Shown here piece after piece: positions 1-31,328 of a DNA stretch of 31,328 bases; the first letter of the stretch is position 1, and each line of letters opens with the position of its first letter. This DNA is from a virus, in the IMG/VR virus record IMGVR_UViG_3300017734_000044, positions 1 to 31,328 of that record. One strand, given 5' to 3'. The notes under the pieces were generated by a model. The model was not told the DNA's origin and did no database searches. It worked only from the letters and a program-made list of their open reading frames with translations. The translations under genes and the position numbers were made by a program.

Positions 1-100
1 AGCGTGTCGAGAAGGATGGGCCAATGATATGAAACAATGGAGAAAATGGCTAAATAAATCAGATAATAAAGTCTTTAGAACATGGCAAGGTAAACTATGA
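1..100 (+). CDS. 3' end of an unidentified virion-region protein (partial)
   Basis: The second reading frame is open from the window edge to a TGA at 98-100 and reads as a basic, tryptophan-rich C-terminus (includes KQWRKWLNKS and VFRTWQGKL). The stop overlaps the ATG of the adaptor gene in an ATGA arrangement, the same tight coupling seen through the genome, which supports it being real. Too little remains to name it. By position, just ahead of the head-tail adaptor, it may be a small head or connector-region protein, but this is inference from gene order only. Confidence 0.6.
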   Translation, partial: ACREGWANDMKQWRKWLNKSDNKVFRTWQGKL

Positions 101-747
101 CATATGCAGAATTAAAATCTAACATTGCAAACTTTTTAAATCGCTCTGATTTAACAGATGTAATTGACACATTTATTGATAGCACAGAATCAGAATTTAA
201 CCGCAGATTAAGGGTTAAAGGCATGATAAAACGTGCCACTGCAACATTAGACTCACAATACATATCAGTACCAACTGATTGGTTAGAGGCTATAAACATA
301 CAAATTGATAGTGGTGATTTCTCACCTTTGTTTCAACAATCTATAGAATCACTAGATGTCTACAGAAAATCAAACGATAACGTCACAGGTCAACCTATTT
401 ACTTTGCATTGGTAGATGATTCAATTGAATTTGCACCTACCCCAGACGGAAGTTATACAGTACAATTAACCTACTACAGCAAGATAGATGCGTTAAGCGA
501 TTCTAATACTAGCAATTTTTTATCCACAGGATATCCAGATGCTTATCTTTATGGATCACTAAAACACGCTTCTATTTACTTAATGGAAGATGAACGAGTG
601 CCACTATTTACAGCACAGTTCGAGAAAGCTTTAGAAGAAATGAGACTAGAGCAAGAAAAAGCTGAGTTTGCTAAAGGTTCTTTAATGCAAAGAAGAAGAA
701 CATATGGCAAACGCAGAAAAGATATTTATTATTTTGGTAATAACTAG
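97..747 (+). CDS. Head-tail adaptor protein (P22 gp4-like / phage adaptor)
   Basis: 216 residues. The N-terminus MTYAELKSNIANFLNRSDL is typical of a widespread phage adaptor family that caps the portal ring and joins it to the tail nozzle. The helical N-terminal part (about residues 1-45) is followed by a beta-rich middle with VPTDWLEAINIQI and YFALVDDSIEFAPTPDG, then a helical, strongly basic C-terminus (RRRTYGKRRKD). Start: the ATG overlaps the upstream stop (ATGA). It precedes the tail fiber genes and lies in the same block as the nozzle-like gene at 7029, as expected for a P22-like neck. The adaptor role is a family-level assignment; P22 gp4 itself is shorter (about 166 residues). Confidence 0.65.
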   Translation: MTYAELKSNIANFLNRSDLTDVIDTFIDSTESEFNRRLRVKGMIKRATATLDSQYISVPTDWLEAINIQIDSGDFSPLFQQSIESLDVYRKSNDNVTGQPIYFALVDDSIEFAPTPDGSYTVQLTYYSKIDALSDSNTSNFLSTGYPDAYLYGSLKHASIYLMEDERVPLFTAQFEKALEEMRLEQEKAEFAKGSLMQRRRTYGKRRKDIYYFGNN

Positions 748-758
748 GAGTACAAAAC

Positions 759-1151
759 ATGGCTGGATTTAGCGATTATTTAGAAGACAAAGTGCTTGAC
801 CATGTATTTGGCGGCACTGCTTATACAGCACCTACAACATTGTATGTTGCTTTATATACAGTAGCACCTACTGATACTGGTGGCGGTACTGAAGTAAGCG
901 GTGGAGCTTATGCAAGACAAACCGCAGCTTTTACTGTTTCAGGAACAAATCCAACAACAGCAACAAACTCTGCTGCAATTGAATACCCAACAGCTACAGC
1001 CGATTACGGAACTGTAGTTGCAGTTGGCATCTTTGATGCCCTATCATCAGGAAACTTATTAGCATATGCAAACTTAACTGCATCAAAAGTTGTTAGTACA
1101 GGAGACGTGTTCAGATTCAATGCTGGTGATTTAGACATAACATTAGCTTAA
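759..1151 (+). CDS. Small tail fiber-type protein, Gp80-like family
   Basis: 130 residues, predicted soluble and beta-rich. The pattern of an N-terminal helix (FSDYLEDKVLDHVFGG), then LYVALYTVAPTD, a glycine-rich turn EVSGGAYARQ, and a C-terminal VFRFNAGDLDITLA matches small phage proteins usually filed as Gp80-like tail fiber or minor tail proteins. An SD-like TAGGAG (744-749, overlapping the upstream stop) precedes the ATG at 759. It sits between the adaptor and the long fiber genes, so a role as a short fiber or fiber-attachment protein is likely. The precise structural role is inferred from the family and location and is not shown by the sequence. Confidence 0.6.
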   Translation: MAGFSDYLEDKVLDHVFGGTAYTAPTTLYVALYTVAPTDTGGGTEVSGGAYARQTAAFTVSGTNPTTATNSAAIEYPTATADYGTVVAVGIFDALSSGNLLAYANLTASKVVSTGDVFRFNAGDLDITLA

Positions 1152-1155
1152 CATC

Positions 1156-1698
1156 ATGGCCAGCATAGGCTACAACAAAGGCTACTACTCAAGATCAAGG
1201 TACAACGATCTTGCTATACAAGCCGAAGCAACCATTCAAGGCGTTTCAGGAGCTACTGCTACTGGAACACAAATAGATAGAACCACAGCAGTTATACAAG
1301 CTGTTTCTGGGTTTACTGCTACTGGTACACAAATTGATAAAGGAACAACAGTTATTGCTGCTGTTTCTAATGTAATTGCAGCAGGTAGAAAAACTCATGG
1401 TGGTTCTGCAACAATAGCAGCAGTATCAGACTTAAACGCACAAGGATTTGTAATACTTGATGGAGTTGCAACGATTGCAGGAACATCAGACTTTGATGCA
1501 ACAGGTAGGGCAACATTTGGCGGAGCATCAACCATAAATCAAACCAGTAGTCTTGTCGCTATCGGTGGTTTAAAATGGGAAGATATAATTGTTCCAGGCG
1601 AAACATGGACAGATCAAAATGTTGCAGGTGCAACATGGACAGATCAAACAAACCCATCAACAAATTGGACTGTATTAGATAAACAAGAGGCAGCTTAG
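1156..1698 (+). CDS. Repeat-containing tail protein with six ~20-residue beta repeats
   Basis: 180 residues. After a tyrosine-rich N-terminus (GYNKGYYSRSRYND) the protein consists of about six degenerate repeats of 20-21 residues (about residues 26-144) with the pattern [TV]I.xVS....A.G, for example TIQGVSGATATGTQI, VIQAVSGFTATGTQI and TIAAVSDLNAQG. The C-terminus carries two tryptophan motifs, ETWTDQ and ATWTDQ, then NWTVL. It ends directly against the next gene (TAG then ATG), indicating translational coupling with the large fiber. The repetition suggests an extended beta-structure, perhaps a fiber spacer or virion decoration. I do not recognise a named family. Confidence 0.55.
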   Translation: MASIGYNKGYYSRSRYNDLAIQAEATIQGVSGATATGTQIDRTTAVIQAVSGFTATGTQIDKGTTVIAAVSNVIAAGRKTHGGSATIAAVSDLNAQGFVILDGVATIAGTSDFDATGRATFGGASTINQTSSLVAIGGLKWEDIIVPGETWTDQNVAGATWTDQTNPSTNWTVLDKQEAA

Positions 1699-3843
1699 AT
1701 GGCAGATACATACACAACTAATCTAAATTTAACTAAACCAGAGCCAGGTGAAGCAGAAGATACTTGGGGTATTTCCCTCAATGCAGACCTTGATACTCTT
1801 GATGCAATTTTTAAATCAGATGGCACAGGCTCAAGCATAGGTTTAAATGTAGGATCTGGAAAAACTTTAGCGGTAGCTGGAACATTAAATGTTACTGGTA
1901 CTTTAAGCGGAGTTAGTACAAGTTCTATAACAGAGGGGTCTAACCTCTATTACACAGATGCAAAATTTGATACAAGACTTGCAACAAAAGATAGCGATAA
2001 TATTTCAGAGGGATCAAATAACCTCTATTTTACCAATGCTAGAGCAAGATCTGCTGTTAGTGCATCTGGTGATTTAGCTTACAACTCAAGCACTGGCGTA
2101 TTCTCATTTACTGAAAGAACTGATGCAGAAGTACAGGGCCTAATTACTGGTGGTACTGGCGTTACAGTTAGCAGTGGTCAAGTCTCTATAGGTCAAGCTG
2201 TAGCTACTTCTGATTCACCTACTTTTGCCAACATGACTTTAAGTGGCACTGACTCAATTAAGATTTCTAGTGGTACAACTGCTCAAAGAAATGGAACTCC
2301 AGTTGCAGGTATGTTCAGATACAATACAACCACTGGTGAGTTTGAAGGCTACACCAATGAGTGGGGTGCTATTGGCGGTGGCGGTGGATCATTCACCACA
2401 GATATTTTTGCTGGTGATGGTTCTGATACAACCTTTACAGTCACATCAAGCGTTGGTAATGAGAACGATCTTATGGTTTTCATTGATGGTGTATTCCAAG
2501 CACAAGACTCTTACAGCGTTTCAGGTACAACCTTAACTTTCTCAACTGCTCCTGCAAATGGCAGAGTTATTACTGTTTATCATGCTAAAGCTGTTTCAAT
2601 TGGAACTCCATCAGATAATTCAGTTGGCATCACTCAACTTAATGTAAGCGATGGTACTAATGGTCAAGTGCTTACCACTAATGGAAGTGGTACTTTATCT
2701 TTTGCCGATGGTGGCGTTGCTGGAATTACATCTTCTGCTGATGCTACAGCTATAACCATAGATAGTTCAGAGAATGTAGGGATTGGGGTAAGTCCATCAT
2801 ACAAACTACATTTAAGAGGTTCGCAAAACAGTGATGTGCTATATATTGATGATGGTTCTCAAGATGGTCACAGGCAGTTAGAGTTTTCATCATCTTCCAA
2901 TGGTCAAATTTGGACTGTAAATTCACAAGGGGATTCTGGTGGTGTATTAGGTGTTTTGGCTTTTGCAACAAAAGGCACAGAACGTATGAGGATAGATAGT
3001 GCTGGAAATGTTGGAATTGGATGCAGTCCTGCTGCTCCACTTGAAGTTAATCTTGCAACCGATTTTAATTGGCGTTTACTTGAAGGAGGTTCGCAAGCAA
3101 GATTAATGGCTATTAGCGATAATGGAGCATCTTATAAAGACATAGGGATATTGGGTCATAACACTGTTTTTTATCAGCAAGGCACAGAAAGTGCAAGAAT
3201 TGATAGTGCTGGACGATTGCTTAGTGGAACAACCTCTGCAATTCAAATTGAGAGATTAGGTATTCAATTTAATGGTGGTAATTCTATTGGAATAGCTTTA
3301 AAAACTACAGCAGCCGATGGTTACTTACAAAGATTTTTTGATAGTGGTGGAACAAACCAAGGTAATATTTATCTTGCAACAAATGGCACTGTTTCTTTTA
3401 ACAACCTTTCAGATTATAGGGTTAAAGAAAATGTAGTCACTGACTGGGATGCAACCACTAGGCTTAAACAATTAAAGCCATCAAGATTTAATTTTATTGC
3501 AGACAGCACAAATACTACAGTAGATGGCTTTTTAGCTCACGAAGTTGAAGACATAGTGCCAGAAGCTATCACTGGAACTAAAGATGCCACAGAAGAACTT
3601 ACAAATGTAGTAATTAATAATGTTGGTAATGTCATTGCAAGAGACATAGAAGAAGATGATTGGATAGCAGGTAAAGAAGATGAAACTTATCCATCTGATT
3701 CAACATGGGAAGCTTCTCATACAGCAAATGTTTATCAAGGCATAGACCAAGCAAAACTTGTTCCACTCTTAACCAAAGCATTGCAAGAAGCATTAACAAA
3801 AATTGAACAACTAGAATCAAGAATAGAAACACTAGAGGGATAA
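1699..3843 (+). CDS. Large tail fiber with C-terminal S74 intramolecular chaperone
   Basis: 714 residues. It begins [15 protein letters not shown], an N-terminal module common in marine phage fibers and thought to attach to the particle. The middle has duplicated EGSNLYYTDA/EGSNNLYFTNA segments, a beta module around residues 235-300 (TFTVTSSVGNENDLMVFIDG), and IDSSENVGIG-type modules. From residue 571 there is a peptidase S74 domain: S571-D-Y-R-V-K576, with the Ser-Lys pair that performs autocleavage once the trimer has folded, then [16 protein letters not shown] and a terminal coiled coil (ALTKIEQLESRIETLEG). The domain carries an insertion of about 45 residues before [14 protein letters not shown] compared with the homologue at 5997. 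Role: receptor-binding or adhesion fiber. Confident for the S74 domain; receptor unknown. Confidence 0.85.
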   Translation: MADTYTTNLNLTKPEPGEAEDTWGISLNADLDTLDAIFKSDGTGSSIGLNVGSGKTLAVAGTLNVTGTLSGVSTSSITEGSNLYYTDAKFDTRLATKDSDNISEGSNNLYFTNARARSAVSASGDLAYNSSTGVFSFTERTDAEVQGLITGGTGVTVSSGQVSIGQAVATSDSPTFANMTLSGTDSIKISSGTTAQRNGTPVAGMFRYNTTTGEFEGYTNEWGAIGGGGGSFTTDIFAGDGSDTTFTVTSSVGNENDLMVFIDGVFQAQDSYSVSGTTLTFSTAPANGRVITVYHAKAVSIGTPSDNSVGITQLNVSDGTNGQVLTTNGSGTLSFADGGVAGITSSADATAITIDSSENVGIGVSPSYKLHLRGSQNSDVLYIDDGSQDGHRQLEFSSSSNGQIWTVNSQGDSGGVLGVLAFATKGTERMRIDSAGNVGIGCSPAAPLEVNLATDFNWRLLEGGSQARLMAISDNGASYKDIGILGHNTVFYQQGTESARIDSAGRLLSGTTSAIQIERLGIQFNGGNSIGIALKTTAADGYLQRFFDSGGTNQGNIYLATNGTVSFNNLSDYRVKENVVTDWDATTRLKQLKPSRFNFIADSTNTTVDGFLAHEVEDIVPEAITGTKDATEELTNVVINNVGNVIARDIEEDDWIAGKEDETYPSDSTWEASHTANVYQGIDQAKLVPLLTKALQEALTKIEQLESRIETLEG

Positions 3844-5646
3844 ATGGCAAATACAAAGATACCAAGTGAACTTATAGCAGATAACTCTGTAGGAATAGCA
3901 GCTCTAAATGTAAGCGATGGCTCTGATGGGCAGGCATTAACTACCAATGGTGCAGGCACTTTAAGTTTTTCAACAATAAGCAGTGGTGCTACAAGTCTTA
4001 ATGGACTATCAGATTGCAAAACTTTTGGTACTTCATCTTTGTTAGTTGGTGACTCAGACACAGGCACGATTGATGCAGCTAATTACAACACTGGTTTAGG
4101 TGTTGGTGTTTTTAATGCTTTAACAAGTGGTGATGAAAATGTAATGATTGGTTTTGCAGCAGGTCAAACTTTAACAACAGGAAGCCACAATATTGGCATA
4201 GGTGTAAATGCTGTAGACGATGTAAGCACAGGAAGTTTTAATGTAGGTATAGGTACACATGCTGTAGGCTCAACCACAACTGCTTCTGAAAATGTAGGTA
4301 TTGGTTACTCAGCTTTATTTGCAAACACCACAGGTGCAGAAAACACTGCTGTAGGTGCTTCAGCTCTATCAGCCAATACCACTGCAGGAAATAACACAGC
4401 AGTTGGTCGTATGGCATTACGAGACAATACTACAGGTGATAATAATACTGCTTTGGGACATCAAGCAATGATTGCAAATACCACAGGCGTTAAGAATACA
4501 TCAGTTGGTAAGGGTTCTTTGTCAGCAAACACAACAGGTCATACAAATACAGCAGTTGGTTATTTTGCACTCACAGCAAATACCACAGGTGCAATAAATA
4601 CTGCAATAGGTAATGAAGCTTTAGACACCAACACAACAGGTAATTACAATACAGCTTTAGGTTATGCAGCACTGTATGCCAACACCACAGCATCCTATAA
4701 CACAGCAGTTGGCTCAAATGCTTTAGATGCTAATTCAACAGGAGCTGAAAATGTAGCCATAGGTGTAAATGCAATTGGCTCTAATACTACAGGCTCAGAT
4801 AATGTTGGAATAGGCTCTAATTCTTTAGCTAATAATACCACTGCTGTAAATAATGTAGCAGTTGGAAGAAGTGCTTTGTATGCAAGTACCACAGGTGCTA
4901 GTAACACTGCGATAGGGTATGGAGCATTGATAGCTAATACGACAGCTAATAATAATACAGGTGTTGGAGCAGATTGTTTAGCAGCAAATACTTCTGGAAC
5001 AGGCAATACTGCTGTGGGAGCAGATGCAGGTAAAAATATAACCACAGGCTCAGAAAATGTTGAAATAGGAATTGGTGCAAGATATATAACCACAGGAAAT
5101 TATCATACTATTGTGGGTGCATATTCTAGTCCTGCAAATACAAGCACTAATAGTGAGGTTGTTATTGGCAGAAATGTTTTAGGGGTTGGTCAAGGTTATG
5201 CAACTTTTGGTTCAAGTTCTAGTAGAACTTATGTTTCTATGGGTTCAACAACTTGGGGTTCTACTTCAGACGAAAGACTTAAAACCAACATTGTAGATGA
5301 GCCAGTGGGTTTAGATTTTATAAATGATTTAAGACCAGTCAAATTCAATTGGAAAAAGAAAAAGGATGTAGATTCAACCTTGTTTCCTAATATACATGAA
5401 GCTGATTCAGAGGACAGGGTTCAAGATACTGGTGATGGTATAGATATGCATGGTTTTATTGCACAAGAATTAGAAGCCACTGTAGCAAACTATTCAGACT
5501 TAGGCGATTTAGGACACCAAATATATAAAGAAACTGACGATGGAATTTACACTGCTGCACCAACAGCATTGCTACCAATGCTTGTAAAAGCTATACAAGA
5601 ACTTTCAGCAGAAGTTGAAACACTTAAATCACAACTAGGAGAATAA
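3844..5646 (+). CDS. YadA-head-like repeat tail fiber with S74 chaperone
   Basis: 600 residues, starting 1 bp after the preceding stop codon. The N-terminus (NSVGIAALNVSDGSDGQ) copies a module found inside the previous fiber. Residues 80-418 are about twenty 17-residue repeats with consensus NTAVGxxALxANTTGxx, the pattern of the left-handed beta-roll heads of trimeric autotransporter adhesins. From residue 475 there is a second-type S74 domain (S475-D-E-R-L-K480; later MHGFIAQELEATV) and a coiled-coil end (LVKAIQELSAEVETLKSQLGE). The S74 part is closer to that of general fibers than to the other two here. Likely a trimeric adhesion spike; the beta-roll would be a rigid rod. The S74 call is firm; surface target unknown. 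Confidence 0.85.
   Translation: MANTKIPSELIADNSVGIAALNVSDGSDGQALTTNGAGTLSFSTISSGATSLNGLSDCKTFGTSSLLVGDSDTGTIDAANYNTGLGVGVFNALTSGDENVMIGFAAGQTLTTGSHNIGIGVNAVDDVSTGSFNVGIGTHAVGSTTTASENVGIGYSALFANTTGAENTAVGASALSANTTAGNNTAVGRMALRDNTTGDNNTALGHQAMIANTTGVKNTSVGKGSLSANTTGHTNTAVGYFALTANTTGAINTAIGNEALDTNTTGNYNTALGYAALYANTTASYNTAVGSNALDANSTGAENVAIGVNAIGSNTTGSDNVGIGSNSLANNTTAVNNVAVGRSALYASTTGASNTAIGYGALIANTTANNNTGVGADCLAANTSGTGNTAVGADAGKNITTGSENVEIGIGARYITTGNYHTIVGAYSSPANTSTNSEVVIGRNVLGVGQGYATFGSSSSRTYVSMGSTTWGSTSDERLKTNIVDEPVGLDFINDLRPVKFNWKKKKDVDSTLFPNIHEADSEDRVQDTGDGIDMHGFIAQELEATVANYSDLGDLGHQIYKETDDGIYTAAPTALLPMLVKAIQELSAEVETLKSQLGE
4081..5097 (+). repeat. 51-bp coding tandem repeat, about 20 units
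   Basis: Twenty in-frame units, each 17 codons (the last is 16), encode variants of NTAVGxxALxANTTG. The protein-level pattern is strict at the N-x-x-[AGI]-[VIL]-G core and the TT[GA] turn, while codons vary between units. This divergence argues for an old, selected repeat and not a recent expansion, though in-frame gain or loss of units could still alter rod length. Confidence 0.9.
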
Positions 5647-5647
5647 A

Positions 5648-5899
5648 ATGAAAACAGTATCAGAAGTACTAACAGCAGCAACCGATAGCGTTGATTTAAT
5701 TAATGCAATTGATAATGGTTCACATGATGTAGAGGGCGTGGAGCAAACAGAGATAAATGACACGGTACAAAGAAATGTAGACCATCTTGAACTTATCTTG
5801 GCTTACACAGACCCAGATGTAGCAGGTGACTCATCAGATAAGTCTAGCTACACAGATGCGATTGCTACTGGTAAGGATTACATTTCTAACAATTCTTGA
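5648..5899 (+). CDS. Small acidic protein between fiber genes, unknown
   Basis: 83 residues, acidic and without hydrophobic segments (DNGSHDVEGVEQTEINDTV, LELILAYTDPDVAGD). Its ATG starts 1 bp after the fiber stop (TAAAATG). The protein looks helical, with aspartate and serine near the C-terminus. No family recognised. Being locked between two S74 fiber genes suggests a structural or assembly function such as a small tail component or fiber chaperone, which is inference from location. A 97-bp gap follows (5900-5996); it has no gene, only an AT-rich stretch without a convincing promoter. Confidence 0.55.
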   Translation: MKTVSEVLTAATDSVDLINAIDNGSHDVEGVEQTEINDTVQRNVDHLELILAYTDPDVAGDSSDKSSYTDAIATGKDYISNNS

Positions 5900-5996
5900 A
5901 ATAATTATCCTGATAGAGGTTATTAGCTTTATAATTAATAGAAAGAAACTAGAGTGGATTGATTAAATTAAGTCCAAATTAACAAAATAGAATATT

Positions 5997-7028
5997 ATGG
6001 CAGACACATATACAACAAACTTAAATTTAACAAAACCAGAGGTAGGTGCATCTACCAATACCTGGGGAACAAAAATAAATACTGACCTCGATACAGTAGA
6101 TGGATTATTTAGTTCCACTGGTACTTCGGTGGCCATGAACTTAGACGGAGCAGTCATTGATAGTTCTGTCATTGGTGGCACTACTCCTGCTGCTGGATCA
6201 TTCACAACACTAACAGCAAGCACATCTATTACAGGTAATGTTACTGGTAATTTAACAGGTAATGTTACAGGCAATGTCACTGGTGATTTAACAGGCAGCG
6301 TCACGGGTAATGTCACAGGTAATGTCACAGGAACAGTTTTAACAGCAGCACAACCTAACATTACAAGCGTTGGTACGCTGACAGGATTTACTTCGGGTGG
6401 TATTGATGATAATTCTACAAGCACAATGATTACCTTAACAAATGGATATCAAGTGTTTTTAACAGATTCTTCTAGTAGCTCTCAAGAAGTTAACATAGGC
6501 ACATCTAGCACTTTGGGTGGCAAGTTAAGTGTTCAAAGTGTTAACAACGAAGCTGCATACTTTCACAATAATGGTGGTAGTGGCGGAACTGGTAATGCGG
6601 TAGCTGCATTTAAAGTAACCAATTGGAATATTAACGATGCTTATGTGCAGACATTTTACAATTCTAGTGGCACATTGGCAGGTAGTATTTCTCTACCAAC
6701 TGGATCATCAACCACAACAGCATTTAACACATCCTCAGACTACAGGCTAAAACAAAATGTAGACTATACATGGGATGCAACCTCAAGACTAAAACAACTC
6801 AAGCCAGCAAGGTTTAGCTGGATATCTGATGATGACAACACATTGGTTGATGGCTTTATTGCACATGAGGTTTCAGACATAGTTCCCGAGGCCATTACTG
6901 GTACAAAAGATGCAGTCGATGATGATGGTAATCCTGAATATCAGGGCATAGATCAAGCCAAGCTTGTGCCATTATTGGTCAAAACCATACAAGAACTAGA
7001 AGCAAGAATTACAGCCTTAGAAAGCTAA
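5997..7028 (+). CDS. Third S74 tail fiber, paralogue of the 714-residue fiber
   Basis: 343 residues. [20 protein letters not shown] matches the start of the 714-residue fiber, so the two share an attachment module. Residues 79-114 form nine 4-residue repeats ([12 protein letters not shown]), a low-complexity glycine spacer. From residue 247 the S74 domain S247-D-Y-R-L-K252 and [18 protein letters not shown] is nearly the same as in the larger paralogue, with the [10 protein letters not shown] end and a short coiled coil ([12 protein letters not shown]). No clear Shine-Dalgarno lies before the ATG, so expression may be lower than for the coupled fibers. Likely a shorter alternative fiber. Duplication within the locus is the simplest explanation. 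Confidence 0.85.
6231..6338 (+). repeat. 12-bp coding repeat (TGNV units), nine copies
   Basis: Nine consecutive 12-bp units encode [36 protein letters not shown]. Slippage would change length in frame by four residues, so the fiber could tolerate length variation. It is a common low-complexity spacer in phage fibers. Confidence 0.85.
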
Positions 7029-8537
7029 ATGGCATTATTTCCAATAACACCCCCAGCAGGCATAGTCAAAAATGGAACTGACTATGGCAACAAAGGTCGT
7101 TGGGTCGATGGAAATTTAGTTCGCTTTGAAAATGGCTACCTTAAACCTATAGGTGGCTGGACAAAACTAAGACAAACAGCCTTAGATGGATCACCTATTG
7201 GAATGTATGCTTACAACGATAACTTAGGTGAGCCTATATTAGCGGTTGGTACAACAGAAAAGGTTTATGTTTTATACGACAACACCTGGACTGATATTAC
7301 ACCATCGGGTTTTGTTAATGATGGAGATGCCGATCCTCTTGGTTATGGTGCATATCATTTTGGCGTAGAAGACTATGGTGATGCTCGTTCACAATCAAGC
7401 TTACCTTTAGATACAGGTCATTTTTCTTTCGATAACTGGGGCGAACATTTAATCTTTTGTTTCTCTGGTGATGGCAAGATTTATAAATGGCGACCCAATT
7501 CAGGCGGTACAGCCGATACTATAGGAACAGTCGTGACTAATGCACCTACAGGGTGTCAATCAATTATCGTGACCAACGAAAGACATTTGGTTGCTATTGG
7601 TTCGGGCGGAGATCCAAGAAAAATCTCATGGTCAGATAGAGAAGACAATACCAACTGGACATCTAAAGCTACTAACACCGCAGGTGATTTGCAAATACCT
7701 ACAGGTGGTAGAGCAATCATGGCAGCTTCATTTGGCAATGATATTATTATCTTTAGCGATACAGGTATCAGTAGAATGTTCTATGCAGGCTCACCTTTTG
7801 TTTATGGTATTGCTGATGCTGGAACTAACTGTAAAGCAGTCAGTAGAAGATCTATTGTTTCTACTGGTAATTTTCTAGCATGGATGGGTGAAAATTCTTT
7901 CTTTATTTATGATGGCACTGTAAGAGAAATACAATGTGAAGTGCATGATTATGTTTACGATTTACTTAATTTGCCAGGGAGAAAAGCTTGTTGGGGTGGA
8001 CACAATTCTAGCTTTAATGAAATATGGTGGGGATTCCCAAGCGGTGAACTACAATACGCACCAAACAAATATGTGATTTGGAATTATGGTGAAAATGTTT
8101 GGTCTGTTGGTGAACTAGATAGAGGTTGTTGGGTTGACCAAGGTGTCTTTGATTTTCCAACTTCAGCAGATAACTCCGGGTTTATCTATCAGCATGAATC
8201 AACTGTATTGGGTAACTCACCTAATTTAGGCGATGCTGTTCCATATGCGACCTCTGGGCCGATTGAAATAGGCAATGGTGACAATTATGTCCAATGCAAT
8301 CAAATACTTCCAGACGAAGAGGCTAATACACTTCCAGGTGTCACCCTTAGTTTCAAAGGTAAATTTACTCCATTAGGCCCTGAAACGGACTTTGGATCAT
8401 TTACTTTTGAAAGTGATGGTTATACCGATGCTAGGTTTACTGCAAGACAAGTCTCAATGACAGTCACAGGCAGTACCACACAAGATTTTCAAGTAGGAAA
8501 GATTAGATTAGATGTACGTAACAGAGGTAGAAGATAA
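7029..8537 (+). CDS. Tail nozzle / packaged-DNA stabilisation protein, P22 gp10-like
   Basis: 502 residues, beginning directly after the fiber stop. N-terminus ALFPITPPAGIVKNGTDYGNKGRWVDGNLVRF and GYLKPIGGW is the hallmark of the large beta-propeller-like tail nozzle proteins in short-tailed phages (P22 gp10, about 470 residues). Aromatic WG/GD repeats run through the protein (FSFDNWGEHLIFCFSGDG, ISRMFYAGSPFVYGI, NSFFIYDGTVREI, NEIWWGFPSG), consistent with repeated blades. A C-terminal beta region ends in IRLDVRNRGRR. Role: plugs and extends the portal-adaptor channel and holds fibers. The assignment is by pattern recognition and gene context. Confidence 0.65.
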   Translation: MALFPITPPAGIVKNGTDYGNKGRWVDGNLVRFENGYLKPIGGWTKLRQTALDGSPIGMYAYNDNLGEPILAVGTTEKVYVLYDNTWTDITPSGFVNDGDADPLGYGAYHFGVEDYGDARSQSSLPLDTGHFSFDNWGEHLIFCFSGDGKIYKWRPNSGGTADTIGTVVTNAPTGCQSIIVTNERHLVAIGSGGDPRKISWSDREDNTNWTSKATNTAGDLQIPTGGRAIMAASFGNDIIIFSDTGISRMFYAGSPFVYGIADAGTNCKAVSRRSIVSTGNFLAWMGENSFFIYDGTVREIQCEVHDYVYDLLNLPGRKACWGGHNSSFNEIWWGFPSGELQYAPNKYVIWNYGENVWSVGELDRGCWVDQGVFDFPTSADNSGFIYQHESTVLGNSPNLGDAVPYATSGPIEIGNGDNYVQCNQILPDEEANTLPGVTLSFKGKFTPLGPETDFGSFTFESDGYTDARFTARQVSMTVTGSTTQDFQVGKIRLDVRNRGRR

Positions 8538-8902
8538 TGGATTTATCCTCACAAAGACAGTACATACAAAGAGCAATCAATGTTAAATATTCTTTTACAG
8601 CTACCACGCAGCAAACTATCTATACAGCACCTAGCGGCGGTGACTTTGATTTTGCGATTATTAAAGATTTCATAGCTTGTGACCATGGTAATCAACAAAC
8701 CAACTTAGATGTATCAATTACCGATACCAGTTCTAATGAGTTTTTTCTTTATAAACAACACAATATAACTGCATACGCTACAGATGAATTGGTACTTGGT
8801 TCAGGAATAATTATTCAACAAGGTGAAATAATAAAAGCACAAGTAAATCATGCAAACATTGATTTGATTTTAAGTATTATTGAATATGGAAAAGGCGATT
8901 AG
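8537..8902 (+). CDS. Small beta-rich virion protein, unknown
   Basis: 121 residues; its ATG overlaps the nozzle stop by 1 bp (TAATG), so translation is coupled. The sequence is beta-rich and soluble (YSFTATTQQTIYTAPSGGDFDFAIIKDF, LDVSITDTSSNEFFLYK, LVLGSGIIIQQGEIIKAQV), like a jelly-roll or fiber-associated domain. I recall similar small proteins after tail nozzle genes in marine phages but cannot name a family. Possibly a tail appendage, decoration or plug protein. A very short reading frame (8906-8947) in the following gap is too weak to call a gene. Confidence 0.6.
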   Translation: MDLSSQRQYIQRAINVKYSFTATTQQTIYTAPSGGDFDFAIIKDFIACDHGNQQTNLDVSITDTSSNEFFLYKQHNITAYATDELVLGSGIIIQQGEIIKAQVNHANIDLILSIIEYGKGD

Positions 8903-8959
8903 ATAATGAAATTTAATCATAAAATGTTTACAATAAAGGATATTTAAGAGGTTTATATT

Positions 8960-10144
8960 ATGGCATTACCATGGGGCGCAATAATTTCAGGAGGAGCGGC
9001 TTTGCTTGGCGCAAGTGGCGGTGGCGGCTCTAAACAAACATCATCTACGCAAGTCGATCCTGCACAAATGGCTATGTACGAAGATCTTTATGGCAGAGCC
9101 AAAGGTATTGCGCAACAGCCATTCGTTCCATACACAGGATCAAGAATTGCTGGATTTAACCCAGATCAGCTTAGACAATTTCAAGCCACTCGCGGTTTAT
9201 TTGAAAGTGGTATGCAATATGATCCATTGGCTGGATTGCAAGAATTAGCACAAGCTCCAACTCCAACCATTCAACCAGTAACAGGATTTCAAGCACCAAC
9301 CATACAAGGTTTGCAAGGTCCTCAACCTGAACAGATTGGTGGCGTTTCAACCCCGCAGTTTAGAGGCTTATTAGGAGCTGATATTGGCGCCTATCAATCA
9401 CCTTTTCAACAACAAGTCATCGAGCAATCTATGGCTGACATCCAAAGACAGGCTGATATTTCTAGGGGTCAAGCACAATCCCGAGCAATCGGTGCTGGTG
9501 CTTTTGGTGGCTCAAGATCTGCTTTATTGGAGGGCGAATCACAAAGACCATTTATAGAACAAATGGCTAGAACATCTGCTGGATTAAGACAGGCAGGATT
9601 TGAACAAGCACAACAAGCTGCATTATCCGACTTAGCAAGACAACAACAACTTGGTATTTTTGGCGCAGGTCAAGAACAACAACGCGCATTAGAACAAGCA
9701 AGATTGGGCCAACAAGCTGGATTAACAGGCTTTGAAGCACAACAACAAAGAGCCATGCGACAAGCAGAATTAGGCCAACAAGCAGGTCTTGCTGGTCAAG
9801 ATATTCAAGCAAGAATGGCTATGATGCAACCAGAATTAGAGCTACGCGCAAGACAACAACAAGCAGGATTGCTTGGGGGCGTAGGTTCAATACAGCAACA
9901 AAGATTGGGTCAGCTTGGTCAAATTGGTTTACAACAACAAAGATTGCAACAAGGCGCGTTGGATGTTCCTTATCAAGAGTTCCAAAGAGCTTTGGGATAT
10001 GCTCCGCAACAATTTGGTTTATTAAAGCAAGCTGTGTTTGGGCAACCAGAAAATGTTACTAGAACCGACAGAACTAGCCCGTCTGTGCTTGATAGATTAA
10101 GTGGCGGATTGGATTTATATAGCACTTTATCTGGATTAATTTAA
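8960..10144 (+). CDS. Glutamine/alanine-rich internal virion (ejection) protein candidate
   Basis: 394 residues. N-terminus ALPWGAIISGGAALLGASGGGGSK is a hydrophobic glycine/alanine segment typical of DNA-ejection proteins that enter membranes. The middle (about residues 180-330) is a long Q/A-rich helical region with repeats around LGQQAGLxGFEAQQQRAMRQAE, suggesting coiled coils. It has AGAG (8947-8951, AGAGG) as a possible Shine-Dalgarno. It is followed by two further large genes of the same style, giving the set of three expected of P22 gp7/gp20/gp16-like ejectosomes. No enzyme motif was seen. The role is inferred from composition, position and number. Confidence 0.5.
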   Translation: MALPWGAIISGGAALLGASGGGGSKQTSSTQVDPAQMAMYEDLYGRAKGIAQQPFVPYTGSRIAGFNPDQLRQFQATRGLFESGMQYDPLAGLQELAQAPTPTIQPVTGFQAPTIQGLQGPQPEQIGGVSTPQFRGLLGADIGAYQSPFQQQVIEQSMADIQRQADISRGQAQSRAIGAGAFGGSRSALLEGESQRPFIEQMARTSAGLRQAGFEQAQQAALSDLARQQQLGIFGAGQEQQRALEQARLGQQAGLTGFEAQQQRAMRQAELGQQAGLAGQDIQARMAMMQPELELRARQQQAGLLGGVGSIQQQRLGQLGQIGLQQQRLQQGALDVPYQEFQRALGYAPQQFGLLKQAVFGQPENVTRTDRTSPSVLDRLSGGLDLYSTLSGLI

Positions 10145-10147
10145 ATC

Positions 10148-11239
10148 ATGGCAGTAAACGATTTATCAAAAGTATTCGGCATCCCATCTCCAACAGAAAC
10201 ATTGGATTTAACGCCGCAATTTCAAACCTCTCCAAAAACAGGCACTCTAGGTTTAGAGCAACCAAGTACATTAACAAGAGTTGGTAGCAGATTATCTAAT
10301 AACCTAGCTAGAATGGGCGGTTATGATCCCATGCAACTAAGCAATGCTGAAGAAAGAAGACAAGCTAGAATGGCTGGATTGCAAGAGCTGTCTTATAGAC
10401 TATCACAGACATCTGCTAAATTATCTGGTGATCCAGCAAGGATGCAGATAGCGCAACAGCAAGAGGCTGCGAGACAGCCAAAAGCTGTAAAACCGCCAGT
10501 TAGTTATCAAGAATATGCATTGACTGATTCAACACCGACTCCTCAAGAGTACGCGGAATGGATGTTAGAAAAAGAAACATCAAAAGCTACAAAAATTGAC
10601 CTTGGCACAGACAAAGGTTTTGCAGCGTTGGGCGTTAAAAAATATGAAGAAAGATCTGACTTAGCATCATCAGCACAAGCCTCTAATATAAATTTAGATA
10701 ATTTAGAAAATTTGCTAGACCAAGGTGTTGAAACTGGTTTTGGATCTGAAATTGGTTTAACTTTAAATAGAATTGGTCAGCGTTTAGTTGGCCCAGATTA
10801 CAAGGCTGGTAAAATTGCTGGAGCAGAGTCATTTCTTGCTGGAACGAATCAATTAATTCTCCCTTTGGTTAAACTGCTTGGTGTAAACCCAACAGATAAA
10901 GATTTAGACTTTGTTGTAAAAGGAGCGCCAGAGCTAGGAAAATCTGTTGAAGGTAATAAATTAATGTTAAAGGCATTAAAAATTTCTAACGCAAGAGCTA
11001 TAGATCAACATAATTTTGATAATGCATTTTATGTAAATCCTGAAAATGCAGGAAAAACAGAAATAGATAGAAACATAGCTTTTCAAATACATATGGCAGA
11101 AAATCCACAAATTTATAGTTCTGCTCCTTTAATAGAGGAATATAATAATTTATTAGAAAGAGAGGCTATACAAAAATTAAATGACGAAGATTTTGTTAGC
11201 ACAGAAAATTTAGATTTGCCAGACGCATTTAAACCATGA
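10148..11239 (+). CDS. Second candidate ejection/internal virion protein
   Basis: 363 residues, soluble and mostly helical, 3 bp after the previous stop. Early region LSKVFGIPSPTETLDLTP, then LSNNLARMGGYDPMQLSNAEERRQARMAGLQELSYRLSQ. A middle region (SFLAGTNQLILPLVKLLGVNPTDKDLDFVVKGAPEL) resembles a packing domain seen in several phage internal proteins. C-terminal helices are charged. The next gene starts inside its stop (ATGA overlap at 11236). No catalytic motifs found. Most likely an ejection-complex subunit or an assembly factor for it; the name is inference from the neighbours. Confidence 0.5.
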   Translation: MAVNDLSKVFGIPSPTETLDLTPQFQTSPKTGTLGLEQPSTLTRVGSRLSNNLARMGGYDPMQLSNAEERRQARMAGLQELSYRLSQTSAKLSGDPARMQIAQQQEAARQPKAVKPPVSYQEYALTDSTPTPQEYAEWMLEKETSKATKIDLGTDKGFAALGVKKYEERSDLASSAQASNINLDNLENLLDQGVETGFGSEIGLTLNRIGQRLVGPDYKAGKIAGAESFLAGTNQLILPLVKLLGVNPTDKDLDFVVKGAPELGKSVEGNKLMLKALKISNARAIDQHNFDNAFYVNPENAGKTEIDRNIAFQIHMAENPQIYSSAPLIEEYNNLLEREAIQKLNDEDFVSTENLDLPDAFKP

Positions 11240-13242
11240 AGCCAGGAGATATAATAGATACAGCAGTTGGTCCTCGTCTATATATGGGCGGAGATACAAC
11301 TGATGAAGCCAGCTATAAAAAACCAATTACATCTGGATTAACCGCAGCTGGTTTACAAGGCGCTACCTTTAGATGGGTGGATGAAGTTGTTGGGACTGCT
11401 AGAGGAATACTTCCAGGCGGAGTAACGCCAGCACAGGGTAGAGAGTTAGAAAGAAGGTCTTTTGAAAAAGTGCAAAAAGAACAGCCGCTTGCCGCTGTTG
11501 GGGCAGAAATTGCTGGAGCAGCACTTCCGTCTCTATTAACTTTAGGCGCTACAACTCCAGTTTCGGCTACTACAATTGGAGCTGCTGGTTTAAGAGCGAT
11601 CCCCGCTGGTTTAGCATATGGAGCTGGTGGCGCTGAAGGAATAACAGAAAGAATTGGGCCAGCTGTAACAACTGGCGCTGTTTCGGGTCTTGGCGGTAGT
11701 CTTTTGCAGGTAGCTGCAAGACCTATAGCAAAAATAGGCAAAGAAATTAAAGCATCATTTGAAAAACCAGAAAAGATAGGCAAAAAAGCTGCTCAAAAAT
11801 TGGTTAAAGAGGCTTTAGATTACGATAAAACAAACATCAACAGCGCTATTCAATTCATCAACAATAGATCTGGAAAACAATATGCTTTAGCTGATATAGG
11901 TCCTAACACTAGAGCTTATTTAGATGCAGTCAATGTTTTGCCTGGCAAAGGAAAAAAAGAAGCTCAAGAATTTTTAAAAAAAAGAAATGAAGGAATGTTG
12001 AGCAGGATTACTGGAGACTTGCAAGAGGCTTTTGGATCAAAAGCATCATATTTTGAAACTTATAAAGCATTAGAATCTGCAAGATCTGCAAATGGAAAAA
12101 TTTTATATGCCAAAGCCATGGAAAAAAAGATTCCTGTTACTGAAGAATTGGTAGATATATTAAAAAGACCTAGCGCTCAAAATGCTTTTAAAAAGGCTTA
12201 TGTTTTAGCGGCAGAAGATGGTGTTAATCTTCCAAGAATTAATTTAAAAAATGGAAAAATGTTTACAAGCAAGGGTAATCCTGTAAAAGCCATAGATACC
12301 AAATTGTTACACTGGATGAAGTTAAGTTTAGATGATGCTATTTACACAGGAAGAGCGCCAACTAACATTGGGGGAGTTGGCTCAACGCAATTAAACTTAC
12401 AAAAATCTACTAAGAATAATTTTTTAGATTATATGGATAAAAATAATAAAACATATAAAAGAGCTAGGGATGAATGGTCTGAAAAAGCAGCCATAATGGA
12501 TAAATTAGAGCTTGGAAGAAAGTTTGATGCTCCAGGTCAAAATATTGAAGAAATAGCCGAAGAAATAGCCTCAATGTCTAAATCTGAATTAGAGGCATTT
12601 AGAAATGGAGTCCTTAATAACATTACTGAAAAAATGGAAAAGTCAGTAGCTATCGGTGGAAGAGGAGCAAATTTAGCTTTTAATATTATAAAAACTCCAA
12701 GAAGCAGAAAATTATTAAGAAGTACATTTGAGCCAGGCAAAAGTGGAGAACAAAAATTTAATAAATTTATATCAAATCTGACAGATGAGATAGAGTTAAA
12801 AGATACTTCTAATTTGATTGTTGGAAACAGTGCTACAGCTGGTAGAACACAAGCGGTTAAAACAGTTACGGGACTGGTTCAACCATCTGATTTTCAAAAT
12901 TTAAGTCCAGTTGGTTTAATATATAGTATGTTAAAAGCCGACAATCCTCAGCTGCAAGAAAGAGCGGCAACAGCAGCAGCAAACGAGCTATCAAGAATAT
13001 TAATAGAAACAAATCCAGTAGCTTTAAAAAATATAGCAAGAGAGCTGTCAGATAAAAAAACATTTGCTGGTATTTTAAAAAACTACATACCCAAAGGGTT
13101 TGAGAATATTGCAAGAACACCAATTAGCCCACAAGTATTAGCCGCTGAATCTAATATTGTTGCTGGAAGTGGCGCTCCTCTTGATGTGTTACAAGTTCCT
13201 AGTATGGAAAATCTTTTAGAAAAGATGAATAAACAACAATAA
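11236..13242 (+). CDS. Large internal virion / ejection protein candidate
   Basis: 668 residues, the largest of the three. Residues about 30-140 are unusually rich in G/A and hydrophobic residues (AAVGAEIAGAALPSLLTLG, IGAAGLRAIPAGLAYGAGG), fit to insert in membranes, then a long basic helical body (KIGKKAAQKLVKEALDYD, YALADIGPNTRAYLDAVN, RARDEWSEKAAIMDKLELG). No lysozyme or transglycosylase Glu/Ser signature is evident. The overlap ATGA with the preceding gene indicates coupling. By analogy with P22 gp16/gp20 and T7 gp16 this would leave the capsid ahead of DNA to form the trans-envelope channel. Function is an inference; homology to a named family was not established. Confidence 0.5.
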   Translation: MKPGDIIDTAVGPRLYMGGDTTDEASYKKPITSGLTAAGLQGATFRWVDEVVGTARGILPGGVTPAQGRELERRSFEKVQKEQPLAAVGAEIAGAALPSLLTLGATTPVSATTIGAAGLRAIPAGLAYGAGGAEGITERIGPAVTTGAVSGLGGSLLQVAARPIAKIGKEIKASFEKPEKIGKKAAQKLVKEALDYDKTNINSAIQFINNRSGKQYALADIGPNTRAYLDAVNVLPGKGKKEAQEFLKKRNEGMLSRITGDLQEAFGSKASYFETYKALESARSANGKILYAKAMEKKIPVTEELVDILKRPSAQNAFKKAYVLAAEDGVNLPRINLKNGKMFTSKGNPVKAIDTKLLHWMKLSLDDAIYTGRAPTNIGGVGSTQLNLQKSTKNNFLDYMDKNNKTYKRARDEWSEKAAIMDKLELGRKFDAPGQNIEEIAEEIASMSKSELEAFRNGVLNNITEKMEKSVAIGGRGANLAFNIIKTPRSRKLLRSTFEPGKSGEQKFNKFISNLTDEIELKDTSNLIVGNSATAGRTQAVKTVTGLVQPSDFQNLSPVGLIYSMLKADNPQLQERAATAAANELSRILIETNPVALKNIARELSDKKTFAGILKNYIPKGFENIARTPISPQVLAAESNIVAGSGAPLDVLQVPSMENLLEKMNKQQ

Positions 13243-13245
13243 CCC

Positions 13246-13644
13246 ATGCCCCTTGCAACAGAACGAGTTGGTCGTTTTGGTGAATATCTCACAGCAGCAA
13301 TCCTTTCTCAAGTTTCTGACACAGTAACCATCGTTCCACACAACGCATCCGCAGACATCATCTTTGAACACAACCTAAAGCTGTATAAGTGCCAGGTCAA
13401 AACCCAATCACAAATAGAAGAACGCAGAGGCAACTGGCGGTTTGATATGCGTAAAGGTCAACACGCAAAAAACAGACAATATAAAAATAACGAAATAGAT
13501 GTGTTTGCTTTTGTGGCAGTACCGCACAAAAACGTGGTGTTTTCTAAACCTTTAGACCAAGCTCAATTAACCATCATTGATGAACACATGAAGAACAATG
13601 ATGCTGTTAAAAACATCAAAGACATATTGAAAAATCTTAGTTAG
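13246..13644 (+). CDS. PD-(D/E)XK nuclease, group I intron-endonuclease-like (PDDEXK_5)
   Basis: 132 residues. The pattern GRFGEYLTAAIL (E13), then a valine-rich strand, SADIIFE (D37) and KCQVKTQ (Q50, K52) is the E...D...QxK arrangement of PDDEXK_5-like nucleases, known as Holliday junction- or I-Ssp-type endonucleases. A basic middle (RRGNWRFDMRKGQHAKNRQYKNNE) could bind DNA. No strong Shine-Dalgarno precedes the ATG. It is the last gene of the plus-strand virion block and its stop overlaps the convergent minus-strand gene by 4 bp. Possible roles: junction resolution before packaging, or a homing nuclease remnant. Standalone nature is clear from the frame; the role is inferred. Confidence 0.65.
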   Translation: MPLATERVGRFGEYLTAAILSQVSDTVTIVPHNASADIIFEHNLKLYKCQVKTQSQIEERRGNWRFDMRKGQHAKNRQYKNNEIDVFAFVAVPHKNVVFSKPLDQAQLTIIDEHMKNNDAVKNIKDILKNLS

Positions 13645-13856
13645 ATATTATCAATATCAAATACAACCTCTTGATCCTTGTAATGCTTAACGGAGTGTAT
13701 TCCTACTTGCAGGAAATACTCCGCTAATGCTTGAGGATCTTTGTTTTCCAACCCAGCTACATCTATCAAAGAACGCGCAATGTGTCTGTTTACATAAACA
13801 GGCGTATTGTTGTTCCTCTCATTTAAAACTGGATCTTCAAAATCAAACAAGTTCAT
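13641..13856 (-). CDS. Small acidic protein, unknown
   Basis: 71 residues, acidic (about pI 4-5 by eye): begins MNLFDFEDPVLNERNNN, contains VNRHIARSLIDVAGLENKD and ends DQEVVFDIDNI. Minus strand, 10 bp downstream of the DUF3310 gene, so co-transcribed with it. An SD-like GGAG lies upstream in the minus-strand sequence (AGGAGTAAAGCAATG). It looks like a small helical protein; no family recognised. Its stop overlaps the stop of the plus-strand nuclease, leaving no room for a separate terminator between the convergent blocks. Confidence 0.55.
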   Translation of the reverse strand: MNLFDFEDPVLNERNNNTPVYVNRHIARSLIDVAGLENKDPQALAEYFLQVGIHSVKHYKDQEVVFDIDNI

Positions 13857-13866
13857 TGCTTTACTC

Positions 13867-14169
13867 CTAGACCTTTACCTCTTTGGTATATTGGCCTAAT
13901 TTGTTACCCTCTCCGTCTACACCATGTACAAGCTGTAGTTCAAGGTCAATGTAATGCTTGGCTTTAAGTAAGTCTTCAACCTTATCAACCTTATCTCTGG
14001 TAATAAGTTTCAACACATTACCCATTGACCATGACAATCCATTTGCGTAAATATACTCAATGGGTTGTATGCCATTGCCTTTATAATGATTGCCACCTAC
14101 CTGGTTATTGATCGCAAGCATATCAATTGCTTGATCCCATTCCTCTGGGGTTACATTATCTATACTCAT
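13867..14169 (-). CDS. DUF3310 protein (SaV-like / nucleotide-kinase-annotated family)
   Basis: 100 residues. NNQVGGNHYKGNGIQPIEYIYANG followed by SWSMGNVLKLITR and DLLKAKHYIDLELQL is the DUF3310 signature (NHY-K, QPIE, GN.IKY.TR-like, K.DL.KA.-YL), a family of small phage proteins often loosely annotated as nucleotide kinases with no demonstrated reaction. Start is supported by the minus-strand AAAAAAGGAGAAGAATATG, a strong SD at good spacing. It is the first gene of a two-gene minus-strand unit, reading away from the 14170-14260 gap. Recognition of the family is firm; function unknown. Confidence 0.8.
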   Translation of the reverse strand: MSIDNVTPEEWDQAIDMLAINNQVGGNHYKGNGIQPIEYIYANGLSWSMGNVLKLITRDKVDKVEDLLKAKHYIDLELQLVHGVDGEGNKLGQYTKEVKV

Positions 14170-14195
14170 ATTCTTCTCCTTTTTTATAAATATAT

Positions 14196-14224
14196 TTGCA
14201 TATCATATAACTTTAGTGTAAATT
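14196..14224 (+). promoter_or_regulatory. Candidate sigma70-type promoter for the replication module
   Basis: A possible -35 TTGCAT (14196-14201) and -10 TAAATT (14219-14224), separated by 17 bp, each match the consensus at 4 of 6 positions. It lies in the 91-bp AT-rich divergent gap ahead of the HTH gene at 14261. Weak matches in an AT-rich genome occur by chance, so this is tentative. Confidence 0.3.
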
Positions 14225-14260
14225 TAACAACATTCAAATACAAAAAGGGAGTATTAGGAA

Positions 14261-14464
14261 ATGACAGACACCGATAAAGTCTTTATAGACACTAAGCAAC
14301 TAGCTAAAAGGTGGGGCAAAAATCCACACGCGCTATCAAATTTAAGGCGCAAAGGCGGAGGCCCTAACTATTATAAGATTGGCGGTAAAATTCTTTATGA
14401 TCTATCAGAGATCAAGCAATTAGAAGAAAGCTCATACGTTTCCAATGGCTCACGCAATATTTAG
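14261..14464 (+). CDS. Excisionase-like helix-turn-helix DNA-binding protein
   Basis: 67 residues. IDTKQLAKRWGKNPHALSNLRRKGGGPNYYKIGGKILYDLSEIKQ matches the HTH_17/excisionase-like winged-helix fold (LA..WG....L...R..G.GP.Y.K.GG.I.Y). Such small proteins bind DNA and act as regulators or recombination directionality factors. Here there is no integrase in view, so regulation of the adjacent operon is more likely. It is preceded by a purine-rich stretch (AAGGGAG) and its 3' end overlaps the next gene by 20 bp. It is the first gene of the plus-strand DNA metabolism block, a natural position for an operon regulator. Confidence 0.65.
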   Translation: MTDTDKVFIDTKQLAKRWGKNPHALSNLRRKGGGPNYYKIGGKILYDLSEIKQLEESSYVSNGSRNI

Positions 14465-15179
14465 CCCCTCATCCTCAGATCGCTGGTTTAAATGCCCAGC
14501 GAGCGCGTACCTAAACTATTCAGCAGAATACAAGGTAGGCATCCCTGCGGCTACAGGAACGCTTATACATGAGATGTGCGAGATGCTATTAAAAGGCAGG
14601 CTCAAGGACATGACATTGCGTGACTATTGGTTAGGTAAAGTCCAGGTGGTTGAAGACTTTGAGATAGAGGTTGATGAGGATATGATTGCGTGCGCGGAGA
14701 CTTATGTAGAGTACATACATAAAAGAAAAGAAGAACTTAACGCCAAGATGTTGATAGAAGAAAAAGTCTACATGGATGAGATATCAACAAAGTGTTTTGG
14801 TACTGCTGACACAATATTAATTGGTGAAGATCGCATCGCTGTTATAGATTTAAAGTCTGGTAAGTGGGGTGTCGATGTCGAAAGGAATAAGCAGTTAATG
14901 ATTTATGGTCTGGGTGCGCTCGCGCGGTATGGGGATGAGAATACCACCATGGAGCTGAGCATTGTACAACCACGCGGTTGGCATAAGGATGGCCCTATAA
15001 GAACATACGAGATTTCAGCTACCAATCTGGTTGATTGGGGCTACAACGATTTGAAACAAGCAACGGATGCTTGTGACGAAGAAAACCCACAATATGTTGC
15101 GGGAGATCATTGCAGATTTTGTAATGCCAAGGCAAATTGTGATACTTATAAAACTACTCTAGGAGAGAAATATGGTTGA
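14445..15179 (+). CDS. DUF2800 family Cas4/RecB-like exonuclease
   Basis: 244 residues. PD-(D/E)XK core: H42 in GTLIHEMCE, D122 in FGTADTIL, D135-L-K137 in VIDLKSGKW and Q150 in KQLMIYG. Four cysteines (C17 in FKCPAS; C223, C226 and C232 in HCRFCNAKANC) form the pattern of a 4Fe-4S cluster, as in AddB and Cas4. Family DUF2800 is typical of phage recombination modules, where the nuclease resects double strand ends to make single-stranded DNA. The gene overlaps its neighbours on both sides and lies beside the Sak4-like ATPase and DUF669 SSB, supporting a recombination/repair role. The length is shorter than many family members. Confidence 0.8.
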   Translation: MAHAIFSPSSSDRWFKCPASAYLNYSAEYKVGIPAATGTLIHEMCEMLLKGRLKDMTLRDYWLGKVQVVEDFEIEVDEDMIACAETYVEYIHKRKEELNAKMLIEEKVYMDEISTKCFGTADTILIGEDRIAVIDLKSGKWGVDVERNKQLMIYGLGALARYGDENTTMELSIVQPRGWHKDGPIRTYEISATNLVDWGYNDLKQATDACDEENPQYVAGDHCRFCNAKANCDTYKTTLGEKYG

Positions 15180-15420
15180 AGAAACTAAAGAACTAACCTT
15201 TACCTTTAATGAGGATGGTAAAGAATATAAGGTAGATGATTTGTCTGAAGAGAACAAGATTCTATATAACAAAGTGACCCTTGTTAACCAACAAAGGCAA
15301 GAGGTCATTGCTAACGCTAACTTTGAAGTAGAGAAGTTAGAGATACTTGGCAAACATTACAGCAACGCTTTGAAAGAAGCTGTTGAGGGTGATGAATCTA
15401 AGGTTGAGGTGGCTAAATGA
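15172..15420 (+). CDS. Small helical protein, DUF6447-like
   Basis: 82 residues. An N-terminal beta hairpin (ELTFTFNEDGKEYKVDDLSEENK) and then a helix (LVNQQRQEVIANANFEVEKLEILGKHYSNALKEAV) resemble the small DUF6447 proteins that accompany phage recombination genes; the match is by memory of the pattern and only moderate. Coiled-coil character suggests oligomerisation. It overlaps the exonuclease by 8 bp and the ATPase by 4 bp (ATGA), so it is strictly coupled and probably needed in fixed ratio to one of them. GGAGAGAAAT before the ATG serves as SD. Confidence 0.55.
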   Translation: MVEETKELTFTFNEDGKEYKVDDLSEENKILYNKVTLVNQQRQEVIANANFEVEKLEILGKHYSNALKEAVEGDESKVEVAK

Positions 15421-16145
15421 GTTTAGCTGCAATCCAAAAGAAAGGTAAAGTAAAACCACCAAGACTTATATGTTATGGCCCAGGCGGTATTGGTAAAACA
15501 TCATTTGCTGCAAGCATGGATAAATGTGTAATCGTACAATCTGAAGATGGTATCGGTAAGATTGAGTGCGATCACTTTCCAGTAGCCAAAAGCTATGAAG
15601 AGTTTATGACTAACTTAAATTCTTTACTTACAGAAGATCACGAGTTTCGTGTTGCCTGTATTGATTCATTAGACTGGTTAGAAACTTTGTTATGGGATCA
15701 TGTTTGTAATGAAAATGGCTGGGCGCAAATAGATACACCTGCATATGGTAAAGGCTATGTTGCAGCTCTTGATAAGTGGAAAGAGTATGTTGAGGTTCTT
15801 AACAAACTCAGAGATGAAAAGTCTATGACTGTAATACAGATTGCACACAATCAGATTCGCAGATATGAAGACCCATCTAATGATCCACATGATCGACATG
15901 AAATCAAACTACATCGTAAAGCTGCTGACTTGTTGGTAGAACATAGCGATGCAGTCTTTTTTGCCAACTATAAAGTTGGAACTGTACAAGTCAAAGGCAA
16001 GATGGGTATGACTACCAAGACTGTTGCTGGCGACAGAACTATTTTTACTGAGCAAGCACCTGGTTATATGGCCAAGAATAGATATGGCTTGCCCAGTGAG
16101 ATGCCTTTTGAGTGGGCAACCATAAGAGAGGAAATGTTGAAATGA
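15417..16145 (+). CDS. AAA_24 ATPase, Sak4-like RecA-family recombinase
   Basis: 242 residues. Walker A is GPGGIGKT (21-28), the Walker B-like strand is RVACIDSLDWLE (D83), and VIQIAHNQIRRYEDP (about 136-150) is in the place of sensor/L2 residues. These mark the PF13479 (AAA_24) family, which includes Sak4, a single-strand annealing or recombinase protein of phages that works with an SSB. It lies between the exonuclease and DUF669 SSB genes. Start ATG overlaps the upstream stop. Sequence ends at the ATGA overlap with the next gene. Assignment to the AAA_24 family is strong; Sak4-type annealing is inferred from family and neighbours. Confidence 0.8.
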   Translation: MSLAAIQKKGKVKPPRLICYGPGGIGKTSFAASMDKCVIVQSEDGIGKIECDHFPVAKSYEEFMTNLNSLLTEDHEFRVACIDSLDWLETLLWDHVCNENGWAQIDTPAYGKGYVAALDKWKEYVEVLNKLRDEKSMTVIQIAHNQIRRYEDPSNDPHDRHEIKLHRKAADLLVEHSDAVFFANYKVGTVQVKGKMGMTTKTVAGDRTIFTEQAPGYMAKNRYGLPSEMPFEWATIREEMLK

Positions 16146-16342
16146 GCCGATTAGGAGAAGTTGAAAGAGTAAAGAGAACCTTAAAACTGTTTGATATGAT
16201 CTTGAATAAACACATAGATTCTATCAATCCAGAGGACAACTCATTACCTCTTGACGGATTACATTGGCTTATTTCAATGCAGGCGGATTGTGAGGATTTA
16301 ATCAAATACTTATCTGATTATGATTCTTACGATCCAGGTTAA
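16142..16342 (+). CDS. Small conserved-type helical protein, unknown
   Basis: 66 residues from the ATG that overlaps the ATPase stop (ATGA), which I prefer to the in-frame ATG 30 bp upstream because of this coupling and the SD-like AGAGGA ahead of it (16126-16131). Sequence: MSRLGEVERVKRTLKLFDMILNKHIDSINPED, then LHWLISMQADCEDLIKYLSDYD. Two helices, acidic C-terminal half, one cysteine, no known motif. It is in the recombination cluster between the ATPase and SSB, so a partner role is possible. No family recognised. Confidence 0.6.
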   Translation: MSRLGEVERVKRTLKLFDMILNKHIDSINPEDNSLPLDGLHWLISMQADCEDLIKYLSDYDSYDPG

Positions 16343-16370
16343 TTAATATATAGATATAAAGGGTATCAAT

Positions 16371-16850
16371 ATGGATTTAAAACAATATAAGAATGATGAT
16401 TTCTCATTGGACATGGGTGAATCTACTATTAAACCAGGTGTGCATGAAATAAAAGTTGTTGAAGAAACAATTTTTGAGGGTACAGACAAAAACGGAGATG
16501 TTATTAAAGTAGAACTTAGCTTTATATTTCCCAAAGGTTCTGCATCTGTTAAAGAGTGGTACACAGTTAGTAGCGGAAATCCCAAAGCAGTTAATGTTGG
16601 TGTATCAAAACTTAATGGTTTGTTTGTTGCAGCTGGTCTACCTAAGTTTAGCGAAACTTGGAAAACAGACGGGATAATGGGCAAAAGCGTTATGTGCGAT
16701 ATAACCGAAATTGATAAAGATGGAAACAAGTACCTTAGAATTGATGATGATTATGGTAACAATTACAAACCTGTAACAGAAAGCAAAGCTGAGGTTAAAG
16801 CGCAGGAAACTGTAAGTGCGAAAGCAGATACAGACGCAATTCCATTTTAA
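16371..16850 (+). CDS. DUF669 single-stranded DNA-binding protein
   Basis: 159 residues. N-terminal DLKQYKNDDFSLDMGESTIKPGVHEIKVVEE and the strand pattern IKVELSFIFPKG...VKEWYTVSSGN is typical of DUF669 proteins, OB-fold SSB-like proteins in phage recombination modules. The C-terminus is flexible and ends in the acidic-hydrophobic tail TDAIPF, as in SSBs that use this tip to contact partner enzymes. Gap of 28 bp upstream with GGGTATCAAT before ATG, so the SD is weak. The neighbours (Sak4-like ATPase, DUF2800 exonuclease) match. Family call by pattern; tail is clear in the sequence. Confidence 0.75.
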   Translation: MDLKQYKNDDFSLDMGESTIKPGVHEIKVVEETIFEGTDKNGDVIKVELSFIFPKGSASVKEWYTVSSGNPKAVNVGVSKLNGLFVAAGLPKFSETWKTDGIMGKSVMCDITEIDKDGNKYLRIDDDYGNNYKPVTESKAEVKAQETVSAKADTDAIPF

Positions 16851-16860
16851 TCTAAAAAAA

Positions 16861-17214
16861 ATGCGCCCAGCGTTATGTGGCTATTGTCGCATACCGACTG
16901 GGCCATTCCTGAAGATTGGAGAGAACACAATACATGGAGCTTGCTCTATGGAACATTTAAAACTATTACGCGAGGATAATAAGTTGAAAAGAATAGCAGT
17001 TGTGTGTGATGAAGGGATAGATTATGCAATCACACAGTCGAGAGAAACTTACTTAGATATATCAAAAAAGCGTGGCACATTTGTCATGCACGAGTGGGAA
17101 AGAACAGACAGAGAACTATTATTTGGTCGCGTGGTAAATGAATATATGACTTGGGCTAATGAACAAGCCCGTACTGGTCATATGGACAAGGTTATACGCG
17201 ATGGATCTGACTAA
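16861..17214 (+). CDS. Small zinc-finger-like protein, unknown
   Basis: 117 residues from ATG 16861, chosen over an in-frame upstream ATG 16816 that lies inside the SSB gene. N-terminal MRPALCGYCRIPTGPFLKIG with IHGACSMEHLKLL gives Cys6, Cys9 and a later CxxxH, a possible zinc site. The body (IAVVCDEGIDYAITQSRETYLDI) and a charged C-terminus with WERTDRELLFGRVVNEYM are helical. The ATG has no clear SD. It overlaps the primase/helicase start by 14 bp (17201-17214), which implies coupling. No family recognised; may be a loader or regulator of the primase/helicase. Confidence 0.55.
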   Translation: MRPALCGYCRIPTGPFLKIGENTIHGACSMEHLKLLREDNKLKRIAVVCDEGIDYAITQSRETYLDISKKRGTFVMHEWERTDRELLFGRVVNEYMTWANEQARTGHMDKVIRDGSD

Positions 17215-19033
17215 ATATAGGGTAATTACAAACAATCAAGATCATAATTTCCAGCAAGGAAATAATATCTATGATCTGCAAAACGAGATGAATAACCAAG
17301 GCTTGTATGTAAATCAATTAGATTTAACAGGCAAGGTTACGCGAGTTCCAGTCAAGTCTGCGCCTGGTGTTAGACCAGACAAAGGCAATGAGCGTAGCGG
17401 TTGGTATGTTATCAACGAGCTAGACGGAAATTATTTTGCAACTTTTGGTAACTGGCGAACTGGTGAACAACATAAGTGGTCAAGCATTAACACCAATCAA
17501 CTATCTAACATTGATAGAGTCGCACTACAAAAAAGAATGGAGGAAGCTATTGAGCGGGCCGAAGTAGCGAAGAAAGTTAGGCATGATGAAGTAGCTAAAG
17601 AAGTAAAAGAAAGATATAAGAACTGTCAGCCCGTGATCTCGCATGAGTATCTAAATAGTAAAAATGTTAAAAGCTATGGATTGAAACAACTGAACGGAAG
17701 TTTAATTGTTCCTGTTATCTCAGCAGTAAGCGGAGAGGTGCGTAGTTTACAGTATATCGATAAGAAAGGACAGAAAAGATTTGTGAGCGCGAGCGAAATT
17801 AAAGGTAATGTTTTTCTTATTGGGTGCGAGCCATCAACATTAGCCACGCAAGAAAACTTAATTATTGTTGAGGGATACTCAACCGCAGCCACAGTTTATG
17901 AAAGTACGAAGATACCGACAGTTTGCGTATTTTCTGCGAACTTTACTCTGGAGGCTGTTACTAATATTAGGAAGATATCTCAGGCAAGATTATATATAGC
18001 CCTAGATAACGATGAGAACGGCGTAGGAGAGAGGAAAGCTAACGAGGTAGCATCTGCCATTCCTAACTGTTTCGTGCGCGTGCCGAGCGCGAGAGGAGAC
18101 TATAACGATTTAGCTAAAACTCATGGATTAGATAGAGTTAGATTAGAAATACTTAATCAAGGTTTAGGTCTAACCAAACACCCCATTAGAAACCTAGTTA
18201 AAGAACCGCCGCCAAAAGTTTGGCTTGTGGATAAACTGTTAGAAATATCCAAGCCTGGTATCCTTGCCTCGATTGGTGGGGTAGGTAAATCCATGATGGC
18301 ATTAGATTTAGCCATTAAAGTATCGCAAGGCTCTGGAATGTGGTTTGATCATCCCATACTCAAAGGCGGTAATGTGGTGATACTATCAGCCGAGGATGAC
18401 TTGGTTGAAATCCATAGACGAATCAATGCTTTGGATAAAGGTAATAAAAGATTCGATGCACCTTACGATGTATTCACCCATACAATCCCCGATCAACCTG
18501 AACCTTTAATACTCATTAGAGATGATTCCAAAGGTTTACAAATCACCGATCAAGCTAGAGAACTCTTAGCTGAATTAGAAACCATACCGAATTTAGAACT
18601 GGTTATCATTGACCCAATCCAAGCCATGAGTGGAGCGCCGATTAGTTCATCTAATGAAGCTGCTCAACTTTACTGTCAACTTTGCGCCTCTATCTCCTCG
18701 CGCTTTAACTGTTGCACCCTAAGTATTCATCATATGTCAAAAGCGGCTCTCCAAGCTGATGACGATCCGATGAATGTGCGCAGTAAGATACGAGGCGCAT
18801 CTTCTTTAGTCGATGGTCATAGGTTAGCAATAGCCTTGTGGTTAGCGAATGAAGAAGAAGCGGAGAGAATTTGTATTGATAATGGAGTGGACTATGAGCG
18901 GTTGCGCGTGGTGAAGGGTGCGGTGGTGAAAAGTAATTCATCCGAAGTCGATGTATCAATCAAGACATTGTTTAGAAAAGAGGCCGTGCTTGAGCCTTAC
19001 AAAGAGAGCAACTTTAATTTTGGAGATTTTTAA
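17201..19033 (+). CDS. Toprim primase - RepA-like helicase fusion
   Basis: 610 residues from ATG 17201, which overlaps the previous stop; an upstream ATG at 17159 would intrude further. The N-terminal part (about 1-200) has aromatic beta features (FATFGNWRTGEQHKW) typical of phage and plasmid primases without a zinc finger. Toprim: IIVEGYSTAATV (221-232), ALDNDENG (267-274) and GDYNDLAKTHG. The C-terminal RecA/RepA-like helicase has ILASIGGVGKSMMALDL (354-370), Walker B VIIDPIQ (468-474) and SIHHMSK (508-514). Such fusions unwind the fork and prime synthesis. No polymerase is seen here, so the host enzyme is likely recruited. The domain assignments are firm. Confidence 0.85.
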   Translation: MDLTKYRVITNNQDHNFQQGNNIYDLQNEMNNQGLYVNQLDLTGKVTRVPVKSAPGVRPDKGNERSGWYVINELDGNYFATFGNWRTGEQHKWSSINTNQLSNIDRVALQKRMEEAIERAEVAKKVRHDEVAKEVKERYKNCQPVISHEYLNSKNVKSYGLKQLNGSLIVPVISAVSGEVRSLQYIDKKGQKRFVSASEIKGNVFLIGCEPSTLATQENLIIVEGYSTAATVYESTKIPTVCVFSANFTLEAVTNIRKISQARLYIALDNDENGVGERKANEVASAIPNCFVRVPSARGDYNDLAKTHGLDRVRLEILNQGLGLTKHPIRNLVKEPPPKVWLVDKLLEISKPGILASIGGVGKSMMALDLAIKVSQGSGMWFDHPILKGGNVVILSAEDDLVEIHRRINALDKGNKRFDAPYDVFTHTIPDQPEPLILIRDDSKGLQITDQARELLAELETIPNLELVIIDPIQAMSGAPISSSNEAAQLYCQLCASISSRFNCCTLSIHHMSKAALQADDDPMNVRSKIRGASSLVDGHRLAIALWLANEEEAERICIDNGVDYERLRVVKGAVVKSNSSEVDVSIKTLFRKEAVLEPYKESNFNFGDF

Positions 19034-19034
19034 T

Positions 19035-19112
19035 ATGATTAATTACCCGTGCGGATGGTTTGATGTAGAACAATTACCTGGAGGCAGTCGTGAATGTATT
19101 AAGTCTGTTTGA
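19035..19112 (+). CDS. Short overlapping reading frame upstream of the methyltransferase (doubtful)
   Basis: A 25-codon frame (MINYPCGWFDVEQLPGGS...) starts right after the primase stop and ends 20 bp inside the methyltransferase gene; its own sequence contains the GGAGG Shine-Dalgarno used by that gene. It could be a leader peptide that couples translation of the methyltransferase to the primase, or chance. No family. Confidence 0.25.
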   Translation: MINYPCGWFDVEQLPGGSRECIKSV

Positions 19113-20229
19113 TGGTATGTCTTGCGGAATGTTAGCCTTGGACAGGCTAGGCATTAAAGTCGATAAGTATTACGCAAGTGAGATTGATAAGTATGCCATG
19201 CAAGTGAGCGCGGCTAATTACCCAGAGATTATTCAAGTGGGTGATATTACCAAGTTAGATTTGTCTACTTTGCCAAAGATTGATTTGGTGATGGGTGGTT
19301 CACCATGTCAAGGATTTAGTTTTGCTGGTAAGCAGCTTGCATTCGATGATCCTCGATCCATGTTATTTTTTGAGTTTCACAAAGCTATCTCATATTTACA
19401 GCCGAAATATTTTTTACTAGAAAATGTGAAGATGAAAAAAGAATACTTGGATGTTATATCTGAATATATGGGCGTTGAACCTATCTTTATTAATAGCTCT
19501 TTAGTTTCCGCTCAATCAAGACAGAGATACTATTGGACTAACATTCCTAATGTTGAGCAACCTAAGGATAGAGGAGTTGTTCTGAAAGATGTTCTCGAAG
19601 ATGGCTTCAATACCGAAAGAGATAAAAGTCATTGTCTGGATGCTAACTATTACAAAGGTTCAAGTGTTGAAAACTATTTAAAGAAAAGTAGAAGGCAAAT
19701 GGTTTTTAAAGATTCTGGAAACAATGGCATGATTTTAGTGCCACAAAAGTTAGTTGACGATACTAATGACTTACCAGAAAAGTCGCAAACAATTAAATCG
19801 CAGTATTACAAATCATCTAAAGCAAACTTTGAAAGAAGTGGTACTTTTCACGCAACAGGAATACCGCAGAAGTTAGTTGATGTTAGGGCTATGACAGAAG
19901 TAAGAACACCTGAAGCCAATCAAATAAGATATGAGCATAAAAGAAAAACAGGAAAAGATTGGTCGCCCAGGCATATGAGACATTTGGTTGAAAGGCAAGA
20001 TGAGAAAATGAACACCCTTACAAGCGCATTAACCAAACAACATATATTGCAAATAACCGAAGAACAAGAAGTCTATTGGCGCAAGCTAAAACCTATCGAA
20101 TGTGAGCGCTTGCAAACAGTACCAGATAATTACACGAACCATGTATCAAATACAAGACGCTACCAAATGCTCGGAAATGGCTGGACTATAGAGGTCATAG
20201 CACACATTTTAAAGAACATGGAAATATGA
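19090..20229 (+). CDS. DNA (cytosine-5) methyltransferase
   Basis: 379 residues from a GTG start preceded by GGAGG (19080-19084). Conserved motifs: I, LSLFDGMSCGMLAL (4-17); II, SEID (30-33); IV, GGSPCQGFSFAG (69-80, catalytic Cys73); VI, ENV (111-113); VIII, SRQRYYW (143-149); X, MLGNGWTIEVIAHI near the C-terminus. It transfers a methyl group from AdoMet to C5 of cytosine. No restriction enzyme gene is adjacent, so it is an orphan methyltransferase, probably protecting the phage from host restriction or regulating. Target unknown. The neighbours are very short coupled genes. Certain in family and reaction. Confidence 0.92.
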   Translation: MNVLSLFDGMSCGMLALDRLGIKVDKYYASEIDKYAMQVSAANYPEIIQVGDITKLDLSTLPKIDLVMGGSPCQGFSFAGKQLAFDDPRSMLFFEFHKAISYLQPKYFLLENVKMKKEYLDVISEYMGVEPIFINSSLVSAQSRQRYYWTNIPNVEQPKDRGVVLKDVLEDGFNTERDKSHCLDANYYKGSSVENYLKKSRRQMVFKDSGNNGMILVPQKLVDDTNDLPEKSQTIKSQYYKSSKANFERSGTFHATGIPQKLVDVRAMTEVRTPEANQIRYEHKRKTGKDWSPRHMRHLVERQDEKMNTLTSALTKQHILQITEEQEVYWRKLKPIECERLQTVPDNYTNHVSNTRRYQMLGNGWTIEVIAHILKNMEI

Positions 20230-20366
20230 GCGATGCAGTTAAAGGTGTGGTCTTCATTGATGATGCGATCAATCTAAGTCAAGATGAACTTAAAAAGAAG
20301 TTTAAAGAAGCGGTTGAGAGAAATGAAATCAATCACTTTGAAATACAAACGAGAGGTGAACAATGA
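20226..20366 (+). CDS. 46-residue protein coupled to the methyltransferase, unknown
   Basis: Starts at the ATGA overlapping the methyltransferase stop and ends in ATGA overlap with the next gene. It has VKGVVFIDDAINLSQDELKKKFKEAVERNEINHFEIQTRG, an early beta strand and a charged helix. Small and soluble. No family recognised. Its exact fit between two overlapping genes is the main support for translation. Confidence 0.5.
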   Translation: MSDAVKGVVFIDDAINLSQDELKKKFKEAVERNEINHFEIQTRGEQ

Positions 20367-20533
20367 AATGTTTTAATTGCAATGCCAATATGGAAGTAAT
20401 AAAAGAAACAGATATTAGTTATTACAACTATTTATTTAATCTAAAACTTACTTTTGAATGTAAAGAATGTGGAGCGGTAGCCAATGCCTATCCACCCAAA
20501 GATGATAATCAAAAGGTGAGTCATGGCGGGTAA
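20363..20533 (+). CDS. Zinc-ribbon protein, 56 residues
   Basis: Begins MKCFNCNANM and contains TFECKECGAVANAYPP, so two CxxC pairs (C3/C6 and C33/C36) about 27 residues apart, the classic zinc-ribbon form. The middle NYLFNLKLTF is a beta hairpin. It overlaps the upstream and downstream genes (next start 20523). Zinc ribbons of this size in phages often bind RNA polymerase or DNA, but no specific function can be stated. Confidence 0.6.
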   Translation: MKCFNCNANMEVIKETDISYYNYLFNLKLTFECKECGAVANAYPPKDDNQKVSHGG

Positions 20534-20657
20534 AGGTGATAAACCAAGAGATTTAGTCTATAGCCAAGAATATAGAGATAATTTTGATAAAATCTTTGGT
20601 AAGAAGAAACCAAATAAGGAGCAAAAAAATGAGACTGATTCTAAGCGAAAAAGATAA
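20523..20657 (+). CDS. MAGKGDKPR-type conserved short phage protein
   Basis: 44 residues, MAGKGDKPRDLVYSQEYRDNFDKIFGKKK with a basic tail. Short proteins beginning MAGKGDKPR and followed by Y..N.D.IFGKK are widespread in marine phages, but their function is unknown. It overlaps the zinc-ribbon gene by 11 bp and the next gene by 29 bp. The conserved start makes translation likely. Basic composition suggests nucleic acid binding, which is inference. Confidence 0.65.
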   Translation: MAGKGDKPRDLVYSQEYRDNFDKIFGKKKPNKEQKNETDSKRKR

Positions 20658-20808
20658 ACATATTATTGTTACTGTCCTCGGTGATTACGCCACCGAGATA
20701 GATAGACAGGCCACCAAATCAAAAGAAGATTTAGATACTTATAAAAGAATTGAGAACATTATTAGTCAAGTAGCCTTTGGGTTTGACAAGGAGGAGAAAG
20801 AAGAATGA
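20629..20808 (+). CDS. Small protein, unknown
   Basis: 59 residues from ATG 20629, chosen over an in-frame upstream ATG (20584) because of the strong AAGGAG (20616-20621) at correct spacing. MRLILSEKDKHIIVTVLGDYATEIDRQATKSKEDLDTYKRIE then IISQVAFGFDKEEKEE. A beta strand then an amphipathic helix; acidic C-terminus. No family recognised. Its stop overlaps the ATG of the membrane micropeptide. Confidence 0.6.
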   Translation: MRLILSEKDKHIIVTVLGDYATEIDRQATKSKEDLDTYKRIENIISQVAFGFDKEEKEE

Positions 20809-20879
20809 ACCATGAAATGATGATGAAATTAGCCTTAATCGGCTTGTTATGTTGCTTGGTGGTATTGGTTAGCTTGTAG
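20805..20879 (+). CDS. 24-residue single-pass membrane micropeptide
   Basis: MNHEMMMKLALIGLLCCLVVLVSL, an almost fully hydrophobic single span, with start ATGA overlapping the previous stop and GGAGGAGAAAGAAG upstream as SD. Such peptides may act on the host membrane, or lysis timing, or simply be a leader. The reading frame runs into the first iteron (20874). The strong SD supports translation. Function unknown. Confidence 0.45.
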   Translation: MNHEMMMKLALIGLLCCLVVLVSL

Positions 20880-20958
20880 CAAAGCGCTACAATGCTTGTA
20901 GCATAACGCTACAACGACTGTAGCAAATCACTGCAACGACTATAGCATAACGCTACAA
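20874..20958 (+). repeat. Four 22-bp palindromic iterons (candidate replication origin)
   Basis: Four units start at 20874, 20896, 20918 and 20940, exactly 22 bp apart. Each is a 19-bp 7-5-7 palindrome with a 3-bp linker. Left arms: TTGTAGC, TTGTAGC, CTGTAGC, CTATAGC. Right arms: GCTACAA, GCTACAA, ACTGCAA, GCTACAA. Spacers: AAAGC, ATAAC, AAATC, ATAAC. The two first units are perfect inverted repeats. Phase of 22 bp, about two helical turns, places all on one face. An AT-rich stretch (20959-20988) and a winged-helix gene follow, as in iteron origins. Operator sites for a regulator are the alternative. Confidence 0.85.
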
Positions 20959-20988
20959 ATATCCGTATATATATGAAATATATATATA
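20959..20988. other. AT-rich alternating TA tract, possible DNA unwinding element
   Basis: Alternating TATATA segments (for example around 20966-20972 and 20979-20988) abut the last iteron. Easily melted AT-rich DNA beside iterons is the usual place of the unwinding element in iteron origins. The composition is seen directly; the role is inferred. Confidence 0.5.
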
Positions 20989-21020
20989 GAGACAAAAACC
21001 CTTAAGGGGTTTTGTGTCTC
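20989..21020 (+). terminator. Long A-rich/T-rich hairpin between origin and initiator gene
   Basis: GAGACA pairs with TGTCTC, AAAA with TTTT and CCC with GGG, around a TTAA turn, giving about 13 bp with one bulged G. The inner part, CCCTTAAGGGG followed by TTTT, has intrinsic-terminator form. It ends about 10 bp before the AAAGGAG of the next gene, so it could terminate, attenuate or control access to that ribosome site. Not proven to function. Confidence 0.55.
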
Positions 21021-21041
21021 TTCAAGAAAGAAAGGAGAAGT

Positions 21042-21488
21042 ATGAGAGAAGAATTAAAAAATTCCTGGTGGGTGAGCGCGGGGAACATTGAGCGCGAGCG
21101 CGAGAGCGCACTCATATCCATCGAGTTCGATAAAACCTTTCGCGATTATTCTAAGTTAAAAAAAGAAATATGGAATCTCTATCGCACGCACGCGGGGCGA
21201 GAAGATTTATCGCCAGTAGCGAAGCTGTTACTTTGGAGCGTGTGCGAGCGGTATCGATGGCAAACCTGGAGTAGCCATGATGCCATTAGTTATTATTGCA
21301 AGATGATAGGGGTACATAGAACGAGCGCGAGTCGGGGGATGAGTGAGCTGTTAGAGAAAGAAGTTCTATGGTGTGTGCTAGAGGGTGAGCGCAAGCGGTT
21401 GAGGAAATCGCAAGCGGGTGGGAAGAAGCATTTTCTATTGGTTGGTCTAGGTGCGCACTTGCGCGAGCAGGTGGGGCGCGATAGCTAA
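21042..21488 (+). CDS. Winged-helix DNA-binding protein, candidate iteron-binding replication initiator
   Basis: 148 residues from ATG 21042, with AAAGGAG (21031-21037) upstream; an earlier in-frame ATG at 21012 is inside the hairpin and is less likely. A winged-helix segment spans about residues 57-135: LSPVAKLLLWSVCERYRWQTWSSHDAI, then SYYCKMIGVHRTSASRGMSELLEKEVLWCVL with a wing (EGERKRLRKSQAGGKKHF). The N-terminus is helical. It is immediately downstream of the iterons and AT-rich tract, which points to it as their binder, either initiator or repressor. The codon use is notably rich in GCG/CGC. No match to a named Rep family could be made by eye. Confidence 0.55.
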   Translation: MREELKNSWWVSAGNIERERESALISIEFDKTFRDYSKLKKEIWNLYRTHAGREDLSPVAKLLLWSVCERYRWQTWSSHDAISYYCKMIGVHRTSASRGMSELLEKEVLWCVLEGERKRLRKSQAGGKKHFLLVGLGAHLREQVGRDS

Positions 21489-21526
21489 CTTGGGGAAGGA
21501 GAGTAAAGCTATCTTGTGTGCGCCCC
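21473..21526. terminator. Bulged 14-bp hairpin between convergent operons
   Basis: GGGGCGC (21473-21479) and GATAGCT (21480-21486) pair with AGCTATC (21507-21513) and GCGCCCC (21520-21526); a 6-nt TTGTGT bulge lies between the two right arms. The loop of 20 nt includes GGAAGGAGAG. It covers the stop of the initiator gene and ends 17 bp before the stop of the convergent minus-strand operon, so a bidirectional terminator is the simple reading, although no U-run follows. Confidence 0.55.
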
Positions 21527-21542
21527 GTTGATTGGTTACTGG

Positions 21543-21740
21543 TTAGGCTATTATATCCCCGTTTTTAAATATTTTTGCCATTTTTAGGCCTTGTTCCGAG
21601 ATTAAAAGCCAGTTGCCGTTTTTGTCTTGGTGCGAGCGGGTGCGACAAGGATACTCTATTTCGCCTATTAATCCATAGTGTTCGCGCATGTGGTTGGTGT
21701 ATTTGAATTGCGCTTGTGTGTATGACATTTTGTATGACAT
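21543..21740 (-). CDS. Small protein, last gene of the minus-strand operon
   Basis: 65 residues: MSYKMSYTQAQFKYTNHMREHYGLIGEIEYPCRTRSHQDK then NWLLISEQGLKMAKIFKNGDIIA. Start is taken as the first ATG, which overlaps the upstream stop (TAATG). Basic with a beta-rich C-terminal half, one cysteine. Duplicated ATGTCATACA at the start gives two in-frame ATGs, four codons apart. No family recognised. Confidence 0.5.
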   Translation of the reverse strand: MSYKMSYTQAQFKYTNHMREHYGLIGEIEYPCRTRSHQDKNGNWLLISEQGLKMAKIFKNGDIIA

Positions 21741-21841
21741 TATCTATTACCCCAATAATTAACGATTAGCCATAGCGCGAGGACTATGACTAACCAAATT
21801 AAAAAACCAATACCAAAGATGAAGCCGATTGTTTCAATCAT
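21740..21841 (-). CDS. 33-residue single-span membrane micropeptide
   Basis: MIETIGFIFGIGFLIWLVIVLALWLIVNYWGNR: one hydrophobic span of about 24 residues with a polar C-terminus. It starts 1 bp after the zinc-ribbon stop and its stop overlaps the next start by 1 bp (TAATG). The preceding gene sequence CCAAGAGGTTTAA gives a weak AGAGG SD. The coupling on both sides supports it. Role unknown; membrane target likely. Confidence 0.5.
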   Translation of the reverse strand: MIETIGFIFGIGFLIWLVIVLALWLIVNYWGNR

Positions 21842-21994
21842 TTAAACCTCTTGGCTTTCCATGGGTGAGATATGCCTACATCCACAATGCGGGCAATCAT
21901 CATCTACTTGGCAATTCCAATAATCTTGCCAAGCGTATTCGCATTTTGGACATTCATAATAGTTCAGCCAAGTCATTGCTATTTGTTCATTCAT
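21842..21994 (-). CDS. Zinc-ribbon protein, 50 residues
   Basis: MNEQIAMTWLNYYECPKCEYAWQDYWNC then DDDCPHCGCRHISPME: CPKC and CPHCGCRH give a four-cysteine zinc ribbon, plus two extra cysteines and a histidine. Minus-strand GGAGAGCACTAATG provides SD and start. It overlaps the upstream gene by 8 bp. Zinc ribbons of this kind in phage early genes may bind nucleic acid or transcription proteins; specific function unknown. Confidence 0.6.
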   Translation of the reverse strand: MNEQIAMTWLNYYECPKCEYAWQDYWNCQVDDDCPHCGCRHISPMESQEV

Positions 21995-22139
21995 TAGTGC
22001 TCTCCTTAATCTCTAATGTAAAACATCTTTGCCTTTCGTCTTCGCTGATTGTTTTTAGGTTTTTAGGTTTATTCTTATAAACATTTACATCATCAATAAT
22101 CCCGTGAAACTCATCTATCACTACATATATTATGCTCAT
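21987..22139 (-). CDS. 50-residue protein, unknown
   Basis: MSIIYVVIDEFHGIIDDVNVYKNKPKNLKTISEDERQRCFTLEIKESTNE. The ATG overlaps the upstream stop (ATGA). A short beta strand, a loop with lysines, then another strand; looks like a small alpha/beta protein. Its final codons overlap the zinc-ribbon start. No family recognised. Confidence 0.5.
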   Translation of the reverse strand: MSIIYVVIDEFHGIIDDVNVYKNKPKNLKTISEDERQRCFTLEIKESTNE

Positions 22140-22336
22140 GATTCGCCCCCGCTATATGACTCCTGGATTATTACATCCCTTTTGCGCTTGTCGTCAAACT
22201 TCTGAATAATCTTGCCGCTTGGATGTTTCTCTAAAAAGAAGTCATCGCCAATGTTCCATGAAAGCGATGGGACGTTTTCCCTTTTGCTGTTTAGTAAGCG
22301 TTTAGCCTCTTCGATCATTTGTTTATGCTGTGTCAC
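22136..22336 (-). CDS. 66-residue protein, GTG start, unknown
   Basis: Starts at GTG 22336 overlapping the preceding stop (GTGA), or at the in-frame ATG six codons later. QMIEEAKRLLNSKRENVPSLSWNIGDDFFLEKHPSGKIIQKFDDKRKRDVII: a helix, then a beta hairpin, basic overall. Ends in an ATGA overlap with the next gene. No family recognised. The overlap makes the GTG start plausible. Confidence 0.5.
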   Translation of the reverse strand: MTQHKQMIEEAKRLLNSKRENVPSLSWNIGDDFFLEKHPSGKIIQKFDDKRKRDVIIQESYSGGES

Positions 22337-22536
22337 GATTCCCCCATTGGTAAATTTAAAAGTTTATCTATTCTATGCTCATCTAAAGATATAAAGCGTA
22401 AGATTTCCTCTTGCTGTCTGTGTGTGTAGCTGTCGAAGCCTTTTATATACTTTGCTGGATTGTCGAATAGATCGCGCAAGTATTTTATTATTTCGCGTCT
22501 AGCAAATTGTTTAGGCGTTAGATTATTTATTTTCAT
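22333..22536 (-). CDS. 67-residue protein, unknown
   Basis: Start chosen at ATG 22536 (MKINNLTPKQFARREIIKYLRDLFDN) because minus-strand GAGGAGAGCAATAATG provides an ideal SD; an in-frame ATG 54 bp upstream would lie deep in the neighbour. Helical, with the basic N-terminal part and the acidic FISLDEHRIDKLLNLPMGES end. No family recognised. Overlaps the upstream gene by 14 bp. Confidence 0.55.
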   Translation of the reverse strand: MKINNLTPKQFARREIIKYLRDLFDNPAKYIKGFDSYTHRQQEEILRFISLDEHRIDKLLNLPMGES

Positions 22537-22726
22537 TATTGCTCTCCTCTTTTTTATAGGCACATACAACAAAGTTATATCCATCTGCATCTGTGTCTAG
22601 GTCTAGTAAGTCAGTTAAGACATCCAATACATTTACTTTGTGGCTCTCTGCAAAGTCCACGCCGAACCAAACACCCTTTGGCACTACAGTCCAGTTATTT
22701 TTTTCTAGTTCTTTTTTAGTTATCAT
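22523..22726 (-). CDS. 67-residue acidic protein, unknown
   Basis: MITKKELEKNNWTVVPKGVWFGVDFAESHKVNVLDVLTDLLDLDTDADGYNFVVCAYKK. An LDVL/DLLDLD acidic helix in the middle and a final strand VVCAYKKEESNN. SD AAGGGG lies upstream on the minus strand. It overlaps neighbours by 11 and 14 bp. No family recognised; small size and acid character are like phage inhibitor proteins, but this is only a suggestion. Confidence 0.5.
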   Translation of the reverse strand: MITKKELEKNNWTVVPKGVWFGVDFAESHKVNVLDVLTDLLDLDTDADGYNFVVCAYKKEESNNENK

Positions 22727-22940
22727 TTTTCCCCTTGGTTTTATAAGTTTTTAAAATAGTTTTAACTTTGTTTACTAAGTCTTGGTAATTTTTAGCGCTG
22801 TATCCGTTAGCCTTGAATAGTTCCAAGGCTTGCGGATTGATTAGCGGGTTGTCATTGGTGTGCGCTAAAAACCAGTTAAGAAGCTCTAATTCTTGGCGGT
22901 TAATCTTAGGCTTGCTGAAGTTGTATCTTTTAATGCTCAT
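22716..22940 (-). CDS. 74-residue protein, unknown
   Basis: MSIKRYNFSKPKINRQELELLNWFLAHTNDNPLINPQALELFKANGYSAKNYQDLVNKVKTIL. A basic N-terminus then helices; the ending KTYKTKGKNDN is basic. The minus-strand GAGGACGCTTAACATG gives a reasonable SD. It starts 1 bp after the upstream gene stop and overlaps the next by 11 bp. No family recognised. Confidence 0.5.
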   Translation of the reverse strand: MSIKRYNFSKPKINRQELELLNWFLAHTNDNPLINPQALELFKANGYSAKNYQDLVNKVKTILKTYKTKGKNDN

Positions 22941-22941
22941 G

Positions 22942-23124
22942 TTAAGCGTCCTCTATATCTATGGTTTCTGAATCTTCTAAATGTTCCCATTCAACAGAGT
23001 CATTAATAATTGCATCATCAAGTTTAGACTCTACATCTTCCCAACTTTCCGCGTAGATGTAGGTTTCTTCTTTGATAACCTTTTTTCTAATAACTCTAAA
23101 TTCTATTAATGTGTCCGCGCTCAT
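22942..23124 (-). CDS. 60-residue acidic protein, unknown
   Basis: MSADTLIEFRVIRKKVIKEETYIYAESWEDVESKLDDAIINDSVEWEHLEDSETIDIEDA. A beta hairpin followed by a strongly acidic helix and tail (13 of the last 30 residues are D/E). Starts at TAATG overlap with the upstream gene, driven by the perfect SD AAGGAGGTGATC. The acidic character could mimic DNA, as in some anti-restriction proteins; that is only a hypothesis. Confidence 0.55.
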   Translation of the reverse strand: MSADTLIEFRVIRKKVIKEETYIYAESWEDVESKLDDAIINDSVEWEHLEDSETIDIEDA

Positions 23125-23408
23125 TAGATCACCTCCTTTTGTTTGGTAAAGGTTAAAGTTCCGCTAGGGTCTGAATAGGTAAGCGTTGCATCATCTTTAA
23201 GAAAATATAACTGGGCAATAAATTCATCATCTAAGCCCCAATCATCCGAGTTAATGAGCGTATAGAGAGAAACCTTTTCTTTTGGTACTTCTCCATAACC
23301 ATCAACCCAATCAACTAGGTATATCTTGCGCTCTTGTCTGATTCTCTTTTTAAGTTCATCAGCTGAACCCTCAAAGCGTTTATTTCCAAAGTTAGTAATG
23401 ATATTCAT
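23124..23408 (-). CDS. 94-residue acidic protein, unknown
   Basis: MNIITNFGNKRFEGSADELKKRIRQERKIYLVDWVDGYGEV then SDDWGLDDEFIAQLYFLKDD. Acidic middle and a beta hairpin at the end (TLTYSDPSGTLTFTKQKEVI). The last residues KEVI are written by the SD of the next gene. Start follows an extended SD and overlaps the upstream stop (TAATG). No family recognised. Confidence 0.55.
   Translation of the reverse strand: MNIITNFGNKRFEGSADELKKRIRQERKIYLVDWVDGYGEVPKEKVSLYTLINSDDWGLDDEFIAQLYFLKDDATLTYSDPSGTLTFTKQKEVI
23127..23138 (-). promoter_or_regulatory. Extended Shine-Dalgarno, 12-nt match to the 16S 3' end
   Basis: On the minus strand AAGGAGGTGATC is the exact complement of the 3' tail of bacterial 16S rRNA (GATCACCTCCTT). 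It is followed by TA and the ATG at 23124. It also encodes the C-terminal KEVI of the upstream gene. Confidence 0.75.
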
Positions 23409-23929
23409 TAGATCACCTCCTTACAGAAGATTTCATCCTGTGGTATTTTTACAACATAACCGCCATCAAGCGCCCATTCATATAATCTGTCTCCGAGGAT
23501 TTCTTTTAACCTTGGCATATCATCATTAATAATTTTATTCCAATATGTTGGGGTTGTTGTGTATCTGATACCCGCAAGATCAACCTCGGTTCTATCAAAA
23601 CAAGTCCAACTATTTTTTGGAAATGTTTTAACTTCTTCCACTTCATCCCAACAAAAAAACCCGCCGAAGTAATATAATTTTTCTCCGTTGATTGTCTCCG
23701 CTTGGATGCTCTCAAGTTCGGCTAAGAATTCCTCATTTTCTTTTTGGTATTCTTTGCTCATGTCTTTTAATAAGCTTTTTTCATACTCAATAAAAGCATC
23801 TCTTGTTGCTTGGTTAAAGTAAGGGTTCGCCCATCCGTTCCAATATCTATTACTTGGGTCGTATGCGCCCTCAAAGGTTGGGAAATCCTCATAATCTGAG
23901 AATGTAAATTTTGCTTTAATAAGATTCAT
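23408..23929 (-). CDS. 173-residue acidic protein, largest of the operon, unknown
   Basis: MNLIKAKFTFSDYEDFPTFEGAYDPSNRYWNGWANPYFNQ, then a long helix ALLKDMSKEYQKENEEFLAELE, an aromatic FGGFFCWDEVEEVKTFPKNSWTCFDRT core and a charged end. Rich in aromatics (W, Y, F) and in acids, with three cysteines. The start ATG follows GAGGTGGCG and overlaps the upstream stop (TAATG). No family recognised. Being large and acidic in a block of small genes, it is a good candidate for a host-interaction protein. Confidence 0.6.
   Translation of the reverse strand: MNLIKAKFTFSDYEDFPTFEGAYDPSNRYWNGWANPYFNQATRDAFIEYEKSLLKDMSKEYQKENEEFLAELESIQAETINGEKLYYFGGFFCWDEVEEVKTFPKNSWTCFDRTEVDLAGIRYTTTPTYWNKIINDDMPRLKEILGDRLYEWALDGGYVVKIPQDEIFCKEVI
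23411..23423 (-). promoter_or_regulatory. Extended Shine-Dalgarno, 13-nt match to the 16S 3' end
   Basis: Minus-strand TAAGGAGGTGATC is a 13-nt complement of the 16S rRNA tail (GATCACCTCCTTA), ending TA before the ATG at 23408. It is the second copy of this element in the operon, 284 bp from the first, and again encodes KEVI at the end of the upstream protein. Confidence 0.75.
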
Positions 23930-24255
23930 TACGCCACCTCTTCAAGTTTATTGACATACTCACAAACAATCTCTTCACCTATGATGTAGGTATACATATT
24001 TACAACTCTTTCAGCATTACTAAAATCAGTTGATACTTCGCCAAAGTTAGATTGCTCATACTCTCTAATATGCTCTATAACATCAAAAACTTGATCACCT
24101 AACCATTGCTTAGCTTGGTAAGTGCCTATGATGTAATAGTCAGTATTGAAAGCATGGTGATGAAGATCATCTTTATTCTCTTCTATCCATTCCGCATCTT
24201 GATCATTAATGAAATCATCAAAATATTCTTTTATCTCTTCTCTTTTATAATCCAT
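23929..24255 (-). CDS. 108-residue very acidic protein, unknown
   Basis: MDYKREEIKEYFDDFINDQDAEWIEENKDDLHHHAFNTDYY then VFDVIEHIREYEQSNFGEVSTDF and YTYIIGEEIVCEYVNKLEEVA. About 30 of 108 residues are D/E, in helices, plus a triple-histidine cluster. The pattern of acidic helices suits a DNA mimic such as Ocr or ArdA, but no ArdA motif was seen. SD: minus-strand AAAGGAGAGTAAAAATGG. Start supported. The end EEVA is coded by the SD of the next gene. Confidence 0.6.
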   Translation of the reverse strand: MDYKREEIKEYFDDFINDQDAEWIEENKDDLHHHAFNTDYYIIGTYQAKQWLGDQVFDVIEHIREYEQSNFGEVSTDFSNAERVVNMYTYIIGEEIVCEYVNKLEEVA

Positions 24256-24288
24256 TTTTACTCTCCTTTGTTAAATGGGTTGCTTATA

Positions 24289-24326
24289 CCACGAATGCCC
24301 CAAAAAGACGGGGCGCTAAATCGTGG
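24289..24326. other. Nested GC hairpin in the minus-strand operon
   Basis: CCACGA (24289-24294) pairs with TCGTGG (24321-24326), and inside GCCCC (24297-24301) pairs with GGGGC (24310-24314), with an asymmetric internal loop (AT against GCTAAA... ) and an 8-nt loop. It lies in the 77-bp gap between two genes. On the plus strand it is followed by GGGGTTTT. It may be an attenuator, processing site or terminator; no evidence which. Confidence 0.5.
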
Positions 24327-24332
24327 GGGGTT

Positions 24333-24599
24333 TTAGATCATGCTTTTATGGGGGTATTCAAAAATTAACCATTCATCGTGAGAAAATATTTTCTCATCTT
24401 CTAACATTTCTACAATATCAGATAATTCAATTTTAAATTTTGTTCTTGCTTCCGCTAATGTATAGCCTTGATATTTGCATTTATGAGATGCAATTTCTTT
24501 TCCTTGTTTGTTATCTATATAACCAAACATTGTAAATGTTCCATCTTGGTGTTTTTCAACACCGCTTGATAAGTATGCTTCTAAGTTCTTTGTTTTCAT
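24333..24599 (-). CDS. 88-residue protein, first gene of the minus-strand operon
   Basis: MKTKNLEAYLSSGVEKHQDGTFTMFGYIDNKQGKEIASHKC then KYQGYTLAEARTKFKIELSDIVEMLEDEKIFSHDEWLIFEYPHKSMI. An N-terminal beta sheet and a C-terminal acidic helix. Minus-strand AGGAGAGTAAAAAATG is a good SD. It is the gene nearest the candidate promoter 24633-24660. No family recognised; as the first early gene it is likely the first made. Confidence 0.55.
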   Translation of the reverse strand: MKTKNLEAYLSSGVEKHQDGTFTMFGYIDNKQGKEIASHKCKYQGYTLAEARTKFKIELSDIVEMLEDEKIFSHDEWLIFEYPHKSMI

Positions 24600-24632
24600 T
24601 TTTTACTCTCCTAAGTAATTTATATATCTCCT

Positions 24633-24660
24633 ATTATGCATATATAAACTAACTTGTACA
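24633..24660 (-). promoter_or_regulatory. Candidate promoter for the minus-strand operon
   Basis: On the minus strand TGTACA (24655-24660, 4 of 6 matches to -35) and CATAAT (24633-24638, 5 of 6 to -10) are separated by 16 bp. The predicted start is about 27 bp before the ATG of the 88-residue gene. Its position ahead of a thirteen-gene operon fits. Confidence 0.45.
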
Positions 24661-24709
24661 CATTACAGCCAACATTCTTTGTAAACAGATTAGGTGAATG
24701 CTCCAGGAA

Positions 24710-24718
24710 TGCGATAAT
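24710..24718 (+). promoter_or_regulatory. Candidate extended -10 promoter for the terminase operon
   Basis: TGCGATAAT matches the extended -10 pattern TGnTATAAT at all but one position of the hexamer (GATAAT, 24713-24718). A -35 at the right distance (TTAGGT) is poor. Transcription would begin near 24725, about 50 bp before the terminase small subunit. Confidence 0.4.
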
Positions 24719-24774
24719 ATAGGGGCATAAGGGAATATTAATTAATTACAATTAATTACTAATAAAAATGAATT

Positions 24775-25227
24775 ATGGAACAAAAAACGCTTAAAAAGAG
24801 AGGGCGAAAGGCTTTAATTCTTACACAAGATCAAATTAATCAAGTTGAACATTTGGCAGCTCTGAACATGGGAGTCATGGATATTTGCCGATCTCTTGGC
24901 ATTTCTTGGAGTGCATTCGATAAGAACCGCAAAAAAAAACAAGAAATAAATGACGCGTTAGAGAGAGGAAAAGCAAAAGGATTAACTAGAGCAACTTCTA
25001 AACTTATGGAAAAAATAGAGGATGGCGAATTCCAAGCGATCCAGTTCTATCTCAAATCAGCCGACCGCGAGCGCTGGGCAGAAAAAGCTGAAATTTCCCA
25101 TACTTTAAATTTGAGCGAAATAATCAGCTCCGCCAACGCGCGCATAATCGAACACAAAGGCGAAGCGCTAGCGCACGCGCCCGAAGAGATCGACATAAAA
25201 CAATTAAACAAGGCTAAGAACTCATGA
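24775..25227 (+). CDS. Terminase small subunit
   Basis: 150 residues. N-terminal basic KRGRKALILTQDQINQVEHLAALNMGVMDICRSLGISWSAFDKNRKKKQE is a helix-turn-helix, followed by ALERGKAKGLTRATSKLMEK and GEFQAIQFYLKSADRERWAEK, the phrase typical of terminase small subunits (A...FYLK....W). It binds the packaging start site and recruits the large subunit. The ATG has only a poor SD, with the AT-rich leader from 24725. It is directly upstream of the terminase large subunit across a structured gap. Family-level confidence is good. Confidence 0.75.
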   Translation: MEQKTLKKRGRKALILTQDQINQVEHLAALNMGVMDICRSLGISWSAFDKNRKKKQEINDALERGKAKGLTRATSKLMEKIEDGEFQAIQFYLKSADRERWAEKAEISHTLNLSEIISSANARIIEHKGEALAHAPEEIDIKQLNKAKNS

Positions 25228-25276
25228 GAGCTTGCTGTAGGGATTTATTCTTCTCCCTTGTACATTCCTACACACC

Positions 25277-25327
25277 GAGCGCGCGGAAGCTCACAGCGCT
25301 ACTCTCCGCGCTTCTCACAGCGCGCTC
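25277..25327. repeat. Inverted repeat with nested direct repeats in the terminase gap
   Basis: GAGCGCGC (25277-25284) pairs with GCGCGCTC (25320-25327); within it GAAGC (25286-25290) can pair with GCTTC (25310-25314). The direct repeat CTCACAGCGC occurs twice, 24 bp apart. Such structure in an AT-rich genome stands out and would suit terminase binding. Confidence 0.7.
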
Positions 25328-25439
25328 ACTCAATTACAGTCCAGGCGCGCGCTAGGGTGAAAGTTAGTACCTACTATCGCTGTATGACCCCCCCTTGCGT
25401 TGAGGGCGCGGGGCAGTGTACATGGAACTCTTGCGATAA

Positions 25440-25469
25440 TTTTTTTTAATTTTTTTTTAAATTTTTTTT
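25440..25469 (+). other. Three phased T-tracts (predicted bent DNA) before terminase large subunit
   Basis: T8 (25440-25447), T9 (25450-25458) and T8 (25462-25469), with AA and AAA between. Centres are about 10.5 and 11.5 bp apart, near the helical repeat, so curvature is predicted. The last tract abuts the ATG, so there is no Shine-Dalgarno. Confidence 0.75.
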
Positions 25470-27002
25470 ATGAAATATAAAGCCGAAGACGAAAAGAGAT
25501 TGATGACAGAGATATGGTCAGTCAATGTAAAAGACGATCCATTAAACTTTGTTAAGTTTGCTTTCCCTTGGGGAATGAAAGACACCCCCCTCGAAGACTT
25601 TAAAGGCCCGCGTAAGTGGCAGGAAAAAATTTTACGAGAAATGACAATCCATATTGCTAGAAATGGCACTAGGGATTTACCAGAGATGTTTAGAATGGCT
25701 GTAGCTTCAGGTCGTGGTATTGGTAAATCTGCTTTGGTTGCATGGATTATTCTTTGGATGTTATCCACAAGACTAGGAGCTACCATCATAGTAACCGCTA
25801 ACACCGAGCAACAGCTTAGAAGTAGAACTTGGGCTGAACTTGGTAAATGGATGACTCTTGCAATTAACTCTCATTGGTTTCAAAAAACCGCAACCACAGT
25901 CAAACCAGCACCTTGGTTTCAAGAAGCGCTAGAGCGCGACCTAAAGATTGATACTGGTTATTACTACGCGCAGGCGCAACTATGGAGCGAGGAAAATCCA
26001 GATGCCTTTGCGGGTATTCACAGCTCCTACGGAGTTTGTTTAATCATGGATGAGGCATCAGGTATACCTTCGCCCATCTACAGCGTATCCGAGGGTTTCT
26101 TCTCTGAACCAACATCCAATCGTTACTGGTTTACTTTCTCCAACCCGCGCCGAAACACAGGCCCATTCTACGATTCCTTTAATAGCAAAAAGCGCTTTTG
26201 GCAGAATGTGCAAATCGACTCGCGCACAGTCGAAGGCACTGACCAAAAGCTCTTCCAATCGATGATCGAGCAGTATGGCGAAGATTCTACTGTCGCGCGT
26301 GTGGAGGTCATGGGTGAGTTTCCTAGCGCAGACGATGATACTGTCATACCGCTTGACTTAGTGCGCGGTGCGGTAGAACGCGATGTCACGCTCACCGCGA
26401 ATGAGCCAATCGTTTGGGGTTTGGATGTTGCTAGATTCGGTGGCGATAACAGTGCGCTGTGCGTGCGCCAGGGAAACACTGTCTTAGAAATTAAATCATT
26501 TGCCTCCATGGACTTGATGCAACTTTGTGGTGTGGTTAAAAATCGATTCGATGATTGTACTGTCATGGAACGACCCCAAGAAATATTAGTCGATGTGATT
26601 GGACTTGGTGCTGGAGTGGTTGATAGGTTGCGTGAGCAGAATTTACCAGTGCGCGGGGTGAATGTAGCAGAAGCTCCAAGTACCAAAAAGAACTATTTGA
26701 ACTTGCGTGCTGAGTTATGGTTTGCGATTAAGGATTGGCTGGCGCAGCGTGATTGCCGACTTCCTAATGATGATGAGCTTGTATCAGAATTAGCTGCGCC
26801 TCTTTATAAATATACTTCGACTGGAAAAATAAAGATAGAGTCAAAAGATGAAATGCGCAAACGCGGAATAAAATCTCCTGACAAAGCAGATGCACTTGCG
26901 TTGACCATGGCAAGTTCGGCTGCAAGTTTTAGTGGAAGCGAGAGTTATTTCGGTTATAATTTCAAAAAACCTTTAAAATCTCGAATCATTCGAGTGGGAT
27001 AG
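25470..27002 (+). CDS. Terminase large subunit (ATPase and nuclease)
   Basis: 510 residues. ATPase: Walker A GRGIGKS (81-87), Walker B CLIMDEA (190-196), coupling motif FTFSNP (221-226). Nuclease: D319 in WGLDVARFGGDNS, D375 in LVDVIGLGAGVVDRL and D471/D474 in SPDKADALALTMA. It packs DNA into the prohead and cuts concatemers. The ATG at 25470 has no SD, only T-tracts; the in-frame ATG at 25503 has a modest purine stretch (AAAGAG), so translation may begin there and lose 11 residues. Downstream is the portal. Function is certain. Confidence 0.93.
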   Translation: MKYKAEDEKRLMTEIWSVNVKDDPLNFVKFAFPWGMKDTPLEDFKGPRKWQEKILREMTIHIARNGTRDLPEMFRMAVASGRGIGKSALVAWIILWMLSTRLGATIIVTANTEQQLRSRTWAELGKWMTLAINSHWFQKTATTVKPAPWFQEALERDLKIDTGYYYAQAQLWSEENPDAFAGIHSSYGVCLIMDEASGIPSPIYSVSEGFFSEPTSNRYWFTFSNPRRNTGPFYDSFNSKKRFWQNVQIDSRTVEGTDQKLFQSMIEQYGEDSTVARVEVMGEFPSADDDTVIPLDLVRGAVERDVTLTANEPIVWGLDVARFGGDNSALCVRQGNTVLEIKSFASMDLMQLCGVVKNRFDDCTVMERPQEILVDVIGLGAGVVDRLREQNLPVRGVNVAEAPSTKKNYLNLRAELWFAIKDWLAQRDCRLPNDDELVSELAAPLYKYTSTGKIKIESKDEMRKRGIKSPDKADALALTMASSAASFSGSESYFGYNFKKPLKSRIIRVG

Positions 27003-27008
27003 TTTTAC

Positions 27009-28958
27009 ATGGCAAAAGATTACGAAGACAAAATGGAAGATGTGGTTAGTGAAGAAACTAGCATGGAGCATCTTGCTGGTGTTATTAAATCAGAGATGGA
27101 TGATGCAAAAGATTTCATTCATCAAGTGGGTGCAGAGCGAGCAGAATCTACAGAATATTATTTAGGTGAGCAACCACAAGCACAATCTAGTATGCAGTCT
27201 GAATTTGTTTCGACTGATGTTAGAGACAGCGTACTCTTTATGCTTCCATCTATCATGCGCACATTCTTTGGTACTAAAAAGATTGTTGAATTTGTACCGC
27301 ATGGCCCAGAAGATATCCAAGTTGCCGAGCAACAAACCAATTATGTCAATTACATCATTCAAGAAAAGAATCCTGGCTTTCAAGTTTTATACGATGCGTT
27401 TAAAGATGCCTTGGTTAGAAAGAGTGGTTTTGTCAAAGTCTTTTGGGATGACTCTATTACTGCATCTACCAGCGAATACACAGACTTAGATCCTGTTTCA
27501 TATCAAGCCTTGGTGCTTGATCCTAATGTAGAGGTTGTTAAAGAATCTGTCACCATGGAAACGATCACACAAGTAGATCCTTTATCTGGTGAAGAAGTAA
27601 CACAAGAAATTCCAGCTAAATATGATTTAACGATTCGTAGAATTAAAGCCAAAGATCAAGTGTGTATTGAATCCATACCACCTGAAGAAGTTTTAATTTC
27701 ACGCAACGCACGCGATCTTGAATCTGCATCTTATGTCGCGCACCGCATGATTAAATCTGTTTCTGATTTAGTTGCTATGGGCTATGAACAAGACGAAATA
27801 GAACAATACGCAACCCAAAGCTCAAGCGCGGTTGACCCAGAAGCCTTTGAAGAGGTTGAGGCAAGAAATCCATTTGACAACATGGTATACCCAGACAGAA
27901 ATGATACGGGTGCGAAAGAGGTTTTATATGTTGAACATTATCTTTTTTATGACTTCGATGGCGATGGCATAGATGAAAGAATTAGAGTTTGTACTGCGGG
28001 TGAAGGTGTTAATGTGTTGAATGTAGAACAATGGGATGATTTACCTATTGCTATGTTCTGCCCTGACCCTGAACCACATACTGCAATCGGTTCGTGTCCA
28101 GCGGATTATTTAAAGCCTATCCAAGCTGCAAAATCCCAAATTATGCGAGATACCCTTGATTCGCTTGGACACTCTATCTTTCCTCGTATGGCTGTTGTTG
28201 AAGGTCAAGTCAATATTGACGATGTACTCAATACTGATATCGGACAGCCCATTCGAGTTCGCGCCCCTGGGATGATTCAACCCTTTACAGTACCCTTCGC
28301 TGGTAAAGAGGCTTTCCCTGTTCTTGGATACCTCGATGAAGCAAAAGAGAATAGGACTGGTGTGTCTAAAGCCTCTGCTGGCTTAAATGCAGATGCTTTG
28401 CAATCAAGCACCAGTGCAGCCGTATCCGCTACCATGTCAGGAGCGCAAGGCCGAATAGAAATTATTTGTAGACATTTTGCAGAGGGTGGACTTAAACAAC
28501 TGTTTAAAGTTACTAACAACTTAATTATCAAACATCAAAATGCACAGGATGTCTTTAGACTTGAAGGTCAATTTATTCCTGTTGATCCTAGATACTGGGA
28601 ATCAGATAAAGACATGGTGGTTAATGTAGCTATCTCTAAATCTTCTGACGATGAGAAGTTTGGTATATTGGGAATGTTGGCACAAGCAGAAGCCATGAAA
28701 GCACAAAACCAAGCACAAAAAGCTATCATTGATGCTGAGACTGATCGTATGAAGATCATTATGGACGATGATAGAAGCAGAGATGAAACTGAAGCACAGA
28801 TTAGACTTAAAGCAGCAGAATTAACTGCTAAATATGGCGCACAAGTTAATATTGCAGAGATAAATGCTATCATGGAGCGTGACAGAGAAAACATTAGGCA
28901 AACTGCAAAAGATCAAGCTCAAGGACTATTTACTGGCAATGGCAATCAAACTATATAA
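27009..28958 (+). CDS. Portal protein, P22-type
   Basis: 649 residues. The acidic N-terminus is followed by TDVRDSVLFMLPSIMRTFFGTKKIVEFVPHGPEDI (69-103), a hallmark of the P22-like portal family (P22 gp1, 725 residues). The wing region includes YDFDGDGIDERIRV (about 315-328), a DxDGDG loop like a calcium site. The C-terminal barrel region has a long helix (about 550-640) with many A, E and R (MLAQAEAMKAQNQAQKAIIDAETDR). It forms the 12-mer channel through which DNA enters and exits. No strong SD is seen before the ATG. Family-level call is firm. Confidence 0.85.
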   Translation: MAKDYEDKMEDVVSEETSMEHLAGVIKSEMDDAKDFIHQVGAERAESTEYYLGEQPQAQSSMQSEFVSTDVRDSVLFMLPSIMRTFFGTKKIVEFVPHGPEDIQVAEQQTNYVNYIIQEKNPGFQVLYDAFKDALVRKSGFVKVFWDDSITASTSEYTDLDPVSYQALVLDPNVEVVKESVTMETITQVDPLSGEEVTQEIPAKYDLTIRRIKAKDQVCIESIPPEEVLISRNARDLESASYVAHRMIKSVSDLVAMGYEQDEIEQYATQSSSAVDPEAFEEVEARNPFDNMVYPDRNDTGAKEVLYVEHYLFYDFDGDGIDERIRVCTAGEGVNVLNVEQWDDLPIAMFCPDPEPHTAIGSCPADYLKPIQAAKSQIMRDTLDSLGHSIFPRMAVVEGQVNIDDVLNTDIGQPIRVRAPGMIQPFTVPFAGKEAFPVLGYLDEAKENRTGVSKASAGLNADALQSSTSAAVSATMSGAQGRIEIICRHFAEGGLKQLFKVTNNLIIKHQNAQDVFRLEGQFIPVDPRYWESDKDMVVNVAISKSSDDEKFGILGMLAQAEAMKAQNQAQKAIIDAETDRMKIIMDDDRSRDETEAQIRLKAAELTAKYGAQVNIAEINAIMERDRENIRQTAKDQAQGLFTGNGNQTI

Positions 28959-29112
28959 CCTAGAAGTGTTAGTTGACGATCTAGTTTATGTCGGTAGTGA
29001 TATTAGAGCCAAAAGCCAAGAAGATGCAGTTAGAATACTTGGTATTATCTCTGGTGGTGAAGTAACCGAGGATTCAGAAGTATTAAGCTGTGAGGAGAAA
29101 ACTTTACACTAA
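28939..29112 (+). CDS. 57-residue acidic protein, unknown
   Basis: Start taken at ATG 28939 (MAIKLYNLEVLVDDLVYVGS), overlapping the portal's 3' end; a longer version from 28864 would overlap it further. It reads DIRAKSQEDAVRILGIISGGEVTEDSEVLSCEEK, an alpha/beta protein, acidic. Downstream overlap is by 1 bp with the next gene (TAATG). Unknown role; position behind the portal suggests a structural or assembly function. Confidence 0.5.
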   Translation: MAIKLYNLEVLVDDLVYVGSDIRAKSQEDAVRILGIISGGEVTEDSEVLSCEEKTLH

Positions 29113-29363
29113 TGGCTATTACATACAGAGGCGAAAGGTTTAGCGGTTATAACAAACCTAAAAGAACGCCTGGTAAAAATAAAAAGTTTGCAGTTTTAGC
29201 CAAAGTTGGTGACACCATCAAACTTATACGCTTTGGTGATCCCAACATGACAATCAAAAAAAGCAATCCAGCTAGAAGAAAATCTTTTCGTGCTAGGCAT
29301 AGATGCGACACTAATCCGCCTAGTAAATTAACCGCAAGATATTGGTCTTGCAAAATGTGGTAA
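29112..29363 (+). CDS. Basic conserved phage protein (DUF6321-like)
   Basis: 83 residues, basic: GERFSGYNKPKRTPGKNKKFAVLAKVGDTIKLIRFGDPN then KSNPARRKSFRARHRCDTN and ending KLTARYWSCKMW. The IRFGDPNM..KKSNPARRKSFRARH...ARYWSC.MW ending is one I associate with small basic proteins in many marine phages (DUF6321 or alike). It probably binds nucleic acid. Two cysteines could bind a metal. Start overlaps the previous stop (TAATG). Confidence 0.6.
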   Translation: MAITYRGERFSGYNKPKRTPGKNKKFAVLAKVGDTIKLIRFGDPNMTIKKSNPARRKSFRARHRCDTNPPSKLTARYWSCKMW

Positions 29364-29373
29364 GGAGATAGGT

Positions 29374-29505
29374 ATGTCACTATATGATAATATAAACAAA
29401 CGGAAAAAAGCTGGAACAAGTAGAAGCAAAAAAAAATCTACTATTAGTTCAAGAGCATATGCCAATATGAAAGCTGGTTTTCCTAAAAAGAAAAATAAAA
29501 AATAA
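29374..29505 (+). CDS. 43-residue very basic protein (KKAGTSRSKK type)
   Basis: MSLYDNINKRKKAGTSRSKKKSTISSRAYANMKAGFPKKKNKK. TAAGGAGATAGGTATG gives a strong SD. I associate this type (MSLY..IN.RKKAGTSRSKK) with other marine phages. 15 of 43 residues are K or R. It probably binds DNA in the head or during packaging. Function not known. Confidence 0.65.
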   Translation: MSLYDNINKRKKAGTSRSKKKSTISSRAYANMKAGFPKKKNKK

Positions 29506-29516
29506 CGGAGATAATT

Positions 29517-29624
29517 ATGCCAAAAGTAGGAAAACAAAAATTCAACTATACAAAAACTGGTATAAAAAAAGCAAAAGCTGCTGCTAAGAAAAGCAATAAA
29601 AAAGTTTCTTATAAGAAAAAATAA
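29517..29624 (+). CDS. 35-residue basic protein (MPKVGKQKF type)
   Basis: MPKVGKQKFNYTKTGIKKAKAAAKKSNKKVSYKKK, preceded by CGGAGATAATTATG. Proteins of the form MPKVG.K.F.YT..G...AK..A are widespread short phage proteins. Very lysine-rich, so charge-based binding to DNA is likely. Its stop abuts the next start. Two basic mini-proteins in tandem is a repeat theme of such phages. Confidence 0.65.
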   Translation: MPKVGKQKFNYTKTGIKKAKAAAKKSNKKVSYKKK

Positions 29625-29978
29625 ATGCGACCATCCTCGGCAAAAGCCAAGGGTAGAAAACTACAGCAATGGGTTGTTGATAAACTCGTTGCTTTGCTTG
29701 GTTTTGATCCCGAAGATTTAGAATCAAGACCTATGGGATCTTCTGGTGAAGATGTCATTATGGGCGTTCAATCACGCAAACAATTTCCCTACTCAATCGA
29801 GTGCAAAAACCAACAAGCAGTTAATGTGTGGAAGGCTTATGAACAGTCTTGTACAAACTGTAAAGATTACGAACCTTTGGTTATAATAAAGAGAAACAAT
29901 ACCAAACCATTGGCATTAGTCGATGCAGAGTATTTTATTAAACTTCATAGCAAGGAATTAAAAGATGTCGATGGATGA
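29625..29978 (+). CDS. PD-(D/E)XK nuclease, Holliday-junction-resolvase-like
   Basis: 117 residues. SSAKAKGRKLQQWVVDKLVALLG, then SRPMGSSGEDVIMG (D43), FPYSIECKNQQAVNVW (E59, K61, Q63) fits the resolvase/endonuclease core GED...ExK...Q. Three cysteines (C60, and CTNC) might add a metal site. Enzyme cutting branched DNA would resolve packaging concatemers; its position in the head-packaging and lysis block supports this. Its ATG follows the previous stop immediately. The role is inferred; the nuclease family is probable. Confidence 0.65.
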   Translation: MRPSSAKAKGRKLQQWVVDKLVALLGFDPEDLESRPMGSSGEDVIMGVQSRKQFPYSIECKNQQAVNVWKAYEQSCTNCKDYEPLVIIKRNNTKPLALVDAEYFIKLHSKELKDVDG

Positions 29979-30102
29979 AATATGGGATTATAAAGGTTGG
30001 TTTTGGGATGATGTAAATAAACGAATGTATCGTTGGCACGAATTAGAATTACTCTTGAAAGAGAGGGAGCTAAAAAAGAAAAATGAAACTAAGCAAAATT
30101 AA
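29965..30102 (+). CDS. 45-residue protein, unknown
   Basis: MSMDEIWDYKGWFWDDVNKRMYRWHELELLLKERELKKKNETKQN. Five tryptophans in the first half, then a charged helix. SD AAGGAATTAAAAGATG overlaps the nuclease gene. It overlaps the nuclease by 14 bp and the holin by 20 bp. The coupling and SD support it; no family recognised. Confidence 0.5.
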   Translation: MSMDEIWDYKGWFWDDVNKRMYRWHELELLLKERELKKKNETKQN

Positions 30103-30559
30103 AAACATAGTAAGCAGTCTTGCTCCAACACTTGGTGCAGCTATAGGTGGGCCATTGGGTGGACAAGCTGGTCAAATACTTTCTCAAGTATTGGGGGTTA
30201 AAAATTCTCCAGTAGAACTAGAAAAAGCTATTAACAATCTAACAGCCGAACAAATGATGGAATTAAAAAAGGCTGAGAAAGATTTTCAATTAAAAATGAA
30301 ACAATATGAAATAGATATTTATTCTCTTGAAACACAAGACACACAACACGCTAGAGAAAAGTTTAGTAGCGATTGGACTCCTAAGTTCTTGGGTTCATTA
30401 ACTGTTGTTGGTTTTATTGGTTATATATTTATGATTACTGCATATCCTATCGATGATGCCTCAGATGATATTGTTATGTTGATTCTTGGCTACCTGTCAG
30501 GTATAGCATCAGCAGTTATATCTTTTTACTTTGGATCAAGTAATAAGGATAGAAAATGA
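30083..30559 (+). CDS. Holin (3TM-type phage holin)
   Basis: 158 residues. N-terminus is an amphipathic glycine-rich helix IVSSLAPTLGAAIGGPLGGQAGQILSQVLG, then a long charged helix (LKKAEKDFQLKMKQYEID), then two membrane spans (FLGSLTVVGFIGYIFMITAYP and DIVMLILGYLSGIASAVISFYFG). The LSGIASAVISFYFGSS ending matches 3TM holins (PF11351). It forms a hole in the inner membrane to release the endolysin. Next gene overlaps in ATGA. SD: AGAGGGAGC upstream. Confidence 0.75.
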   Translation: MKLSKIKNIVSSLAPTLGAAIGGPLGGQAGQILSQVLGVKNSPVELEKAINNLTAEQMMELKKAEKDFQLKMKQYEIDIYSLETQDTQHAREKFSSDWTPKFLGSLTVVGFIGYIFMITAYPIDDASDDIVMLILGYLSGIASAVISFYFGSSNKDRK

Positions 30560-30930
30560 GTGCATGGAAAAACTTTAGACTAGAAGAGTTTGCTTGCAAG
30601 CATTGCGGTGAAAATAAGATTGAATATGAGTTGGTAGATAAGCTACAATCTCTTCGAGAGGACTTAGGTTTTCCTTTTATTATTTCATCAGGATATCGTT
30701 GTAAAGAACATCCGATAGAAGCAAGAAAAAGTAAACCTGGTACTCATGCTGAAGGTATAGCTGTTGATATAGCTTGCAGTCATAAACAAGCATTACAAAT
30801 AGTATCTGTGGCAGAGGGTTACGGATTTACAGGATTAGGAGTTAATCAAAAAGGCGATGGAAGATTTATACACCTCGATATCGGCAAGGCTGAAGCTGGT
30901 CGTCCAAGGCCTCATATATGGAGCTATTGA
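30556..30930 (+). CDS. Endolysin, peptidase M15 (D-Ala-D-Ala carboxypeptidase-like)
   Basis: 124 residues. Peptidase M15A core: FRLEEFACKHCG, then SGYRC (45-49), zinc ligands H64 and D71 in HAEGIAVDI, and H106 in FIHLDIG. Cleaves peptide bonds in peptidoglycan, in the periplasm once the holin has opened the membrane; no signal peptide is seen. A CKHC pair at the N-terminus is typical of this family. The start overlaps the holin stop, confirming a lysis cassette. High confidence. Confidence 0.88.
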   Translation: MSAWKNFRLEEFACKHCGENKIEYELVDKLQSLREDLGFPFIISSGYRCKEHPIEARKSKPGTHAEGIAVDIACSHKQALQIVSVAEGYGFTGLGVNQKGDGRFIHLDIGKAEAGRPRPHIWSY

Positions 30931-30933
30931 GTT

Positions 30934-31173
30934 GTGATGGATGATATAGAATTTATTTTCGATATTATTATTCCATTGGTTGTTATTCCAATTTTTTACT
31001 TTATTAAAAGTCATGGCTCAGAATTGCAAAGACAAAACATTTTAATTAATAAAACTCGTGAAGAACTTGCAAAAGAATATGTAAGCAAAAAAGACTTTGG
31101 TATTGAGTTAGAAAGAATTTTCGACAAATTAGACAAACTTGATGCTAAAATAGATAAACTAATAACTGAATAA
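30934..31173 (+). CDS. Single-span membrane protein with coiled coil (possible spanin-like)
   Basis: 79 residues. Start at GTG 30934 or ATG 30937 (one codon later). N-terminal span IEFIFDIIIPLVVIPIFYFI then a coiled coil LVKTREELAKEYVSKKDFGIELERIFDKLDKLDAKIDKLITE (heptads of I and L). Placed right after endolysin it may be an Rz-like i-spanin, though the coiled coil is short; alternatively a DUF2730-like protein. Assignment tentative. Confidence 0.5.
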   Translation: MMDDIEFIFDIIIPLVVIPIFYFIKSHGSELQRQNILINKTREELAKEYVSKKDFGIELERIFDKLDKLDAKIDKLITE

Positions 31174-31174
31174 T

Positions 31175-31328
31175 ATGGCAGAAAATTACGTTCCAACACC
31201 TGAAGACATTCAACGCTTACTCCAAGAGATGGGCGGTTTAAATTTAGCTGGTCAACAAGTACCAGACGGATCATACGGATTTTACTCTCCAGACTTTTCG
31301 TATGGAAGTTACAAAATGCCATATGAAG
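31175..31328 (+). CDS. Start of an unidentified gene (cut by window end)
   Basis: MAENYVPTPEDIQRLLQEMGGLNLAGQQ, then VPDGSYGFYSPDFSYGSYKMPYE; open to the end of the window. Start ATG lies 1 bp after the previous stop. The tyrosine- and glycine-rich second part could be a flexible linker. Candidates are a scaffold or other head protein on position grounds only. No name. Confidence 0.5.
   Translation, partial: MAENYVPTPEDIQRLLQEMGGLNLAGQQVPDGSYGFYSPDFSYGSYKMPYE

What the first reader, a model, noticed from the sequence alone, without database searches (positions are those of the whole stretch)
25228..25469. Candidate packaging site between terminase genes
The only long noncoding gap beside terminases has a GC-rich block in an AT-rich genome, a 51-bp inverted repeat (GAGCGCGC / GCGCGCTC), direct repeats CTCACAGCGC and phased T-tracts. 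Combination of palindrome, repeats and bent DNA is known for cos/pac regions (for example IHF bend at lambda cos).
Basis: partly seen in the sequence, partly recalled or inferred. Interest (0 to 1): 0.6.

Follow-up and report, generated by a model that had tools for sequence, protein, structure and literature searches.

The report
Phage DNA-end site with RNA hairpins
The gap between the two DNA-packaging genes of this marine phage holds a sequence that, in a cultured relative, sits at the annotated physical end of the packaged DNA, and next to it a pair of conserved RNA-type hairpins that many uncultured marine phages share, that no Rfam family matches and whose job is unknown.

Summary
The features exist, but they belong to two modules. 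(1) The 3' core (25387 to about 25430: ACCCCCCC, G-rich, GGGGCAG, AT-rich) recurs 65-83 nt before TerL in the marine genomes read, and the C-run is in 207 of 212 complete gaps. It also occurs once per genome unit in the cultured Sinorhizobium phage phiM5 (TerL 38% identical), 78 nt before TerL; there the annotated 357-bp terminal repeat ends exactly 10 nt after GGGGCAG. This supports a packaging/cleavage site of the short-terminal-repeat kind, not lambda cos, and predicts a virion end near window 25426. (2) The palindrome is a stem of a two-hairpin element (25236-25327). Its stems change in compensated pairs, its wobble pairs are G-U and almost never A-C on the + strand, and its loops (CUCCC, ACUCUCC) are conserved, so it folds as + strand, most simply RNA. 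The direct repeats are incidental; the T-tracts are conserved but loosely phased. The RNA's role is open: transcript-linked processing of concatemers, anti-Shine-Dalgarno regulation of early genes, or a leader. Loop-target co-variation was not significant across the family (p=0.14). No virion ends, reads or transcripts could be examined.

The parts
24775..25227 (+). terS, terminase small subunit; the element always follows it
   Evidence: PHROG 309, E 1e-13; element stays next to terS when genes are inserted before terL
25228..25469 (+). terS-terL gap, noncoding
   Evidence: 63-aa frame inside has no family match; gap length varies freely in relatives
25236..25272 (+). hairpin 1: arms TGTAGGGA 25236-25243 and TTCCTACA 25265-25272, loop with TTCTCCCTT (CTCCC at 25253-25257)
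   Evidence: read from sequence; other class A members have a different stem, GCGC..GGGTA/TACCC..GCGC, around the same loop
   Evidence: all cells paired in 19 class A sequences with compensated changes; 237 Watson-Crick, 8 G-T, 0 A-C pairs over 18 sequences
25387..25416 (+). packaging core: ACCCCCCC (25387-25394) to GGGGCAG (25410-25416)
   Evidence: unique in the window; same pattern unique in phiM5 at the terminal repeat end
25417..25436 (+). predicted right end of the terminal repeat, best guess between 25426 and 25427
   Evidence: position by analogy with phiM5, whose repeat ends 10 nt after GGGGCAG; not measured in this phage
25440..25469 (+). T-tracts directly before the TerL start codon, no Shine-Dalgarno
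   Evidence: T-tracts of similar kind in most relatives
25470..27002 (+). terL, terminase large subunit
   Evidence: PHROG 2, E 9.5e-48; 38% identical to phiM5 TerL
24260..24266 (-). Shine-Dalgarno GGAGAGT of leftward gene 23929-24255, complementary to the hairpin 2 loop
   Evidence: possible target, unproven
24605..24611 (-). Shine-Dalgarno GGAGAGT of leftward gene 24333-24599, complementary to the hairpin 2 loop
   Evidence: possible target, unproven

Best explanation
The gap is a composite packaging-terminus region. Its 3' core (C-run, GGGGCAG, AT-rich) marks where terminase cuts the replicated concatemer, and so sets the right end of a short direct terminal repeat about 43 nt upstream of TerL, near 25426. 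By analogy with phiM5 the left end of the repeat would lie a few hundred bases upstream, inside terS. Before the cut lies a two-hairpin element that folds as + strand single strand, most likely RNA. Shown here: a conserved core that matches phiM5's annotated genome end in place and sequence, and a conserved + strand secondary structure with conserved pyrimidine loops. Inferred: that this phage is cut at the same point, and that the hairpins are transcribed. Not resolved: what the hairpins do. My preferred link is that the transcript structure helps to pause polymerase or to bring in terminase at the junction, as T7 polymerase pausing does, but the evidence does not separate this from gene regulation.
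For: phiM5 record: terminal repeat copies 1-357 and 43648-44005, right end 10 nt after GGGGCAG in the terS-terL gap; the gene before that end matches a TerS family. Pattern [AG]C6+..GGGGCAG once per genome unit in the window and in phiM5, 0.01 and 0.04 expected per shuffled genome. C-run 65-83 nt before TerL in marine genomes, 78 in phiM5; near copy in phage C72C1. Core kept where hairpins are missing. Element stays with terS. Covariation and G-T bias.
Against: The GGGGCAG pattern was written down after seeing both sequences, and only 15 of 131 distinct marine gaps have it exactly. Closer TerL relatives MW202483, MW202898 and DSL-LC05 have no C- or G-run upstream of TerL. How the phiM5 ends were determined was not available. 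No contig-end hotspot. An RNA structure is not needed for a DNA cleavage site.
Confidence: 0.55

Rival explanations
1. The hairpins are a trans-acting small RNA, released from the terS 3' region. Its CUCCC and ACUCUCC loops bind Shine-Dalgarno sequences and shut off early leftward genes late in infection, while terS and terL, which have no Shine-Dalgarno, escape. The core may still be a packaging site.
For: Hairpin 2 loop pairs 8 nt with GGAGAGTA of the first two leftward genes; these are its two best targets in 3 of 3 class A genomes although the genes behind differ; 6 of 2000 shuffled loops do as well in the window. Leftward genes have stronger Shine-Dalgarnos than rightward ones. Conserved loops on variable stems are described for anti-Shine-Dalgarno sRNAs of rhizobia (PMC3927594).
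Against: Own loops do not fit own leaders better than foreign ones across seven classes (p=0.14). In classes B and D the best targets are other genes. No promoter or terminator above chance. Any CU-rich loop fits Shine-Dalgarnos somewhat.
Confidence: 0.2
2. The whole gap is a leader or attenuator of the late operon: hairpins, C-run/G-run stem and U-rich tract set transcription or translation of TerL and the genes behind it. The likeness to the phiM5 end is coincidental.
For: RNA sense is that of terL; TerL has no Shine-Dalgarno and starts directly behind U-rich sequence.
Against: In more than ten loci a gene lies between element and terL, and the element stays with terS. Some gaps lack the hairpins. 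The phiM5 end would be unexplained.
Confidence: 0.15
3. A lambda-type cos site: cohesive-end nicks beside repeated TerS sites and an IHF-bent segment.
For: Location beside terS, GC-rich palindrome, T-tracts.
Against: Repeats not conserved; T-tract spacing loose; the stem evolves as a paired single strand, not as a fixed DNA site; contigs that end in the gap end at different points and are not in excess, 4 of 44, p=0.22; the relative has a 357-bp repeat.
Confidence: 0.07

Closest known systems
Sinorhizobium phage phiM5 terminal repeat end between TerS and TerL (MF074189.1)
   Same: Gene order leftward early genes, TerS, gap, TerL, portal; A-C-run..GGGGCAG core at the same distance from TerL; annotated genome end 10 nt after GGGGCAG
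   Different: No CUCCC/CUCUCC hairpins noticed; GC-rich genome; TerL only 38% identical
phiEco32/SU10 terminal repeats (193 bp)
   Same: Curated portal family SU10_portal hits the window portal; short terminal repeats without a phage RNA polymerase, mechanism called unknown (PMC4281155)
   Different: Larger phages; no homologous core was compared
T7 concatemer junction
   Different: T7 uses its own polymerase; no two-hairpin RNA is part of it as far as I know (own knowledge)
Anti-Shine-Dalgarno sRNAs of Rhizobiales (SmelA075, SmelA099)
   Same: Several hairpins with conserved CU-rich loops on variable stems (PMC3927594)
   Different: Loops there are CCUCCUCCC; here CUCCC and ACUCUCC, in a phage, with no independent promoter found
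Salmonella phage epsilon15 terminase region
   Same: TerL 36% identical
   Different: terS and terL overlap, no gap

Membership tests
Short direct-terminal-repeat packaging terminus | Virion DNA ends, with a repeat of hundreds of bases, at this place | not testable with these tools
   No reads or virion DNA; the window is a linear record without end overlap
Short direct-terminal-repeat packaging terminus | Homologous sequence at the annotated end of a related phage | tested here: met
   phiM5
Short direct-terminal-repeat packaging terminus | Genomes assemble as circles rather than ending at the site | tested here: inconclusive
   Three relatives are closed with 84-127-bp end overlaps far from the gap; headful packaging would look the same
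Lambda-type cos | Conserved repeated TerS-binding sites and bend site | tested here: not met
   Direct repeats not conserved; T-tract spacing loose
Lambda-type cos | Cohesive ends | not testable with these tools
   No virion ends; no shared contig end point
Conserved structured RNA | Compensated changes in stems beyond shuffled controls | tested here: met
   Class B: 6 pairs with double changes, shuffles 1.8, 0/500. Class A alone: 5 cells with double changes (0/500), 2 such pairs (74/500)
Conserved structured RNA | Wobble pairs point to one strand | tested here: met
   8 G-T against 0 A-C; 49 against 2 cells in the class B outer stem (counted)
Known Rfam family | Match to a family model | tested here: not met
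   None in the window at gathering scores, none in eight relatives up to E=1
Anti-Shine-Dalgarno sRNA | Target complementarity that co-varies with the loops | tested here: inconclusive
   Strong in class A, p=0.14 across classes
Anti-Shine-Dalgarno sRNA | Own promoter and terminator | tested here: inconclusive
   Nothing beyond chance in a sigma-70 consensus scan; processing from the mRNA remains possible

The most novel reading that the evidence does not exclude
The hairpins are part of the packaging machinery: nascent RNA folded at the concatemer junction, with conserved CUCCC/CUCUCC loops, pauses RNA polymerase or brings in terminase, so that cutting and repeat duplication are coupled to transcription in phages without a T7-type polymerase.
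Probability: 0.15. Interest if true: 0.85.

Novelty: new variant of a known kind. Interest (0 to 1): 0.58.

Why it matters
It gives a concrete predicted genome end for a family of uncultured marine phages and ties it to the phiM5 lineage. It describes a structured RNA, with no Rfam match, at a likely packaging junction. How short terminal repeats are processed in phages without their own RNA polymerase is described as unknown (PMC4281155); a conserved RNA at the junction would make that testable. If the hairpins act in trans instead, they may be a late off-switch for early phage genes.

Tried and rejected
Coding: the 63-aa TTG frame at 25258-25449 has no family match, and gaps of relatives differ by non-multiples of three and by homopolymer steps. 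Known RNA family: none. Sigma-70 promoter or intrinsic terminator in the gap: not above chance. Contig-end hotspot as a sign of cos: not found. Second copies in the same genomes: none (one weak hit is the opposite strand of the same site, one E=0.2 hit in L328 lies upstream in the terS end). Loop-target co-variation across classes: not significant. Host: one Pelagibacter-labelled MAG contig, probably co-binned phage. DNA search of cultured phages with the terS-gap-terL stretch: nothing. HTVC106P, a pelagiphage with a related portal, has an unrelated TerL. A phi29-like motor RNA was considered; no evidence either way.

Full report
Setting. The window is a linear 31,328-base virus record. TerS (24775-25227, PHROG 309) and TerL (25470-27002, PHROG 2) are followed by an SU10-type portal. 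Upstream of TerS lies a leftward block of small genes. The 242-nt gap shows no sign of coding.

Observation. All features named exist, with one correction: the palindrome has 8-bp arms that span 51 nt. Taken alone it is only mildly unusual for so GC-rich a stretch. I therefore relied on relatives.

Relatives. TerL searches and DNA patterns found over 200 loci of a marine family; the TerLs compared are 85% or more identical to this one. Gaps directly between terS and terL are 86-268 nt and differ greatly in sequence. Of 212 complete gaps, 207 keep a run of six or more C. The motif AACTANTSAACTAAAWTTTTT was found in 108 stretches of IMG/VR, and every new locus examined has terS and/or terL. In more than ten loci a gene sits between the element and TerL, a methyltransferase-like one where I read it; the element stays with terS.

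Two modules. The 5' module is a pair of hairpins. In class A (the window) hairpin 1 has TTCTCCCTT in its loop and hairpin 2 has TACTCTCC. In class B one long stem encloses a CTCCC hairpin and an unpaired CTCTC stretch. Other classes have different stems with the same loop motifs. Stems are replaced while loops are kept. In 31 class B sequences 95.7% of cells pair, 6 pairs change on both sides (1.8 in shuffles, 0/500), and sliding the partner strand by one destroys pairing. In 19 class A sequences all cells pair and five cells show double changes (0/500 shuffles); the number of such pairs, two, is not significant on its own (74/500). Departures from Watson-Crick are G-T on the + strand: 8 against 0 A-C in hairpin 2, and 49 against 2 cells in the class B outer stem (counted; cells, not events). 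So the + strand is what folds: most simply an RNA with the sense of terL, although single-stranded + DNA is not excluded. A covariance model from class A finds elements of other classes that were not in its training set (L055, L096, L022: E 4e-5 to 6e-4; L268: 0.03). Some gaps lack this module (L053, L029, L033, L020).

The 3' module (C-run, G-rich stretch, AT-rich segment, T-tracts) is present also where the hairpins are missing, so it is the more general part.

Link to packaging. A portal search led to Sinorhizobium phage phiM5. Its record annotates a 357-bp direct terminal repeat, and both copies are in the sequence. The last gene before its right end matches a terminase small subunit family, although BLAST finds no likeness to the window's TerS. 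The record ends 10 nt after ..ACCCCCCCCC..GGGGGCAG; in the left copy TerL starts 36 nt after that point. The window has ACCCCCCC..GGGGCAG at 25387-25416. The C-run lies 78 nt before TerL in phiM5, 82 in the window and 65-83 in other marine genomes. The pattern is unique in each genome unit, with 0.04 and 0.01 expected per shuffled genome, though it was written down after seeing both. Phage C72C1 has a near copy at -86. This places the predicted end of this phage's repeat near 25426.

Limits. Three TerL relatives closer than phiM5 (MW202483, MW202898, DSL-LC05) have no C- or G-run upstream of TerL, so the site is not tied to this TerL family as a whole. The method behind the phiM5 ends was not available. 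Closed contigs and the lack of a contig-end hotspot fit terminal repeats or headful packaging and are only weak evidence against cohesive ends.

What the RNA does. The loops resemble anti-Shine-Dalgarno sequences. In three of three class A genomes the two best targets of the hairpin 2 loop are the first two leftward genes, with an 8-nt match in the window; the coding sequences differ between genomes while the leader is kept. Leftward genes have stronger Shine-Dalgarnos than rightward genes; terS and terL have none (genomes are related, so the pooled p value overstates). This would suit a late RNA that silences early genes. But across seven classes own loops do not fit own leaders significantly better than foreign ones (p=0.14). 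An alternative that unites both modules is that transcript structure at the junction assists terminase, as T7 polymerase pausing at the concatemer junction does (PMC3276506); for SU10 and phiEco32, phages with 193-bp repeats and no polymerase of their own, the mechanism is called unknown (PMC4281155). That is a hypothesis only.

Verdict. The palindrome belongs to a conserved structured element, probably RNA, whose role is open.

Noticed in passing
L162, terS-terL gap: The CTCCC hairpin is present in two tandem copies, so the hairpin behaves as a module.
   Followed up: no
L044, L070, L076, L135, L143, L159, L171, L181, L274: Genes (methyltransferase-like where read) are inserted exactly at the junction between the element and TerL, sometimes leaving a remnant of the TerL start (ATGAAATAA).
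   Followed up: partly
window 24605-24620 and equivalents in class A and B loci: The first leftward genes differ in coding sequence but share a leader whose Shine-Dalgarno sits in a small inverted repeat (TTACT-TAGGAG-AGTAA, ACTT-TGGAG-AAGT).
   Followed up: partly
L066-type gaps against window 25353-25469: Class A and class B 5' modules are joined to the same kind of 3' module (GATAGTTAGTAC..ACTATCG, C-run, GGGGCAG), which suggests recombination within the gap.
   Followed up: no
window 25100-25227: The 3' end of terS is unusually GC-rich for this genome and its C-terminal tail is highly variable among relatives.
   Followed up: no
L348: A GTDB MAG labelled Candidatus Pelagibacter contains a contig with TerL 99% identical to the window's; probably a co-binned phage, a weak hint of a SAR11 host.
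   Followed up: no
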